A stretch of DNA of 64,000 nt from Candidatus Thiodiazotropha sp. (ex Monitilora ramsayi) (GTDB lineage Bacteria; Pseudomonadota; Gammaproteobacteria; Chromatiales; Chromatiaceae): the NCBI GenBank assembly GCA_025655595.1, contig JAHXIO010000003.1:186001-250000 (forward strand), read 5' to 3'. Under the pieces are notes generated by a model. It was not told where the DNA came from. It ran no database searches and saw only the letters and a list, made by a program, of their open reading frames with translations. A program made the translations under genes and the position numbers. Below, in pieces: positions 1 to 64,000 of this stretch; position 1 is the first letter of the stretch, and every line of letters begins with the position of its first letter.

Positions 1-19
1 GCCATTGATTGAAAAACAG

Positions 20-66
20 GGGCAGATCACGATTAAACTGTTTTCTACAAAACGTGATCTGTCCCT
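20..66. repeat. Inverted REP-like repeat
   Basis: The arms GGGCAGATCACG and CGTGATCTGTCCC face each other across an A/T-rich spacer. They resemble the gggacagaccac repeats at about 1366, 1426 and 56039. Elements of this kind commonly border REP-associated transposases, but none is present here. Confidence 0.5.
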
Positions 67-163
67 GACCCCGGTTTCCCAGAAAGCTTTTTAGAGAATG
101 TGGGTTCTAATTGAATACAACATACAAATCGCTCAAGATCGTGGACGCGCTAAAGCGCGCCCC

Positions 164-183
164 TTAGCTCAACCGTTAGAGCA
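164..183 (+). other. Isolated tRNA D-arm-like hairpin
   Basis: A 4-bp GCTC/GAGC stem closes an 8-nt loop (aaccgtta) and is preceded by TA, as at tRNA positions 8-9. No anticodon or T arm follows. It lies 25 nt upstream of a 39-aa ORF. It may be a tRNA remnant or a chance hairpin. Confidence 0.25.
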
Positions 184-207
184 AGCTAAAAGATTTAGGA
201 GATAAAA

Positions 208-327
208 ATGGAAATGAATGTAACAGTAAGCTTCAGATTTGAAGAAGAAAAAAAACACAAAGGATTAACTTATGAAGTTATATATCAATTCCTGCGAAGC
301 AACACACTGGGATATGGTTCGGTTTAA
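208..327 (+). CDS. Small 39-aa ORF, unknown or gene remnant
   Basis: An ATG follows a good Shine-Dalgarno (taggag, 7 nt upstream). The frame encodes 39 residues with a lysine/glutamate-rich middle (EEEKKHKG) and ends in TAA. I recognise no family. It may be the 5' remnant of a longer gene, because it sits between repeat sequences and is followed by about 290 bases without a convincing gene before mtgA. The ribosome-binding site is the only positive evidence for expression. Confidence 0.35.
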   Translation: MEMNVTVSFRFEEEKKHKGLTYEVIYQFLRSNTLGYGSV

Positions 328-620
328 CAACATTAAGGGGCACGGCTGTCATTCAATCTAGTGGTAACCGGAAGCAATTATCCTTCGATTCTTTAAAATG
401 ATAGGCCTCAAATATCTGGATTTGAATGGTAATCTTTTAGGTATTCAACATGATACATGGATGAGGCAGTGCCTTATTATCTAGTGTGACGCATAAAGTT
501 ATTCTCTCAAAGAGAAGATGATAGAGTGAATAATAAAATCGTATTCATTTATAATGAATCCTTTGTCAGGAACATCAATAAGAGCGGTAAGACCCGCATC
601 GAGACAGCGAAATCGTAGAC

Positions 621-1343
621 GTGGAAAAAAGGCATAAAAAAACGGCGTTATTTTGGTTATTGATTAAACGCCTCTTACAGACCGTTTTCATTCTGCTTTT
701 GTTTCTAGTGGGTACGATAGTGATGCTTCGTTTTATTGATCCGCCTTATTGGTCTGTGCGGGTACAACGGGCTATGGACCCGCCAGCCAGTTATCCCGAG
801 ACCATCAAGCATCAATGGTGTGATATTGATGAAATTCCACTGGCTTTGCAGCAGGCAGTTGTGGCATCTGAGGATCAGAATTTCCCACACCATTCAGGGA
901 TTGACTTGGGAGCGATTGAAAAGGCACTGACGGAAGCGAAGCAGGGTGCCGGTCTGCGCGGTGCAAGTACAATCACTCAACAGACGGTAAAGAATCTCTT
1001 TTTATGGCAGGGTAAGCATTGGAGTCGAAAGGCCCTGGAGGGTGCTCTCTCTCTGTTAGTCGAGCTACTATGGGATAAACAACGGATTCTGGAAGTCTAC
1101 CTGAATATCGCTGAGTATGGACCGGGTGTCTATGGGGTTTGTGCGGGCAGTGAATACTGGTATGGATCGCCAGTCAGTCAACTCTCCAGAAATCAGGCGG
1201 CGCGGCTGGTAGCGGTGTTGCCCAGCCCATGGCGATATCGTGCGCAACCGCCAACTCCCTTTATATCGGAAAGGGCTCGATGGATTGAGCAGCAAGTGGA
1301 TATGCTGGGCCAGGACTGGCTGAAACCGGTCCACGGTAAGTGA
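621..1343 (+). CDS. mtgA: Monofunctional biosynthetic peptidoglycan glycosyltransferase
   Basis: This is a 240-aa GT51 family enzyme that polymerises lipid II into glycan strands at the periplasmic face of the inner membrane. One N-terminal membrane segment (about residues 11-34, LIKRLLQTVFILLLF) anchors the catalytic domain. The diagnostic motifs are present: EDQNFPHHSGID with the catalytic Glu, RGASTITQQTVKNLFL, and KQRILEVYLNIAEYG. The length is typical of MtgA, and no transpeptidase domain follows. The start is GTG; no nearby ATG keeps the membrane anchor, and the Shine-Dalgarno is weak. The gene appears monocistronic and is followed by two direct repeats. Confidence 0.95.
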   Translation: MEKRHKKTALFWLLIKRLLQTVFILLLFLVGTIVMLRFIDPPYWSVRVQRAMDPPASYPETIKHQWCDIDEIPLALQQAVVASEDQNFPHHSGIDLGAIEKALTEAKQGAGLRGASTITQQTVKNLFLWQGKHWSRKALEGALSLLVELLWDKQRILEVYLNIAEYGPGVYGVCAGSEYWYGSPVSQLSRNQAARLVAVLPSPWRYRAQPPTPFISERARWIEQQVDMLGQDWLKPVHGK

Positions 1344-1365
1344 TAGGAACAAACACAAACAAGCA

Positions 1366-1445
1366 GGGGCAGACCACGGTTTATAAAAATAAAAAGTGTC
1401 GATGATAAATGATAATCTGGTAATAGGGGACAGACCAGGGTTTGT
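1366..1445 (+). repeat. Two direct copies of a gggacagaccac-type repeat
   Basis: The copies are ggggcagaccacggt (1366-1380) and ggggacagaccaggg (1426-1440), both in the same orientation just after mtgA. The second copy shares the 19-base core ggtaataggggacagacca with the reverse complement of about 56040-56060. This makes it a dispersed genomic repeat. Confidence 0.6.
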
Positions 1446-1516
1446 GTATAGAGCCCCACCCTACGATCTCTCTTACTCGGTAGGGGGAGGCTGCCCGATC
1501 AGACACCCTGAGTATA

Positions 1517-2377
1517 CTAAGCTCTCTTTTGTGCCATTGGCATCAGGATCATACCCATGACATCAAGTGCCTTGGCAAGCATGTCGTCGACGAACGGAGC
1601 GATTGTCTCCGGGCTCAGTCCTGTCATCTCCCATGCACTGGGTTCGATGGCCCAGAGCATTTCATCAACAGCAAAGCCGGCCATTTCACCCCGTGCGATG
1701 GCCAGGGCAATATGCACCAGAGCCACGTCGAGCTCTGTGTCAGTTGCCTCCTGAGGACAGTGATGGTATTTGGCAACGGAGATCAGGTTCTCTGGCAGGT
1801 TCCATGAGCGCATCAACGCCGCACCCACATCCATATGGTTGAAGCCGATAATCTGATTTTCCGTTTCCGCCAATATCCAGTCATCGCCACCAGTGACTTC
1901 CAAAACCCTCTTGGCTTTCTCCGGAATGGTCAGATAGATAGCCAGCCGTCCCACATCGTGAAGCATGCCGGCCACAAAGAGACGCTCGCTGTGTAGGGCA
2001 TTACAGTGTTGGGCCAGCATTTGAGACATGACGCCAGTGGTGACTGCGTGGCGCCAGAAGTCATCCATGTTGATCAGCTCTTCTGGAATACCGGTGAAGG
2101 ATCTGACTGCGGTTGTTGCCAACACCAGATTGCGCAGTTCATTCGTACCGGCGATGGTGACCGCCCTGGAGATGGTGTCGATCTTTGATCTCATGCCGTA
2201 GAACGGACTATTGACCAGTTTTAACAGCCTTGCCGAAATATCGACATCGTGGGAGATGATCTCAGCAAGCTTCGTCGCTGAGCAGTTAGGCTGCTCCATC
2301 ATCTGGTTGACTTGGATACAGACCTCGGGAAGCGAGACTAATTTGTCGATCTCTTGGACAAGCGATTCTGGAGTCAT
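1517..2377 (-). CDS. HDOD domain protein
   Basis: This 286-aa protein has an HDOD domain over most of its length. The N-terminal half (LPEVCIQVNQMM, HDVDISARLLKLVNSPFYG) and the central AGMLHDVGRLAIY segment with its His-Asp pair match the family. HDOD proteins are mostly non-enzymatic HD relatives that act as signalling adaptors, often in cyclic-di-GMP or chemotaxis-type circuits. No extra sensory or GGDEF domain is fused. The gene stands alone. Its ATG follows an AGGAACAT-like stretch. The specific target is unknown. Confidence 0.9.
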   Translation of the reverse strand: MTPESLVQEIDKLVSLPEVCIQVNQMMEQPNCSATKLAEIISHDVDISARLLKLVNSPFYGMRSKIDTISRAVTIAGTNELRNLVLATTAVRSFTGIPEELINMDDFWRHAVTTGVMSQMLAQHCNALHSERLFVAGMLHDVGRLAIYLTIPEKAKRVLEVTGGDDWILAETENQIIGFNHMDVGAALMRSWNLPENLISVAKYHHCPQEATDTELDVALVHIALAIARGEMAGFAVDEMLWAIEPSAWEMTGLSPETIAPFVDDMLAKALDVMGMILMPMAQKRA

Positions 2378-2676
2378 GATGCAGTATGTTCCTAATAGTC
2401 AATGAGCCGCCTCCAGAACCACAGAAAATATATTAAATGTACGTCGTTTAATGGTATTGCAACTGATCTCAAATCCTTTTGAAACATGCATTGTATTTTG
2501 GTACTCCATTATAGGTAGAAATTCAAAATCCGCATGTGAGGAAAGCGTTTAATTGATCGTTCTGAGGAAAATATCTGAACTGGTTCACACAATTTAGAAA
2601 TATGATCCGACCATATTTCCAACAATCATTTCTATCTGTATGACAATCCTCCAAGTTGAGGTCAATGATATGAATA

Positions 2677-3057
2677 TCAGATCGCAGCATGCTTGCTGAT
2701 GAGATTGATGGTTTCCACAATCTGCGTTTTCGATTGGCAGAGAATGAAACCTGAGGAGAGCTCAACACCACCTTTTTTCCAGAAGACTTTTAATATGCTC
2801 TCTTCCGATAGGGAATGGCCGGCATGTGTTTTACCGAGTGAAACGGATCGTATCTGATGATAGGGAATCGCCATCGGCATGGATGAGATGTAAATACGAA
2901 AGTGTAGAGCGTCACTGTCCAGCCAGAATTTGCCCTTACCGGTCATATAGAAGGGATTGTCCCGAAACTTCAACCAGCTTTGGTTACCGACTTCGGTCCC
3001 CAGGTATTGATCCGAGTAGTCACCTGAGTTCGATAGACTACCAAACATATCTAACAA
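2677..3057 (-). CDS. Hypothetical protein, 126 aa
   Basis: I do not recognise this family. The 126-residue protein has no signal peptide or membrane segment. It alternates short hydrophobic and polar stretches (ALHFRIYISSMPMAIPYHQIRSVSLG), which suggests a beta-rich fold reminiscent of bacterial PH-like domains. That resemblance is by pattern only. A competing frame over the same region lacks comparable composition. The coding call rests on length and composition. Confidence 0.5.
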   Translation of the reverse strand: MLDMFGSLSNSGDYSDQYLGTEVGNQSWLKFRDNPFYMTGKGKFWLDSDALHFRIYISSMPMAIPYHQIRSVSLGKTHAGHSLSEESILKVFWKKGGVELSSGFILCQSKTQIVETINLISKHAAI

Positions 3058-3133
3058 AACGGCTTAGCGTTATCATGTCTAATGGATTACGGAGAAAGAT
3101 CATCGTCGATAGTCGGTGACGGGTGCCTGAAGT

Positions 3134-3406
3134 TCATGTCTCCATCTGTTCAGGCAACACTTTAAAGACCAAATTCGATATCCGGCTGTTCTTCTGGCAA
3201 TTGTTGGAAACTCTGAAGAGATTATTCTCCAACTCAAATTCAACAGACCATAAGGCTTCGTAAACGAGTTCGCTGCTCTCCTCCAAGCCGAACGCATTTA
3301 TGACCTCTGATGATCTGACCGTTACATGAGAATCACCCCGTGTGCGAGCGGGATTGATGTACCTGTCCTTGCAGTAAGTCCTGATTTTCTCTTTAGACGC
3401 CGACAT
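3134..3406 (-). CDS. Hypothetical protein, 90 aa
   Basis: This is a 90-aa soluble, charged protein with no recognised motif. It has a central acidic helix (GLEESSELVYEALWSVEFELENN). It lies upstream of the 126-aa hypothetical on the same strand with a 76-bp gap, so the two may be co-transcribed. The function is unknown, and a chance ORF cannot be excluded. Confidence 0.4.
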   Translation of the reverse strand: MSASKEKIRTYCKDRYINPARTRGDSHVTVRSSEVINAFGLEESSELVYEALWSVEFELENNLFRVSNNCQKNSRISNLVFKVLPEQMET

Positions 3407-4070
3407 ATCCAGTTTCAGTTATTGTGTGATTATTTCTGAAATTTAAGAAATGTCCCGTTTCATCTGAAATCACTCCCACAAATAGCCCCAGATATACAAC
3501 ATCAGAATGCTGTCGCATGTTTTCTGAAATTGATGTCTTCAGTTTTTTGTCGCTGGGACAGGGTGATTTGTAAGGTGATGCGTTAACACCGTAGTAAGTG
3601 AGGCATCGTTTTGGATAATGTAGGCGCTTAATGTAACTCGACCTCTTTTCGTCGTCTTTAGACGCTTAATTCAATAGCTTGTGCGGCAGTCTGCGTTCAG
3701 TGCCACATTGATTGCTGATCATTTAGATTTAGACAAATTCTAGATATAATCAGATGCCATCCTGGCAATGCCTGGAGATGCCTGATTCAGTGCAGCGGAG
3801 AAATGTAACAGCATGTGGAATCGCCGTATTGACTGAAATCAATAAAACCGCACTTCCCATGCATTGATTCAGGTCAAACCGGAAAATAACGATACCTGTC
3901 ACAAATCAATAAGTATTTGGAAAGATTCATGGATTAAAGAGAGATATATTCCGATGTTCCGTGAATCCCTTTGTCGGATATCCATCCAAATGTCCCCTAA
4001 TCGATCTTCATTAGAGAATGGAAGCGTCTAGGCAGATCGGTGGCGGATAAGTAGTAGGCCTCATGAAACG
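3407..4070. other. Intergenic, no gene seen
   Basis: This stretch of about 660 bases has no ORF of convincing length, no tRNA and no clear terminator. It is moderately AT-rich. It separates the hypothetical pair from the 3' end of putA. Confidence 0.6.
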
Positions 4071-6956
4071 TTAAGAGAGTGGTGCGACACCGCGTCTCAT
4101 TGTATTTTCAGTGATGCACTTGGCCTCGACGAACTGCATCAGGTAATCCTTGCCGCCCGCTTTGTAGCCGATACCGCTCATCTGATGACCGCCGAAGGGT
4201 TGTCTGTTGACCAGGGCACCGGTTATGCCGCGGTTCAGATAGAGATTGCCCGCATGTAAAGCATGTCCGGCCAGTTCAAGATGTGCCGGGCTACGGGAGT
4301 AAATCCCCCCGGTCAGCGCATAGCGGGTAGAGTTGGCGATGCTGAATGCCTGATCGAGGTTCTTCGCCGGTATCAGCGCAACGACCGGGCCAAATATCTC
4401 CTCCTGCGCCAAAAAGCTATCTGGCTGGACATCCTTGAACAGGGTGGGAGGCACGTAATAGCCCTCGGTTTCTGACGGGACATCGGCTTGGCAATAGCGG
4501 TCTCCGTATGCGTTGCCTGCGTCAATGGCGTTGAGGATCCTCTTTCTGGCATGCTTATTGATGACCGGTCCCACCTCCGAATGAGATAGTGCCGGGTCGG
4601 TGATGATCAGGCTGTCAACGGCATCGGCCAATCGCCTACAGATCCTCTCATACTGCGATTCGACAACGATCACGCGGGAGCAGGCACTACACTTCTGCCC
4701 CTGAAAGCCAAACGCCGATTGCAGAATACCGCTGATAGCTTCATCGGGATCGGCGCTACTGTCGATGATGATCGCATTCTTCCCGCCCATCTCCGCGATG
4801 ACTTTCTTGAAGTGGTGTTGGTTGTCTGTAAATTCCGCGGTGTTTCTCTGTATCCGCTGGCCTACCGCCAGTGAGCCTGTGAAGGCGATCAGATTGACAT
4901 CGGGATGGCATACCAAATACTCACCGACTTCACTGCCGGCACCTGGAAGATAGTTGACGACACCGGGTGGAATGCCGATCTCATGCATGGCTTTGATCAG
5001 GTGTGCGGCAACGACCGGGGTATCGGAGGCCGGCTTTACAATAGCGCAGTTACCGGCGACCAGACTTGCCGAGAGCATGCCGGTCAAAATGGCCAGTGGG
5101 AAGTTCCAGGGCGGTACGATCAGGCAGACGCCTCTGGCCTGATAGCGGTGCAGGTTCTCCTCTCCCGGTACGTGGATCTGCCGATCGGTGAGCAGTGTCT
5201 CCGCCTGGTCCGCATAGTAGTTCAGAAAGTCGATGGCTTCACAGACATCGGCATCCGCCTCTCTCCAGTTTTTTCCCGCTTCAAAGATCTCGAGGGCTGA
5301 GAAGTAGTCCCGTCGTTGGTTTAGATGCGCAGCCGTCTTTCTCAAGAGGCTGGCCCGGTCCGATATCGATCTGTTTCTCCAGTCATTCAGAGAGGAGAGG
5401 GCGGCTGTGACTGCGGTATCGGCTTCTGTTTTTCCGGCGCAGGATGTCCTGCCGACACGAATTGCCGGATCGGCCGGGCAGAGAGATACGATCTTATCCC
5501 GGGTCTCCACCGAACGGCCTGCGATCACCAAAGGATGATCCTGGCCAAGCTCCCGCCGGACTGTTTCGATTGCCTGTTGGAAACGGCCCTGTTCATCGAT
5601 ATCGACAAACCGTCTCGTATCACAGTTTATAAATAGAGGGGTTGGTTCGTTTGCTTCGACATGGGTCTGTTGCGGTGATTTGAACAATTCAGCGGGAGGT
5701 GTGTTCCGCTGTTGCAATCTTTCGATGGCCTGACTGCTGGCATTCTCCAACAGACGCCTGACCAGATAGGCCATACCGGGAATCAGTCTACCGAAAGGCA
5801 GGTAGATGCGTAGCCGATAGCCGAGATCCACAAGTGCCTGCTGATAGTGCGGTGCCATGCCATAGAGCATCTGAAACTCAACCCGGTCGCGTGTGATATC
5901 CTTTTCCTCCATCAGAGCCATAGCGAGCGCAAGACTACGGGGGTTGTGTGTGGCAACGGCAAGCCTGATCCGTTGATGATGAGCGAGAAGGATTTCAAGG
6001 CCGCTCTCATAAGCGATGTCAGTCTCAGATTGCGTCGGCCAGACAGGACTTTGCCACCCCTTCTGTCTTGCGAGGACCATCTCCTGGTCCCAATAGGCGC
6101 CGCGAACCCAGCGGATATGAAAGGGAGTCTCCCTTCGGCTTGCCATATCGATAACGGTCTCCACATCATCATCCGCAGATGTCAGATAACTCTGCAGCGC
6201 CATGCCTATGCCATCCCATGTCTTAAACTGATCGTCAAACAGGATGGTTTTGAATACCGACATGATGAGCGGCTTCTTCTCAAAATCCTCCATATCCAGG
6301 GTGATACTGACCTTCTGCTCTCTGGCTTTGAGAAGTATGGGGCGGATCCTGTCCATGATCGCTGTGTGGTTCCCCGACAGGTTCAATACATCGATCCGCG
6401 GGCAGAGCGAGGAGAGCTTTAGGGAACACTGCAGGTCAGACTGCTCCTGTCTGGACAGGCTGTCGATAAGATTCAGATAGGCAGACTGATATCGATCGGC
6501 CTCGCGATCGCTCAGCGTCAGCTCGCCAAGCAGATCGAGAGAGACATGGCAGCCGGTTGATACGATTTCATCGATCGATTTTGCGATTTTATCCGGATCA
6601 TCACTGACCATGTATTGTGTGGCCAGCATCTCAACCGCGTGTCGGATACTCTTTGCCAATAGGGTATTGCCGAGCAACTTGCCCGAGGCAATCGCCACCT
6701 TTCCAAGCGTCGGCATCGGGAATTCGTCTTCTTTGAAGTACTCATTGAAAAGTTCGACGATATCGTGATCGTCAGTCAGTGTGGGCAGGACATCAACGAA
6801 TCGTAGTGCCCGGATGCGGAAGTCTTCATATTGATTGAGCTTCTCCAGAAAATGTTGGATCCAACCGGAAACCAGGCCCTCTCCCTTTTGAAGATTGTCG
6901 GCGCGTTCGAGTAACCGTTCGCCGTGTGTCAAGATCTGTTTCTGTCGGTCGGGCAT
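4071..6956 (-). CDS. putA: Bifunctional proline dehydrogenase / L-glutamate-5-semialdehyde dehydrogenase
   Basis: This 961-aa PutA oxidises proline to glutamate, using FAD then NAD+. Residues about 1-430 carry the arm and the PRODH barrel (RGAYWDQE, EFQMLYGM, RIYLPFGRLIPGM). About 470-950 carry the aldehyde dehydrogenase, with PPWNFPLAI, the Glu in EMGGKNAII, the catalytic Cys in GQKCSACSR and EIFGPVVAL. It is a short PutA without the N-terminal ribbon-helix-helix DNA-binding domain of the E. coli protein, so it should not autoregulate. It is divergent from an ornithine cyclodeaminase gene across 117 bp, which fits a shared arginine/ornithine/proline catabolic module. Confidence 0.96.
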   Translation of the reverse strand: MPDRQKQILTHGERLLERADNLQKGEGLVSGWIQHFLEKLNQYEDFRIRALRFVDVLPTLTDDHDIVELFNEYFKEDEFPMPTLGKVAIASGKLLGNTLLAKSIRHAVEMLATQYMVSDDPDKIAKSIDEIVSTGCHVSLDLLGELTLSDREADRYQSAYLNLIDSLSRQEQSDLQCSLKLSSLCPRIDVLNLSGNHTAIMDRIRPILLKAREQKVSITLDMEDFEKKPLIMSVFKTILFDDQFKTWDGIGMALQSYLTSADDDVETVIDMASRRETPFHIRWVRGAYWDQEMVLARQKGWQSPVWPTQSETDIAYESGLEILLAHHQRIRLAVATHNPRSLALAMALMEEKDITRDRVEFQMLYGMAPHYQQALVDLGYRLRIYLPFGRLIPGMAYLVRRLLENASSQAIERLQQRNTPPAELFKSPQQTHVEANEPTPLFINCDTRRFVDIDEQGRFQQAIETVRRELGQDHPLVIAGRSVETRDKIVSLCPADPAIRVGRTSCAGKTEADTAVTAALSSLNDWRNRSISDRASLLRKTAAHLNQRRDYFSALEIFEAGKNWREADADVCEAIDFLNYYADQAETLLTDRQIHVPGEENLHRYQARGVCLIVPPWNFPLAILTGMLSASLVAGNCAIVKPASDTPVVAAHLIKAMHEIGIPPGVVNYLPGAGSEVGEYLVCHPDVNLIAFTGSLAVGQRIQRNTAEFTDNQHHFKKVIAEMGGKNAIIIDSSADPDEAISGILQSAFGFQGQKCSACSRVIVVESQYERICRRLADAVDSLIITDPALSHSEVGPVINKHARKRILNAIDAGNAYGDRYCQADVPSETEGYYVPPTLFKDVQPDSFLAQEEIFGPVVALIPAKNLDQAFSIANSTRYALTGGIYSRSPAHLELAGHALHAGNLYLNRGITGALVNRQPFGGHQMSGIGYKAGGKDYLMQFVEAKCITENTMRRGVAPLS

Positions 6957-7073
6957 TGCCTGTCGGCCTAAACTGGAGCTCGTGTTAAGTATAGAAACCC
7001 AAACAGATTAATTTCTGTATGAAATAACCATTGCATCTCAAGGTCAAATGGAGAAATAGCGTGGGATATCGAT

Positions 7074-8084
7074 ATGCGGATATTGTCTGTAAAAGATATA
7101 CGGCGGTTGATACAACAGTATGGCCTGCAACCCTTTCTCAATGCACTCACCGAGCGCATGGCGAATGATTTTTCCCGTTGGAACGATTTCAAAAAATCTC
7201 CACGCCATGCAACTCATTACGAGAACGGCGTTCTTGAGTTGATGCCCTGTTCCGATCAGACGTACTACAGCTTCAAATATATCAATGGTCATCCCGGCAA
7301 CGTGGCGCTGGGATTGCCCAGTATCGTTTCCGTGGGAATGCTGGTCGAAGTGGCGACCGGCATGCCTGTCCTGATCTCTGAAATGGGTATTATGACGGCA
7401 TTGAGAACCGCCGCGGCCACGGCGTTGGGAACCAGACACCTGGCGCGCCGGGAGAGCCACCGTGTCGGTATCATCGGCTGCGGCGCCCAGGCGGAATTCC
7501 AGCTCCTGGCGATAGCCAATGAGCTCCCGATAGACCGGGTGAACTATCTGGATATCGACGCCGGTGCCATGACAAAATTCTCGGCGAATCTGAAACATCA
7601 GGATTGGTCGATGCATCAGGCCAGGGACATGGACGACCTCCTGGCGGATATCGATCTACTGGTAACTGCCACCGCTGCACGAAAGAGAGCCGTATTGTTC
7701 CAAACGGAACAGATTTCTCCAGGCATGCATATTCACGCCATCGGGGGGGACTGCCCCGGCAAGACTGAGTTGCCGCCCGATCTCATCTCGAAAGCCACCG
7801 TTGTCGTGGAGTATCTGCCACAGACACGACATGAAGGGGAGATGCAGAATTCACCTACCGATATCAAAGTCGTGGAGCTGCATCAATTGATCAATGGCGA
7901 ACACCCGGGACGAACATCAGCGGAGGAGATCACGCTGTTTGACGCGGTCGGTTTTGCCCTGGAGGACTTCAGTGGAATAATGCTGTTGCACGAATTGGCG
8001 CAGAAGTATGAGATCGGCGAATCGATCGATATGCTGGCGATTCCACCCGACCCGAAGGATCTATACGGCTTTCTGTTTAACTGA
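7074..8084 (+). CDS. ocd: Ornithine cyclodeaminase family protein
   Basis: This 336-aa member of the OCD/mu-crystallin family has a Rossmann motif VGIIGCGAQAEFQ near residue 128 and the family segments GMPVLISEMGIMTALRTAA and HAIGGDCPGKTEL. It probably converts ornithine to proline and ammonia with bound NAD. The neighbours support this: arginase supplies ornithine from the facing strand and PutA consumes proline. Related reductases for other imino acids share the fold, so the substrate is inferred from context. Its stop codon overlaps the arginase 3' end by 8 nt. Confidence 0.88.
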   Translation: MRILSVKDIRRLIQQYGLQPFLNALTERMANDFSRWNDFKKSPRHATHYENGVLELMPCSDQTYYSFKYINGHPGNVALGLPSIVSVGMLVEVATGMPVLISEMGIMTALRTAAATALGTRHLARRESHRVGIIGCGAQAEFQLLAIANELPIDRVNYLDIDAGAMTKFSANLKHQDWSMHQARDMDDLLADIDLLVTATAARKRAVLFQTEQISPGMHIHAIGGDCPGKTELPPDLISKATVVVEYLPQTRHEGEMQNSPTDIKVVELHQLINGEHPGRTSAEEITLFDAVGFALEDFSGIMLLHELAQKYEIGESIDMLAIPPDPKDLYGFLFN

Positions 8085-8937
8085 ATACCGCCCGAACGAT
8101 TTTCGGTATCGATTGTGTCGTCTTCAGCTTGCGGTCCGCGAAGGGATTGAATTCCGATATCTCCAATGCCACAGGCACGGGTAGGGAAGAGAGCGCAGTC
8201 AGCAACGACTTGAGTCTGATTCCGTTAGGTACAGGGACTGCAACGCCAGGTATGTCCCTTGGATCGATGGCGTCCAGGTCGATGCTGATACCGATGGCAT
8301 CGCAGTGGGCTGACAACCGTCGCCAGCTCTGATGCAATGCCCGCTGCAAACCCAGCCGGTGAATCTGGGTCATCAGTTGATAGTCGACGCCTAACCTGTC
8401 CAGATGCCATTTCTCCACCGATTCGTAACTGTGAATGCCTGTCAAGATGATCTGATCGGCCTCCATGACCGGCTGATCTCCCCTGATTTTATCCAACAGG
8501 GGATCGCGCATTCCCAGCAGTGCCGCAACCGGCATGCCATGGGGATTGCCAGAAGGGCTGGTCGCACTGGTGTGCGCATCCATATGGGCGTCGATCCAGA
8601 TCAAACCCAGACGTCGGCCCGACTTCGCCGATGCCTCCATGACACCGCCCCAGATGCCGATTGCAGCGCTGTGATCGCCGCTCAAAAAGACGAAACACCG
8701 GCCTTGTCGCACAAGTCGCCGCGTCTGTTCACGGACCTGGTGGTTAAGCTCGATGAGTGAGTTGATACGGTCACCTGCCGGTGGGGGGATAGGGCGGTTC
8801 CATCTCACCAACCCTGCATTCTGGCGTTGACCGCAATGACGCAAGACAGACGGTCCCAAGTGACAGGAACAGAGACGACTTCCCAATGATGAAGCCGTAC
8901 TGAGACCTGTTATCCGTCTTCTAAACCCTATGCACAT
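8077..8937 (-). CDS. rocF: Arginase family protein
   Basis: This 286-aa ureohydrolase carries the binuclear manganese ligands: SGDHS (87-90), DAHMDAH (116-122) and SIDLDAIDP (218-226). Arginase hydrolyses arginine to ornithine and urea. Agmatinase or formiminoglutamase would share these motifs, but the adjoining OCD and PutA genes favour arginase. The first ~50 residues are divergent and Cys/Arg-rich, and no clear Shine-Dalgarno precedes the ATG, so the true start may differ. It is convergent with the cyclodeaminase gene. Confidence 0.87.
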   Translation of the reverse strand: MCIGFRRRITGLSTASSLGSRLCSCHLGPSVLRHCGQRQNAGLVRWNRPIPPPAGDRINSLIELNHQVREQTRRLVRQGRCFVFLSGDHSAAIGIWGGVMEASAKSGRRLGLIWIDAHMDAHTSATSPSGNPHGMPVAALLGMRDPLLDKIRGDQPVMEADQIILTGIHSYESVEKWHLDRLGVDYQLMTQIHRLGLQRALHQSWRRLSAHCDAIGISIDLDAIDPRDIPGVAVPVPNGIRLKSLLTALSSLPVPVALEISEFNPFADRKLKTTQSIPKIVRAVFS

Positions 8938-8961
8938 CAGAGTAGGCGGTTGTTTAAGATA

Positions 8962-9222
8962 TTAAGGGGTTAGACCGGCTTTTAATGGAAATGTTAATCG
9001 GCTACTGAACCGATCACGGCCAAACGGATTGGTATGGCGGTATTCGAACAAGAGGTGGCTTTCTCTCAGTACACAATATGCACTCAGAGAAAACCACCCC
9101 TTGCGCAGGGCTTGCTTCTCTTTACGACGCTTCGCTTTTTGAGTTTTCTCATGCACGCCACCTTTGCGTAACAATGGATGGTTGTGCAAGAGATTGCGCG
9201 GTTTGTTTGAACGATTTTTCAT
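8962..9222 (-). CDS. Small basic protein downstream of rtcB
   Basis: This ORF of about 86 aa begins MKNRSNKPRNLLHNHPLLRKGG and is strongly basic. The ATG at 9222 is preferred over an upstream one because GAGG lies about 10 nt before it. The N-terminal 50 residues look constrained, while the rest may be spurious: a long hairpin (about 9055-9098) falls inside the frame. The motif HPLLRKGGVHEK is loosely reminiscent of ribosome-rescue factor ArfA, but I would not assign that. It is the last gene of the apparent rtcB operon. Confidence 0.55.
   Translation of the reverse strand: MKNRSNKPRNLLHNHPLLRKGGVHEKTQKAKRRKEKQALRKGWFSLSAYCVLRESHLLFEYRHTNPFGRDRFSSRLTFPLKAGLTP
9055..9098 (-). terminator. Long imperfect hairpin at operon 3' end
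   Basis: The arms GGTGGCTTTCTCT and AGAGAAAACCACC face each other across about 18 nt. On the minus strand a weak T-rich tract (TCTTGTT) follows. It could terminate or stabilise the rtcB operon transcript. It overlaps the 3' part of the small basic ORF. Confidence 0.4.
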
Positions 9223-9246
9223 GACGTTTTTTTCCTCTGTTAAATA

Positions 9247-9272
9247 AAGTGGGCCAGCGCCCTGGCCCACTT
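9247..9272 (-). other. 11-bp perfect hairpin between rtcB and next gene
   Basis: AAGTGGGCCAG pairs perfectly with CTGGCCCACTT around a 4-nt loop. The hairpin starts at the rtcB stop codon. There is no proper U-tract, so an RNA-processing or 3'-protecting stem is more likely than a terminator. Confidence 0.6.
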
Positions 9273-10470
9273 ATCCCTTGACACACAACACCTGCTTGAG
9301 TGTGTGCACCACTTCCACCAGATCGGTCTGGTTTTCCATCACCTGGTCGATATCCTTGTAAGCACCGGGGATCTCATCGATAACCCCTTTATCCTTACGG
9401 CACTCGACGCCTCGGGTCTGGGTCTCCAGGTCGGCCCGGTTGAACTGCTTCTTCGCCTTGGTTCGCGACATGCGACGTCCCGCACCGTGGGAACAGGAGC
9501 AAAAGGACGCTTCATTCCCCTTGCCCCGTACGATGTAGGACTTGGCGCCCATGGAACCCGGGATGATCCCCAACTCACCTTCACCGGCCCGGATGGCACC
9601 CTTGCGGGTAACGTAGACATCGGCGCCGAAGTGGTGCTCTTGCGACACGTAGTTGTGGTGGCAGTTGATCGCCTCCTTGGTAATGTCGAAGGGCGGCAGG
9701 TATTTGGCCAGGACATCCAGGATCTGCCGCATCATCTCGCGGCGATTGATCATGGCGTAGTCCTGGGCCCAACCGACCGCTTCCACATAGTCATCGAAGT
9801 GCTGCGCACCCTGTGTGAAATAGGCCAGATCCCGGTCGGGCAGATTGCCCAGCTGGTCTCCCATGTCACGACGGGCGAGATCGATGAAGTAACGACCGAT
9901 CACATTCCCGATACCCCGGGAACCGGAGTGCAGCATCACCCAGACATCGTCGCTCTCGTCGAGACAGAGCTCGATGAAGTGGTTGCCGCCACCCAGGGTC
10001 GCCAACTGGCGCACCCAGACGTCATAGGGCCGCTGCCGCTGCATCTTGCCGATACCCGGATGCTTGTCGAGAATCAGATCCAGCGCCTTGGCCAACGGTA
10101 TGATGGTGGACCGCTTCACCGGATCCCGCTCATGTATGTCGAATCCCACCGGGATGGCTTTTTCGATGCGGCTGCGCAGCTGTCGCAGGCTGTCGGGCAG
10201 CTCGGCTGCCGTCAGGGAGAGACGGATGGCGTTCATCCCGCAACCGATATCCACACCGACGGCCGCCGGCACGATGGCCCCCTTGGTGGGGATCACGGAT
10301 CCGACAGTCGCACCGATGCCTGTGTGGACATCGGGCATCGCGGCCACATGGTGGTGTACGAAGGGCATCCGGGCGACATTCGCCAACTGGTTCAATGCCG
10401 TGGATTCGGTATCCATGGTCCAGATGTGGACCGGCACCTTGCCCTTATCTAATGTTTGTAGGATAGGCAT
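9271..10470 (-). CDS. rtcB: RNA-splicing ligase RtcB
   Basis: This 399-aa ligase joins 2',3'-cyclic phosphate or 3'-phosphate ends to 5'-OH RNA ends using GTP and manganese. The metal and guanylylation residues are visible: VGVDIGCGM with the Asp/Cys ligands, GGGNHFIEL, LHSGSRGIG, NCHHNYVSQEHH and CSHGAGRR with the histidine that takes GMP. The ATG follows AAGGAG. It lies 12 bp downstream of the 315-aa unknown gene, in an apparent operon with a slipin and a tRNA-like leader. No archease or RtcA gene is adjacent. Confidence 0.97.
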   Translation of the reverse strand: MPILQTLDKGKVPVHIWTMDTESTALNQLANVARMPFVHHHVAAMPDVHTGIGATVGSVIPTKGAIVPAAVGVDIGCGMNAIRLSLTAAELPDSLRQLRSRIEKAIPVGFDIHERDPVKRSTIIPLAKALDLILDKHPGIGKMQRQRPYDVWVRQLATLGGGNHFIELCLDESDDVWVMLHSGSRGIGNVIGRYFIDLARRDMGDQLGNLPDRDLAYFTQGAQHFDDYVEAVGWAQDYAMINRREMMRQILDVLAKYLPPFDITKEAINCHHNYVSQEHHFGADVYVTRKGAIRAGEGELGIIPGSMGAKSYIVRGKGNEASFCSCSHGAGRRMSRTKAKKQFNRADLETQTRGVECRKDKGVIDEIPGAYKDIDQVMENQTDLVEVVHTLKQVLCVKG

Positions 10471-10482
10471 CTTGCTTACTCC

Positions 10483-11430
10483 TTATAGTTCAAGTTTATA
10501 AAAATTCGGCTCGACTTTCGCTCGACGCAGACGCTTGATGGTGCGTCTGTCGTTGAGCAGTCCCGGCAGCTGATCCGTCTGCTCGAAACAGAACTGTCTC
10601 GGCAGGGCGGTGTACAACGACCTGGGCGGTCCGTCACGGCGACTGATGCGTTTCAGGCAGTTGCCCGCCTCCCAGGTGTGGTACCAGAGCTGGCTCAGCC
10701 CCAATTCACGGCGTACGAAATCGATGGTCGCCGCCAGCATGGCCTGGCTCCACTCCTTCAGCAACGGTTCAACGAACTGCAGATATCGATGAGCCATGCC
10801 CGCCGTGGTGTTGAAGTCGGGATAAGCGATCGCCTCTTCTTCCGATTCACATCGAGTGAGCCTTCTGCGTAACCACGCAATGTCCCTGACCCAGTCACTC
10901 TGTATCTCCTCGACCAAAACCTCATCCCTGTCGAGATCGATATCGAGGCGAGCCCAGGCCATGGTCTCCCGGTAGTAGGAACGATCGCCTCTTTCCAGTT
11001 GCGGGTGTCCCCAGTAGTTGAAGACACCGTCACGGGTCGGGTGGATCGACTCCCGCAGGAGCGCATCGTGCTGGTGATTGAAATTGAGCCGTAAGACCAG
11101 GTTATAGCCAGGCCGGGACGTCTGTTGATAACGACCCGATCGACTTCCCCATACTCCGGTGGTGACCAGATAGGTAGTTCCCGGTTCCTGCCAGTAGCCG
11201 CTTAAGTCATTATTGGATATCTGCCCATCTCCGCAGCGACTCAGGAGAGGACTCATTGCAGGTTTGTTGAGCAGTCTGCCAAATCGGGATCCCTTCAAGG
11301 CGTGAATCGATCCATGACGATCGGCCGCAATCTTCAGCAATTGCACCGCATAGTAATCACGACAATAGCGGTAGAGGGTTCTCTCCTTGGACAGACAGGC
11401 CAACAGCTCCTGTATGTCGTTCCGGTCCAT
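10483..11430 (-). CDS. RtcB-operon protein of unknown function, 315 aa
   Basis: I do not recognise the family. It is a soluble protein rich in Arg, Trp and Tyr. Notable segments are DIDLDRDEVLVEEIQSDW, a conserved-looking acidic stretch, RDIAWLRRRL, and a C-terminal basic tail (RRTIKRLRRAKVEPNFYKLEL, slightly trimmed here by sense). There is no membrane segment or nucleotide-binding loop. The start has AAGGAG 10 nt upstream. Its position between slipin and rtcB suggests a role in the same RNA-repair process, perhaps RNA binding or a nuclease-like activity. That role is inferred from context only. Confidence 0.8.
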   Translation of the reverse strand: MDRNDIQELLACLSKERTLYRYCRDYYAVQLLKIAADRHGSIHALKGSRFGRLLNKPAMSPLLSRCGDGQISNNDLSGYWQEPGTTYLVTTGVWGSRSGRYQQTSRPGYNLVLRLNFNHQHDALLRESIHPTRDGVFNYWGHPQLERGDRSYYRETMAWARLDIDLDRDEVLVEEIQSDWVRDIAWLRRRLTRCESEEEAIAYPDFNTTAGMAHRYLQFVEPLLKEWSQAMLAATIDFVRRELGLSQLWYHTWEAGNCLKRISRRDGPPRSLYTALPRQFCFEQTDQLPGLLNDRRTIKRLRRAKVEPNFYKLEL

Positions 11431-11497
11431 CTTGATACTCCTTTTGGGTTTGGACGCCGTGTGGTTGATATCGGGTGGAGGGATAGTCTTCAGACAT
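11357..11497 (-). CDS. 46-aa ORF overlapping the start of the 315-aa gene
   Basis: An ATG follows an ideal AAGGAGTTAACC, nearly identical to the slipin site AAGGAGATAACC. The frame encodes 46 residues (MSEDYPSTRYQPHGVQTQ...) and ends inside the next gene, overlapping it by 74 nt in another frame. It may be a translational-coupling leader or a genuine microprotein. The Shine-Dalgarno is the evidence; the peptide resembles nothing I know. Confidence 0.45.
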   Translation of the reverse strand: MSEDYPSTRYQPHGVQTQKEYQDGPERHTGAVGLSVQGENPLPLLS

Positions 11498-11522
11498 GGT
11501 TAACTCCTTGCATTGGATAGAT

Positions 11523-11543
11523 GCCCGGCCAAATCGGCCGGGC
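11523..11543 (-). other. 8-bp GC hairpin after slipin
   Basis: GCCCGGCC and GGCCGGGC form a perfect stem with a 5-nt loop just downstream of the slipin stop codon. No U-run follows on the minus strand. It may separate or protect the slipin message within the operon. Confidence 0.55.
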
Positions 11544-11551
11544 GGTTGCGG

Positions 11552-12694
11552 TTAAACATTGATCTTGACGGTATCCTTGAGGACGCCGTCGAGACCGCCG
11601 AACACGGTCAGACGATCCACCTTGTCGGTCACCTTCTCGAGCGTCTCCAGCTCCTTCAGGCGCAGCAGGGTGGGGTTCTCATCCATCAGCTTTGCGGTGT
11701 TCAGCAGCGAACGGGTCGCTGCGGTCTCCTCGCGCCGCTTGATGACGTTGGCCTGTGCCGCCTTCTCAGCCTGGACCACCTGGTTGAGGATCTCCTTCAT
11801 CTCACCGGGCAGGATCACATCCTTGAGGCCGACGCTACGCAGCACAAAACCGTTTTCGGCAGCCTTGTCGGCGACCTTGTCGAACACCTCCCGGTCGACC
11901 CGCTCCTTGTCTTCCAGCAGCTTGTCGAGATCTCGGGAACCCACCGCCTGCCGCAGTGCGAACTGCAGCTCACGATAGATCCAATCCAGCGGCTGTTGCA
12001 GCTGTGACCGCGCCTTGACCGGGTCGACCACTTGGTACTGGGCACCCAGATTCAGACGCAGGGAGACCTTGTCCCGGGTGAGGATCTCCTGACCCTGGAC
12101 CTCCATGGCCTGAACGCGGGTATCCAGCTGCTCCACGGTGACGTGGCGCTTGACCGCCCAGAAGGCGTGGAAACCGGGCTTCAGAGTGTGGACAAACTCA
12201 CCGTCCACCACCAGCAGACCGACAGACTGATCCATCACCTCGGCGGTATAGACATAGGCCTGCATTTCGCGAGCCACCACACCGCCGCGGGTACGGAACA
12301 GGGCATCCGCCAGCTCCTTGGGCACCGGCAGATCGTTCTGCAGATCGATCTGCTCTACACGCAGCGCGTAGGGTACCTTCCAGTAGACCTTGCGCTCACC
12401 CGGGGCAACGAGTTCTACGAACTTGTCGTCCCGGTAGACCAGACCGATCTGCCGATCGGACATGACCACCTTCTCCAGATAGGGGGTCAACAGATCGCCG
12501 GCGCTCTGCATCAGCAGTTCGGCGTTCTTGTTGGCACATACCGCCTGGCCCAGATCGTGCAGTTCGATCCGCAGGCGACCGAAGGGGTCGAAGTGGCGAT
12601 AGACACCGGGCTCCAGCACCTGGATCAGCTGACTGTCACGAAACAGAAAACCGCGCTCGTGCTGGGCCACAACGATGCGCTTGTAAGTAAACAT
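11552..12694 (-). CDS. Slipin / SPFH (band 7) domain protein
   Basis: This SPFH protein has 380 aa from the ATG behind AAGGAGATAACC; a longer frame begins at 12739 but lacks a ribosome-binding site. It has no N-terminal membrane segment, unlike classic slipins. The N-terminal half shows three tandem units (about residues 7-36, 76-105 and 152-181), each with a GL(L/V)xxD...V..L.PG.....W/F pattern. The SPFH segment follows (about 185-330), then a coiled-coil-like tail. Slipins of this sort are known companions of RtcB operons; the molecular role is not established. It is the first large gene after the tRNA-like leader. Confidence 0.9.
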   Translation of the reverse strand: MFTYKRIVVAQHERGFLFRDSQLIQVLEPGVYRHFDPFGRLRIELHDLGQAVCANKNAELLMQSAGDLLTPYLEKVVMSDRQIGLVYRDDKFVELVAPGERKVYWKVPYALRVEQIDLQNDLPVPKELADALFRTRGGVVAREMQAYVYTAEVMDQSVGLLVVDGEFVHTLKPGFHAFWAVKRHVTVEQLDTRVQAMEVQGQEILTRDKVSLRLNLGAQYQVVDPVKARSQLQQPLDWIYRELQFALRQAVGSRDLDKLLEDKERVDREVFDKVADKAAENGFVLRSVGLKDVILPGEMKEILNQVVQAEKAAQANVIKRREETAATRSLLNTAKLMDENPTLLRLKELETLEKVTDKVDRLTVFGGLDGVLKDTVKINV

Positions 12695-12979
12695 GGTTAT
12701 CTCCTTGTTGTTGATTGATTTTGCCTTTTCGAAGCGCACCCGACAGGATGCACTTCGGAAAAGCGCGGCCCCACACCCACAGCGCGGGTCTGAATGGGCC
12801 GATGGGTGGGTGATACCACGGCCACGGTCACTTCCCGGACACTCCCTTGTCCGTGAGGCTGGGTGATGGCGGTATCACTGACCCATGCGGCACATGCCAA
12901 ACGCGGGCGCTGCAGGTGCTGCAGGACAACCACCGAAGAATCTCTCTTCGATACCTGCGGGGGCGTTGCCTGGATAGTG

Positions 12980-13025
12980 AGTCAAATGCGGATTCGAACC
13001 GCGGGGCTTATCAGGCCCTGACCAA
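12980..13025 (-). ncRNA. D-arm-less mini-tRNA-like element, anticodon GAU
   Basis: The element begins immediately after the CCA end of the tRNA-Met-like element. It has an acceptor-like GTCA/TGAC pairing, a 4-bp anticodon stem GGGC/GCCC around loop CTGATAA (Ile GAU), and a T arm GCGG-TTCGAAT-CCGC. There is no D arm and no room for one. It cannot be a normal tRNA. It may be a decoy, a processing signal or a ligase substrate. Confidence 0.6.
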
Positions 13026-13099
13026 TGGTTGAATAGGAGGATTCGAACCTCCGTCCCATCGATTATGAGTCGATTGCTCTACCCACTGAGCTATATCCA
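13026..13099 (-). tRNA. tRNA-Met(CAU)-like element with 6-bp acceptor stem
   Basis: The D arm (GCTC-AGTGGGTA-GAGC), the 5-bp anticodon stem ATCGA/TCGAT with loop CTCATAA, the 5-nt variable loop and the T arm GGAGG-TTCGAAT-CCTCC are all canonical, and CCA is encoded. The acceptor stem gives only six pairs before A-CCA; a seventh would be a G-A mismatch with no discriminator base. The anticodon loop equals that of elongator tRNA-Met. The defect and the context suggest a tRNA-like regulatory or repair RNA rather than a housekeeping tRNA. Confidence 0.7.
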
Positions 13100-13211
13100 C
13101 GTGGTGTCTTCAAGGACCTCCAGTGCGGTACACAGGATTGCATGGCAAGCTGCGCCAGCGGGCCCTGGGAGACCCGACCGCTGTCACTCAAGTACCCAAT
13201 GAGGACTCGGT

Positions 13212-13243
13212 TCACCCGTCGGGAGTCGAACCTGTACGGGTGA
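13212..13243 (-). ncRNA. Acceptor/T-arm minihelix
   Basis: A perfect 8-bp stem (TCACCCGT/ACGGGTGA) encloses a T-arm-like GG-TTCGACT-CC. The 3' side continues with AACC instead of ACCA. It looks like the top half of a tRNA without D and anticodon arms. It lies directly after the stop codon of the frameshifted SEC-C frame. Confidence 0.5.
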
Positions 13244-13310
13244 TAATTATGTTCTGAAATAGTCATTTCGATTCGTGCCGTCAAAGCGTTTGCTTTGTAG
13301 ACAGCACCCC

Positions 13311-13448
13311 TTAAAAGCGCTTCCCGGAGCCGCAGGGGCAGGGGTCATTACGGCCGAGCTTTTCGGTCAGATCCTTTTCGCCATGAACCCTACGAACACC
13401 GCGCTTTACCTGTGTCTCAGAGGGATACCCCTTGCGCCGTTTGCTCAT
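13311..13448 (-). CDS. Small SEC-C zinc-motif protein, interrupted by a frameshift
   Basis: The frame of 45 codons starts [18 protein letters not shown] and ends [14 protein letters not shown]-stop. The SEC-C motif normally continues with a Cys-Cys (or Cys-His) pair. Here the sequence reads CGC TTT TAA GG. A +1 shift at TTTT gives [13 protein letters not shown] and extends the frame to a stop at 13247, about 66 aa. The truncated product lacks two of the four zinc ligands. This is either a programmed +1 frameshift, a pseudogene or a sequencing error. The gene sits inside the tRNA-like leader, and its Shine-Dalgarno is weak. Confidence 0.6.
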
Positions 13449-13527
13449 GGTTTCGAAAGGATACGAAATCGTCGTTGTCTCTCTTCGTTTTTATGTCGCA
13501 CCTCCAGATCGTGTGCTGTAGTCATGA

Positions 13528-13604
13528 TGGTAGGGATGGTGAGATTCGAACTCACAACCCACAGGGTCTAAGCCTGCTGCGTCTGCCAGTTGCGCCACAT
13601 CCCC
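13528..13604 (-). tRNA. tRNA-Leu(UAG)-like element lacking the long variable arm
   Basis: The acceptor stem GGGGATG/CATCCCT (one G-T) ends in A-CCA. The D arm GGCGCAACTGGCAGACGC is the leucine-type signature. The anticodon stem GCAGG/CCTGT carries loop CTTAGAC (UAG, reads CUA), and the T arm is GTGAG-TTCGAAT-CTCAC. The variable region is only GGGTT, whereas tRNA-Leu needs a long arm for charging. It is thus a well-folded but atypical tRNA-like RNA. Confidence 0.7.
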
Positions 13605-13893
13605 AGTACGCAGAACAACATAGCGGGCAGGGGAGCCCGATTCGTCGTTCACCACTCAGGGATCTCGCAATCCCTCCCCTGGTTTAGTCCGCATCCGAAT
13701 TGAGTGCGGACCGGTGCTTTGGGTATCCGTGAGAAACATCCCCCCTGGCACTGCACTGTTGTGCTTGCCGATACGGCTCGAACAACAACGCTACCTCTTA
13801 TCCCTGGCGAGTATGAAACAGTCGCCATTCCCGGCCCGTAACCGAGAACGGGGGGACGAGGCTTGCTTGGTATCTGCCCCAAGCGGCCAAATC

Positions 13894-13920
13894 ATGCCCT
13901 GCCAAAAACGGGCAGGGCAT
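13894..13920 (-). other. 10-bp perfect hairpin next to boxA
   Basis: ATGCCCTGCC and GGCAGGGCAT pair perfectly around a 7-nt loop. No U-tract follows on either strand. It lies about 19 nt downstream of boxA in the transcript, where rrn leaders also carry stem-loops. Confidence 0.6.
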
Positions 13921-13938
13921 ATCGATAGATTTCCAAAT

Positions 13939-13950
13939 TGTTAAAGAGCA
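13939..13950 (-). promoter_or_regulatory. rrn-type boxA antitermination site
   Basis: The minus strand reads TGCTCTTTAACA followed by ATTTGG, which matches the ribosomal-operon boxA core. BoxA recruits NusB/NusE and prevents Rho termination on untranslated RNA. Here it heads the untranslated tRNA-like leader of the slipin-rtcB operon. No rRNA gene is nearby. Confidence 0.75.
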
Positions 13951-13983
13951 CCCCGAATTTCTCATCGAGGTTTTCGAGGGCAT

Positions 13984-14019
13984 AAAAAAACCCCCGGGGT
14001 CTGCACCAACCGGGGGTTT
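13984..14019 (-). terminator. Intrinsic terminator between small ORF and boxA
   Basis: On the minus strand AACCCCCGG pairs with CCGGGGGTT around a ~12-nt loop and is followed by a T-run. It would end transcripts of the 49-aa ORF, or act as an attenuator for the downstream leader. Confidence 0.8.
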
Positions 14020-14075
14020 CTTCCGGAAGGTGCCGACGATTCAGGACACCTTCCCGCAACTGTTTGCAAAAGGCG

Positions 14076-14225
14076 TCAGGTCATACCGAGTTTGTCCTCG
14101 TTGCCGAGTAAGGAGACGACCGGTTCTGCTTGATTCAACCGATACGCCACAGGCACGGAGACACAAGCCAACCCTGGTTGCAGGTCAGCGAATGTATCGA
14201 TGGTGTGGTTGCGTATTGAACTCAT
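14076..14225 (-). CDS. 49-aa ORF upstream of the tRNA-like leader
   Basis: The frame begins MSSIRNHTIDTFADLQPG and ends KLGMT. It lies between a good promoter (14278-14305) and an intrinsic terminator, divergent from the XRE regulator. The Shine-Dalgarno is weak. It may be a leader peptide or a small partner of the regulator. No family is recognised. Confidence 0.5.
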   Translation of the reverse strand: MSSIRNHTIDTFADLQPGLACVSVPVAYRLNQAEPVVSLLGNEDKLGMT

Positions 14226-14277
14226 AGTCAGTTTCTTTTTCCGGTGTAAAAAAGTTTCCCCTCGAACTTGGTGCGCA

Positions 14278-14305
14278 AGTATAATCGCCGATCCTGGAAA
14301 TGCAA
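14278..14305 (-). promoter_or_regulatory. Sigma-70-like promoter, minus strand
   Basis: The -35 is TTGCAT (14305-14300) and the -10 is TATACT (14283-14278), with a 16-nt spacer. It would drive the 49-aa ORF and, by readthrough, the tRNA-like leader. It overlaps the first candidate start codon of the XRE gene, so the regulator could bind here. Confidence 0.65.
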
Positions 14306-14944
14306 GAGTATTTTTTGCAAATGACAAAAAAGATTTCGACCTCCTCACGCACCAAAGATCCGTTCGCCGTCAAGATCGGCAAACGTATCGCACAAGCCAG
14401 AAAGATGGCCGGCTTCAGTACGGCAAAAGCCTTTCGCAAGAAGCTGCCCAGGTGGCCGGAGAACCGGCTCTCCTGGTACGAAGCCGGCTATTCCATGCCC
14501 CATCCCAGCCATGTGGAGACCATCGCCAGGGTGACGGGAACATCCACCTGTTGGATCATGTTCGGACTGGGTCCCATCCGCTCGGGCGAGCGGGATCTGC
14601 AAGCAGTGCGGCATCAGAATCTGGTGTTTCTGTTTCGCGAAGCGGAAGAGCAATCGGCACAGGCGCTGACCGAGTTTCTACTGTTGGTTAAGCTCGAGGC
14701 CAGGCAGTTGGCGGAATATATTGACAATCCGTTTAAGCATATCGGAGAGAGACTCGCCAGAAGAATTGAAAAGGCGAGCGGCAGGGCGAAGCAATGGCTT
14801 GATGAACAGCATATTGAATCGGATGGTCTGTGTGGCTCCTTTCCTGACGATCTGCGTGAGTTGATGACGCTATATTCAGAGATGGATGAGAAGCGCAGAA
14901 AATTATTGGTCGCAATGGCACGCACCGTATCGGAACAGGATTAG
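14300..14944 (+). CDS. XRE-type helix-turn-helix regulator
   Basis: This protein has 214 aa from the first ATG; a second ATG at 14321 is equally plausible, and neither has a strong Shine-Dalgarno. The N-terminal HTH (about residues 22-85, KIGKRIAQARKMAGFSTAKAF, trimmed by sense) resembles Cro/CI-type domains. The C-terminal half is helical with no recognised ligand domain. It is divergent from the tRNA-like leader and rtcB operon and is its likely regulator, in place of the sigma-54 activator RtcR found in many such operons. Confidence 0.8.
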   Translation: MQEYFLQMTKKISTSSRTKDPFAVKIGKRIAQARKMAGFSTAKAFRKKLPRWPENRLSWYEAGYSMPHPSHVETIARVTGTSTCWIMFGLGPIRSGERDLQAVRHQNLVFLFREAEEQSAQALTEFLLLVKLEARQLAEYIDNPFKHIGERLARRIEKASGRAKQWLDEQHIESDGLCGSFPDDLRELMTLYSEMDEKRRKLLVAMARTVSEQD

Positions 14945-14952
14945 TCGTAACA

Positions 14953-15035
14953 GTAGGGTGGTTTTTGGTGCGGCAGGGCCGCACCCTACCAGTGGATCAA
15001 GGCGTAGGGTGGGGCTGTGCCCCACCAAACACGGG
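14953..15035. repeat. Two GTAGGGTG...CACCCTAC hairpin repeats
   Basis: The first copy pairs GGTGCGGC with GCCGCACC (14967-14985) inside gtaggg/ccctac. The second is gtagggtggggctgtgcccc at about 15004. Similar elements occur at about 1451 and 27196. They are dispersed palindromic repeats placed between convergent genes, and could act as bidirectional terminators. Confidence 0.6.
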
Positions 15036-15145
15036 CTAGATACCCATGTGACCTCATTTCGAATAGTGTGCCAGCGGTTCAATGATAACGGCGATGACCC
15101 TATTGCTTCCGGGTACATCGCCGTTAACCATCAAGGATGGAAATA

Positions 15146-16483
15146 TTACGACTTCAGTCTCTCGATCATTCCCATCATCCACTTACCATGGCGCTCCACC
15201 GTAGCGGCAAGAATGATTGTAAACATACCCAGTACGGCCAGGCTCATCCAGGTGCCGGCGTTGAGCGTGACGATCAACTCGCTGATCAGAAAAACCGTGC
15301 TGCCGGCGAAGGTCAACAGTGAGAGCCTGAGCAACCCCGTCTCTTTGGCGCTATAGCCATAGAAGGCAACCAGGCTGGAGAGTACGACTGCGAGCATAGC
15401 CGTCGATACCCCAGGCCAGAACATCTCCTCCATCAGTGCCACGACCAGTGCGGTGTAGAAAATTCCCCGGATATAGCGTTCACGTCCGGTGACAGCACGC
15501 ATGGCCAGATCCAGCAGAAATCCACACAACAGGAGTCCGAAGAGAAGCACAAACCATTGATCCGTACTCGGAAAAAAGCGATCCACCACCTCAGTGAAAT
15601 TGAGGGCCGTCAGGACCGCCGGCAGGAGAGATGCCACTTCCAGGGACTTCCTGATCTGGACGGCACTGGTAATAGAGACCGCCAACTGCCTCATCAACAG
15701 ATAGCAAAGCATGGCGAGACTGCCTGCGGCTACTGGACCATGGGCATAGAGATAGGCGCCGCGCCCAATCATGATGGCGAGCGGCAGCATGACCAGGATG
15801 CCGGCCATAATCCCTTCCGTTGTCCTCATGGCCGGTGTCGATCGGCGCACCATCGAGAGGTAGTGAAAACCGAAAAGCAGTGCCGGCAGGACCAGCAGGG
15901 TGGTGATGCCCATATCGCGAACCGGCAGCAACAACAGGCCGATATTGAGCAACATCAACAGGGTGAGCCGCCCGGCGACGGGTCTCGCCAGCACGCTGAG
16001 ACTGAGCAGGGACTGTCCGCCGAGAATCACCAAACTGCCCCCTAGCAGCAGCATCACGGTATTCAGGGAGTCCACCGCCCAGACGGCAAAGTCGGGCAGG
16101 TTAGTCGCCATCGGCATCCACTGCACCTGGGAATGGATCATGGCGCTGAGAATGGTGAAAACCGCACTGGTGGAGACCAGGCTCAAACCAAGGAATACCC
16201 TGGCGCTCTTCTGCTCCTTCAACCAGCGGCTGGTGACAAATCCCAGTACGGTCAGTGTCAGGGTCTCGCCGAGAATCATGCCATAGCGCAGCAGGTCCGA
16301 GGCGTCGTCCCAGCGCTGAAAAAGGAAGAGCAGGATCGCCATGACGGTAAAGCCGCCGCCAAGCAGGCGCAATACACTGGAGATCTCCAGGTGTTCCGCG
16401 ATACGTGATCGCCAGCCGATCTCATCTCCCGGAGCCGGTTCATTCACCGGGCCGGGTTCAAGCGCTTGTTTGGGATGGATCAT
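15146..16483 (-). CDS. Polytopic membrane protein, unknown
   Basis: This 445-aa protein has a soluble N-terminal stretch of about 40 residues, then roughly 12 hydrophobic segments covering most of the chain. No transporter signature is recognised. It overlaps the PspA-like gene by 4 nt (ATGA), so the two are translationally coupled. A role in the inner membrane together with the PspA-like protein is a reasonable inference. Polytopic proteins of this kind are often annotated only as DUF membrane proteins. Confidence 0.8.
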   Translation of the reverse strand: MIHPKQALEPGPVNEPAPGDEIGWRSRIAEHLEISSVLRLLGGGFTVMAILLFLFQRWDDASDLLRYGMILGETLTLTVLGFVTSRWLKEQKSARVFLGLSLVSTSAVFTILSAMIHSQVQWMPMATNLPDFAVWAVDSLNTVMLLLGGSLVILGGQSLLSLSVLARPVAGRLTLLMLLNIGLLLLPVRDMGITTLLVLPALLFGFHYLSMVRRSTPAMRTTEGIMAGILVMLPLAIMIGRGAYLYAHGPVAAGSLAMLCYLLMRQLAVSITSAVQIRKSLEVASLLPAVLTALNFTEVVDRFFPSTDQWFVLLFGLLLCGFLLDLAMRAVTGRERYIRGIFYTALVVALMEEMFWPGVSTAMLAVVLSSLVAFYGYSAKETGLLRLSLLTFAGSTVFLISELIVTLNAGTWMSLAVLGMFTIILAATVERHGKWMMGMIERLKS

Positions 16484-17136
16484 GACTCATCCCCCATCAA
16501 GGCCTTCAGCTCAGCCTTTTGCGCCTCCAGACGCTCTTCCCGCTGAAAACGTTCCTCGAGTGAGTCGATGCCGATCGAGGCAGGATCCGCCGCATCCTGG
16601 CGCAGCTCCTTGCGGGTGATATCCAGTTCCCAGCGATCGAAGGCCTGTTCGAGGCTGCCCGATCCCGAGCCTCTGATCTCCTCTATGGCATGTTCCGCCT
16701 TTGCCGAGAGGTCCCGTCCGCGAAACTCCTGCAGACGCTGTTCATCGTCGATCAGTTTCTGCTCCAACTGTGTGAGGTTATTGGCCAATCGGAATTCCAG
16801 CTCTGTGCATTGCTCCCGTTGCGCCTGCAGTTGCTTGATCTGTTCGACACAGCGATCCCGGCGATCAAGGCAGGCGAGCGCCTGGGCTTCATCGCCCTTT
16901 GCCAGCATTTTTGCCCGCCGTACCCAGCTTTGTTCGTCCGTCTGTAGTTTATCTATCTGAGCGTCGATAGACTGGGTCTTCTTGCTCATGCGCGACTGTT
17001 GCAGCTTCAGGCGCGCAATGGCGTCCCGGCTCTCCTGCAGTGCTGCATCGATCACAGCGTCGTGGTTCTCGATCCGGCTGACCGCCTCGTCCAATTGAGA
17101 CCGTACGCTGACTGAAAGACGTTTTAGAAAACTCAT
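16480..17136 (-). CDS. PspA/IM30 family protein
   Basis: This 218-aa, almost entirely coiled-coil protein has the PspA/Vipp1 layout: an amphipathic start (MSFLKRLSVSVRSQLDEA), long charged helices, and the ALACLDRRDRC segment near residue 88. PspA proteins bind stressed membranes and form ESCRT-III-like assemblies. No PspF or PspBC genes are adjacent; instead it is coupled to an unknown polytopic protein. The RtcB-associated slipin lies 4 kb away, another membrane-scaffold family. Confidence 0.88.
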   Translation of the reverse strand: MSFLKRLSVSVRSQLDEAVSRIENHDAVIDAALQESRDAIARLKLQQSRMSKKTQSIDAQIDKLQTDEQSWVRRAKMLAKGDEAQALACLDRRDRCVEQIKQLQAQREQCTELEFRLANNLTQLEQKLIDDEQRLQEFRGRDLSAKAEHAIEEIRGSGSGSLEQAFDRWELDITRKELRQDAADPASIGIDSLEERFQREERLEAQKAELKALMGDES

Positions 17137-17440
17137 GTGACTGCTCCCTTTGTGTTGTTAGGTGTGCACAAAGGATTGAGCAATGTGACAGATATGGCTA
17201 CCTGCAATACAAAAGGCATGAATACATGAACCAGAAGTATCGTTATTTAATACATTCTCCTGTAGTTGGGAGTATATGTCCGGGTAACTGCTCACTCCGT
17301 GTACGATCATTTTTTTCAGCGCTGTAGTTCATGTAGGCATACACCTACAGACGCCAGTGTCCGGCTTTGGCACTATCAGTTTCCAGTATCGGATGGATAG
17401 TTAAAAAACAGACCCATAAGTGGGACTTCGCACTATTTCT
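17137..17440. other. Divergent intergenic region
   Basis: About 300 bases separate the PspA-like gene and the ATPase gene. No ORF, RNA gene or clear promoter stood out, although both genes must be promoted from here. Confidence 0.5.
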
Positions 17441-18610
17441 ATGATTAACACCGTCGCCATCGCCAACTATCGATCGTTGTTAAACCTTGTCATTCCGCTC
17501 GGCAATCTCAATGTGGTCACCGGCGCCAATGCCAGCGGCAAATCGAATCTCTACCGATCCTTGAGGTTACTGGCAGAGACCGCCCAAGGGGGTGTGATCA
17601 ATGCGTTGGCGAAGGAGGGCGGCCTGGAATCGACTTTCTGGGCAGGCCCTGAGAATCTCTCCCGCCGAATGAAGAAGGGAGTTCTGCCCGTTCAAGGCGG
17701 TCCCAAACAGGCGAGATCCCGTCTCAGGCTTGGGTTCTGCACCGATGATTTCGGTTATGCCATTTCCTTGGGACTGCCCACCCCTTCCATATCGGCCTTC
17801 GCGCTCGATCCTGAGATCAAGCGTGAATCCATTTGGGCCGGTAACACATTCCGACCGGCAAGCCATCTGGTGGATAGGGATGGCAGCATGATCAAAGTAC
17901 GAACAGATCGTCAGTGGGAAGTCGTCTCTCAACATGCAAGTAGTTTTGACAGCCTGTTCGGTCAGATCGCCGACCCGGTAAGAACACCTGAAGTGGTCAG
18001 TCTCAGGGATAATATCCGTGGCTGGCGATTCTACGACCACTTTCGTACGGATGCGGATGCCCCAGCGAGACAGCCGCAATTGGGCACCCGGACACCGGTC
18101 CTGCACCACGACGGCCGGGATCTGGCCGCCGCCCTGCAAACGATCAGAGAGATCGGTGACGCGGAAGCCCTTGGCGATGCGATCGGTGATGCCTTTCCCG
18201 GTTCACAGCTAGACATCCATGTGCGTGAAGACGGTCGATTCTCGGTCGCGCTTTCCCAACACGGACTGTTGCGACCTTTGTCGGCGTTTGAACTCTCAGA
18301 CGGCACTCTGCGATATCTGCTCTGGGTTGCGGCACTGCTCACACCCAGGCCGCCGCCTCTGATGGTGTTGAACGAACCTGAGACGAGTCTTCACCCCGAT
18401 CTCTTACCCGCACTGGCCAGACTCATCATCAAGGCATCTGAGCAGACACAGGTGTGGGTCGTCTCCCACGCCACCCGATTGATTGCAGCACTTGAGCAGT
18501 CGGAGACCTGCAACTCACTACAGTTGGACAAAGAGCTGGGGCAAACGGTCGTAGTGGGGCAGGGAATGCTGGACGAGCCCCCGTGGAGTTGGCCTGATAA
18601 AGGAAAATAG
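17441..18610 (+). CDS. AAA-type ATPase, RecF/OLD-like
   Basis: This protein has 389 aa from the ATG at 17441; a GTG seven codons earlier is possible. The Walker A GANASGKSN is at about residue 30, and the ABC-type signature region and Walker B LMVLNEPETSLHPD come late, the usual order for SMC/RecF-like predicted ATPases (COG4637-like). No TOPRIM nuclease domain is fused. It is monocistronic. Such ATPases occur in DNA repair and in phage defence, but nothing beside it supports either role. Confidence 0.85.
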   Translation: MINTVAIANYRSLLNLVIPLGNLNVVTGANASGKSNLYRSLRLLAETAQGGVINALAKEGGLESTFWAGPENLSRRMKKGVLPVQGGPKQARSRLRLGFCTDDFGYAISLGLPTPSISAFALDPEIKRESIWAGNTFRPASHLVDRDGSMIKVRTDRQWEVVSQHASSFDSLFGQIADPVRTPEVVSLRDNIRGWRFYDHFRTDADAPARQPQLGTRTPVLHHDGRDLAAALQTIREIGDAEALGDAIGDAFPGSQLDIHVREDGRFSVALSQHGLLRPLSAFELSDGTLRYLLWVAALLTPRPPPLMVLNEPETSLHPDLLPALARLIIKASEQTQVWVVSHATRLIAALEQSETCNSLQLDKELGQTVVVGQGMLDEPPWSWPDKGK

Positions 18611-18756
18611 CCTGGGAATGAAATTGGGGTGCAGGTCTTCGACTATGACGGAGAATGGACCGGCAGGCTCTCAACAAACAGTTTTTATTGGGCCAGCTAG
18701 AGAGTATTATCCCTAATGCGAAATTACATCTTTTGATGCTGGCAAATAGCACCATT

Positions 18757-19368
18757 ATGAATATCTCTGTTAGTCAAACTCTTCCTGTAATCGGTGATAC
18801 TGAAGGCAGTGACCTTGAGCGCGTTCCAGGCAACAGCGGTATCTGGGTCGGTATCTTCTGTGTGCTGGTTGAGTTTCTATTACTGTTTGTCGTCTATTTT
18901 GTCGCTAAAGCACACAATCCTGAAGCGTTTTCATCGGGGCCTGAGAAGTTGCATTCGCTGGCCGGAACCGCAATAACAGTATTCCTGTTGACGAGTGGTT
19001 ATTGCATGGTGAAAGCGGTTAGCGCTATTCGTGAAAACAAGCAAAAGACCTCGACAAAGTGGGTGATTCTGGCAATTTTATTTGGGCTGGGTTATCCCAT
19101 CGTAAAATTTTTTGAGATACGCTGGAACGTTGCGCATGGAATTGATGGTGAAACGGGAGTTTTTTACACCGTCTATTACTATTTGACGTTAAACCATCTG
19201 GTGCATGTAACATGGGGACTGATGGGATTGGCCTGGGTGGCGTTCAGGACAGGACTCGGCGCATATAATTCAGAAAACTACAGCGGGCTTGAAGCCGCTG
19301 GGCTTTACTGGCATGCCACAGATATTATTTGGTTGGTCATTTTTCCCTTCTTCTATATCATGAGATGA
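18757..19368 (+). CDS. norE: Cytochrome c oxidase subunit III-like protein (NorE-like)
   Basis: From the ATG at 18757 the product is 203 aa, the usual NorE length; the frame extends upstream to 18655, and no start has a good ribosome-binding site. It has five hydrophobic helices and the family ends GIWVGIFCVLVEFLLLF and GLYWHATDIIWLVIFPFFY. NorE is an accessory protein of nitric-oxide reductase or haem-copper oxidases. A subunit IV-like gene follows after 7 bp. No catalytic norBC or ctaCD gene is in the window. Confidence 0.8.
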   Translation: MNISVSQTLPVIGDTEGSDLERVPGNSGIWVGIFCVLVEFLLLFVVYFVAKAHNPEAFSSGPEKLHSLAGTAITVFLLTSGYCMVKAVSAIRENKQKTSTKWVILAILFGLGYPIVKFFEIRWNVAHGIDGETGVFYTVYYYLTLNHLVHVTWGLMGLAWVAFRTGLGAYNSENYSGLEAAGLYWHATDIIWLVIFPFFYIMR

Positions 19369-19375
19369 AAATCCA

Positions 19376-19660
19376 ATGGCAATTGGGCGAACAGAATTAA
19401 TATGGCTATCACTGATAGGGTTAACGCTTGTCGGCGCTCTTTTGACCGAGACTCGGGGAATCGGTTGGCCACTGACGTTTACCGTCGCGGCTCTAATTGC
19501 AGTAAAGGGTAGCCTTGTAATAGACCACTACATGGAAATGCGTTGCGCCAATAAGCGTATACGTAACGTTCTTCGGCTATTTGTTATATTGATTCCATTG
19601 ATGGTGATCATCAGCCATGGCTGGGGAAGTTTTGTCCGAGAGTTAACCACGATATATTGA
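19376..19660 (+). CDS. norF: Cytochrome c oxidase subunit IV-like small membrane protein (NorF-like)
   Basis: This 94-aa protein has three membrane helices and the ALIAVKGSLVIDHYMEM segment typical of prokaryotic subunit IV/NorF proteins. It is co-directional with the subunit III-like gene and spaced by 7 bp, so the pair is almost certainly an operon. It probably assists assembly or stability of an NO reductase or oxidase encoded elsewhere. Confidence 0.75.
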   Translation: MAIGRTELIWLSLIGLTLVGALLTETRGIGWPLTFTVAALIAVKGSLVIDHYMEMRCANKRIRNVLRLFVILIPLMVIISHGWGSFVRELTTIY

Positions 19661-20071
19661 GTCAATAAGCTTTATATTGCATTGGCATCCCAAACATTGA
19701 TTTATCTATAAACAGAGGCTTATTCCTGTTGCATTTTGTCTCCTATCAAAAAGCAGCAGTAAGGCCTGGGTTTACATCACATATAATGCCATTTCAATTC
19801 TGAGTCGCATTTCGCATTCCATCCATTTTCTGCTAACACAGGGAAGTTTATGTAAATAATATACTTATCGTTTCTCGTTTATACGTCATAACTCATTGCT
19901 TACTGAGCCAAACAAAATATATTGACCAGGAAAATAAACTTTAAGGTGTGGAGCGTGACTTTTTATAACAATAATTAAGTCATGTGCTGAGTCTGAATTG
20001 TTATTCTCTCAGAAATCGTGGTTTGTCATAAATGATCATAATAATTAGCAATAAAGCAGGGGGATGAATCT
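19661..20071. other. AT-rich intergenic region
   Basis: These 410 bases hold no ORF of note. The 3' part is very AT-rich and presumably carries the promoter of the lipase gene. The Shine-Dalgarno-like CAGGGGGA precedes that gene's GTG start. Confidence 0.5.
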
Positions 20072-21004
20072 GTGGTGTGTGTGACCGATATCCGAGAGGT
20101 AGATGCTGACCGTATCGGACTTTTGATTGATTGTTGCATTCAGGCCTACAACGCATTTGATGTGGAGAATGTGTCGCAATGCGCCAGGACTAATGTGGTA
20201 GCTCCTGAGGGGTTTGAGCTACTGGATTGCTGGAGCGGTGTCGATGCCGTATTCGGGCGGGATAAGACGCTTGAAACATATGGTCTGGTATACCGCTCAA
20301 CGACAGCTCCATGGCGCTATATTTTTGCATTTCGGGGGACCGACAGCGCTCTCGATATGCTGGATGATTGCGGTGTCGAGCCGCAGGCATTTCTCCCATT
20401 CGACTCTGAAATCGGGGTGCCTGCCGGCGTTCGAGTCGAGTCCGGTTTTAACGATATCTACCAGAAAGGAGATCGAACGGTTGCCTCGATGCAACGTCAA
20501 CTATTCACTTTAATCGATAAGTATCAGGCCTCCTTAAAACCCATCAGCGAGATCTATGTCACGGGCCACAGCCTGGGAGCAGCACTGAGCCAACTGTTTA
20601 CGCTGGATCTGGCGCTCTCCAGACCCACTATTTCAGCCAAAAATGTGAATTTTGCCTCGCCTCGAGTGGGTAATGGCGCATTTGTCTCTTTCTTCGAAGA
20701 GTGCTCGCTTCACCCAACCCTGCGGGTACAGAACATCTACGATGCGGTGCCTCATCTGCCCCCGGCAGAGCTTGGATTTGAGCATATGCCATCGGTCTAT
20801 CTTATCGCTTTTCACAGCACAGGGATGCTCGGAAAAGAAGATTTAAAAGCAAGTCACTCCAGCCTCAATTACAAGGCAGTGATAAATTGCGCAGCTGAGA
20901 ACGATGAGGGAATTTGCCTCGCCGGATGTTTACTGGTGGAAGGCAAAGCGTCTATTTGTTCTGAACGACCTGACGTACAGAAGATACAGCTTAAACGTGA
21001 TTAA
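20072..21004 (+). CDS. Class 3 lipase family protein
   Basis: This 310-aa alpha/beta hydrolase has the lipase_3 nucleophile elbow VTGHSLGAALSQLF (Ser at about residue 168) and the upstream IFAFRGTDS strand. The catalytic Asp and His lie in the segments around NIYDAVPHLP and the FHSTG region. It starts at GTG with CAGGGGG upstream. There is no signal peptide. It may act inside the cell or be exported by a dedicated system. A papain-like hydrolase gene follows 90 bp downstream; the pair may be functionally linked. Confidence 0.85.
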   Translation: MVCVTDIREVDADRIGLLIDCCIQAYNAFDVENVSQCARTNVVAPEGFELLDCWSGVDAVFGRDKTLETYGLVYRSTTAPWRYIFAFRGTDSALDMLDDCGVEPQAFLPFDSEIGVPAGVRVESGFNDIYQKGDRTVASMQRQLFTLIDKYQASLKPISEIYVTGHSLGAALSQLFTLDLALSRPTISAKNVNFASPRVGNGAFVSFFEECSLHPTLRVQNIYDAVPHLPPAELGFEHMPSVYLIAFHSTGMLGKEDLKASHSSLNYKAVINCAAENDEGICLAGCLLVEGKASICSERPDVQKIQLKRD

Positions 21005-21094
21005 ACTATCCTCCAGACTGGCCGCTAAGTAGCCAATATCGGCGGGGTCAGGGCAAATGATGCCTGACTGTGGAAAAATCTTGGGGGGCATGAG

Positions 21095-21811
21095 ATGGAT
21101 ATTATGGAGAATGTTCTGGAAGGTGTTGAAGATATTGCAGTTAATTTGCATAAAAAACCTAAAGTCTACAACGAGAGTGAACTCAACACACTCGCCGAAA
21201 TCACAGATACCATCACTTGCGGGTCTGTTTTGTTATGCAGCGGAACAGCCGCAGAGAGTCGACTCATCGAAGAGGTCGATCATACGGACTTCAGCCATTC
21301 TGCGATGATTGTCCGTTTTCATGACGACCCCAGACTCTACCTCTGGACCGCGGATACCGTGGACAAACTGGAGGACCGGATCCATAAAGAGGTAAATCCA
21401 GACCACCCCGGTACCCATCTGCTGGTTCTCAAAGACTACCTTGCCAATCTGGATAAGTACTACCCTTCACCGGATGGTTCGAAGTACCGATTTGCTGTCA
21501 CCAGACTCCAAGGTGTCGATATCGATGAAAAGCGGCTCTGGTCGGTGATGTACGACTACGACGGCACACCATTTCCTCCAACCCAACAGGAATTTCTGCA
21601 TTGGTTGGAGGGGCAGGCGGACATCGACAGTGGAATGCAGAACTCGTTCTGCGCCCAAATGGTGGCCAATACCTACCAGAAAATGGGTTGGCTTAAGCGG
21701 GATCATCCACCCAATCACTACAATCCCGGATCATATGCTAAGACCCAGGAGATAAACAGTGAGTTGGAGGCTGGTGCCAGCCTGGGAGAACCCCAGTACT
21801 TCAAACTTTGA
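21095..21811 (+). CDS. Permuted papain-fold (NlpC/P60-like) hydrolase
   Basis: This 238-aa protein has DTITCGSVLLCSG followed by TDFSHSAMIVRF, which supplies the His, and later MQNSFCAQMVANTY, which supplies the Cys. That His-before-Cys order is typical of the circularly permuted YaeF/YiiX-like group. Members cleave peptides, lipids or amide bonds. There is no signal peptide. It lies directly downstream of a lipase gene, with no immunity-type partner visible. Confidence 0.7.
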   Translation: MDIMENVLEGVEDIAVNLHKKPKVYNESELNTLAEITDTITCGSVLLCSGTAAESRLIEEVDHTDFSHSAMIVRFHDDPRLYLWTADTVDKLEDRIHKEVNPDHPGTHLLVLKDYLANLDKYYPSPDGSKYRFAVTRLQGVDIDEKRLWSVMYDYDGTPFPPTQQEFLHWLEGQADIDSGMQNSFCAQMVANTYQKMGWLKRDHPPNHYNPGSYAKTQEINSELEAGASLGEPQYFKL

Positions 21812-22036
21812 CTATATGTCTGACGTGGTCTGTTGCCCTGGGTCAAGTCTCTGCGCATACCCGGTACTAATTGAAATGGGGATAATCAAACCATCTGAAA
21901 ATTACCACCGACATCTGTCGTCCCTACCTATTGCATGTGTTGGTGATTCATCTATTATGAGATTGGGCCAGGGAGGCAGTCTTTTTTTTGAATCCTATTC
22001 AAATCATGGGTTAACTCTTTAACTCCAGGTCCACGC

Positions 22037-23203
22037 ATGACTCTCGACATCCCTTCCATGTACTTCGTTGGCGTCGTCACCAGTTTGTCAATGACCTTGG
22101 CAGTGATGATCGTCGCCCTGCGACAAGCCATTCCAGGCCTAAAGCAACTTGCCTGGGCGCTGGTCGCCAATAGCGGCTACTATCTGGTGTTGGGAGCCCG
22201 AGGCCAGATCCCTGATCTGTTGGCCATTGGCGTCGGTAATATGCTGGGGTCATTGACCCTGACCCTGGTCCTGCTGGCGGTACTCTGCAGCCGCCATGCG
22301 CGCATGCCGCCGGTTCTCTATATCATGCCGGTCGTCATGATGTTGGTAGTAAGCCTGGTGCTGATTCATGACCGCGAGTCGAGGCTCATCATCGCGTCAT
22401 TTATATTGAGTTATCAAATTGCCCTGATTCTTTGGGCGCTACTGCGGGCAGGTAAGATTATCGTTGGGCGTGGTCGCATGATTATGGCCATAACCTGCAT
22501 GGTAGGTATGTCAACGATGGCATACCGGGCACTGGCGTATTGGCTCGGCTGGCATGAAATCACTCCATTCCAGTCCCGGGACGCGCTGACTACCCTGTTC
22601 TACATGATCAATTACCTGGGTATGTTCTTTCTTGCCTTTGGCTTTGTATTGACCACGGTGGAGCAGGGCGCGGAGCAGAATCGTCGTATGGCCCTGGAGG
22701 ATCCTTTGACAGGACTGTCCAACCGGCGTGCACTCTTTGGGGCCATGGATAAGCTGTTTGCCAGAGCCGAGGCAGCCGGGCAGCCGTTGAGCTTGATGAT
22801 CATCGATGTTGACCACTTCAAGAATGTCAACGACCGCTTCGGGCACCAGGTGGGTGATACCGTTTTGCAGCATGTGGCGACGACTATCAAGCAACGTTTA
22901 CGCAGCAACGATATTGTCGGTCGAATCGGCGGTGAAGAGTTCCTGGCAATCCTGCCCGATACACCATCCGACGGGGCGGAGCGGGTTGCCGAAGAGTTAC
23001 GTCAAACAATGGAGTCAAAGCCGGTGGTTGCTGACGAGCAGGAGATCGGGGTCACCATTAGTATCGGTCTGTACAGCTCAGAGCAATTTGCTGCCACGCA
23101 GACTCCAGATACCGTGATTGCGAAGGCCGATGAGGCACTCTATCGGGCCAAGACAAATGGGCGCAACCGGGTTGAAACGGCAGATGTGCCGGCTGTCGTC
23201 TAG
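22037..23203 (+). CDS. Membrane diguanylate cyclase
   Basis: This 388-aa protein has six or seven N-terminal membrane helices (residues 1-205) followed by a GGDEF domain. The active site is RIGGEEF, and an inhibitory RSND site sits five residues before it. It should make cyclic-di-GMP from two GTP with product inhibition. The membrane sensor is of the MASE kind but not assigned to a subtype. The gene is monocistronic. Confidence 0.92.
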   Translation: MTLDIPSMYFVGVVTSLSMTLAVMIVALRQAIPGLKQLAWALVANSGYYLVLGARGQIPDLLAIGVGNMLGSLTLTLVLLAVLCSRHARMPPVLYIMPVVMMLVVSLVLIHDRESRLIIASFILSYQIALILWALLRAGKIIVGRGRMIMAITCMVGMSTMAYRALAYWLGWHEITPFQSRDALTTLFYMINYLGMFFLAFGFVLTTVEQGAEQNRRMALEDPLTGLSNRRALFGAMDKLFARAEAAGQPLSLMIIDVDHFKNVNDRFGHQVGDTVLQHVATTIKQRLRSNDIVGRIGGEEFLAILPDTPSDGAERVAEELRQTMESKPVVADEQEIGVTISIGLYSSEQFAATQTPDTVIAKADEALYRAKTNGRNRVETADVPAVV

Positions 23204-23236
23204 GCCTGATCCTCTATCCTTGGATTGTATCAGTTG

Positions 23237-24526
23237 TTACTCACTAAAAATGAACTGGATAAATCCACCGTTCTCAGTATAGGTGTGATCAGGATGAGTA
23301 TACTGTCGATCATATCGAGCTGTGTGATATAGCGACAGATTGGCTGTGACTTTTTTTTCAACTGGGAATGATATGGTAAGTGTCAATTTGTCTTCTGCAC
23401 GTTCGTTGTAAAAAGGTCCAAAACCACCAACTATTGCAGCATATAGTGGATGCGCTATCGCCGCATTAGCCCGGTGATTTGACTTTAAATATTCCAGGCT
23501 GCTTTTCCAGCCATCCTTTTTTATGCCCAGCAATACTGTCGTTGCCTCTATATGTTCGGTAAGCTTCTCAGTGGCAGGGAGATAGGGGCGATCACCTACA
23601 CCCTTGTGGCGCACAAAGCTGAAATCAATCTGGGAGCTATAGATTCGCCCTGCCATCTTTACGCCTTTCAGGCCGGTATCGCCTGTCAGTGGATTGAAGG
23701 AACCACGATAGGAACCCTCGCCAATGATGGGTGCAATTAGGGTTAATCCGTTTTCCTCAGGTTGGAAAGTCAGGCCAATAGCAATATCCGTGTGAGCGTA
23801 GCGGAACCTGTTTGCTGGGAAAAGCGGTGTTGTGTATTCGTTATCCTTGTTGCCATTGACATATTTGGCGTCAAGATAGAGTTTTCTATAAAGTACAGAT
23901 ACATTATAGGTGTCCTCAGTCGCATCAATAAGACTGTCGTAGTCCCCAAAAGAGGTTTGATGCTTGAGAGTGTAGTCATGTATTTCCCGTCTCCACTCCA
24001 GCTTTGCATCCAAGTATTGACTGTCATAGTCAAGTAGCGCACCAGCACCCTCGATACTTATATCTTTTCCTCCCGGCTCATCATCTGTCCTGCCCTGATA
24101 ATCTCGAAATCCTATGCCGGCTTTGAATACTCCCTCAGCAGCATTCCATTTCGCTCCATATCGGCATTCAATATCGTGAGCGGAGAAATCCTTCCATTCA
24201 GCCTCCCGTACATCGGATATCCCAATGATGTTATTAAACGAGTCAATCCTGGTCTTACCTTTGAGTACGGCGGGATCGCAGCGAAAGAGTCCAACAGAAG
24301 TGACCAGGGAGGCGGAGACACCCAATGTGTTCAGGTGGTAGTCGATATCCTGGCGTGTCTTTCCAAATACGCCGATTGATGAGCCTTCACTGGCCAGTGC
24401 ACTGCTTATGGAGAGGAGAGAGAACAGTGATATTAAACAACGATTTCTTTTTATCACGAGATGAATGACAGATTTTGCTTGAGAACAATTTAGATTCATA
24501 CGGGCTTGAGAGAAGGAGGCCATCAT
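23237..24526 (-). CDS. Predicted outer-membrane beta-barrel protein
   Basis: This 429-aa protein has a signal-like segment (CLISLFSLLSISSALA, about residues 30-45) and then alternating aromatic strands, ending GGFIQFIFSE with the penultimate aromatic pattern of barrels. A start at the Met of MNLNCSQ would shorten the long N-terminal region. I cannot name the family. It stands alone between the diguanylate cyclase and a LysR gene. Confidence 0.7.
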   Translation of the reverse strand: MMASFSQARMNLNCSQAKSVIHLVIKRNRCLISLFSLLSISSALASEGSSIGVFGKTRQDIDYHLNTLGVSASLVTSVGLFRCDPAVLKGKTRIDSFNNIIGISDVREAEWKDFSAHDIECRYGAKWNAAEGVFKAGIGFRDYQGRTDDEPGGKDISIEGAGALLDYDSQYLDAKLEWRREIHDYTLKHQTSFGDYDSLIDATEDTYNVSVLYRKLYLDAKYVNGNKDNEYTTPLFPANRFRYAHTDIAIGLTFQPEENGLTLIAPIIGEGSYRGSFNPLTGDTGLKGVKMAGRIYSSQIDFSFVRHKGVGDRPYLPATEKLTEHIEATTVLLGIKKDGWKSSLEYLKSNHRANAAIAHPLYAAIVGGFGPFYNERAEDKLTLTISFPVEKKVTANLSLYHTARYDRQYTHPDHTYTENGGFIQFIFSE

Positions 24527-24766
24527 GCCGCTAATAGATAGCTATTCAGTGACTACCACAGCTTCATTTGGCGGCTGGAGCAAGGATAACTTTAGGCCTG
24601 TCAGCGGCCGAAAGATACAGTAAGCAATGGAGAGTGCCAATACTAGGTGTATGAGTGAATATTGGGCAGGTATTCAGTTCCTCAGCTCTGGCCCATGCAT
24701 CAGCGAATCGCACGCATAATCCGAATCGATAAACAATCATTGCATTCACTCAGAAAATGCACAGGC

Positions 24767-25681
24767 TCATCGAGGCTTAGCTCCCTTATCTGGCATGGTT
24801 AAGGATTCTGCATTATCTTTAAAAAAATCGATCAATAACCTTTTTGCCTTACTGAGATAATGCCGACTCGGATAGACGAGAGAAATTGGAAATGGCTCGG
24901 GAATATAGTCTTCTAATATGGATACAAGCTCACCACTGTATATTTTTTCATCTACAACGTATCTTGGCAGATAGACTATTCCTAGATTCGCGCATGCCAT
25001 TTTCTGCAGAATCGCATCGTCATTCGCGTCATACCGCCCATCAATCTTTACCGAGTATTCCCTCTTGCTCTCTCGAAACAACCAGCGACGCGGTGACTGA
25101 GTTAATGTGTTGATGATGCAATTATGCCTGGTCAGCTCCTTCGGATGTTTTGGCATACTATGAGTGTCTAGGTATGTTGGACTTGCAACAACTGAAAGAG
25201 GGAATCGACCGATATTTCTGGCGACAAGGTTTGAGTCATCAAGTCTTCCTACCCGCAATGCAAGATCATAGCCTTCTTCAACGAGATTGATCTCCCTGTT
25301 GACCAGCGTTATTGAAAACGAAATATCCGGATACTGAACAAGGAAGCTATCGATTACCTTATTCAACAGCGCCGGGCTGAGTATTGGCGGCGCAGTGACT
25401 CGAATATGGTCTTTGACAGTATTGTCATTGTTACTTAGATTCTCCAGCTCTTGAGCGCTTTGAGTGATCTCCTCCATTTTTCGTAAATAACGTCGTCCAT
25501 CATCCGTCAGACTGACGGATCTAGTGGTGCGATATAACAGTCTGACGTTCAGATACTTCTCAAGCTCGTTAATCTGTCGACTGACGGCGGATGGCACCAG
25601 GTTCAGTTGATCAGCCGCTTGGCTGAAGCTTTTCCACTTGCAGACCTCCAGAAAAACTTCAATTGATTTAAGTAGATCCAT
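24767..25681 (-). CDS. LysR-family transcriptional regulator
   Basis: This 304-aa protein has an N-terminal winged helix (FSQAADQLNLVPSAVSRQI at about 18-36) and a type-2 periplasmic-binding-like effector domain. It belongs to the common group with SVSLTDDGRRYL. It is divergent from two short-chain dehydrogenase genes across 111 bp and is their likely regulator. Confidence 0.93.
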   Translation of the reverse strand: MDLLKSIEVFLEVCKWKSFSQAADQLNLVPSAVSRQINELEKYLNVRLLYRTTRSVSLTDDGRRYLRKMEEITQSAQELENLSNNDNTVKDHIRVTAPPILSPALLNKVIDSFLVQYPDISFSITLVNREINLVEEGYDLALRVGRLDDSNLVARNIGRFPLSVVASPTYLDTHSMPKHPKELTRHNCIINTLTQSPRRWLFRESKREYSVKIDGRYDANDDAILQKMACANLGIVYLPRYVVDEKIYSGELVSILEDYIPEPFPISLVYPSRHYLSKAKRLLIDFFKDNAESLTMPDKGAKPR

Positions 25682-25792
25682 TATTCATTAATACTGAAAA
25701 CATAATTGATAATTTTATTATTTATCATATTAAGTGGATTATCTACCCTTAAATCGTCGGACAAATATTCAAACGTGAATGAGGATAATGAG

Positions 25793-26395
25793 ATGAAAAT
25801 ATTACTTGTTGGTGCGACGGGAACGATAGGCCGGGAGGTACAGCGGCGCCTGTCTAATGAACATGATGTCACTACTGTTGGGCATAAGGATGGAGACTAT
25901 CAGGTGGATCTGGATAACAAAGCATCGATTCAGCGCCTGTTTGATGAGGCAGGGCATGTCGATGCCGTTATCTCCACGGCAGGCATGGCTGCATTTGGAC
26001 CCTTAACTGAATTGAGAGACGAGCAATTTGAACTGGGTTGGCATAACAAGTTAATGGGCCAGATCAATCTGCTCAGGGTCGGTCAGCGCTTTATCAATGA
26101 TGGTGGTGTTGTGTTATTGACCTCCGGCATGTTAGCCAACGAACCCATTCCCGGTTCTGTATCGGTCAGCGCAGTCAATGGCGCTTTGAATTCATTTGTA
26201 AAAGCGGCATCAATCGAATTGGGTGACAAGGTTCGAATCAATGCAGTCAGTCCCATATTTGTTAAGGAAACCATGGAAATGATGGGTATGGACAGCAGTG
26301 CAGGCATGTCGGCTGCCGATACGGCCATTGCATACCAAGCGGCATTGGATGGCGATATGACGGGCGAAGTCATCGATGTTCGGGACTATGCGTAG
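25793..26395 (+). CDS. Short-chain dehydrogenase/reductase
   Basis: The product is 200 aa from the ATG behind GAGGATAATGAG; an upstream in-frame extension has no ribosome-binding site. The Rossmann motif is GATGTIGREV. A YxxxK pair is not visible; the corresponding stretch is VSAVNGALNSFVKAA, in which Asn replaces Tyr. It may bind nucleotide without classic SDR chemistry. It is about 40% similar by eye to the next gene. Confidence 0.85.
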   Translation: MKILLVGATGTIGREVQRRLSNEHDVTTVGHKDGDYQVDLDNKASIQRLFDEAGHVDAVISTAGMAAFGPLTELRDEQFELGWHNKLMGQINLLRVGQRFINDGGVVLLTSGMLANEPIPGSVSVSAVNGALNSFVKAASIELGDKVRINAVSPIFVKETMEMMGMDSSAGMSAADTAIAYQAALDGDMTGEVIDVRDYA

Positions 26396-26430
26396 TAATT
26401 CCGGAATTACGATAACTCAGGTGACAAACA

Positions 26431-27054
26431 ATGAAAGTGATTATTATCGGTGCTTATGGGCGTATAGGCAGCAAAGTCACTGAGGCATTATCTATTAGAG
26501 ACCATGAGATCGTCAGTGTCGGGTCCCGTAGTGGAGATATTGTCGTGGATTACACGAAGGAACATTCCGTCAAAGACATGTTTGAACAGACGGGCAGGTT
26601 TGATGCGCTTATCTCAGTTGCTGGTGGAGACAGTCGGTTTAGACGATATTCAGATCTGACAGATGACGATTTCCGCTTCGGCTTTGAGCGTAAATTTCTT
26701 TCTCAAGTGAGACTCGTCATGATAGGTGAGAAATATGCCAATGATAACGCTTCGTTTACCTTAACAAGCGGGTTTCTCAGTCACTATCCCAATGAGGCGA
26801 GTATTGCCACCGGCCCCATCAATTCTGCCGTTGACACTTTTGTATGTAATACGGCCCGGTTATTACCGCGGGGTATACGAATCAATGTAGTCAGTCCTGC
26901 TCCGATTGTGGAGCCCGGACAGGAGAGACAAGGCTTGGTAACCGCTGTTCAAACAGCTGAAATGTATGTCGACGCTGTTGAGGGGGGCTTTACCGGAAAA
27001 GTGCTGCGGGCCTGGGGGGGATTACCACTTATATCGGAGAAGGGTGTCTTCTAA
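26431..27054 (+). CDS. Short-chain dehydrogenase/reductase paralogue
   Basis: This 207-aa protein has GAYGRIGSKVTEAL at the nucleotide site and the paralogous stretch ATGPINSAVDTFVCN, again without a Tyr in the usual YxxxK place. It lies 35 bp after its paralogue, so the two form a tandem duplication in one operon. The substrate is unknown. Confidence 0.85.
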   Translation: MKVIIIGAYGRIGSKVTEALSIRDHEIVSVGSRSGDIVVDYTKEHSVKDMFEQTGRFDALISVAGGDSRFRRYSDLTDDDFRFGFERKFLSQVRLVMIGEKYANDNASFTLTSGFLSHYPNEASIATGPINSAVDTFVCNTARLLPRGIRINVVSPAPIVEPGQERQGLVTAVQTAEMYVDAVEGGFTGKVLRAWGGLPLISEKGVF

Positions 27055-27812
27055 GCTACCTTCGCCTCTTTCGCCCTTTTTCTTGGTCTGTATCGGCTCG
27101 TCAATAAATCGAAAAATTGATGCGAGGGATCATCTAACGCTAAGACGCTAATAATGCTTTTATAATTCAAATACGACTTGGTTAAGCCAGCTGGTGGTGG
27201 GGCAGGGCCCCACCCTACACTCCGATCCGGGGTTGAGGGGTGCCCAGCTCCACCTTCTTAACTCATAAATGAATCTATCACTGCCAACCAGCATGCTGTC
27301 TCAGTAAGCGTCTGTTTACAGATAGCAGCAAAGGGATGTGACTTTGTTAGAAAAGCCAGCTAAATATGAAGCTTGTAGACCAGAAGATACTGATCACAAA
27401 AATCCCAACTAATAATAGCAATCCTGTTAGCGTGGAAATCATATATAAGATATTTGTCAGTGACTGCATTTGTTGTCTCTCCCTTTCTATCTCTAAGTGA
27501 AAGTATGCAGAAGACAGGTATCAGAATGATTTCTCCAGCTACGAAAATGCGTTTCATTTGTTCACCAAACCGATACAGTTTTGACACAAAGAAACGATCG
27601 GGATCAATCGGTCTATGCCGGACTGGGGAACGTGATTTTGTCTGCCGTGCTGTGGAACCAAGACTTAACCAGGATAAGCAGCCGGCACAAATTGCTGTTG
27701 ATTTCTGAGAGACGACGCGGCCGTGCCAAGTCAAGAGTCCAGGTAAAGATAAAGTATGTGTTTGTCGCTTCGATGTGTAGGAGAGTTTTGTTATGAGAAT
27801 ATCAGAATCTCT
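27055..27812. other. Intergenic with palindromic repeat
   Basis: About 750 bases have no convincing gene. A palindrome GGTGGGGC-agg-GCCCCACC with a following CTAC lies at 27196-27218, the same repeat family as at 14953 and 15004. A short minus-strand ORF near 27360-27560 (MKRIFVAGEIILIPVFC...) lacks a ribosome-binding site and is doubtful. Confidence 0.55.
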
Positions 27813-28586
27813 TCATTTCTTCCGTTTTGTTTTCTTTATCGACAAATCTTCTTTTCTCAGCGAATCGAACAATCCGTAAGACCAGGGCCGCATGGCGATA
27901 ACAGCAGTCGTTCCCACCCGTTCATCCAAAGGCAGTTTGGCATCATCGTCATTCAACTCGTCGAACTCCCTTGCCAAGTGCTCCATCTTGCGTTGAAACA
28001 CCACATTCGAACTCTCGGCCAGCATACCGTTGACCACGATCAGGTGTTCGGTGGGATGATCAAAGCGGGACGCAAAGAACTCTGCTTCAATCTTTTCCTG
28101 GAAAAAGCGCTGAATGGGTCCGTTCTCCTGCCATTTGAAGTTACGGGCAACCAGTACCTTCACTCGGTTTTTCGGGAGCAGTTCAATCAACTTCAGCCGG
28201 TCCAGTTTGGCCAGGTGTTGGATACACTGGGATTCCGACAAGTGAAAGCGAGCCATGATCTCTTCAAGGGTCCAGCGATTGAGTATGCAGACCGTGACCA
28301 ACAATAGTTCCAGGTTGCCGGCTATCTCCGCCTCCTGCTCGAGGGTCAGGCCGGTGATCGCATGGGCGCCGGCCCACTCGTTCATCTCCTGTACAAGATC
28401 GGAGATCTCCATTCCCATCATCTGGCACACCTGGTCCAGACGCTCCAGAGTGAATGTCCGCTTGGAGAAGAGCCGTTTTACGTTCGCTTCGGAGAGTTGC
28501 AGATAATCGGCAACATCCGCATAGGTCAGTCCATGGGCCTTCAGGGTTCGTTTCAGGGCATCGATGAGGGGTTGTGTCTGGGCCAT
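27813..28586 (-). CDS. Helix-turn-helix transcriptional regulator
   Basis: This 257-aa protein has an XRE-type HTH at about residues 17-60 (LTYADVADYLQLSEANVKRLF, trimmed by sense) and a second winged-helix-like segment (LEEIMARFHLSESQCIQHL) near 106-125. It ends in a basic tail (KKTKRKK). It is divergent from the phospholipid acyltransferase fusion across 128 bp and probably regulates it. No ligand domain is recognised. Confidence 0.85.
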   Translation of the reverse strand: MAQTQPLIDALKRTLKAHGLTYADVADYLQLSEANVKRLFSKRTFTLERLDQVCQMMGMEISDLVQEMNEWAGAHAITGLTLEQEAEIAGNLELLLVTVCILNRWTLEEIMARFHLSESQCIQHLAKLDRLKLIELLPKNRVKVLVARNFKWQENGPIQRFFQEKIEAEFFASRFDHPTEHLIVVNGMLAESSNVVFQRKMEHLAREFDELNDDDAKLPLDERVGTTAVIAMRPWSYGLFDSLRKEDLSIKKTKRKK

Positions 28587-28714
28587 GACTGCAATTAAGT
28601 ATTAAATAAATATACCAATAGGTTAGATAATTGATTCATTCTTTACAAGAGTATCCTAATACTAAACAGATTGACTAATCTACGGAAAAATTCAGAACAA
28701 CCAGGAATAGCCTC

Positions 28715-31700
28715 ATGGACAAACTCTTGCGTATCACCGGTTTCATGCCTTATCTGTTGATCGCCTTTCTCAACGCCTTTGTCGATCTGGGGCACAAGAT
28801 CGTCATTCAGAACAGTGTTTTCAAAATCTATGACGGCGAAATCCAGATCATGCTCACCGCGGTGGTTAATGGACTCATCCTCCTCCCGGCATTAATGCTC
28901 TATACACCAGCGGGTTATATCTCGGACCGCTACCGGAAACCGGCTGTGATGCGTCTCAGCGCTGCAGTCGCAGTGATCCTGACTCTGATGATTACCGCCT
29001 GCTACTACCTCGGCTGGTTCGAAATCGCCTTTGCCATGACCTTTATGCTGGCGGTGCAGAGTGCCTTCTATTCACCGGCAAAATACGGTTACATCAAGGA
29101 ACTCACCGGTAAGTCCCAGCTTGCCAGTGCCAACGGCGCCATTCAGGCGGTCACAATCGCTGCCATCCTCGCTGGCGTGTTCATTTTCTCCTGGCTGTTC
29201 GAGTTGGGTTTACAGGGTGTGAGCTACGAGAGCGGTTCGGATATCCTGCGGCAAGTCGCGTCGGTGGGCTGGTTGCTGGTGGCGTGCTCACTGTTTGAAC
29301 TCTGGCTGACCTTCCGTCTGCCGATCAGGAGAGAACCTGATCAGACCGGCTTCGACTGGAAACGCTACGGTAAGGGACAATATCTTCGTAACAATCTGCA
29401 GGCCATTGCCGAACATCGTGGTATACGTCTCTCCATCGTCGGGCTGGCGCTCTTCTGGGGGATCTCGCAGGTCGTGCTGGCCGCCTTTCCGGCCTTTGCC
29501 AAGGAGATGCTGGCTGAGACCAATACCGTCGTGATACAAGGTATTCTTGCCTGTTCCGGTATCGGTATTGCCCTGGGATCGATTCTCGCGGCATGGGCAT
29601 CCCGGCGGCATATTGAGACAGGTCTGATTCCGTTGGGTGCGCTTGGCGTAGTGGCCGGCGTCGCTTTGATCCCGGTACTGGAGAGCAGTCTGGCACTTGC
29701 GCTGGATTTTATCTTCCTGGGTATGTCCGGTGGCCTCTTCATCGTGCCACTCAATGCACTGATTCAGTTTCACGCACCGGAAGGTCGTATGGGAACTGTA
29801 CTCGCCGGCAACAATTGGGTGCACAACCTGGTCATGATCAGCTTTCTCGGCCTGACGGTCTTCTTCTCTTATCAGGGAAGCGATAGCGTAACGCTGTTCC
29901 GTCTGCTGACACTGGTGGCGCTGGTCGGTACCCTCTATACCGTCTTTCAGCTGCCGCACTCCCTGGTGCGTTTTACTGTGGCACGTCTGTTTGCCGGTCG
30001 CTATCGTATCCTGATTGAGGGATTCGAAAATCTACCTGCCGAAGGCGGCGTATTGATGCTCGGCAACCACATCAGCTGGCTCGACTGGGCCATCCTGCAG
30101 ATCGCCAGTCCCAGACAGATTCACTTTGTCATGCACCGTAAATATTACGATCGCTGGTACCTGAGGTGGATTCTCGATCTGGCCGGTGTAATTCCGATTA
30201 CCAAAGGCACGAGCCGGGCCGCGCTCGAACAGATCAATCAATGCCTGGAAGCGGGGGAGGTGGTCTGTCTCTTTCCCGAAGGAATACTCAGTCGCAGCGG
30301 GCAATTGGGTGAGTTTAAAAGAGGTTTTGAGAGAGCCGTCGAAGGGGTGGAGGGGGTCATCCTACCGTTCTATTTACGCGGGCTCTGGGGCAGTCGCTTC
30401 TCCAATGCGAGTGAGGGACTGAAAAAGCCGCATAATCGCTGGGCCCGTCGTGAGATTATCGTTGCTTTCGGCAGACCCATGCCCATCGACAGCAAGGCCC
30501 ATGAGGTGAAACAGCGGGTCTTCGATCTATCCATCACCACCTGGCAGCGCTATACCCAGAGCCTGAAACCCATCGCCCATGCCTGGATAGACCGAGTAAA
30601 ACAGCACGGCAGTCAACTCTGTCTGGCAGACGCTTCCGGTGGTATGGAACTGAATGGCTACAGAGCGTTGACCGCAGCCATTGCCTTCTCGCGTCTGATC
30701 GGTAAACGCAGCCCCGAGCAGAATATCGGACTGCTGTTACCCACCAGCAGCGGCGGCATCATCGCCAACATGGCGGTCCTGTTGCTCGGCAAGACGCTGA
30801 TCAATCTTAACTACACCGCCAATCTCTCCGCTCTGAAAGGCGCGGTGGAAAAGGCTGAGTTGCGCACTGTCTATACCTCGCGCAGATTCATGAAAAAGCT
30901 GGCGCAACGGGGTATCGATCTTCAACCACTACTGGAACAGGTGCAGGTCCACTATCTGGAAGACCTGAAAGAGGAGATCGGCACGCTCAGTAAACTGGCT
31001 ATCCTGGGTGCAGTACGACTATTACCGGCCTGGGTGATCCGCGCTCTCTTCAGCCGCAAGGTCGATCCGGAACAGGTGGCAGCCATCCTCTTCTCCAGTG
31101 GTAGCGAAGGTTCGCCAAAGGGTGTGATGCTCAGCCATCGTAATATCATGGCCAACATCCGCCAGGTCTCGGATGTGCTCGATACCCGTCTGGATGATCG
31201 GGTCGTGGCCAGTCTGCCGCTGTTCCACGCCTTTGGTCTTAGCGTCACCGGACTGATGCCGCTGATCGAGGGCATGCCGGCCATCACCCATCCCGATCCC
31301 ACGGATGTTGTGACCATCGCCAAGGCGGTCGCAAGACACAAGGCCACTGTTATGTGCGCCACCTCGACATTTCTGCGCCTGTTCAATCGAAACCATAAGG
31401 TGCATCCGTTGATGCTCGATTCCCTCCGAGTGGTGGTTGCGGGGGCGGAAAAGCTCCAGCCGGAGATCCGCGATGCCTTCGCCTTGAAGTTCAACAAACC
31501 GATCTACGAAGGCTACGGCGCCACCGAGACCACGCCGGTGGCGAGCGTCAATCTTCCTGACCGCTTGCACCCCAATGAACTTCAGGCTGTATTGGGTAAC
31601 AAGCCAGGCACCGTTGGCTTGCCGTTACCGGGCGGGAGCTTCCGTGTGGTGGATCCGGACAGTCTTGAACCCTTACCGAAAGGGGAGGACGGTCTGATTC

Positions 31701-32164
31701 TGTTCGGCGGGGCGCAGGTGATGCTTGGCTATCTTGATGATCCGCAGAAGACCGCAGAGGTTATCGTTGAACAGGACGGTGTCCGTTGGTACAAAACCGG
31801 CGACAAGGGCCACCTGGATGAAGATGGTTTTCTCACCATCGTCGATCGCTATTCAAGGTTCGCCAAGATTGGGGGCGAAATGGTCAGCCTGGGTGCGGTG
31901 GAGAGCGCCATCGCACGGCAACTGCCGGAAGACATTGAAGTCCTGGCCACCACGCTGCCCGACGAGAAGAAGGGAGAGCAGGTGGTCCTGCTCTACAGTG
32001 GCGAGGTTAAGAACAAGCAGTTGGATGAGCAGATTCGCGCTTCGGGGCTCCATCCGTTAATGCTCCCTGCCAAGTTGATCAAGGTGCCCCAGATACCGAA
32101 ACTGGGCAGCGGCAAGAACGATTTTACAATGGCGAAAACCATCGCCATGGAAGCGTCAGCCTGA
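28715..32164 (+). CDS. aas: LplT-PlsC-Aas fusion: lysophospholipid transporter, acyltransferase and acyl-ACP synthetase
   Basis: This 1149-aa fusion has three parts. Residues about 1-420 are an MFS transporter like LplT. About 430-620 are a PlsC acyltransferase with NHISWLD (HX4D) and FPEG. About 650-1149 are an adenylate-forming domain with SSGSEGSPKG. In E. coli LplT and Aas are separate proteins of one operon that import and re-acylate lysophosphatidylethanolamine; the single chain here would do import, acyl activation and transfer at the inner membrane. The fusion order mirrors the E. coli gene partnership. Confidence 0.94.
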   Translation: MDKLLRITGFMPYLLIAFLNAFVDLGHKIVIQNSVFKIYDGEIQIMLTAVVNGLILLPALMLYTPAGYISDRYRKPAVMRLSAAVAVILTLMITACYYLGWFEIAFAMTFMLAVQSAFYSPAKYGYIKELTGKSQLASANGAIQAVTIAAILAGVFIFSWLFELGLQGVSYESGSDILRQVASVGWLLVACSLFELWLTFRLPIRREPDQTGFDWKRYGKGQYLRNNLQAIAEHRGIRLSIVGLALFWGISQVVLAAFPAFAKEMLAETNTVVIQGILACSGIGIALGSILAAWASRRHIETGLIPLGALGVVAGVALIPVLESSLALALDFIFLGMSGGLFIVPLNALIQFHAPEGRMGTVLAGNNWVHNLVMISFLGLTVFFSYQGSDSVTLFRLLTLVALVGTLYTVFQLPHSLVRFTVARLFAGRYRILIEGFENLPAEGGVLMLGNHISWLDWAILQIASPRQIHFVMHRKYYDRWYLRWILDLAGVIPITKGTSRAALEQINQCLEAGEVVCLFPEGILSRSGQLGEFKRGFERAVEGVEGVILPFYLRGLWGSRFSNASEGLKKPHNRWARREIIVAFGRPMPIDSKAHEVKQRVFDLSITTWQRYTQSLKPIAHAWIDRVKQHGSQLCLADASGGMELNGYRALTAAIAFSRLIGKRSPEQNIGLLLPTSSGGIIANMAVLLLGKTLINLNYTANLSALKGAVEKAELRTVYTSRRFMKKLAQRGIDLQPLLEQVQVHYLEDLKEEIGTLSKLAILGAVRLLPAWVIRALFSRKVDPEQVAAILFSSGSEGSPKGVMLSHRNIMANIRQVSDVLDTRLDDRVVASLPLFHAFGLSVTGLMPLIEGMPAITHPDPTDVVTIAKAVARHKATVMCATSTFLRLFNRNHKVHPLMLDSLRVVVAGAEKLQPEIRDAFALKFNKPIYEGYGATETTPVASVNLPDRLHPNELQAVLGNKPGTVGLPLPGGSFRVVDPDSLEPLPKGEDGLILFGGAQVMLGYLDDPQKTAEVIVEQDGVRWYKTGDKGHLDEDGFLTIVDRYSRFAKIGGEMVSLGAVESAIARQLPEDIEVLATTLPDEKKGEQVVLLYSGEVKNKQLDEQIRASGLHPLMLPAKLIKVPQIPKLGSGKNDFTMAKTIAMEASA

Positions 32165-32192
32165 CGGTTGCGGAGGAGGGGATGGCGCTCGG

Positions 32193-33680
32193 TTAGTGTT
32201 TCGCCTGGTAGTGCAGTTGTCCGTCATCCAGAGTCTCGAACCGGTGGATATCCCACTTCTCACCTGTTGTGGCGCGTTTCTTCTCGAGCTTCTGCGTCAT
32301 AATCATCTTATCACCGTCGGTTCTGACGGTGATCATGCCATAGACGGCCACCGCACGTTCCTTACGCTTGATCAGCTTTTCGATCTCCCGCTGCAAGCGT
32401 TTGGTTTCTGAGGCTGAAATCGAATCATCGGATATCTTCATGACCAGATCGGTAATCTGTTCCTGAATGTGATCCGGCATGGAGACATACTCTTCGGTGG
32501 AACGAGCCAACTCGGTACTGAAGATCAACGGGCGGCGCCCCCTGGCGTACTTGCCATAGATACCGAGAGCGTCCGGACGGGGGTGGCAGTGGGACTCTTT
32601 GTCCCCGCTGGAGATAACTGTCGCCATGGGATTGACCGATTCGACAAAGATATCGTCCACATCCGCACTACCATGGTGACAGGCCTTCATCACGTCGCAT
32701 TCGAATGACTGGCGGGCCACATCGATCAGGAAGTTTCGCTCATCCAGGGTTTTCGGTGTCGGATCGAGTCGGGTGTGTTCTTCGAGCAAATAGTGTTCCG
32801 ATTTGATATTCAAATCCCCACCCAGAAAGACCCGGACATTGCCGTAGTGCAAACGAAGCACGACCGAATGTCCGTTCTTTGTTTTTCCAGTACTGCTGAA
32901 CCAGGGAAGCCGCAGTTGCTGATTGACCCGTTTGGCTGCAGGACCGAGACATTCGATCACAATACCTTTGGCATGCTCACCCGGCGAAAAACCGGGCATA
33001 TGCCCCACGCCATGATGCAACATAGTGATCCCGCTGTTGGGATTGAGGTCTCGGAGATCCTTGAGCAGTGACGGGTAGCGTTTCTCACCGACCAGCAGAG
33101 GATTGTTTAATACCTGATCGAGCTGTGTCTGGGTTTCACAAAGTTCGGTCAACTCACTGCCTCTACCCGGTGTTCTTGCCCCCAGCGGATTATCCCCATC
33201 GCGCTCGACAATACCGTTGTGATAGACCTGGTCGAAAGTGAACTTGGGATCGTTGACCAGGCCGCGCAAGCCATAGTAGTGGTCCTCGTCCGGATGGGAG
33301 ATGACAGTGTAGTGGATACGGGTTTTTCTTCGATTGAAACGCCAGCGCAGGAAACGATACATATTGTCGCCTTTACCTGCATCGATAATGAGCCGTTTAT
33401 CGTCCGGAAAGACAATAAATGCGCCATCGCCTTGGCCGATATCCACAAAATTGATTTCGAGGATACGCTCGGTCTGGATATCTTCCTCTTTAAGCCAGGC
33501 AAACTTATGTTCCTTTCCCTGCTTGTCCTTCCAGCGTAGTTTTACTTTAACAAAGCCGTTCGTTTTCTCGCTGGTGGTTGTCACCCAATAACCCCATGGG
33601 TGGTGTTCTACCGACTGTCGTTTTTGCATCTTCTTCGGTTCAGGGTAGTAATAGGCACTGGGGTAGGCGATGAAAGGCAT
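32193..33680 (-). CDS. Metallo-beta-lactamase-fold hydrolase, ComEC-like
   Basis: This 495-aa protein has a short N-terminal SH3-like region and then an MBL domain with VDIGQGDGAFI, IDAGKGDN and the metal site SHPDEDH; later histidines are in KACHHGSADV. The QGD/DAG pattern is that of the ComEC/Rec2 MBL group, but no membrane competence domain is present. The C-terminal ~110 residues are charged and coiled. It stands alone. A nuclease activity is possible but unproven. Confidence 0.82.
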   Translation of the reverse strand: MPFIAYPSAYYYPEPKKMQKRQSVEHHPWGYWVTTTSEKTNGFVKVKLRWKDKQGKEHKFAWLKEEDIQTERILEINFVDIGQGDGAFIVFPDDKRLIIDAGKGDNMYRFLRWRFNRRKTRIHYTVISHPDEDHYYGLRGLVNDPKFTFDQVYHNGIVERDGDNPLGARTPGRGSELTELCETQTQLDQVLNNPLLVGEKRYPSLLKDLRDLNPNSGITMLHHGVGHMPGFSPGEHAKGIVIECLGPAAKRVNQQLRLPWFSSTGKTKNGHSVVLRLHYGNVRVFLGGDLNIKSEHYLLEEHTRLDPTPKTLDERNFLIDVARQSFECDVMKACHHGSADVDDIFVESVNPMATVISSGDKESHCHPRPDALGIYGKYARGRRPLIFSTELARSTEEYVSMPDHIQEQITDLVMKISDDSISASETKRLQREIEKLIKRKERAVAVYGMITVRTDGDKMIMTQKLEKKRATTGEKWDIHRFETLDDGQLHYQAKH

Positions 33681-33896
33681 GGTAATGCTTCCTTATAGTG
33701 GAACTCCATTGAAACCAAGTAATCTCAATATCGCCCTTTCCTACACGGAGGTGGGATGAGAATACTGACACTAAAGTTAATCTAGCACAGCGCTGAATTT
33801 TTATTCTAAATAGATCTAAATACTAAAGGTTGATGAGTTCTACATAATAGAACTCAGCATTAATAGAGAAGAAGACTCTTAGATGACTTAAAGTTT

Positions 33897-36434
33897 TCAG
33901 GTTATTGAGCTACGGTTCCAGTGCCCACCTTCGCGCACCAGATCCTCTATGGCAGTAGCATTCACCGGACGGCTGAAAAAATATCCCTGACCCCGATGAC
34001 AACCGTTGCGCACCAGGCATTGCCACTGCTCTCGGCTCTCGATACCCTCGGCCAGGGCTCGCTTATTGAGGTTCTTGGCCAGCTCGATGGTGGTGATTAC
34101 GATCTGTTCATCGTCACGTTTTGTTGCTACGCCGTCGACAAAGGATTTATCGATCTTAAGTGTATCAACAGGGAGATTTTTCAGCCGGCTGAGTGAGGAG
34201 TAGCCGGTGCCGAAGTCATCCAGACTGAGACCTATGCCAAGGTTGTGCAGACGTTTTAGCATGTCGATGACATCGGGGGATGCGTGCAGTGTTGCCCCCT
34301 CCGTGATCTCAAGCGCCAGTGCGGAGGCTGGGATTTGTGCATCTTCCAGGGCCTGAAGGACAGTGCTTTCCAGATCATCCCGTTGCAGTTGCAGGGTTGA
34401 TAAATTGACAGCAATCCTGAGATTAAGACCCTTTTCATGCCATTTTGCCATTTGACGACAGGCGGTCTGAAGCACCCAGCGCCCTATGGGCAATATGAGA
34501 CCGCACTCTTCCGCTACCGGAATCAGTTCTTTTGGCGAGACGTTCCCCAGGGTTGCAGAATTCAGTCTTAGCAGGGCCTCTACGGCCAGGATCCGACCAT
34601 CGCTCAGATCAACGATGGGCTGGTACAGTAGGTGGAATTCCTCCTTGATCAATGCCTGGTTGAGTCCCGTCTCCAACATATGACGATGCTGGATGCGCTC
34701 TGCCAAATCACCTGCGAATAGGGCATAGGTGTCACGCCCATCTCCCTTGGCAGTGTACATGGCAGCATCGGCATTTTTCAGCATTTCAACCCTGTCCCTT
34801 GCGTCCTCTGGGAACAGACTGATGCCGATGCTGGTTTTAATGTAGTAGTTTTTGCCGTCCACCAAGAAGGGGGCATGCATGGTGTCGAGTACCCGCCGAG
34901 CCAGTGTGGTGGCTTTCAGGGCCAAGTGTCCGGCAGGATCCTCCGAATCATCCTCTTTTCCATCCGGAAACATCAGGATCAGGAATTCATCGCCACCCTG
35001 ACGGGCCACAATATCGGGCTGGCGAACCTCATTGCGCAGGCGTTTGGCCACCTGGGTCAGCAGTTCATCTCCGGTTGTGTGTCCTGCGCTGTCGTTGATC
35101 ACGCCGAAGTTGTCCAGGTCGAGGAACAACAAGGCTAATCCATGTTCGTAACGACGGGCATGCGCCAATGCATTGTCCACTGCCTCAAGGAAAGCGACTC
35201 GATTCGGCAGACCTGTCAAGCTGTCGTGATGGGCCAAGTATTCAATACGCTGCAGGCTTTGTTTCTGCTCGGTAATGTCCTGAAAGGCCACCACTCCGCC
35301 CACAACGCGACGCTGATCGAAGAGGGGAGTGGCGATGTAGGAGACGGGAAGGGGGCTGCGTTCTCTGTTCATGAACTGGTCATCACGGCTGGCATGCGAT
35401 TCGCCGCTCTGTAGCACGCCGAGCATGGGACACTCATCTTCCTGACAGGGGCTGCCATCCATCTTCAGATAGTGGATGAAGCCATGAACCGATTTACCCT
35501 GTAGCTCATGCTCCTTCCAGCCCAAAAGCTGTTCCGCAGCGGGATTGAGGAAGGTCAATCGTCCCTTACCGTCGAATCCCAGTAATCCTTCTCCCAGGGC
35601 GCTGATGACCGATCGATTGTAGTTACCAGCCCGGGCCAGGGAGTGAATGGCCTGCTGACGATCTTCCAGGTGACGGTGTGCGCGGCGAGTGTAGAAGCCG
35701 ATGCCCAACATACCGCAGAGCCAGATTCCACCATGCGTGGTACCGATCAGTAGCAACTGTTCAGCGCTATCTTTGCGATAGGGGGCCATGGGAATGGCAA
35801 TAGAAACACCGCCACGGATATCGCCTACCTCATAGCCGTGCCGTTCATGGCATTTCAGACAACGTTGCTTGGTGACCATGGGGCGCATCATGCGCAGGCT
35901 GGGCTGGTTGCGAAAGGCTACAATTTCCGCCACCTCATCAGACTCTCTTTTAAATGTCTTGAGTACAGCGCGTTCCCACTCATCCGGCTCATTCTCATCA
36001 TGCAGCGGATCCAGACTGGTGATGTGAATGTAATCGTTATGCATTCGGCTGAAGCGCTCATTGATCTGACGAATCATATAAGCTGGATTCATCAGGGTGA
36101 GGTCTTGGCCGGCATCCGTGGTCACATCCCTGTTAGGCAGCTCTTCCAGGTGGGGGTTGGGCTGGGTGTGATCGGAGACCTTTACATAGACACCTCCCTG
36201 AGTGGCACCCCACTGGCGTACTGCCTGATCTTTTAGAAAATAGGCGCGAGCGACACCGAGAGCCGTAGCAAACTCCCGATTCCCCTGGTCATGCATCGTC
36301 CAGGTGAAGGCACCGGTGATCAGCAATGTCCAGGCAATGAGCGCAATCAGGGTGTATTTGCGCAGGGACCCCAGTGCGGAGGTGAACCCGCTCTGGAGGT
36401 CTGTGTTGGTTTCAGGTGTGGTCGGGTTCGCCAC
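33897..36434 (-). CDS. Haem-type sensor with PAS, GGDEF and EAL domains
   Basis: This 845-aa protein is bounded by membrane helices at about 28-46 and 226-247. The periplasmic region is a Tll0287/DUF3365-like sensor with one haem-binding CLKCH (192-196). A PAS domain (about 265-385) follows, then GGDEF with RQGGDEF and an RQPD inhibitory site, then an EAL domain with intact catalytic residues (EALLR, EITEGA, DDFGTGYSS, KIDKSF, AEGIES). It probably couples redox or gas sensing to cyclic-di-GMP turnover. The gene is monocistronic. Confidence 0.93.
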   Translation of the reverse strand: MANPTTPETNTDLQSGFTSALGSLRKYTLIALIAWTLLITGAFTWTMHDQGNREFATALGVARAYFLKDQAVRQWGATQGGVYVKVSDHTQPNPHLEELPNRDVTTDAGQDLTLMNPAYMIRQINERFSRMHNDYIHITSLDPLHDENEPDEWERAVLKTFKRESDEVAEIVAFRNQPSLRMMRPMVTKQRCLKCHERHGYEVGDIRGGVSIAIPMAPYRKDSAEQLLLIGTTHGGIWLCGMLGIGFYTRRAHRHLEDRQQAIHSLARAGNYNRSVISALGEGLLGFDGKGRLTFLNPAAEQLLGWKEHELQGKSVHGFIHYLKMDGSPCQEDECPMLGVLQSGESHASRDDQFMNRERSPLPVSYIATPLFDQRRVVGGVVAFQDITEQKQSLQRIEYLAHHDSLTGLPNRVAFLEAVDNALAHARRYEHGLALLFLDLDNFGVINDSAGHTTGDELLTQVAKRLRNEVRQPDIVARQGGDEFLILMFPDGKEDDSEDPAGHLALKATTLARRVLDTMHAPFLVDGKNYYIKTSIGISLFPEDARDRVEMLKNADAAMYTAKGDGRDTYALFAGDLAERIQHRHMLETGLNQALIKEEFHLLYQPIVDLSDGRILAVEALLRLNSATLGNVSPKELIPVAEECGLILPIGRWVLQTACRQMAKWHEKGLNLRIAVNLSTLQLQRDDLESTVLQALEDAQIPASALALEITEGATLHASPDVIDMLKRLHNLGIGLSLDDFGTGYSSLSRLKNLPVDTLKIDKSFVDGVATKRDDEQIVITTIELAKNLNKRALAEGIESREQWQCLVRNGCHRGQGYFFSRPVNATAIEDLVREGGHWNRSSIT

Positions 36435-37119
36435 GGATTCTCCGGATCGCTTCTCTATTCAGGGTCTAGATGTCACTCCTATGACTTTTTATTATTGCTT
36501 AGGTAACGGCGGTAGTAGAAAAAAGTTTAGCTTTTTAGTAATTATTTCCAAATCCGAAAGAGAAAGATCAATTTAGAAAGTTTCTAAATAAATGCTCATT
36601 GATCTGTGTATAAACAGTACCTGGACCAGACTATGAGTGAACATTCAGGATATATTTTTTATGAAGCATGTAACATATTGAATTATATGAATATAATGAC
36701 TTCAAGACAGAGAAAGCATTTGTTGATTTCAGGTTAAGAGCGTACGTTAGGCAACAAGGGACTAGGAATGACTGGACTCTTGTCTTAATTGGGTCATGCC
36801 AATTAGGCTATTCTATTACCCTCAATCTTTGATCCCACTGCAGTTCAAGTCCAAGGTGTACGTGCAAGATCTTTATAGGCGTACATGATTGGTTATACCA
36901 GCAATGATCCTCCAACATCCAGCGGATGGCCTAAGTCTGCTTGAGTCCGCCTGAGTTAAATACATATGCCAGATATCTCGAATCGCCATTGTCGATCAAT
37001 CGACTCTTTCGACCTCAGATCATCCAATATCATTTTTCAGCTTGGGTTCGAGAAAAAAAAGAAGTTTTATATGCATATCCTGGGCATACAATTTCATTGA
37101 ACCGATAATTAATTTGAAT
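36435..37119. other. Intergenic, no gene seen
   Basis: This is about 685 AT-rich bases between the cyclic-di-GMP gene and the rhodanese gene. No ORF over 60 codons looks real, and no tRNA or strong terminator was found. It marks the left edge of the AT-rich 37-45 kb segment. Confidence 0.5.
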
Positions 37120-37527
37120 TTATATACGAGCCACAGGTCGTCCATCATTAATCCACTGCTTAATACCATCTTGCACGTTATATACATTACTATATCCCAT
37201 TTGCAGGGATAAATACTGTGCGAGCTTACGACTTCTATCACCAACATGACAAATCAAGATAATCTTGTCATCCTTTCCTACATTACGAGTAAAAATGGTG
37301 AGAAATTCTGGTTGTACATTACCTCCTGCATCCACATAAGTTAGTAATTTACTACCCTCTATAACGCCGGTCCGTTTCCATTCGTCAGCACGGCGGATAT
37401 CATAAATCAGTACATCTTGTCTGAGTATATTATTTAACTGCTCACTATCCAGATTACTGTAAGATGATTTGACGCAAGCTGTCAGTCCTGGCAACAGTAG
37501 AAAAAGGCTAAGGATCCTGTAAAACAT
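37120..37527 (-). CDS. Rhodanese-like lipoprotein
   Basis: The product is 135 aa from the ATG behind GGAG; an in-frame TTG two codons upstream is less likely. A lipobox (LLPGLTAC) follows a short hydrophobic signal. The rhodanese domain has DIRRADEW and the active-site loop CHVGDRSRK. It would be a membrane-anchored sulfurtransferase or a non-catalytic sulfur-binding protein in the periplasm. The coding DNA is AT-rich. Confidence 0.85.
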   Translation of the reverse strand: MFYRILSLFLLLPGLTACVKSSYSNLDSEQLNNILRQDVLIYDIRRADEWKRTGVIEGSKLLTYVDAGGNVQPEFLTIFTRNVGKDDKIILICHVGDRSRKLAQYLSLQMGYSNVYNVQDGIKQWINDGRPVARI

Positions 37528-37629
37528 CCTCAATACTCCATAATAATTAATAAAGACAGTGTGACGCTGACCTACTATTAGTGGTTAGAATGTCTCTGCT
37601 CTGGCCTTTGCTTATGGTTCTATCCGTGC

Positions 37630-38301
37630 TCATTCATCACTATTCATAAAACCTATCAAATGCAGCAGGCTGGTAAATAAATTGAAAATTGATACATACA
37701 GAGTCACTGTTGCCATGATGTAATTGGTTTCCCCGCCGTGGATAATGTTGCTGGTTTCATACAGAATCAATCCGGCCATCAGCAGAATAAACATGGAAGA
37801 GACTGCCACTGAGAGACCTGATATTTCAAAGAAAACTGCAGCCAAACCAGCAAAGAATGCCACTAGTATACCCACTGCAAGGAAGCTGCCCATAAAACTA
37901 AAATCTTTACGGGTCGACAGCGCGTAACCCGACAAGCTGAGAAATATTGCACCGGTAGCACCCATGGCGGTCATCACAATCTGCCCACCGTTAGGCATGG
38001 CCATGTAGGCATTGAGAATAGGGCCCAATGTATATCCCATAAAGCCGGTCAGTGAGAAAACAAAAGCAAGCCCAAGACTGCTGTTGCGGAATTTCGCAGT
38101 CAACAGTAGCAGTCCAAAGTAACCAGCAAGCGTGAGCAGTAGTCCAGGGTGTGGTAGGTTAAGCATCATCGAAAAACCTGCTGTTAACGCACTGAACAAC
38201 AGAGTCATTGACAGTAAGGTATAAGTATTTCGGATAACTTTATTTGTAGCAAGTGGAGCTGTCTGGTCCGCAGTCACAGACTGTATCGGCATATTGTTCA
38301 T
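37630..38301 (-). CDS. Bax inhibitor-1 / YccA family membrane protein
   Basis: This 223-aa protein has seven hydrophobic helices and the family pattern ending in SIFNLFTSLLHLIGFMNSDE (20 residues). The bacterial BI-1/YccA group includes FtsH modulators and calcium-leak-like channels. It has the same orientation as the HPF gene 47 bp upstream, probably one stress operon. Confidence 0.88.
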   Translation of the reverse strand: MNNMPIQSVTADQTAPLATNKVIRNTYTLLSMTLLFSALTAGFSMMLNLPHPGLLLTLAGYFGLLLLTAKFRNSSLGLAFVFSLTGFMGYTLGPILNAYMAMPNGGQIVMTAMGATGAIFLSLSGYALSTRKDFSFMGSFLAVGILVAFFAGLAAVFFEISGLSVAVSSMFILLMAGLILYETSNIIHGGETNYIMATVTLYVSIFNLFTSLLHLIGFMNSDE

Positions 38302-38348
38302 GATTTATTTCCTCTAATTATTATACGAATTGGATATATGAAGAGCGG

Positions 38349-38684
38349 TTATCCGGTATTTTTATTGCCGTGCCGCAACAAAGTGTGTTGACGGCTTATT
38401 CTGCGTATAACCGTGCGTCCTGTGCGATCAGTTGCCCGGTCAATTGCGACATACAGATCAGCCTCGATATCTTCAACCAATACATCGGGTAAAGCAGCCA
38501 GTGTCACATGAACTTGACAACGCTTGTCCGCCCCGCCACGCGGACCATTGATGTCAGACAATTTCACCACAACCCGCTGAATACGATCTTTACAACATGA
38601 CAAAGTAAAATGCAGTCTCCGTTTAGTATGATCACGTATAGCCTCTGTTAGATAAAAATTACGTGCCTGAATATCAATTTGCAT
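38349..38684 (-). CDS. hpf: HPF/RaiA-family ribosome-associated protein
   Basis: The product is 111 aa from MQIDIQARNF; a longer frame has no better start. The fold pattern (beta strand, helix EAIRDHTKRRL, and DIEADLYVAIDRATDRTGRTV near the end) matches short hibernation-promoting factors. It would bind the ribosomal A/P site region under stress. It is co-oriented with the BI-1 gene and divergent from the NhaR-like regulator. Confidence 0.82.
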   Translation of the reverse strand: MQIDIQARNFYLTEAIRDHTKRRLHFTLSCCKDRIQRVVVKLSDINGPRGGADKRCQVHVTLAALPDVLVEDIEADLYVAIDRATDRTGRTVIRRISRQHTLLRHGNKNTG

Positions 38685-38764
38685 TGGATTCTCTATGTTG
38701 ATCTTCAGGAAAACATATTGGCAGATCTTTAACACAGTAAAAGTCGAATATTATTGATATACTA

Positions 38765-38779
38765 TTCGTAATATACGAA
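38765..38779. promoter_or_regulatory. Perfect TTCGTA-ATA-TACGAA inverted repeat
   Basis: A 15-bp palindrome lies between the hpf and NhaR-like genes, in an AT-rich divergent promoter. Related TTCG/CGAA repeats lie at 39887-39899, about 38320 and about 42679-42702. It is a candidate LysR-type operator. Confidence 0.5.
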
Positions 38780-38793
38780 CGTAAGGAAAGCTG

Positions 38794-39693
38794 ATGATTA
38801 ACTACAAACATCTGCACTATTTTTGGGCTGTTGCCAGGGAGGGTGGTGTCGCTAGAGCTAGTGAGAGACTTCACTTGACACCCCAAACGATTAGTGGACA
38901 AGTGAGCTTGCTGGAAGATTCTTTGGGCGCAGCTTTATTTTCTCGTATCGGACGAAACCTTGAACTTACTGAGATGGGACGTTTGGTATTGAGCTATGCT
39001 GATGAGATCTTCTCGTTGGGCAATGAGTTAGAAGAGGTGATGCATCATAAACCGGATGATCGTCCTCAACTCTTTAGGGTAGGTGTTGTAGATGTACTAC
39101 CCAAGTCTATCGCGCACCGAATTCTTAAACCTGCTCTACAGATGTCAGAACAGGTACGTATGGTCTGCCGTGAGGCAGACCTAGATACCCTTTTGGCGGA
39201 ACTTGCTGTACACCGTCTTGACCTTGTGCTTGCCGATCGACCAATACCTCCTACAGTCAGTACACGAGGTTTCAGTCATAAACTTGGCGAGTGTGCAGTT
39301 AGCTTCTTCGCTACAAAAAAATTGTCAAAGAAACTAAGAGGTGATTTTCCAGACTGTCTGGATGCTGCCCCATTGTTATTGCCTAGCAGTGGAAACCAAC
39401 TACGTTCCAGCATTGACCAGTGGCTGGATAAGCATCGTCTCCACCCCCGCATGATTGCTGAATTTGATGACAGCGCCTTGATGAAGGCATTTGGCCAGGA
39501 AGGTGCAGGCGTCTTTATTGCACCCGCTGCCATTAAGGAGGAGGTGGAGTGGCAGTATCAAGTTTCTACGATTGGTCAGGCTGATCAGGTGAGAGAGCGC
39601 TTCTACGCTATATCTGTCGAGAGAAAAGTTACTCATCCTGTCGTCTCATTGCTTATGGAAACAGCCAGAGAATCACTGTTTGCTGATGAATAG
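38794..39693 (+). CDS. nhaR: NhaR-like LysR transcriptional regulator
   Basis: This 299-aa protein begins MINYKHLHYFWAVAREGG, with the LysR helix-turn-helix and RASERLHLTPQTISGQVS, typical of the NhaR branch that responds to sodium. The effector domain is of usual length. It sits in a cluster with a cation:proton antiporter, BI-1, HPF and a universal stress protein, which fits an ion- or osmotic-stress role. Its likely targets are the neighbouring genes that share TTCG/CGAA sites. Confidence 0.85.
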   Translation: MINYKHLHYFWAVAREGGVARASERLHLTPQTISGQVSLLEDSLGAALFSRIGRNLELTEMGRLVLSYADEIFSLGNELEEVMHHKPDDRPQLFRVGVVDVLPKSIAHRILKPALQMSEQVRMVCREADLDTLLAELAVHRLDLVLADRPIPPTVSTRGFSHKLGECAVSFFATKKLSKKLRGDFPDCLDAAPLLLPSSGNQLRSSIDQWLDKHRLHPRMIAEFDDSALMKAFGQEGAGVFIAPAAIKEEVEWQYQVSTIGQADQVRERFYAISVERKVTHPVVSLLMETARESLFADE

Positions 39694-40184
39694 TCGAGTA
39701 TTAGTGTTACAAATGGATAAATAATTTCAGGATCCCCCAAGTAAAAGGTGCGTCTGTCTCAGCTCCTGGTAATAGAGTTTTATAAAATCCCCGCCGTATT
39801 TGAATAGCTTATTCTTTGCCAGGCAATCTGTGGCCTAATACACATGGCTTCAGCAATTCTCTCATTATATGCGGCTAATCAAATAATCGAATATTTCGAA
39901 TATTAGATGCAAAAGATTCGACTATTTAAATTCTTATAAAAGTTATAGAGTCTATCATTGAATGAGAAGTATAGGTTTATAGAGGAAGAGCTATTATATT
40001 CATCTACATATTACAAATACTTTTAGATGTGTCTGTCACACAGGAAACGATATCGATTATTTAGACAAAGAAAAAAACATAACATTTACGGTTGTAACGT
40101 AAGAATACTCTGATGAAAGATCAGTAGTGACAGAGTAAACTGTGTCGCAGTGTATCATAGCCAATTGACGTGCATACGACGACC
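39694..40184. other. AT-rich intergenic with inverted repeat
   Basis: About 490 bases have no gene. A perfect palindrome TCGAA-TAT-TTCGA lies at 39887-39899, followed by a further TTCGA at about 39917. It is a candidate operator for the NhaR-like protein upstream of the BON gene. Confidence 0.55.
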
Positions 40185-40694
40185 ATGCATAGAAATATTT
40201 TACTATCAGTATTGCTTCTTACTACAGGCCTATATCAGACACAATCTGTGCTGGCGCAGCATAGTGATAATTTCATACAACACACGATCGAATGGGAGAT
40301 TGGAGAGACAGGTAGGCTGCAAAGCACAGTAATTGAGGTGTACGTTAAGGAGCGAATAGTCACGCTTACCGGACACGTATGGCTCTACGAACAGAAATTG
40401 ATCAGTAGCCAAATAGCCTGGATGACACTCGGTGTGATCAAAGTAAATAACGAAATACGAGTTGTTCCAAAAAATCCTATATCGGATAAAAGTATCAAAC
40501 AAGCTATTAGAGAAATCGTTAATGCTGATGAAAGGTTCAGAATTTCTGATTTAAATATATCTGTCAACGATGGAAAAGTTATATTGGTTGGTAGTTTTCT
40601 TAGCTTACACGATCCTCCAAGACTTAAATGTAAAATTGCACAAATCGAGGGAGTGGTAGATATCAGAATTAGTGCAGCATTCATTACCTACTAA
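40185..40694 (+). CDS. Secreted BON-domain protein
   Basis: The product is 169 aa from the ATG at 40185, with a signal peptide (ILLSVLLLTTGLYQTQSVLA). Two BON-like units follow (about 40-95 and 105-165), each ending with a GHVWL/GSFLS-type turn. BON proteins bind membranes or lipids in the periplasm. It lies 51 bp upstream of the antiporter gene and is AT-rich like its neighbours. Confidence 0.8.
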   Translation: MHRNILLSVLLLTTGLYQTQSVLAQHSDNFIQHTIEWEIGETGRLQSTVIEVYVKERIVTLTGHVWLYEQKLISSQIAWMTLGVIKVNNEIRVVPKNPISDKSIKQAIREIVNADERFRISDLNISVNDGKVILVGSFLSLHDPPRLKCKIAQIEGVVDIRISAAFITY

Positions 40695-40745
40695 TAAATT
40701 TACAAGAGTACCAACTAGTGAAATTACACTAAGAGCTCTAACATA

Positions 40746-42425
40746 ATGCTCCCCATATTCGATGATGTATTTACTGAAATCGCGGTTCTATTAATATTAG
40801 CCGCCATCATTGGTGCTATTGGTATAAGGTTGCGTCAACCACTGATAGTCGCCTTCATTGCAGTGGGTATCATGGTAGGACCTTCGGTTCTTGGTTGGGT
40901 ATCAGCCAATGACCAGGTTGATCTTCTGGCAAAGCTCGGGATTGCGCTGTTATTGTTTGTGGTTGGGCTCAAGCTGGATCTGAATATCATCCGTTCTATG
41001 GGGACTGTAGCGCTCGCGACAGGACTAGGGCAGGTATTTTTCACTTCTATAATTGGTTATCTAATTGCCATTAGCCTAGGGATGACACTGGTGACAGCAC
41101 TGTATGTCTCAGTAGCCCTGACCTTCTCCAGTACCATCATCATTGTCAAACTACTATCCGATAAGCGTGAGGTGGATACACTTCATGGACGTATCGCTAT
41201 AGGTTTTCTCATAGTTCAGGATATTGTAGTTGTACTCGTCATGATTGGGTTGACAGCACTAAGTGAGACACAAGATGCCGCCGGTCTTGGACGAGAATCG
41301 GCCTGGGTATTATTGAAAGGCGGCCTGTTCATTGTTGTTATCGGATTGTTAATGCGCTATGTGTTGACACCCTTACTACACCATTTGGCTCGTTCTTCTG
41401 AGTTGTTAGTTCTGTTCGCCATTGCTTGGGCTGTTACTCTGGGAGCCTTGGGCGTATATCTGGGCTTCAGTAAGGAGGTGGGCGCCTTTCTTGCTGGTGT
41501 ATCACTAGCGTCTACACCATACCGTGAAGCAATAGGAGCACGTTTGGTTAGCCTACGTGACTTTTTATTACTATTCTTTTTCATAGACTTGGGTGCCGGT
41601 CTGGAATTGGCAACACTCGGTACGCAGGTGGTACCAGCCATTTTGCTTTCTTGTTTTGTGCTTATCGGTAATCCGTTGATCGTAATGATCATTCTGGGTG
41701 CCATGGGTTATCGCAAGCGTACCGGTTTTCTTGCCGGACTGACAGTGGCTCAAATCAGTGAATTCTCATTAATCATGGGAGCCTTAGGGATGAGTTTAGG
41801 ACATATAGATAATGAGACGATGGGGCTTATCACTTTGGTAGGATTGATCACTATCAGTATCTCGACCTACATGATTCTGTATTCTCATTATCTCTACGAG
41901 CAACTCTCTTCCTGGCTAGATGTGTTCGAGCGTAAGCGGGCATACCGGGAAGACTCTATGGGAAGGGCCGTAGATGAGAGAAGTATCGACGTCATCCTTT
42001 TCGGTTTGGGACGTTTTGGTTCGAGTATCGCACGGGAATTGAAAAAGCGGGGCCATCATGTTCTCGCAGTAGATTTTGACCCGGAGCTGGTACGCAAGCA
42101 GGAAGAGGAGGGTTTTGAGATAAGATACGGCGATGCTGAAGACCCGGAATTTCTCATTAGCCTGCCCCTTGGTCAGTCATCTTGGATTTTGAGCAGCTTA
42201 CGGGAAATGCCTATTAATCTCGGATTGCTACATGGTCTGCGGGATAATGGCTACAAAGGCCGCGTGGCGGTGACAGCACATACCGCCTCAGATGCCAAAC
42301 ATTTAGAGCAATCTGGTGCTGATCGGGTACTCCTTCCTTATACCGATGCTGCCACAGAAGCTGTTGATAATCTGTTTGGTTCATGTGACAAAAAAACACT
42401 CGGGGTAGTGAATAACAGGAGATAG
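40746..42425 (+). CDS. CPA2-family cation:proton antiporter with RCK domain (KefB/YbaL-like)
   Basis: This 559-aa protein has 12 or so helices of the Na+/H+ exchanger type over residues 1-390, and then an RCK NAD-binding domain (FGLGRFGSSIARELKKRG at about 415). Such proteins exchange K+ or Na+ for H+. The family label is solid; the ion is not. It probably forms an operon with the BON gene and belongs to the ion-stress cluster. Confidence 0.9.
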   Translation: MLPIFDDVFTEIAVLLILAAIIGAIGIRLRQPLIVAFIAVGIMVGPSVLGWVSANDQVDLLAKLGIALLLFVVGLKLDLNIIRSMGTVALATGLGQVFFTSIIGYLIAISLGMTLVTALYVSVALTFSSTIIIVKLLSDKREVDTLHGRIAIGFLIVQDIVVVLVMIGLTALSETQDAAGLGRESAWVLLKGGLFIVVIGLLMRYVLTPLLHHLARSSELLVLFAIAWAVTLGALGVYLGFSKEVGAFLAGVSLASTPYREAIGARLVSLRDFLLLFFFIDLGAGLELATLGTQVVPAILLSCFVLIGNPLIVMIILGAMGYRKRTGFLAGLTVAQISEFSLIMGALGMSLGHIDNETMGLITLVGLITISISTYMILYSHYLYEQLSSWLDVFERKRAYREDSMGRAVDERSIDVILFGLGRFGSSIARELKKRGHHVLAVDFDPELVRKQEEEGFEIRYGDAEDPEFLISLPLGQSSWILSSLREMPINLGLLHGLRDNGYKGRVAVTAHTASDAKHLEQSGADRVLLPYTDAATEAVDNLFGSCDKKTLGVVNNRR

Positions 42426-42779
42426 GCATAAGGTCAGATATCACAATTAAGATATGATTCCTTGAAATAGCTAATCCGACTATTTATGAAGGATCATTCA
42501 GATGTACGAATTGCCTTTATTAGGTCGAAGATCATTCGATAACGTATAGTTTCCCATATTTGTATCTAAGCATTATTCAGCTTTGTATAAGAGTGAACAT
42601 TGTTAAATGCATGTATAGATTGACTATTATAAGTAACTCTGATTATTAACAAATTCTTCCTTAATAAATCGAAATATACGAAGAAAGAGTTCTCATTCTT
42701 CGAATTATATAATTGTGAAAATAAGCATATAATTTGAGTGGGAACTGCAACTTGGACAGTTTCTTAGGGAGTGAATCAT
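42426..42779. other. AT-rich intergenic
   Basis: These 350 bases contain no gene. A 7-bp inverted repeat CGAAGAA/TTCTTCG (42679-42702), next to other TTCG and CGAA words, resembles the sites near the hpf and BON genes. Confidence 0.5.
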
Positions 42780-43763
42780 ATGAAGAGATTCAAAAATATT
42801 CTGTGTGTGGTCGACCCCCTAAGGGTATGCAAACCCACAATGATTCGTGCAGCTACACTGGCGAAAAATAATCAGGCAAAACTGACAGTTATTGATGTTG
42901 TTGAGCCTGTTACTGCTGGAATCGGAATGCCGGAGGGTGGGCCAATATCTGAGAATCTACAGACAGTGATTGTGAATGATCATCGTCAGAAATTGGAAAT
43001 TGAACTTGAGTCATATCGAAAACAGATCGAAATCAAAACAGATGTCCTTGTCGGTACCCCTTTTTTGGAAATTATCCGCGAAGTATTACGCAATGAACGC
43101 GACCTGGTAATCAAGGCCACTGAACATCAGCACTGGCTGGATCGACTTTTTGGTAGTGATGACATGCATCTTTTACGCAAATGTCCATGCCCGGTTTGGC
43201 TTATCAAGCGTCAGGCACCAAGTACTCACAGATGCATCCTGGCGGCAGTCGACGCAGGTGAAATTTATCTGCCAGATGAACAGAAATCAAGAGATATACT
43301 GAATCGACAGATTCTCAATATGGCCAGTTCTGTAGCCCTATCTGACTTCGCTGAACTCCATGTGGTACATGTGTGGGATGCGGTAGGAGAAAGCGCTCTG
43401 CGGAATAGTGGATTCATGATGCGGCAAGAAAATGAGGTCACTGCGTATGTTGAGAAAGTGAGACAATATCATGCTGCATGTTTTGATAGGTTGATAACTG
43501 AGATCACCACCAATTTCGGCCAAGACGCCATAGATTATCTTAAGCCGAAAGTACACTTGGTAAAAGGGTGGGCTCGTGAAGAGGTGCCTGTACTAGCGAG
43601 CCAGATCGAGGCTGATCTCATTGTCATGGGAACTGTTGCCCGTACCGGTATTTCGGGGTTCTTCATGGGCAACACAGCGGAGACGATTCTTAACCAGATT
43701 GACTGTTCAGTACTGGCGATCAAGCCCCCTGGCTTCTTAACGCCTGTCACGCTGGAAGCGTGA
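42780..43763 (+). CDS. Universal stress protein with two Usp domains (UspE-like)
   Basis: The product is 327 aa from the ATG behind TTAGGGAG; a GTG three codons earlier is less likely. Two Usp halves are recognisable: the first ends in RKCPCPVWLIKRQ, and the second ends in MGTVARTGISGFFMGNTAE and ILNQIDCSVLAIKPPGF. The second half keeps a G-x-x-G-type nucleotide pattern. It belongs to the stress/ion cluster. Confidence 0.9.
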   Translation: MKRFKNILCVVDPLRVCKPTMIRAATLAKNNQAKLTVIDVVEPVTAGIGMPEGGPISENLQTVIVNDHRQKLEIELESYRKQIEIKTDVLVGTPFLEIIREVLRNERDLVIKATEHQHWLDRLFGSDDMHLLRKCPCPVWLIKRQAPSTHRCILAAVDAGEIYLPDEQKSRDILNRQILNMASSVALSDFAELHVVHVWDAVGESALRNSGFMMRQENEVTAYVEKVRQYHAACFDRLITEITTNFGQDAIDYLKPKVHLVKGWAREEVPVLASQIEADLIVMGTVARTGISGFFMGNTAETILNQIDCSVLAIKPPGFLTPVTLEA

Positions 43764-43817
43764 ATAGCATAAAGATCGTCTATAGGCTGATCACCCTGAC
43801 TCACATATGTGTGGAGA

Positions 43818-44987
43818 TTATCCGCCGCAATCCGCAGTCATATCATTCCCCAAGTACGATATGAGTAATTTCATTAGTGCTACCGTTTTTTCATCGATTC
43901 TTGGATCTTCCGCAAAAAAATGATCGCTACCCAGGGCAACGATTGTTAAGCTGTCCGGCGCAATAGCATCGGTAAGTAACGTTAATCCATCATTAGGCCC
44001 ATCCGCTCTCAGTAATGGGTAATTATCCCTGGAGTACCGACTGATTTGCCCTGATAGTGGGATGCCTAGATAGTTAATAACTAAAATATCGGGATCTATT
44101 TGTAGTCTGGAAAACCTTTTCCTACTCTGGTTTGTGGACATACTCAGAATTTCCTCCTTGTCCCAGCCTTTGTACCAAACGACTAAATTGAAAAACAAGC
44201 GTCGAGGCCATGTTTGGTAGCGGTCTATAATTGGACTGCCTTGCAGAATACCGCCGATATTCAGCCAAGCCTTAATATCATTTTGCTCATTCTTAGTAAA
44301 ACGATTGCTAAGGGCTAAATGTATGGCGGGTCCAGCAGAACTCGCACCAACAAGAAGTATTTCCTTACCCGAGTGACTATGTCTAGAGATATATTCAGAT
44401 AAAACCTCTGCGTTTTCCACCACACCTCCAGTTGGTGGCAACTCAACAAAATAATTCTCAAGTCCAAACTCAGTGGCAAGTTTGCGAGGTTTCGCGAAAT
44501 CCGCACCGGTCAAGTGTCCTATTTCAGCGTAGTCCCACCCAGGAACGAATAGCACCAGGTAAGACGAGGTATCATAGTTAACAGTTGTCCTGTTGTTAAG
44601 GTGATGCAAGAAGTGTTTATTGAGTTTTTTATTACAATCGATGCTTAGAAGACGATCGGCAAGGAATAGGGACGCAAAATCAACGGAATAGTTTTGAGAG
44701 ATTACTTTAAGCGCTTCGCGTGATGGAATTGATTGTTTGCTTTGGTTATAAAGCTGTAAAATCCTTTTATCCATCTCCTTGTTTCTATTGTTTCCCTTTA
44801 AATAGTTTTCAAGATAGTAGCGAGCAATTTCTGAATCCACTGTGGTACTAACATGCTCACCGTATAGCTTTCCATTTGCGGGAATCGTTGGAACTGAACT
44901 ACAGGCCCCAAGGACAATAGACGCTAGTAGGAAGACAATTGAGATGGTAGGTGGAGAGGGTTCACGCACAAGTAGACCAAAGCGCAT
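43818..44987 (-). CDS. Alpha/beta hydrolase lipoprotein
   Basis: This 389-aa protein has a lipobox IVLGACSS after a hydrophobic signal. The nucleophile elbow is GASSAGP (Ser at about residue 222), and a late His lies in GSDHFF. The substrate is unknown. Lipid anchoring suggests an outer-membrane or periplasmic esterase. It is convergent with the universal stress gene. Confidence 0.78.
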   Translation of the reverse strand: MRFGLLVREPSPPTISIVFLLASIVLGACSSVPTIPANGKLYGEHVSTTVDSEIARYYLENYLKGNNRNKEMDKRILQLYNQSKQSIPSREALKVISQNYSVDFASLFLADRLLSIDCNKKLNKHFLHHLNNRTTVNYDTSSYLVLFVPGWDYAEIGHLTGADFAKPRKLATEFGLENYFVELPPTGGVVENAEVLSEYISRHSHSGKEILLVGASSAGPAIHLALSNRFTKNEQNDIKAWLNIGGILQGSPIIDRYQTWPRRLFFNLVVWYKGWDKEEILSMSTNQSRKRFSRLQIDPDILVINYLGIPLSGQISRYSRDNYPLLRADGPNDGLTLLTDAIAPDSLTIVALGSDHFFAEDPRIDEKTVALMKLLISYLGNDMTADCGG

Positions 44988-45592
44988 TGTTAACGGGTCA
45001 TAGTCTTACTATACATTGAGAAATATGCATCTATCTCCAGAAGTATAACTGAGACTAATCCATTGTTGAGGGTAAATCAGTGAGCCAGTAAGTATGGAAT
45101 CCAGCAAGTCGGCGCACAGTGATTTGGTTTGCACTCAAGATATGCATAATTGTGCACGGGAAACCGACTCATTGACTGAAACCGAACTTCTGTATTTTTT
45201 ACATGCCCACCATGGTATAGAAATAAATAATGCATAAAAAACAATATGATATGATAATATATAGAAGTATTACATTAAATTTATAGCCCAGGGTAGAGTG
45301 GGACATCCTCATAGCGATTAGCTCCAGGGTGAATTTAACGAACGCACTACCGAGCACACTCTATAAATGGTCGGCGCTCAGATAGGTTAGATCTCAGACT
45401 CGGAGACAATGCTGTCGCTTGAAAGTCTCTGTACTCACGAGGTCAAGTCATCTCGATACACTTAACACTCAACAAACATTTTACTGCACGGAAATGGTAG
45501 GCATCATTCTCTGTTTACTTTGATGTAATATGTTGACCACACCTGAATCCATATGACATTGTGATCTAATATACAGTTTTTTATAATTACTT
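44988..45592. other. Intergenic upstream of pycA
   Basis: About 605 bases form a divergent region with a very AT-rich block near 45220-45290. No gene or RNA was found. It marks the right edge of the AT-rich segment; GC content rises sharply at pycA. Confidence 0.5.
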
Positions 45593-47011
45593 ATGATTCG
45601 TAAAATCCTAATCGCAAACAGGGGCGAAATCGCCGTTCGTATTATCCGCGCATGTGCAGAGATGGGCATCCGCTCAGTCGCCATCTACTCCGAGGCGGAT
45701 CGCTTTTCTCTACACGTGAAAAAGGCCGATGAAGCCTTCAGCCTGGGCAGTGATCCATTGGCGGGTTATCTGAACGTACACCGAATCGTCAATCTGGCGG
45801 CATCGACCGGTTGCGATGCGATACATCCTGGATATGGATTCCTGTCGGAAAATCCCGAATTGGCAGCGGCTTGTGCACGACGCGATATCACCTTTATTGG
45901 TCCGACTGCCGAGGTCATTCAACGAATGGGTGACAAAACCCAGGCACGTGATGCCATGAAGGCAGCGGGACTGCCAGTCACGCCGGGTTCTGAAGGCAAT
46001 TTGACGAATATCAAGGAAGCCTTGGCACTCGCAGAAGAACTGGGTTATCCGGTCATGCTGAAAGCAACGTCGGGCGGCGGGGGCAGGGGTATCCGCCGCT
46101 GCGATACACCGGAGGAGTTGCAGCGGAACTACCAGCGAGTCATCTCAGAAGCCACCAAAGCATTTGGCCGCGCCGATATCTTTCTTGAAAAGTGCATTGT
46201 CGATCCCCGCCATATCGAGGTACAGGTCCTGGCGGATCATCACGGCAACGCCATTCATCTCTACGAACGCGACTGTTCGATACAGCGACGCAATCAGAAG
46301 TTGATTGAGATTGCGCCTTCACCGCAACTGGATGAGGCACAGCGCCAATATCTCGGTGGGCTGGCGGTACTGGCCGCCAAGGCGGTGGGATACACCAACG
46401 CTGGTACGGTCGAGTTTCTGCTTGATTCAGATGGGCGTTTCTATTTCATGGAGATGAACACCCGCGTGCAGGTCGAGCACACGATCACTGAAACCATTAC
46501 CGGGGTGGATATCGTTGAAGAACAGATCCGGGTGGCAGCGGGTCTGCCGTTACGGTTCGAACAGCATGAGATTGTGCACCAGGGTTTCGCGATTCAATTC
46601 CGCGTCAATGCGGAGGACCCGAAAAATGGTTTTCTACCAAGTTTTGGACGCATTTCCCGCTACTATGCACCGGGTGGACCGGGTGTACGAACAGATACTG
46701 CAATCTATACCGGATACACGGTTCCGCCGCATTACGATTCGATGCTGGCCAAAGTGGTTGTCTGGGCACAAGAGTGGGAAGATGCCATCAATCGGGGGGA
46801 GCGGGCGCTGCGCGACATGGGCCTGCAAGGTATCAAGACCACCATTCCCTACTATCTGGAAATCCTGCACCATCCTCAGTTCCGCTCGGGTGATTTCAAT
46901 ACCGGCTTTGTCGAGGCTCATCCCGAGTTGACTCAATTCTCTCAAAAACTCAGTCCGGAAGACCTGGCCTTGGTCTTGGCGGCAGCGACAGCAGCCCATA
47001 CGGGCCTTTGA
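45593..47011 (+). CDS. pycA: Pyruvate carboxylase subunit A (biotin carboxylase)
   Basis: This 472-aa ATP-grasp biotin carboxylase has IANRGEIAVRIIRA, the glycine-rich GGGGRGIRR loop and FMEMNTRVQVEH. It carboxylates the biotin on the partner subunit. The next gene encodes the transcarboxylase with a biotinyl domain, so the pair is the two-subunit pyruvate carboxylase. An acetyl-CoA carboxylase subunit is less likely in this context. The 17-bp gap to pycB holds AGGAGTT. Confidence 0.93.
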   Translation: MIRKILIANRGEIAVRIIRACAEMGIRSVAIYSEADRFSLHVKKADEAFSLGSDPLAGYLNVHRIVNLAASTGCDAIHPGYGFLSENPELAAACARRDITFIGPTAEVIQRMGDKTQARDAMKAAGLPVTPGSEGNLTNIKEALALAEELGYPVMLKATSGGGGRGIRRCDTPEELQRNYQRVISEATKAFGRADIFLEKCIVDPRHIEVQVLADHHGNAIHLYERDCSIQRRNQKLIEIAPSPQLDEAQRQYLGGLAVLAAKAVGYTNAGTVEFLLDSDGRFYFMEMNTRVQVEHTITETITGVDIVEEQIRVAAGLPLRFEQHEIVHQGFAIQFRVNAEDPKNGFLPSFGRISRYYAPGGPGVRTDTAIYTGYTVPPHYDSMLAKVVVWAQEWEDAINRGERALRDMGLQGIKTTIPYYLEILHHPQFRSGDFNTGFVEAHPELTQFSQKLSPEDLALVLAAATAAHTGL

Positions 47012-47028
47012 TCAGGAGTTAGCGAATA

Positions 47029-48864
47029 ATGTCCCACAAGGTTCAAGTCACCGATGTCATCCTGCGTGACGCCCACCAATCTTTGATTGCCACCCGCATG
47101 CGCACGGAGGACATGCTACCCATATGCGAGAAACTCGATGCCATCGGTTACTGGTCGCTGGAGTGCTGGGGTGGTGCCACTTTTGACTCATGCCTGCGTT
47201 TTTTGAAAGAGGATCCCTGGGAGCGGTTGCGCAAGCTGCGCGAGGCGCTGCCTAACACCAGGACGCAAATGCTGTTACGCGGTCAGAACCTGTTGGGATA
47301 CCGGCACTACTCGGATGACGTGGTGCGCGCATTCGTGCACAAGGCGGCAGAGAACGGCATGGATGTTTTTCGCATCTTCGACGCCCTCAATGATCTGCGG
47401 AATCTGCGTACCGCCATCGAGGCCACGAAGGAGGCGGACAAGCATGCCCAGGGGACGATCTGTTATACCGTCAGTCCGGTTCACGACGTAGCCGGATTTG
47501 TCACCATGGGTCGGGAGCTGGAGGCTATGGGTTGCGACTCGATCTGTATCAAGGACATGGCCGGGTTACTGACACCGTACGCTACGGCAGAGTTGGTGAA
47601 AGCACTAACCGATACCGTAGACTTGCCCCTTCATCTGCATTGTCACGCAACAGCCGGTCAGTCCGAGATGTGCCAGTTAAAAGCCATAGAGAACGGCTGC
47701 AGACATATCGACACAGCGGTATCCTCATTTGCCGGCGGTACCTCGCATCCGCCAACGGAAAGCCTCGTGGCTGCGCTACGCGGCACAGAGAGCGATACCG
47801 GTCTGGACCTCGAAGCGATCCAGGATATCGGTCTCTATTTCTATGGTGTGCGCAAGAAGTACCACCAGTATGAAAGCGATTACACCGGCGTAGATACTCG
47901 CGTTCAGGTCAACCAGGTACCTGGTGGCATGATCTCCAATCTGGCCAACCAACTGCGCGAACAGAATGCTTTGGAGCGTATGAGCGAGGTGCTGGTCGAG
48001 ATTCCGGCTGTACGCGAGGACCTCGGCTATCCGCCGTTGGTGACACCGACATCACAGATCGTTGGTACGCAAGCGGTATTGAACGTACTGACGGGCAAGC
48101 GATATCAAACCATTACCAATGAGGTAAAACGATATCTTCAGGGCGGATATGGACAGGCTCCCGCAGTGGTCAATCCAACCCTGCAGCAACAGGCGGTGGG
48201 CAGTGAGGAGCTGATCGAATGCAGACCTGCGGATCAGCTGCAGCCTGAGCTGGAGCAGTTACGCCGCGATATTATTCCACTGGCGCAGTCCGAAGAAGAT
48301 GTTTTGTCCTTCGCCATGTTCCCCGATGTGGGCCGTAAATTTCTGGAAGAACGGGAGGCCGGCAAACTCCAACCCGAAACACTGGAGCCGATCAGGGATG
48401 GCGCAGACGGCTCAACAGTCGGCGTTGCTGCGCCCACAGAATTCAACATCAATCTGCACGGCGAATCTTACAATGTAAAAGTAACGGGTGCCGGTCATCG
48501 GGGTGAAGCCAAGAGACACTTCTATTTCACGGTCGATGGTGTGCCGGAGGAGGTGCTGATAGAGACATTAAGCGAGGTCGTACTCGATGGTGGCGCTCAA
48601 GGCGCGGTCAAAGACTCAATCTCGGGAATGCGGCCAGTGCCCACCGCAGAAGGACATGTCTCCACCAGCATGCCAGGCAATATCGTTGAAGTGTTGGTCA
48701 AGGAGGGTGACAAGGTTGAAGTCGGCGAGCCGATTCTGGTCACTGAGGCCATGAAGATGGAAACGGAAGTACAGTCTCCCATTGGCGGTGTTGTTAAGAA
48801 AATCTATGTGCAGAAGGGCGATGCTGTGAGTCCCGATGAAACGTTGGTCGAGATTGAAAGTTAA
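47029..48864 (+). CDS. pycB: Pyruvate carboxylase subunit B (carboxyltransferase with biotinyl domain)
   Basis: This 611-aa protein has a TIM-barrel carboxyltransferase starting VTDVILRDAHQS, a conserved PycA linker region, and a C-terminal biotinyl domain with EAMKMET near residue 575. It transfers CO2 from biotin to pyruvate to give oxaloacetate. The same domain plan occurs in oxaloacetate decarboxylase alpha (OadA), but no oadB or oadG is present, and the biotin carboxylase is adjacent, favouring anaplerosis. Confidence 0.92.
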   Translation: MSHKVQVTDVILRDAHQSLIATRMRTEDMLPICEKLDAIGYWSLECWGGATFDSCLRFLKEDPWERLRKLREALPNTRTQMLLRGQNLLGYRHYSDDVVRAFVHKAAENGMDVFRIFDALNDLRNLRTAIEATKEADKHAQGTICYTVSPVHDVAGFVTMGRELEAMGCDSICIKDMAGLLTPYATAELVKALTDTVDLPLHLHCHATAGQSEMCQLKAIENGCRHIDTAVSSFAGGTSHPPTESLVAALRGTESDTGLDLEAIQDIGLYFYGVRKKYHQYESDYTGVDTRVQVNQVPGGMISNLANQLREQNALERMSEVLVEIPAVREDLGYPPLVTPTSQIVGTQAVLNVLTGKRYQTITNEVKRYLQGGYGQAPAVVNPTLQQQAVGSEELIECRPADQLQPELEQLRRDIIPLAQSEEDVLSFAMFPDVGRKFLEEREAGKLQPETLEPIRDGADGSTVGVAAPTEFNINLHGESYNVKVTGAGHRGEAKRHFYFTVDGVPEEVLIETLSEVVLDGGAQGAVKDSISGMRPVPTAEGHVSTSMPGNIVEVLVKEGDKVEVGEPILVTEAMKMETEVQSPIGGVVKKIYVQKGDAVSPDETLVEIES

Positions 48865-49192
48865 AGATGCTGTCGTTCTCGTGAGAGTAGCAAACGAGCT
48901 GGCTGGATAAGGGACCTACCTACTGTTTTGTGTTTGTATCGAGGGAGTCAAATCTCTTGATATTATCCGCTCCAGTAAGCTAGGGGGGGGTATATAAAAT
49001 ATCCACTAATCCATCGAATCTCCCCGTTGAGTTTTTACCTCCGCCAAAGACGGAAGTCTCCATGCCATCCAATTTGAATACAAAATTGTATCAGGCTGAG
49101 TTTCACGTATGATCTTTCTATTATTTCGGCTGTAGCCTGTTGAGCCGGCTCTTATCAGTGCGGGTTCCCGCGCGACAGTGATTAATAACGGC
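48865..49192. other. Intergenic between pycB and GGCT gene
   Basis: About 330 bases contain no gene or RNA. A run of eight G residues lies at about 48984. Base composition is mixed. The promoter of the next operon should lie here. Confidence 0.5.
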
Positions 49193-49993
49193 ATGTTCCA
49201 ATATTTTGGCTTTGGTTCCAACATGAACATAATCTCTCTGCGGGCCAAGGGAGTGGAACCGCTGGCATCTCAGCGAGCTGTGTTGCATGGTTGGCGCCTG
49301 TGCTTCAATGTGCAGCATTTCTTCCGCCATGAGGGCGGTGTGGGCAACATCGAGCGTTCTGAATCAGCGGACAGCCGGGTGCTTGGTGTACTTTATGACT
49401 GTCCTGACGAGGCGCTTGCACCCCTGGATGCCGTTGAGGCATACGGTCACGGCTACGACCGCATTACCGTTGAGGTGGAGGCGGGCAATGAGCGGATTCA
49501 TGCGCTTACCTATGTCGGCATGCCCGACTTCATAGATAACGACTGCCTGCCAAGCCGCCGCTATCTCAATATCCTGGTTGACGGTGCCCGCCAGGCAGGT
49601 CTCGATACCGATTATGTCCAGGGTCTCATGGCGCAGCCGGTCCACCAGCCTGGCGAATATCCGCTCTTCATGCCGCCGTCAGGCAACTACCCCGCATTTG
49701 ATGCCGACTCCCTGGCAAGGTACCCGTTGTATACGGCACTTTATGGTGCAGTTTTCGACATGTCTGATGCACGCCCTCTGCACGAATATCTGAAGCGCTT
49801 CTTCGGTGGGCGCGATATGACCCTGTTCCATCTCAAGCGGATGGACAGCAGTGACGGCAATGAATCCATGGAGGACATAAAACATGGACGACTCAATGAG
49901 ATTCAACGGCGCTACCTGAATGCTTATTTAAGCGAATACGCTAAAGAATATCGCTATGTAGGCCGCTTCAATTTCAATAACAACGAGGCGTGA
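49193..49993 (+). CDS. Gamma-glutamylcyclotransferase-like protein
   Basis: The product is 266 aa from the ATG at 49193 (GTG possible at 49178). The binding loop is YFGFGSNM, and the catalytic Glu lies in DAVEAYGHGYDR, as in GGCT/AIG2-like enzymes that release 5-oxoproline from gamma-glutamyl substrates. It is longer than typical GGCTs because of a C-terminal extension of about 100 residues. It is coupled to the next gene (overlapping GTGA if the GTG is used). Confidence 0.85.
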   Translation: MFQYFGFGSNMNIISLRAKGVEPLASQRAVLHGWRLCFNVQHFFRHEGGVGNIERSESADSRVLGVLYDCPDEALAPLDAVEAYGHGYDRITVEVEAGNERIHALTYVGMPDFIDNDCLPSRRYLNILVDGARQAGLDTDYVQGLMAQPVHQPGEYPLFMPPSGNYPAFDADSLARYPLYTALYGAVFDMSDARPLHEYLKRFFGGRDMTLFHLKRMDSSDGNESMEDIKHGRLNEIQRRYLNAYLSEYAKEYRYVGRFNFNNNEA

Positions 49994-50004
49994 GGAATAT
50001 AGCA

Positions 50005-50721
50005 ATGGATCAATTTCAACCGGCACTTCCACATGGAGACATTGAAGAGGTCTTTCCCGACGTCTTTTTTGTCAGCGGAGCCATGGAGACCGTTCTCCAG
50101 GGCATGGACTGGAAGTTCAGCCGCAACATGACCGTAGTACGGGATGGCGAACGCTTGATCATCGTCAACAGTGTACGCCTGGGTGAGGAAGGTTTGGCCG
50201 AACTCGAGCGGCTCGGCAAGGTTACCGATGTGGTCCGCCTCGGCGCCTTGCACGGTCGTGACGATCCGTTCTACGTGGATCGCTACGGTGCCGAGTACTG
50301 GGCGATGCCCGGCATGGAACACGAGACCGGCCTAGAGGCGACTCGTACCCTCTCCCCAGAAGACCCAATGCCGATTTCGGATGCATCTATATTCGAATTC
50401 AACACCACCCAGATCCCCGAGGGTATCCTGCATCTCGACCGTGCCGGCGGTATTCTCATTGCCTGTGATGCTTTGCAGAACTGGCTCGTCCCCGACGAGT
50501 TCTTCTCCGATTCTTCGCGGGAACTGATGCAGAATATGGGCTTTTTCACTCCCGCAAACCTCGGCCCGGTCTGGGTCCAGGCGGCCTCTCCGGCGGGAGA
50601 CGACTTCGCCCGCCTCAGGGAGTTGTCGTTCAAGCATGCCCTGTGCGGCCACGGCGAACCGCTGTGCGACACGGCGCACGAGGATTTCAGCGCCACCTTC
50701 AATCGTATGTTTGGCGTCTGA
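50005..50721 (+). CDS. MBL-like protein, probable non-classical metallohydrolase
   Basis: This 238-aa protein starts at an ATG with GAGG 8 nt upstream; the alternative is a GTG at 49990. The fold pattern is MBL-like (VRDGERLIIVNSVRL, then ALHGRDDPFYVDRYG, and CGHGEP near the end), but the HxHxDH metal motif is absent. It may be a DUF4336-like protein. It is encoded between the gamma-glutamylcyclotransferase and the giant kinase-like gene, probably in one operon. Confidence 0.7.
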   Translation: MDQFQPALPHGDIEEVFPDVFFVSGAMETVLQGMDWKFSRNMTVVRDGERLIIVNSVRLGEEGLAELERLGKVTDVVRLGALHGRDDPFYVDRYGAEYWAMPGMEHETGLEATRTLSPEDPMPISDASIFEFNTTQIPEGILHLDRAGGILIACDALQNWLVPDEFFSDSSRELMQNMGFFTPANLGPVWVQAASPAGDDFARLRELSFKHALCGHGEPLCDTAHEDFSATFNRMFGV

Positions 50722-50748
50722 GGAGCGGTTGTTCCGAGAATTGCCTGC

Positions 50749-53700
50749 ATGAACGCCAGCATCCAACTGCCGGGCTACCAGATCGATACCGTTCTGTACC
50801 GGACCAGCGGTCGTGTGCTCTATCAAGGCGTGCGCCTCGACGACCACGCCGAGGTGGCTGTAGTGACGCTGGATGCGGAGTATCCCGATCGGCAGCAGGT
50901 GGCGGAACTGAAACACGGCGGTACCATCGCCGGAAAGCTGGGTGACGTCGACGGTGTGCTGAAGGTCCATGCACTGTTGGCTCATGGTAGCGGCAACCTG
51001 GCCCTGGTCTGCGACCCCATGGCGAGTTCACTGAAGACACGCTTGGCCGAGACGGACGGGCAGGGTCTGCCGTTGTGGGAAGTGCTCGACATAGGCTGGC
51101 GCCTGGCACGCACCCTCGGCGAGATCCACTCGCGGGACATCGTGCACAAAGCACTCACGCCCGGCCGTGTCCTACTCGATCCCGCCAGCGGCGAGATCCG
51201 ACTGGCGGGTTTTTGCATCGCCTCCGAACTGGAACAGGAACGCCAGGGCTCCCAGATGTCCCGGCGCCTTGAAGGGCCGTTACCCTATATCTCCCCGGAG
51301 CAAACAGGGCGCATGAGCCGCGACCTGGATTACCGTTCCGACTACTACTCTCTCGGCGTGCTACTGTTCGAACTGCTAACGGGGCAGCGGCCCTTCCAGG
51401 CGGATACCGTACTGGAGTGGGTATACAGCCACATCAGCCGTCTGCCGCCATCGCCCCATGATGTGTCGTCCTCCGTACCGGAGGCCGTGTCAGCAATCGT
51501 GCTCAAGCTCTTGGCCAAGAACCCGGAGGAGCGCTACCAGAGCGCCAAAGGGCTGGAAACGGACCTGGCGCGCTGTGCCGACGAACTGGCCGCGAAGGGC
51601 ACCATCGAACCCTTTGTGCCGGGGCAGAACGATGTAGCGCAGAAATTCCTGGTGCCCCAAGAGCTCTATGGCCGCGAGCGGGAGCTGGAGCAACTCTTCG
51701 GCCTGTTCGAATCGGCACTGCGGGGGAGCAACGAATTCTGCTTGGTGCACGGCTACTCCGGCGTCGGAAAATCGGCGCTGGTCAACGAGATCGACCGGCC
51801 CCTGGTGCGCGAGCGGGGCTTCCTGGTTCAGGGCAAGTTCGGGCAGTTCCAGCATGGTGAGGCGTACACGGCTCTCGCCACCGCCTTCCGCGGTCTGGTG
51901 CAGCAGGTGCTGGCCGAACCCGAGGCGCGCCAAGCGGAGTGGCGACAGGCGCTGAACAAGGCGCTGGCGCCGAATGCACGCCTGGCAATAGAGCTGTTAC
52001 CGGAACTGGAGCTGATCATCGGCGAGCAGCCCGCCGTGGTAGAACTGCCGCCGGCAGAGGCACGAAATCGCCTGCACATCGTGCTGAGCAATTTTCTGCG
52101 CGTCTTCGCGGGTGAAGGTCACCCGGTGGTGCTGTTCCTCGACGACCTGCAGTGGTGCGACACACCGACCCTGGAACTGTTGCGCCGCCTGGTGACCTCC
52201 AGGGATCTGAGCCACCTGTTACTGATCGGCGCCTATCGCAGTAATGAGGTAGGCAATGGGCACCCTCTGCGCCTGTTACTCGACGACCTGCAGGCGCAGA
52301 AGAATATATGTCAGCTTCCACTCAGTCCGTTGGAGCGGGATTCGGTAATGCACCTGGTAGCCGACGCTTTGTGCCGCGAGCCGAGCGAGACCCGCCTCCT
52401 GAGTGACATGCTCTACGATAAGGCCCAGGGTAATCCCTTCTTCACCAACGAGCTGTTACGGCAACTTCACAAAGAGGGGGCCATTGTCCCCGACCCGGAC
52501 AGCGGGGGATGGAACTGGGACCTGGATGCGGCCCGCTGGTCCGGGGTGAGCAGCGACGTGGTTGAATTCATGGTGGACAACTTGCGGCGGTTGCAGCCGG
52601 CGACCCAGCAGGTCCTGCAGCTGGCGGCCTGTATCGGCGGCACATTCGACCTGCAAACGCTTTCCACAATCTACGAACGCCCCGTCGCCGAAACGGCGGC
52701 AGTATTGCTGCCGGCGCTCAAACAGTACACTGTGCTACCCCTGCAGAGTAACTACCGCTTGGTGGGAGGGGCTGCCGAACCGCCGGCGTTCAACCCGACC
52801 TACAAATTCCAGCACGACCGCGTGCAGCAGGCAGCTTACGCCTTGATCGTCGTCCAGCGGCTGCAGGATGTGCATCTATCCGTGGGACGCCTGATGGTGC
52901 AGCACGCCGGCGACACCGTACCCGATGAACGTCTCATCGACATCGTCGGCCATCTCAACGAGGGCCGCCCACTGATCGAGTCCAGCGATGAGCGGCTGCA
53001 GCTCGCGGAATTGAACCTGCGTGCGGGTGTACGCGCCAAGCACTCTGCGGCCTACGATGCGGCCCTGGACTACCTGCGGGTGGCGGCGGAGCTGTTGCCC
53101 ACCGATCCCTGGCGGGAGACGCCTGCACTGATGCAGGCGTTGGCTGCAGAGACCCAGCAGTGCACCTATCTCACCGGGCGCACCGAAGAGGCGGAGAGCT
53201 GGATCGAGGTGATGCTGGAGCACGCCCACTCGAACCTGGTGCGCAGCGATATACTCGCCATTCGCACCCGACAATATGCAACCCTCGGGCGCATGGAAGA
53301 GTCCATTCTCTCCGCCATCCAGGGTCTGGCCATGCTCGGCGTGGAATTCAATGAGCGACCCACTGTGGATGACATCGCCCGGGAGCGACAGCGGGTGGAA
53401 GAGAACCTGGGCAAGCGCAATATCGCCGAGCTGGTGGAGGCACCGCCGGTGGAGGATCCCGCCACCTTGACCGCTATGCGGTTGTTTATGGAGATCTTTG
53501 CAGCTGCGTTTCTCTCCGGCAGCGGCAACCTGTTTTCCTACTTGGTGCTGAAGGCGGTCAACCTCTCGCTACGCCACGGTAATTGCCCCGAGTCGGCCTT
53601 CGCCTACGCGGCCTATGGCATGCTTCTCTGCGGCGAACTTGACGAGCCGGCGCTCGGCAATCAGTACGCAAAAGTCGGACTGGCAATCAACGAACGCCTT

Positions 53701-55824
53701 GATGATCTCCCCCTGCGGGCGCGAGTGATCTACGTCTACGCCATGTTCGTACACCACTGGAGCAACCACTGGTCGAGCCTGACGCCGTGGTTTCGCAAGG
53801 GCATCGAAGCAGGCTACCAGTCGGGGGATCTGCTCTATCTCGCCTATAGCGCCCAGGACTGTGTGATCTGGGATCCGACCCTGGACTTGGAAACGGCCCA
53901 CCGGCTGCACGCCGAGAACCTGGAGATCGTGCGCGAGTGCGCCTATCAGGACTCCCTGGACTCCGGCACCCTGTTCCTGCAGTTGCAGCGCAACCTGCTC
54001 GGCCTTACCCACGCACCCTGCAGCCTTAGCGACGACGACTTCGATGAGGAACAGTGTCTTGCGGGCATGCGCCAGCGCCAATTCATGACCGGTATCGCCA
54101 ACTACCATATTTACAGTGCCGAAGTCTGCCTGCTCCACGGTAACTACGACCTGGCCCTGGAGCACGTGCGCGCTCAGGATGCACTGATCAAGTCGGCCAT
54201 GTCGCTGCCCCAGTTGGTGCGTTTCTATATCGTCGCGTTTCTGACCCTGGCGACCCACTATCCGGAGATGGAGGCAGATGAGCAGGCTGCGATGCGCGAA
54301 CGAATGGAGCGCGATCTGGCGCGCATGACCCGCTGGGCAGACAATTGCAAAGAGAATTTCCGCCATCTCCAGTACTTGATGGAGGCTGAACTGGAACGAC
54401 TCGGCGGTGCTCGCGAGGCCGCGCTTGAACGCTACGACGCCGCCATCGACGCGGCACGGGAGAGCCGTTTTCTCCACGACGAGGCCACCGCCTGCGAACG
54501 GGCCGCCGGGCACCTCCTCGCGCTTGGTCGCCGACGGGCGGCGGAGGGCTACCTGCGCGGTGCCTATCACCTCTACAAGCGCTGGGGCGCTCAACGCAAG
54601 GTCGTCATGCTGGAGCAGGAATTTCCGGTCTTGCGGGAGCTGGGTGGCCAGGCTCATCTCCCGGCCGCTGCCGGTGGCAAAGCTTGGGACCTTGACCTTG
54701 TTTCGGTAATGAAGGCGTCGCGGGCGATCTCTGGAGAGATCGTACTGTCCCGACTGTTGAAGACCACCATGGATATCCTACTGGAGAACGCCGGAGGTCA
54801 GTGGGGCTGTCTGGTGGTACGGCGAGACGGCAGGTTGATGGTTGAAGCGGGCGGGGTACCAGTGGATGGCGACAGGCGGACTGACAGGATTCCGCGCAGC
54901 TCATGGGTAGCCGACAAAGAGGGCGGCGAACTGGCCCTGCCTTTGTCACTGATCAGTCACGTGTTGCGAAGCGGCGAGGTGGTTGTATTGCACGATGCTA
55001 CTCGGGAAGGTCGGTTCTCCGACGACCCCTACGTGCTGGAGTGCCAGCCCGCCTCGGTCCTTTGCGTACCGCTCCGGCGAGAGCGTTTCGAAGGTGCGTT
55101 ATACATGGAAAATAACCTGGCCAGCGGTGTCTTCACCCAGGAACGGGGGGAGGTGATACGGCTGTTGGCGGCTCAGGCGTCGGTCGCGATCGAGAATGCC
55201 CGTCTCTACGAGCAGCTACAGGACCACTCCCGAACCCTTGAGGAGAAGGTGGTCGAACGGACCACCCGATTGGAACAACTCAACCAGGAGCTTCAGCGCC
55301 TGGTCGACCGTGACGCTCTTACCGGTGTCGCCAATCGCCGCCGGGGGGACGCTTATCTGGAAGAGGTGTGGACACGCCTGCGGCGTGAAAGGCAGCCGCT
55401 CTCAGTCATTATGCTCGACGTCGACCACTTCAAGGCCTTCAACGACAACTACGGCCACCAGGCCGGCGACGACTGCCTGGCGGCGGTGGCAGAAACAGTA
55501 AGCACACAGATGTTGCGGCCCGCCGACATGGTCGCCCGTTACGGCGGAGAGGAGTTCATGCTCATCCTGCCCCACACTGACCGTGACGGCGTGGTATATG
55601 TGGCCGAAAAGGTCCGCCATGCCGTTGAAGCGTTGGCTATAGAGCATGCCCACTCCTCAGTGGGTAACGTGGTTACCGTGAGCGCCGGCACAGCCACCAT
55701 GATTCCCGAGACAGAGGAGGGCACCGATCATCTGTTGCGCGAAGCAGACATCGCCCTTTACCGGGCCAAGCGGGTGGGGCGCAATCAGGTGCATTCGGCG
55801 CCTGAGGCTCCAGCAGGACAGTAG
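50749..55824 (+). CDS. Pseudokinase-ATPase-GAF-GGDEF giant sensor protein
   Basis: This 1691-aa protein has a kinase-like domain (about 1-280), an AAA_16-type ATPase (Walker A GYSGVGKS about 335-342, Walker B LFLDDLQ about 458), a long helical TPR-like region, a GAF domain (about 1310-1480), and a GGDEF domain with RYGGEEF near 1597 and an RPAD inhibitory site. The kinase part is degenerate: HRD is HKA (133-135), DFG is AGF (153-155) and the VAIK lysine is Thr (VAVVT). Family members normally keep HKD and DFG. It is likely a signalling scaffold that makes cyclic-di-GMP. Confidence 0.93.
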   Translation: MNASIQLPGYQIDTVLYRTSGRVLYQGVRLDDHAEVAVVTLDAEYPDRQQVAELKHGGTIAGKLGDVDGVLKVHALLAHGSGNLALVCDPMASSLKTRLAETDGQGLPLWEVLDIGWRLARTLGEIHSRDIVHKALTPGRVLLDPASGEIRLAGFCIASELEQERQGSQMSRRLEGPLPYISPEQTGRMSRDLDYRSDYYSLGVLLFELLTGQRPFQADTVLEWVYSHISRLPPSPHDVSSSVPEAVSAIVLKLLAKNPEERYQSAKGLETDLARCADELAAKGTIEPFVPGQNDVAQKFLVPQELYGRERELEQLFGLFESALRGSNEFCLVHGYSGVGKSALVNEIDRPLVRERGFLVQGKFGQFQHGEAYTALATAFRGLVQQVLAEPEARQAEWRQALNKALAPNARLAIELLPELELIIGEQPAVVELPPAEARNRLHIVLSNFLRVFAGEGHPVVLFLDDLQWCDTPTLELLRRLVTSRDLSHLLLIGAYRSNEVGNGHPLRLLLDDLQAQKNICQLPLSPLERDSVMHLVADALCREPSETRLLSDMLYDKAQGNPFFTNELLRQLHKEGAIVPDPDSGGWNWDLDAARWSGVSSDVVEFMVDNLRRLQPATQQVLQLAACIGGTFDLQTLSTIYERPVAETAAVLLPALKQYTVLPLQSNYRLVGGAAEPPAFNPTYKFQHDRVQQAAYALIVVQRLQDVHLSVGRLMVQHAGDTVPDERLIDIVGHLNEGRPLIESSDERLQLAELNLRAGVRAKHSAAYDAALDYLRVAAELLPTDPWRETPALMQALAAETQQCTYLTGRTEEAESWIEVMLEHAHSNLVRSDILAIRTRQYATLGRMEESILSAIQGLAMLGVEFNERPTVDDIARERQRVEENLGKRNIAELVEAPPVEDPATLTAMRLFMEIFAAAFLSGSGNLFSYLVLKAVNLSLRHGNCPESAFAYAAYGMLLCGELDEPALGNQYAKVGLAINERLDDLPLRARVIYVYAMFVHHWSNHWSSLTPWFRKGIEAGYQSGDLLYLAYSAQDCVIWDPTLDLETAHRLHAENLEIVRECAYQDSLDSGTLFLQLQRNLLGLTHAPCSLSDDDFDEEQCLAGMRQRQFMTGIANYHIYSAEVCLLHGNYDLALEHVRAQDALIKSAMSLPQLVRFYIVAFLTLATHYPEMEADEQAAMRERMERDLARMTRWADNCKENFRHLQYLMEAELERLGGAREAALERYDAAIDAARESRFLHDEATACERAAGHLLALGRRRAAEGYLRGAYHLYKRWGAQRKVVMLEQEFPVLRELGGQAHLPAAAGGKAWDLDLVSVMKASRAISGEIVLSRLLKTTMDILLENAGGQWGCLVVRRDGRLMVEAGGVPVDGDRRTDRIPRSSWVADKEGGELALPLSLISHVLRSGEVVVLHDATREGRFSDDPYVLECQPASVLCVPLRRERFEGALYMENNLASGVFTQERGEVIRLLAAQASVAIENARLYEQLQDHSRTLEEKVVERTTRLEQLNQELQRLVDRDALTGVANRRRGDAYLEEVWTRLRRERQPLSVIMLDVDHFKAFNDNYGHQAGDDCLAAVAETVSTQMLRPADMVARYGGEEFMLILPHTDRDGVVYVAEKVRHAVEALAIEHAHSSVGNVVTVSAGTATMIPETEEGTDHLLREADIALYRAKRVGRNQVHSAPEAPAGQ

Positions 55825-56255
55825 TCCGGACGACGTCAGAAAGCACTTAAAAAGCAAGACCGCTTTTTTCTGCTTCATCGCAGATGAAGATCAGCCTTCT
55901 CGCCTACAGGTGAGACTATTTTGGTTAACATCGAGTTTAGCGCCGATACGGCTGTACACATGCCTTGCATTCCAGGACGGCCGAGGCTGAATAAAGAGAG
56001 TGACACACTGGACCTGTTTAGTGAATGATGAGTAATATGTGGTCTGTCCCCTATTACCCTTAGGTGCCTTCAAGTGTGCAAGTTATACATGTGATGGGCT
56101 TGTTGTGCCTAGGGTGACTGGTGAAATCAATTCCATGGACGATCATGTCACGATTTTGGCATTGAATAGGGCACAAAGCTCCAATAACCGAAACAAATTT
56201 ACACTCATGCTTGTTCGTCACAGTGGGTAGCCACAAAACGTGCTAAATATGTCGG
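55825..56255. other. Intergenic with dispersed repeat
   Basis: These 430 bases contain no gene. The repeat gtggtctgtcccc (about 56039-56051) and its extension match the reverse complement of the copy at about 1426. A possible REP-like border, in the orientation opposite to the 1-kb copies. Confidence 0.55.
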
Positions 56256-56666
56256 CTAATTGATTGCAAGCTGTTTGCGAAATTGTGTCGGCGTCATATT
56301 GTTGATGGATTTGAAGGCCTTATTAAAGGTGCTTTTGGACTTGAAACCAGAACGAAATGCAACATTCATGATATTTTCTTCACTTGTGCCTGGTTCTCTC
56401 AGTAACTGCATGGCAAACGCTACACGGTGCTGGTTGACATACTGATAGAAGTTTTTCCCGAATTCAGTATTGATCGCCATGGAAATATGGTGCTGGGGAA
56501 TATCCAGGAAATTGGCTAATTGTCCCACCGTCAAGTCTTCCTGCAAGAATGCCTGTTGACTGTTCATATAGTCTTCAATCCGCTGGGCATATTCCTTTCT
56601 CGTCTTATCTTGTAAATTGACCTTGGCGTATTTTCTATCCGATTCGGACTCGGAATAGATGTCCAC
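56256..56666 (-). pseudogene. AraC-family HTH fragment (N-terminally truncated)
   Basis: The 136-aa ORF from a GTG contains only the AraC DNA-binding domain (LTVGQLANFLDIPQHHISMA and FKSKSTFNKAFKSINNMTPTQFR). The usual N-terminal sensor or membrane domain is absent; the frame is open only about 15 codons further upstream, to a TGA. It meets a second truncated gene, on the opposite strand, about 30 bp away. A remnant after rearrangement is likely, though a short AraC protein is possible. Confidence 0.6.
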
Positions 56667-56698
56667 CGTAGTGATGTTCAGAGACAGAGTATCGCCCT

Positions 56699-57397
56699 GT
56701 GGTTTCGGGTTCCGTCATTGTTTGGGAAGACAACAGCCTGGGTAGCACTAACCGCTACGAGATTAACATGCGCGATATCGACACTATCAATCCAGACACA
56801 GATCTAAGCAGCGCCCATAAACTGACCATGGAGGTGCTGGCCAAAAATATGAGTGACTATGCGGCAGTTGTATATGGTGACGATCTGCCGGATGTGTTGG
56901 GTCTGTCGGTGTTCGACGCAGCCGATGCCATTGGCTTTCCCATGCTGGGGATTGGGGTAGGCGGACCCCATATTTATGGTGGCAAGGCATTGGGAATGTT
57001 ACTTGCTGGAGACGGTAGGTATGACCTGACTACCGACAGCGATAGTGATGTAAATAATATGCACATCGAAGTATCAGTAACCGGGGAAACACATTCAATT
57101 TTTAACGGTGTTACCATCACATCTCCTTTGTATCTGGAAGACTCCAGCGGCTGGGGGGATGAACGCAGTTACAACGTTCACGGCGGTGTGGATATGCCTG
57201 CAGACTGGACGGTGCTGGCCACCCTCGGTGCAGGCATGTCTCTTTCGGGCCAACCAACTATAGTTGAATTTACTACTCCTGCCGGGACGACGGTTATGCT
57301 GGATGGTAGCGCGGGTACTGATGATGGCTATGTTTTTTGGCTCCAGGATCGCTGGGACATATTGTCCAATCAGGTTGCCTATCTGCTCACTTTATAA
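56699..57397 (+). pseudogene. Secreted-type protein fragment, N-terminally truncated
   Basis: A 232-aa ORF starts at a GTG with no signal peptide; the frame is open only a few codons upstream to a TGA. The sequence (VIVWEDNSLGSTNRYEI, VGGPHIYGGKALGML, VEFTTPAGTTVML) is like an extracytoplasmic beta-rich or ThuA/amidotransferase-like module. It begins at the same junction as the AraC fragment. It could be a 3' remnant of a larger surface protein. Confidence 0.55.
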
Positions 57398-57866
57398 ATC
57401 AGTCTGAAGGGTGAGAGGTAAGTGGACCGGTTCACTACTTGCCGAGGCCTTATGTCAAGCGTTACCAAGCATGACATAAACAATGTTCTGTTTCATAGAC
57501 GCCTACTGTTTGCTCTGATGGTCTAATCTTTTTAGTCAAAAGTATTTGAACGCAGTTGAAGTAGTGGCTGATTTAGCGAGTAAAAATGTTCTAACTCTAA
57601 GTGGGCAGCGTAAAAACTCTAAAGAAAATCTGGATGAAAGAACATGCGGTGTATGGAACAGTTGTAGTTATCAGAAATACACAGGGTGGGATCACAGGGT
57701 ACCAACTCGACGTTAAAGCCAGTTAGGGCAACCTGTAGCAAATCAGTTATGGATTTGGTTACCAACCCTCAGGGGTGATGGTCGTATGTGAGGCATTATT
57801 TTGTTGAGCTACGCTATAATTCCATAGTGAGACAACGTTACGCAGATATCCTCGTAGGGAGACCCA
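57398..57866. other. Intergenic, no gene seen
   Basis: These 470 bases contain no gene. A 7-bp inverted repeat TATGTCA/TGACATA lies at about 57451-57478. Composition is unremarkable. Confidence 0.5.
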
Positions 57867-58100
57867 ATGGATCTGATGCATGCCAAAGCGGAGTTCGAGG
57901 CGGGCCGGCTGAGTGAGGTGGTTGCAGAAACCTCGGAGCAGGGCAAAGGTTGGCGGCTATTGTTACATAGCGATAACGGCGAAACACTGGTGTTGACCGA
58001 CCACTCGGGACGAGAGTGTGTGTATCACAGCCTGGATCATGCCACCGAGGTGGGGCGTGATATCGGTTTCGATTCGGTACGCATAGAGGAGCATTTCTGA
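57867..58100 (+). CDS. Small hypothetical protein, 77 aa
   Basis: The ATG follows GTAGGGAGA. The product is 77 aa, soluble, beginning MDLMHAKAEFEAGRL, with a beta-rich centre (GWRLLLHSDNGETLVLTDHS). I do not recognise a family, but the start signal and composition look real. It is followed by the two-component genes on the other strand. Confidence 0.65.
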   Translation: MDLMHAKAEFEAGRLSEVVAETSEQGKGWRLLLHSDNGETLVLTDHSGRECVYHSLDHATEVGRDIGFDSVRIEEHF

Positions 58101-58285
58101 TCAGCCGAATTGCACGACGGATTTAAGCTCATGCTTCGACCATTGGCAACAACGTCTCTACACACCCAAGCTCGCTAATGATATCTCATTAGCAGTAACT
58201 GTGATGACACCCAAATTCCCCACAATTCTATTGCGGTGCCATAGTTGGAAAACGGCCATGAGCGGACTCTCGCCGTAAGTTAGCA

Positions 58286-59611
58286 TCAATCTACTAGTGG
58301 TAGCCTGATAGTCACTGTCAGCCCCCCCTGTTCATGGTTTCTGGCCGAAATAGACCCTCGATGCAAATTAACCGCACGCTTTGCTATCGCGAGTCCGAGC
58401 CCAACCCCCTGCTTTGCCTTACGGGAGGGATCGGCACGGAAGAAAGGTTCGAAAATGCTCTCAAGCAATGCGGGTTCCACTCCTTCGCCGCCGTCCTGTA
58501 CCGATATCTCGCAATTATCGGGATACACGTTGAGGCAGGCGCTGATCGTGCTTCCAGGTACGGAATGCTGAACAGCATTACGCAACACATTCTCGATTGC
58601 CCGACGTAGCAACTCTTTGCTGGCGGAAATCACCAGCTCACTAGGCGTGCACACCAATTGCAGATGGCAGTCCTTCGCTTTGGCTTCAAGTTCGATGGCT
58701 CTGGTGAGTTCTCCCAGTAATACAACTAAATCGACGTAATCTTGCAACGGCTCATCTTTAAATGTTTCCATCCGCGCCATCGTCAATACCTGTTCCACCA
58801 GCTCGTCCAGCCGCGACACCTCCTTATCCATCCGCTCCAGTTTTTGCACCTGTTCCACGTCGAGTTGTTTTTCAAGCAGACCGATCTGTAGTCTTAGCCG
58901 GGTCAACGGAGACCTCAGCTCGTGCGAGATATCGTTGATCAGTTGTTTCTGGGCCAATTGATTCGCTTCGACAATGCTACTCATGCTGTCGAAAGCCCTG
59001 GCGAGATCAGCCAGCTCGTCATGACGTCTACCCAGTTTGGGTATGATCGGTGTTCTCCTGGTGCCATCCGACATGGCCAGTGTCGCTGATTGCAAGAGGC
59101 GAACCGGTCGACTGATGTACCAGGCAAGCCAGGCACAGGCGCTGGCACCAAGGAGTAAAATCACAGCAAACGGCATCCAGCCTGGAGCGCTGCTCACGAC
59201 GGCACCGCGGCTTAATCTGCGTTCGACAGCGATCGGCCGGTAAATCACGAGTTGGTAAGTGTTGCCCTGGGCGTCGTGCACCTCACGACTGAGCAAGCGG
59301 GCGGGATCGGCTAATCTTAACCACAAGGGGGAGCGTCTCCCGACCAGGTCCTTGTTGTCGGCATCCAATACCCAAACTCGCAACGGCATCGACTCGCTCT
59401 TGCTCAGAAAGTCACGTACGACGTCAGGGCCACCATGCTCCATAATCGTGGCGATTGCGTTCAGGCGTTGCGTAAGTGTCCTGACGAGAAAAGTTTCATG
59501 TTCATCGTCGATTTCTGTACTAAATCGAATACTCCCTACCAGCGCGGCACCGAGCAGGACCAACGCCAGGAGGAACCACAGAAAGATCTTCCAGAACAGC
59601 CGCCCCATCAA
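58286..59611 (-). CDS. cpxA: CpxA-like sensor histidine kinase
   Basis: This 441-aa protein has two membrane helices flanking a short periplasmic domain, a HAMP domain, the H box NDISHELRSPLTRLR, the N box ENVLRNAVQHS, and a C-terminal ATPase with DGGEGV and GVGLGLAIA. It overlaps the response-regulator gene by 4 nt. CpxA-like kinases sense envelope stress; the adjacent Spy/CpxP-like gene supports this. RstB or another close relative is possible. Confidence 0.85.
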   Translation of the reverse strand: MMGRLFWKIFLWFLLALVLLGAALVGSIRFSTEIDDEHETFLVRTLTQRLNAIATIMEHGGPDVVRDFLSKSESMPLRVWVLDADNKDLVGRRSPLWLRLADPARLLSREVHDAQGNTYQLVIYRPIAVERRLSRGAVVSSAPGWMPFAVILLLGASACAWLAWYISRPVRLLQSATLAMSDGTRRTPIIPKLGRRHDELADLARAFDSMSSIVEANQLAQKQLINDISHELRSPLTRLRLQIGLLEKQLDVEQVQKLERMDKEVSRLDELVEQVLTMARMETFKDEPLQDYVDLVVLLGELTRAIELEAKAKDCHLQLVCTPSELVISASKELLRRAIENVLRNAVQHSVPGSTISACLNVYPDNCEISVQDGGEGVEPALLESIFEPFFRADPSRKAKQGVGLGLAIAKRAVNLHRGSISARNHEQGGLTVTIRLPLVD

Positions 59612-60321
59612 TGTGTCTCGATGCAGTAGCCGACAGCCCTCACAGTACGAATCTGCACGTCACTGCCTTTGAGTTTTTTGCGCAAATGGCTGATATGGAC
59701 ATCGATACTGCGATCATAGACATCCAATGACCTCCCCAATGCCTCCAGCGATAGTTTCTCCTTGCTTAAGACCTGCCCTTTGTTGAGTAGCAAGGTACGC
59801 AGAATATTGAACTCGGACAGCGTTACCTCCACGGGTCGTTCAGCGATTTGCAACTCTCTACCCGATACGGAAAGGCTTACCTGACCCAGCGTCAGTTCGG
59901 TAACTTCCCGCGTGCCCCGGGTATCATCCACCCGCCGTAGGATGGCTCGGATTCTCGCCACCAGCTCACGTGGATTAAAGGGCTTTGCGAGATAGTCGTC
60001 GGCACCCAGTTCCAGGCCCAGTATGCGGTCGATATCATCGTGACGGGCAGTCAGCATCAATACCGGAATGGAAGATTTCGCGTGCAGGCGACGCAAGACC
60101 TCGAAACCGTCCATGCCGGGTAGCATTACGTCCAGAATCACCAGTGCAGGTGGGTGGCTTAACGCTTCGTCCAAACCCTCCCGTCCGTCGGCCGAATGGC
60201 GTACGGAAAATCCCTCCGTACCCAGGTACTCGACGAGCATATCAGCGGCGTCGACATCATCCTCGATGAGCAGGAGTTGTTCTGTATCTGCTTTTGTCAT
60301 AGCGGTGGATTTTACCTGCAT
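59608..60321 (-). CDS. cpxR: CpxR-like OmpR-family response regulator
   Basis: This 237-aa protein has a receiver domain with the phospho-acceptor Asp in LVILDVMLPG and Lys in LAKPFNPRE, and then an OmpR-type winged helix ending RTVRAVGYCIETH. It is divergent from the secreted-protein and CpxP-like genes and probably controls them through the TTTAC-N5-CTTAA site. Confidence 0.88.
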   Translation of the reverse strand: MQVKSTAMTKADTEQLLLIEDDVDAADMLVEYLGTEGFSVRHSADGREGLDEALSHPPALVILDVMLPGMDGFEVLRRLHAKSSIPVLMLTARHDDIDRILGLELGADDYLAKPFNPRELVARIRAILRRVDDTRGTREVTELTLGQVSLSVSGRELQIAERPVEVTLSEFNILRTLLLNKGQVLSKEKLSLEALGRSLDVYDRSIDVHISHLRKKLKGSDVQIRTVRAVGYCIETH

Positions 60322-60341
60322 ATCGGTTTCAGTACCGCAGA

Positions 60342-60356
60342 TTTACACTTTCTTAA
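60342..60356. promoter_or_regulatory. Candidate CpxR-type box
   Basis: TTTAC-ACTTT-CTTAA lies in the divergent region between the cpxR-like and secreted-protein genes. The CpxR consensus read on the opposite strand is TTTAC-N5-TTTAC; the second half is imperfect here. The spacing matches. Confidence 0.45.
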
Positions 60357-60465
60357 CACTATGAGCACAACCCCCTAACGGTATTGCACGAGCTTCGGCC
60401 GTAGAATTTTAGCTGTACCAGGAAGACATTCCTGAAAGATTTCAACGACCAGAAAGGTAAATAAA

Positions 60466-61044
60466 ATGAGCATCAAATTAGCATACAGAGCCAGCGTACT
60501 CATGCTCGTGGGTACGCTTGGCTTAGCAACAATGGGTGTAGCGTCGGCAGACGGCATTGCTCGGGGTAAATGGATCCACGGGGAAAATGGAAGCTATTCG
60601 AGTGGGCAACGTGTGTTTTCCCGAGCCAATGGAGTTAGTGGGGGCAGCCGGTACAGTGCCTACAGCAACGAATCTGGGGCCGGCAGCTGGTCGCGTCAGA
60701 AAACGCTGACTGACGGACAAGGTAATGCCTATCACCGAAACACCAAGGCTTTTCGTGGTCCGAACGGGACGAGCGGCTACCGAGTAAATGAGAAAGTACG
60801 CAACGTGGATGGTTCTGCCGTTCAACACAAACAGCGCCAGATCGACGGTGCCAACGGCGGCAGCTTCAACGCCAATAGTACGCTCCAGCGTACAGCTGAC
60901 GGAGAGGTGAGCGGCACACGTACTGTTACTGCGCAGGGTGCGTCAGGTAAGACTTACCAGTCCGAAATCCAGATGGTGGACGGAAAATGGACAGGCTCAG
61001 CAACCTGTACGGATGCCTCTGGCACCACCGTCGAATGTCGCTAA
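60466..61044 (+). CDS. Secreted Gly/Ser/Asn-rich repetitive protein
   Basis: This 192-aa protein has a signal peptide (LMLVGTLGLATMGVASA). The mature part consists of loosely repeated units of about 20-25 residues with G-x-N-G turns (ENGSYSSGQ, PNGTSGYR, ANGGSFN). It ends with two cysteines. It is likely exported to the periplasm or cell surface as an envelope-stress product. It lies 33 bp upstream of the CpxP-like gene. Confidence 0.75.
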   Translation: MSIKLAYRASVLMLVGTLGLATMGVASADGIARGKWIHGENGSYSSGQRVFSRANGVSGGSRYSAYSNESGAGSWSRQKTLTDGQGNAYHRNTKAFRGPNGTSGYRVNEKVRNVDGSAVQHKQRQIDGANGGSFNANSTLQRTADGEVSGTRTVTAQGASGKTYQSEIQMVDGKWTGSATCTDASGTTVECR

Positions 61045-61077
61045 TTTAAAAGGAAACTTAACGATTGGAGAATGACG

Positions 61078-61494
61078 ATGAAAATAGTAAACCTCAATAG
61101 TGCTTACTCGATCTTGATTATGGGGCTGGGTGCGATGCTGCTTCTCAGCATAAGCGTCATTTCGTTGGCCAATGATGGACCTCAGCGCGATGTTACAGAA
61201 CTGAGTCAAATGGCGACCGAGCAGATGGCGGACGAACTCTCGCTCAACGATGAACAGCTCAAACAAGCAGAAAACATCAATCTAAAATTCTTCGAACGCT
61301 TACAGTCGATGAGACAGGACGGAAAGAGCCAACGCATTGCCCGGCTCCGGGAACTGAAACAGGCCACTCGCGAGCGAGATGACGCGATGCAGGAAATTCT
61401 TAGCGAACAGCAGTACGCAGCCTACATGCAAATGACTGCGGAGCGTAGATCTGAACTTCGCGAATTGATCAAAGCACGGCGGCAGGTTCAATAG
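61078..61494 (+). CDS. Spy/CpxP-like periplasmic protein
   Basis: The product is 138 aa from the ATG preceded by GGAG at the right spacing; an ATG two codons upstream is too close to it. A signal/anchor segment precedes a helical mature part with LSLNDEQLKQAENI and a second LTXXQ-like stretch ILSEQQYAAYMQM. CpxP and Spy are small periplasmic chaperones and antagonists of envelope-stress signalling. Its place beside cpxRA supports the call. Confidence 0.75.
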   Translation: MKIVNLNSAYSILIMGLGAMLLLSISVISLANDGPQRDVTELSQMATEQMADELSLNDEQLKQAENINLKFFERLQSMRQDGKSQRIARLRELKQATRERDDAMQEILSEQQYAAYMQMTAERRSELRELIKARRQVQ

Positions 61495-61632
61495 TTATCG
61501 CAAATGAAATACGGCACAAGGACGTGTCGATAGTTCCGCCGTATGGATGTACAACGATACGCATTCGCCTTGAGACTTGATCAGCCAGGCTCACAAACAC
61601 CTGGGAAGCTCACAAATACACACCCAACACAA

Positions 61633-61672
61633 AGTGTACTGTTGACACTAACTACTCCCAAGACTATAGTCT
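61633..61672 (+). promoter_or_regulatory. Sigma-70 promoter with two inverted repeats, nadM-nadV
   Basis: TTGACA (61642-61647) and TATAGT (61665-61670) are separated by 17 nt. The -10 lies within a perfect palindrome AGACTATAGTCT (61661-61672), and AGTGT-N7-ACACT (61633-61649) spans the -35. These are candidate operator half-sites for an NAD-responsive repressor, for example of the NrtR kind; no regulator gene is visible. Confidence 0.65.
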
Positions 61673-61764
61673 CTTGTAACACCACGATGGATCATCGGGG
61701 TGTGATAACGACACATACTGGATAGACCGGTATCTGTCCTCACCAGCAAGGGAGGCTTGCTGCT

Positions 61765-62829
61765 ATGTCAAAACCATTTGATTTTTTAGTCTTTATTGGC
61801 CGTTTTCAGCCTTTTCATCAGGGACACCTGTCTGTTGTACAGGAGGGTCTGCGAGAGGCGGAGCGAGTTATCGTACTGATCGGCTCAGCCCACCGGCCAC
61901 GCAATATACGTGATCCCTGGACTGTTGACGAGCGAACCGAGATGCTCCGTTCAGCCGTGGGTGAGCAGGATAGCGAACGCGTGATCATTGCGCCTTTGAT
62001 GGATGTGCTCTACAACGACGAACTCTGGGTTCGCAATGTTCAGGCAACGGTTCAGGGACTGGTTACGGCCCACCATGCCGCCCGCCACCGGGAGCCGACA
62101 ATCGGCTTGATTGGCCACAGCAAGGACCACAGCTCCTATTATCTCAAGCTGTTTCCCCGCTGGGGTTCGGTTACGGCCAAGAGTGTCGAAGGGCTCAATG
62201 CCACCCAGATTCGGGAAGCTTTGTTCTCACCGGATGATGCGCAAGCAGGCATGACCTACCTGGACTCACAAACCGGCACGGCTGTGATTCCTAAATCTGT
62301 CAACTTACAGCTGCAACGTTTTGTTGCAGGCGAGACCTATCGCAATATCCGGGAGGAACAGGCCTTTGTCGCAGACTACAAAGCGGGCTGGGCAAATGCG
62401 CCATACGCACCCACATTTGTCACCGTGGATGCGGTGGTAGTGCAGTCCGGGCACGTACTGCTAGTCACCCGCAAGGCCTTTCCCGGCAGGGGGCAGCTGG
62501 CGCTGCCGGGCGGTTTCATTCAACCACATGAGCAGCTTGAGGAGGCCATGCTGCGGGAGCTACGTGAGGAAACCCGGCTCAAGGTACCGGCACCCGTACT
62601 CAAGGGCTCCATTCGGCGCCAGCAAGTGTTCGACAGCCCTTACCGATCCACCCGAGGCCGGACGATCACTCACGCCTTCTATATCGAGTTGTCACCGGAC
62701 ACCAGCCTACCGAAAGTGAAGGGTGGCGATGATGCCAAGCATGCGCAGTGGGTGCCCTTAGCCAGTCTGGATCCCCGGCAGATGTACGAGGATCACTACG
62801 ACATCATTCAGGAGATGGTAGGCATGTAA
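61765..62829 (+). CDS. nadM: Bifunctional NMN adenylyltransferase / Nudix hydrolase
   Basis: This 354-aa protein has an N-terminal nucleotidyltransferase with GRFQPFHQGHLS (HXGH) and a C-terminal Nudix domain with GGFIQPHEQLEEAMLREL (18 residues) and REET. It makes NAD from NMN and ATP. The ATG follows GGGAGG. It forms a salvage operon with the NadV gene 64 bp downstream, as in some bacteria and phages. Confidence 0.93.
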   Translation: MSKPFDFLVFIGRFQPFHQGHLSVVQEGLREAERVIVLIGSAHRPRNIRDPWTVDERTEMLRSAVGEQDSERVIIAPLMDVLYNDELWVRNVQATVQGLVTAHHAARHREPTIGLIGHSKDHSSYYLKLFPRWGSVTAKSVEGLNATQIREALFSPDDAQAGMTYLDSQTGTAVIPKSVNLQLQRFVAGETYRNIREEQAFVADYKAGWANAPYAPTFVTVDAVVVQSGHVLLVTRKAFPGRGQLALPGGFIQPHEQLEEAMLRELREETRLKVPAPVLKGSIRRQQVFDSPYRSTRGRTITHAFYIELSPDTSLPKVKGGDDAKHAQWVPLASLDPRQMYEDHYDIIQEMVGM

Positions 62830-62893
62830 CGATTTTCTCAACCGCAACCTGGATAGACCGGGTTGCTCAACCAATGACAGGAGGATCTCCGTC

Positions 62894-64000
62894 ATGAACA
62901 GCAACAATCTCATACTCAACACCGACTCCTACAAGGCGTCACACTTCCTCCAGTACCCACCGGGTACGGAGTATGTCTCCAGCTACGTTGAGTCACGCGG
63001 GGGACGCTACTCGCAGACCCTCTTCTTCGGTCTGCAGGCATTTTTGAAACAGTACCTCACGTCTCCCATCACCCGGGATGATATCGATGAGGCCGAGAGT
63101 CTGCTCACCCTGCATGGCTTGCCGTTCAATCGTAATGGTTGGAACTACATCCTGGAGCAGTACGGGGGTTATCTGCCGCTCTCTATCGAGGCGGTCCCTG
63201 AGGGCAGCGTTATCCCCACAAGCAATGTGATGATGCAGGTCGTCAATACCGACTCTCGTGTTCCCTGGCTCACCAGCTACCTGGAGACAGCGCTGCTGCG
63301 GGCGATCTGGTATCCAACCACAGTGGCCACATTTTCCTTTCAGGTACGCCAATTGATCAAAGCCTATCTTGAGGAGACCGCTGTCAGTGTTGATGGCCTC
63401 GCCTTCAAGCTGCATGACTTCGGGGCTCGTGGTGCGAGTTCCGACGAGACGGCTGCACTGGGTGGTTTGGCGCACTTGGTGAACTTTCAGGGGACCGACA
63501 CCGTTGCCGCCCTGATTGCCGCCCGGCGCTGGTACGGTGCGGAGATGGCAGGCTTTTCCATTCCCGCTGCTGAGCACAGCACCATCACCGCGTGGGGTGA
63601 GGAGAATGAAGAGGCTGCCTATCGCAATATGCTCAAACAGTTTGCCGGCGAAGGACGACTGGTAGCGGTGGTCAGTGACTCATACGACCTGTGGAACGCA
63701 TTGGATAATCTTTGGGGCGGTTCGCTCAGGAAAGAGGTTATGCGCAATGGCGGCACGGTTGTCATTCGCCCTGACAGTGGCGACCCGGTAAAGGTAGTCA
63801 CTAAAACGATCGAGTGTCTGATAAGAAAGTTCGGTGCTGAGCAAAACGCCAAAGGATTCTGGGTACTGCCGGATTATATCCGGGTCATACAGGGTGACGG
63901 CATCAGCCCTGACTCCATCGCCGATATTCTCGCCGCCATGAAGGCGAAAAAACTAAGCGCTGAAAACATCGCCTTCGGCATGGGTGCGGCACTACTGCAG
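62894..64000 (+). CDS. nadV: Nicotinamide phosphoribosyltransferase (NadV), partial at window end
   Basis: The frame runs from an ATG behind AGGAGG through the window end, about 369 codons so far; the C-terminus is missing. Type II PRTase motifs are visible: DFGARGASS, AEHSTITAWG, SDSYDLWNAL and RPDSGDPVKVV. It converts nicotinamide and PRPP to NMN, the substrate of the adjacent NadM. Both are under the promoter at 61642. Confidence 0.9.
   Translation, partial: MNSNNLILNTDSYKASHFLQYPPGTEYVSSYVESRGGRYSQTLFFGLQAFLKQYLTSPITRDDIDEAESLLTLHGLPFNRNGWNYILEQYGGYLPLSIEAVPEGSVIPTSNVMMQVVNTDSRVPWLTSYLETALLRAIWYPTTVATFSFQVRQLIKAYLEETAVSVDGLAFKLHDFGARGASSDETAALGGLAHLVNFQGTDTVAALIAARRWYGAEMAGFSIPAAEHSTITAWGEENEEAAYRNMLKQFAGEGRLVAVVSDSYDLWNALDNLWGGSLRKEVMRNGGTVVIRPDSGDPVKVVTKTIECLIRKFGAEQNAKGFWVLPDYIRVIQGDGISPDSIADILAAMKAKKLSAENIAFGMGAALLQ

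What the first reader, a model, noticed from the sequence alone, without database searches (positions are those of the whole stretch)
8962..14225. RNA-repair operon led by a tRNA-like transcript, with no RtcR
Seen: slipin, a tiny ORF, an unknown 315-aa protein, RtcB and a small basic protein in tandem on the minus strand, behind a 1.29-kb leader packed with tRNA-like folds. Known: RtcB operons in several bacteria carry slipins or tRNA-like Y RNAs and are driven by sigma-54 with RtcR. Here an XRE-type regulator sits opposite, and no RtcR or sigma-54 site was seen. Inference: the leader RNAs may be substrates, sensors or decoys for RtcB.
Basis: partly seen in the sequence, partly recalled or inferred. 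Interest (0 to 1): 0.88.

Follow-up and report, generated by a model that had tools for sequence, protein, structure and literature searches.

The report
Translation-sensing switch on RNA-repair operon
A bacterium's RNA-repair genes lie behind a long RNA leader that looks built to switch them on when protein synthesis fails; the same kind of switch stands before one branch of this repair gene in other bacteria, and here it is followed by tRNA-like RNAs of unknown use.

Summary
The operon is real: slipin, an unnamed 315-aa protein (u315), RtcB and a small basic protein behind a 1.6-kb leader, opposite an XRE-like regulator; RtcR is absent (0 of 22 genus genomes). 'Packed with tRNA-like folds' is overstated: two score as tRNAs, one is truncated. 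The main finding lies upstream of them: a 49-codon ORF whose stop codon overlaps the first of several competing RNA segments ending in an intrinsic terminator, i.e. a leader-peptide attenuator. It is in all nine same-genus loci examined and, without sequence similarity, before 14 of 22 surveyed rtcB genes of the same RtcB branch in Gammaproteobacteria (0 of 9 examined in the other branch; none of the 22 is beside RtcR). Complementarity to segment 2 peaks at the stop codon over 17 leaders (0/5000 permutations). Next come an rrn-type boxA (only non-rrn copy at up to one mismatch), a conserved unnamed structured RNA, and tRNA-like RNAs with covarying stems but changing anticodon loops. Best reading: failed leader translation permits read-through, boxA carries polymerase over untranslated RNA, and repair genes switch on. 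Three library searches found no report of rtcB attenuation. Polarity and the role of the tRNA-like RNAs are inferred.

The parts
14300..14944 (+). XRE-like regulator, divergent; candidate repressor of the leader promoter
   Evidence: HTH_31/HTH_3 below Pfam cut-off; weak DicA-like and phage-repressor profiles; syntenic homologue in L016, L021-L029, L031 and L141, 42% identity
14278..14305 (-). candidate sigma-70 promoter of the leader, TTGCAT-16-TATACT
   Evidence: by eye; missed by the promoter scan; best site near the window ORF is not above shuffles (8/12, p 0.82), though 20 leaders together give Fisher p 2e-8
14266..14280 (.). palindrome ACTTGCGCACCAAGT, candidate XRE operator touching the -10 region
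   Evidence: CTTG-N5-CAAG at the same leader position in 9 of 10 window-lineage leaders; CAAG-N3-CTTG in L029, L031, L141
14076..14225 (-). 49-codon leader ORF
   Evidence: same place in 10 of 10 window-lineage leaders, 44-49 codons; dN/dS 0.31-1.10 in 11 of 12 pairs run
14067..14078 (-). attenuator segment 1 (begins at the leader stop codon)
   Evidence: pairs with segment 2, window p 0.031
14025..14054 (-). attenuator hairpin 2:3
14004..14032 (-). possible antiterminator: CACCTTCCGG (14032-14023) with CCGGTTGGTG (14013-14004)
   Evidence: weak for the window alone (p 0.096)
13984..14018 (-). intrinsic terminator between leader ORF and everything downstream
   Evidence: nearly invariant in 10 leaders
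13933..13949 (-). boxA, GCTCTTTAACAATTTGG
   Evidence: 3 matches with up to 1 mismatch in the 4.68-Mb assembly, the other two in rrn leader and rrn spacer
13686..13888 (-). conserved structured RNA, no Rfam family found
   Evidence: z -3.5; 9 of 22 genus genomes, all at this operon, 8 of them the model's own sequences; L016
13528..13604 (-). tRNA-like 1, UAG anticodon, short variable arm, encoded CCA
   Evidence: 58.6 bits; in slipin-bearing L023, L025, L026 with UAG or CAG
13311..13448 (-). 45-aa SEC-C ORF
   Evidence: PF02810 28.9 bits, cut-off 20.4; conserved in L021, L022, L023, L025, L026
13212..13243 (-). T-arm-like hairpin
   Evidence: inverted repeat; T-arm shape by eye
13027..13100 (-). 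tRNA-like 2, CAU anticodon loop, imperfect acceptor end
   Evidence: 63.4 bits; covariation in 8 loci
12980..13023 (-). truncated tRNA-like element (anticodon-like arm + T arm)
   Evidence: by eye; similar in L023, L025, L026, L017 and L141
11552..12694 (-). slipin (Band_7)
11357..11497 (-). tiny 46-codon ORF overlapping the start of u315
   Evidence: weakly conserved, mostly within the overlap
10483..11430 (-). u315, unnamed family often beside rtcB
9271..10470 (-). RtcB
   Evidence: PF01139 439 bits; only match in the own genome
8962..9222 (-). small basic protein; N-terminal part conserved (motif RKGGVH)

Best explanation
The operon is controlled by transcription attenuation read by ribosomes. 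Transcription starts upstream of a 49-codon ORF (probably under XRE repression). If ribosomes translate it to the stop codon they cover segment 1, so segments 2 and 3 pair, the terminator forms and the repair genes stay off. If ribosomes stall upstream or fail to load because translation is damaged, segment 1 pairs with 2, freeing 3 to pair with the terminator's 5' side, and polymerase reads through. The boxA then lets it cross about 1.2 kb of mostly untranslated RNA, releasing a structured RNA and tRNA-like RNAs and making slipin, u315 and RtcB. Shown by sequence: ORF, segments, terminator, boxA, conservation. Inferred: polarity, signal, processing, RNA functions. It stands in for RtcR/sigma-54 in this branch of RtcB.
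For: Same layout in 10 of 10 window-lineage leaders and in L029, L030, L031. 14 of 22 surveyed rtcB genes of the window's branch have short ORF + hairpin + terminator before rtcB or the first partner gene, against 0 of 9 examined in the other branch; a terminator 20-120 nt before the start codon was found for 13 of 193 genes in 20 loci, three of the 13 being rtcB and one u315. Segment 1:2 pairing: 15 non-redundant leaders, Fisher p 2e-14; pairing peaks at the stop codon over 17 leaders, 0 of 5000 permutations, segment 2 starting 13-31 nt after the stop. Pairing of the stretch before the terminator with the terminator: 14 leaders, Fisher p 1e-7. Peptide weakly constrained while the ORF's stop position is kept. 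boxA only here and at rrn. RtcR absent from the genus and not beside any of the 22.
Against: No expression data. The leaders and segment 2 were picked by eye after a terminator scan, knowing what was sought. The terminator pairing (3:4) is below 0.05 alone in only 5 of 20 leaders run (window 0.096, L029 0.75, L023 0.58); L148 0.25. The 1:2 pairing is above 0.05 alone in L119, L120, L121, L131 and L141. In the window the hairpin stretch itself is not better folded than shuffles (p 0.25). Eight of 22 branch members lack the layout; some sit behind another gene whose own upstream was not traced. The window's promoter is weak by consensus. Related leaders make Fisher values optimistic. Of four named-strain loci opened, three lack it.
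Confidence: 0.7

Rival explanations
1. The 49-codon ORF is a separate small gene with its own ordinary terminator; the repair operon starts from a second promoter after the terminator and is controlled by XRE or another factor.
For: The terminator is strong and follows the ORF. The promoter scan found no consensus site where I place the leader promoter.
Against: In eight other leaders the U tract begins only 29-64 nt before the rtcB start codon, little room for a promoter. The same scan found no sigma-70-like site on the minus strand between 14500 and the slipin. The peptide is only weakly constrained. The 1:2 pairing at the stop codon would have no reason to exist.
Confidence: 0.17
2. The leader tRNA-like RNAs are bait or reporter substrates for anticodon-cleaving nucleases and RtcB, so that damage to them is the signal or is absorbed by them.
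For: Stems and elbow kept, anticodon loop changing. tRNA-like RNAs passing ARAGORN or Rfam lie before slipin in 8 of 9 slipin-bearing loci, against 3 of 18 leader loci without slipin.
Against: No nuclease known here; related loci inflate the association; five genus relatives keep the attenuator with no tRNA found, so the tRNAs are not needed for control.
Confidence: 0.3
3. The tRNA-like RNAs are real decoding tRNAs supplied in stress, as with the Anabaena trn array.
For: Two pass Rfam's tRNA cut-off; tRNA-like 1 keeps acceptor and CCA. In Anabaena a 26-tRNA operon is repressed by the same regulator as rtcB, and a slipin gene rises in the regulator mutant (PMC10272220, passages). L138 has 16 tRNAs before an rtcB.
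Against: The genome has other tRNAs for all 20 amino acids, including all five Leu types and three with CAU. tRNA-like 2 lacks a standard outermost acceptor pair in 7 of 8 loci and the second in 4 of 8, and its loop reads CAU, UUA, UUU, UUU, a 6-nt loop, UUU, AUU, CAU in homologous places (reading by eye). tRNA-like 1 lacks the long variable arm of the genome's Leu tRNAs.
Confidence: 0.12
4. This is a Ro60/Y RNA-type repair module.
For: tRNA-like RNAs near rtcB, as YrlA in Salmonella (PMC7790460, passages).
Against: TROVE (Ro) protein in 0 of 22 genus genomes, Deinobacterium control positive; no Y RNA family among the Rfam matches.
Confidence: 0.02

Closest known systems
E. coli / Salmonella rtcBA operon with RtcR (PMC7790460 passages; PMC9650030 abstract start)
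   Same: RtcB under stress control linked to translation or RNA damage
   Different: No RtcR, no sigma-54 pattern found, no RtcA among the operon proteins scanned; attenuator instead; another branch of RtcB
Leader-peptide attenuators (trp, his, recalled; ermC leader as a sensor of general translation slowdown, PMC2965389 passages)
   Same: short ORF, competing hairpins, terminator
   Different: segment 1 lies on the stop codon and an extra segment pairs with the terminator; no run of one codon seen; target is RNA repair; peptides very diverged
Anabaena TrcR regulon (PMC10272220, passages)
   Same: tRNAs, rtcB, a slipin and HNH genes linked, and no RtcR; here HNH genes in L029, L031, L138
   Different: TrcR is a ribbon-helix-helix repressor of scattered genes; here an XRE-like gene plus attenuator in one operon, and tRNA-like RNAs in place of a tRNA array
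rrn boxA antitermination (recalled)
   Same: core sequence identical to this genome's rrn leader copy
   Different: precedes a protein-coding operon with a long untranslated leader
Bacterial Y RNAs (YrlA; PMC7790460 passages)
   Same: tRNA-like module beside rtcB
   Different: no Ro protein; tRNA-family scores; goes with slipin

Membership tests
Leader-peptide transcription attenuator | short translatable ORF upstream of an intrinsic terminator, before the structural genes | tested here: met
   translation itself untested
Leader-peptide transcription attenuator | mutually exclusive RNA pairings, one placed where a ribosome would block it | tested here: met
   1:2 against 2:3; terminator pairing as a set only
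Leader-peptide transcription attenuator | run of regulatory codons (amino-acid-sensing subtype) | tested here: not met
   no run seen in the peptides printed (inspection)
Leader-peptide transcription attenuator | read-through depends on leader translation | not testable with these tools
   needs reporter assays
RtcR/sigma-54 rtcBA operon | RtcR encoded next to the operon | tested here: not met
   0 of 22 genus genomes; 0 of 22 branch members beside RtcR
RtcR/sigma-54 rtcBA operon | sigma-54 promoter | tested here: not met
   no strict or loose pattern (recalled consensus) within 120 nt upstream of 20 leader ORFs
RtcR/sigma-54 rtcBA operon | rtcA in the operon | tested here: not met
   no RtcA domain among window operon proteins scanned; rest of genome not searched
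Ro60/Y RNA module | TROVE protein in genome | tested here: not met
   0 of 22
Housekeeping tRNA genes | intact acceptor stem and constant anticodon between relatives | tested here: not met
   for tRNA-like 2; tRNA-like 1 has an intact acceptor and CCA, anticodon UAG or CAG in 4 loci
rrn-type boxA | boxA sequence as in own rrn operon | tested here: met
   Nus factor binding untested
RtcB ligase | RtcB domain over full length | tested here: met
   PF01139 439 bits, residues 28-399; catalysis untested

The most novel reading that the evidence does not exclude
A two-layer RNA-damage device: a ribosome-read attenuator senses failed translation, and the read-through transcript itself releases tRNA mimics whose stems are kept but whose anticodon loops diversify, serving as sacrificial bait for RNA-cutting toxins and as substrates for the RtcB made from the same transcript, with slipin as the partner of the mimics.
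Probability: 0.25. Interest if true: 0.92.

Novelty: new variant of a known kind. Interest (0 to 1): 0.8.

Why it matters
How bacterial RNA repair is switched on outside the RtcR systems is, as far as I found, open apart from TrcR in Anabaena. A translation-failure attenuator would be a simple answer for a branch of RtcB in Gammaproteobacteria, testable with one reporter. It would also help explain why repair genes are linked to tRNAs in distant bacteria, and gives a defined set of tRNA mimics, a structured RNA and a protein family (u315) to test as RtcB partners.

Tried and rejected
Rejected: Y RNA module (0 of 22 Ro); a packed tRNA array in the window (only two above cut-off); the weak Rfam matches PyrR, NsiR1, ClpQY_promoter, sR36 and Plastid-ycf2, all below their cut-offs (PyrR and NsiR1 cover the terminator, Plastid-ycf2 is the other strand of tRNA-like 2); the leader ORF as a strongly conserved peptide (dN/dS 0.31-1.10 in 11 of 12 chosen pairs, one undefined). 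The structured RNA's helices mostly do not vary: 6 of 59 pairs change on both sides, covariation term -0.84, so it rests on conservation and folding energy. u315: window protein 0 families in Pfam, NCBIfam and PADLOC, 0 PDB chains by profile, no plasmid match, PHROGs E above 0.2. I first wrote that the genome's tRNA set is complete; on checking, 43 of 44 other tRNA matches were read by ARAGORN, all 20 amino acids are covered, but no Arg(UCU) was seen, and the 44th match has an interrupted anticodon arm.

Named strains: of 36 plasmid-collection records with RtcB I opened four. By eye Candidatus Thiodictyon and Methylomonas lack the layout; in Allochromatium rtcB follows another gene by 41 nt; Acinetobacter has it. 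These four are not in the 22-gene count.

Literature: 10 library searches; 58, 95 and 97 ask for attenuation with rtcB or RNA repair. 58 gave one paper (a MexXY review, listing only), 95 none, 97 gave 146 papers of which the 12 listed hold no 'rtcB'. Passages only were seen of PMC10272220, PMC7790460, PMC10630183, PMC12606134 and PMC2965389; of PMC9650030 the abstract start. Burroughs and Aravind 2016 and the bacterial Y RNA paper are not held, so novelty against them is unchecked.
Full report
WHAT IS THERE. The window lies in G000, a 4.68-Mb assembly in 46 contigs, 99.98% complete. A relative of the same genus matches a deposited symbiont of the clam Ctena orbiculata, so the genus is probably Candidatus Thiodiazotropha (recalled). 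On the minus strand run slipin, a tiny ORF, a 315-aa protein, RtcB (the only match in the own genome) and a small basic protein. Across 9 same-genus loci, window included, the order XRE, leader, u315, rtcB, small protein is kept; slipin is in 4 of 9. u315 matches in 13 of 40 genomes searched, own included, and in 13 of 369 drawn from the class; it has no known family.

NO RtcR. PF06956: 0 of 22 genus genomes, E. coli control positive; 14 of 369 class genomes, 12 over the cut-off. Of 45 rtcB places at E<=1e-100 in 40 of 369 genomes, 10 lie within 5 kb of RtcR on the same contig. A midpoint-rooted FastTree of 30 of the 45 plus 4 extra loci (support values not inspected) puts 21 surveyed genes in the window's branch and 9 in the other; I add G257:C174 to the first by identity (63% over the part matched), making 22. 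None of the 22 is beside RtcR, though G257, G264, G325 and G329 carry RtcR over the cut-off elsewhere. The remaining 14 places, 8 of the 10 beside RtcR among them, were not in the tree.

THE ATTENUATOR. Between the XRE gene and the tRNA-like RNAs, 10 of 10 window-lineage leaders (9 genus loci and L016) carry a 44-49 codon ORF, a hairpin and an intrinsic terminator whose U tract ends 93-96 nt after the stop codon; L029, L030 and L031, with u315 39-40% identical, carry a 52-codon version of different sequence. The same plan appears without evident sequence similarity before rtcB or its first partner in other families. Of the 22 branch members, 14 have short ORF + hairpin + terminator (window, G010, G222, G280, G167, G263, G056, G329:C20, G098, G025, G264:C87, G245:C82, G128, G257:C174); 8 do not within the stretch looked at (G314, G325:C41, G039, G308, G356, G183:C105, G345, G312; G183:C105 has ORF and hairpin but no U tract). 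Of nine rtcB in the other branch none has it within up to 1.5 kb. As background, a terminator 20-120 nt before the start codon was found for 13 of 193 genes in 20 loci; three of the 13 are rtcB and one is u315. The terminators came from an automatic scan, but ORFs and segments were recognised by eye, which is a bias.

ALTERNATIVE PAIRINGS. Segment 2 (5' arm of the hairpin) can also pair with segment 1 at the leader stop codon. In one search the search for segment 1 began 12 nt before the stop; best pairings start at -12 to +4; 15 non-redundant leaders combine to p 2e-14 (window 0.031; L119, L120, L121, L131 above 0.05; L141, run apart, 0.083). A sliding test without that limit, on 17 leaders with segment 2 set by hand, shows pairing energy peaking at the stop codon: mean best -13.2 kcal/mol near the stop against -5.9 in equally wide blocks upstream, 0 of 5000 permutations as low; 14 of 17 have no upstream window as strong (exceptions L121, L054, L045). 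Segment 2 starts 13-31 nt after the stop, where a terminating ribosome would leave it free. The stretch before the terminator pairs with the terminator more than its shuffles do as a set (14 leaders, p 1e-7) but alone in only 5 of 20 run (L046, L052, L119, L131, L045); window 0.096, L029 0.75. L052 and L119 are related. The Acinetobacter leader (L148) has a 9-codon ORF, 1:2 p 0.015, terminator pairing p 0.25. The peptide is weakly constrained (dN/dS 0.31-1.10 in 11 of 12 chosen pairs) while the stop position is kept: translation rather than the peptide seems to be selected.

PROMOTER AND XRE. Twenty leaders, related ones included, have better sigma-70 promoters upstream than shuffles as a set (p 2e-8), six with 11 of 12 matches, but the window does not stand out (8 of 12, p 0.82) and the promoter scan missed it. 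By eye the window has TTGCAT-16-TATACT, overlapped by ACTTGCGCACCAAGT; CTTG-N5-CAAG is at the same place in 9 of 10 lineage leaders (not L021), and L029, L031 and L141 have CAAG-N3-CTTG. This fits XRE repression; it is inference.

boxA AND THE STRUCTURED RNA. GCTCTTTAACAATNNRG with up to one mismatch occurs three times in the assembly: before 16S, before 23S and here; the reversed control gave none. GCTCTTTA is in 7 of 9 genus leaders; L024 and L027 have degenerate copies, L029 and L031 a similar CTTTAACAATTCGG. After it lies a 203-nt RNA, 85% mean column identity in 8 loci, folding 3.5 sd below shuffles, 0 of 200 as low. The model built from these 8 finds 9 of 22 genus genomes, always at this operon: the 8 themselves and G011, where an insertion splits it; also L016; in the class only the 2 same-genus members of 369, under strict filters. 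Rfam shows no family at gathering level. Most helices never vary.

tRNA-LIKE RNAs. tRNA-like 1 and 2 score 58.6 and 63.4 bits. The genome has 44 other tRNA matches; 43 were read by ARAGORN and cover all 20 amino acids, including a class II Leu(UAG) and three CAU tRNAs, though no Arg(UCU) was seen; nearest identity to the two elements is 71% and 79%. In 8 loci tRNA-like 2 keeps 91% of pair cells, 12 of 21 pairs changing on both sides, against at most 49% in slid controls. Its outermost acceptor pair forms in 1 of 8 and the next in 4 of 8, and the loop differs: CUCAUAA, CUUUAAC, AAUUUAA, CUUUUAA, a 6-nt loop, CGUUUAA, CUAUUAA, CUCAUAA. A decoding tRNA would be expected to keep its anticodon. tRNA-like RNAs that pass ARAGORN or Rfam lie before slipin in 8 of 9 slipin-bearing loci (window, L023, L025, L026, L017, L141, L054, L055; L045 has only a T arm by eye) and in 3 of 18 leader loci with no slipin in the stretch held (L016, L029, L031). 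Loci without a recognised leader were left out of this tally, and related loci count separately, so it is a pattern, not a test.

MODEL AND LIMITS. When translation is healthy, ribosomes reach the leader stop, hide segment 1 and the operon is terminated. When rRNA or tRNA is broken, they do not, and the operon is read. boxA would then protect the long untranslated transcript from Rho. This parallels the induction of E. coli rtc by ribosome-targeting antibiotics (PMC12606134, passages) and of Anabaena's trn array by translation-blocking antibiotics, with rtcB and a slipin among the genes that rise in a trcR mutant (PMC10272220, passages), by another route. Polarity, signal, RNA processing and the functions of u315, slipin and the tRNA-like RNAs are inferred. 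No paper reporting attenuation of rtcB appeared, but two key papers were not held. After checking I lowered confidence from 0.72 to 0.70 because the terminator pairing is significant alone in few leaders.

Noticed in passing
G000:C4:569923-570031 (L067): A tRNA match of 37 bits whose anticodon arm carries an insertion of about 40 nt with a strong hairpin; no Arg(UCU) tRNA was seen elsewhere among the 43 read, and the element was found in 1 of 22 genus genomes (own only). It could be a pseudogene or an interrupted tRNA; an interrupted tRNA in an RtcB-bearing bacterium would be worth a look.
   Followed up: partly
L138 (G291:C3) 10170-13501: 16 ARAGORN tRNA genes directly upstream of an rtcB of the other branch, followed by an HNH protein (46% identical to the L031 HNH); resembles the Anabaena trn/rtcB/HNH link in one locus.
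   Followed up: partly
L029 3730-4263, L031 5155-4622, L030 5140-4607, L050 7753-7217: HNH protein between leader and u315, or beside a divergent RtcB; PADLOC profiles match only its HNH part.
   Followed up: partly
L028 between about 1700 and 1980: An insertion of about 260 nt with inverted repeats (by eye) splits the structured RNA in G011.
   Followed up: no
L032 (G006) 6001-6575: u315 is in two overlapping frames, and no XRE or slipin match is in the stretch; degraded or mis-assembled operon.
   Followed up: no
window 13311-13448: 45-aa ORF that is little more than a SEC-C zinc motif, conserved between the two tRNA-like RNAs.
   Followed up: partly
L141 leader: In L141 an ORF like the small basic RKGGVH protein lies in the leader rather than after rtcB (by eye).
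   Followed up: no
L148 3680-4001: Acinetobacter baumannii rtcB (66% identical) has a 9-codon leader ORF, hairpin and terminator.
   Followed up: partly
L137 upstream of rtcB: A tRNA 3'-half-like T arm with CCA just before an rtcB of the other branch (by eye).
   Followed up: no
L047 7051: u315 without rtcB nearby also has a terminator 23 nt before its start.
   Followed up: no
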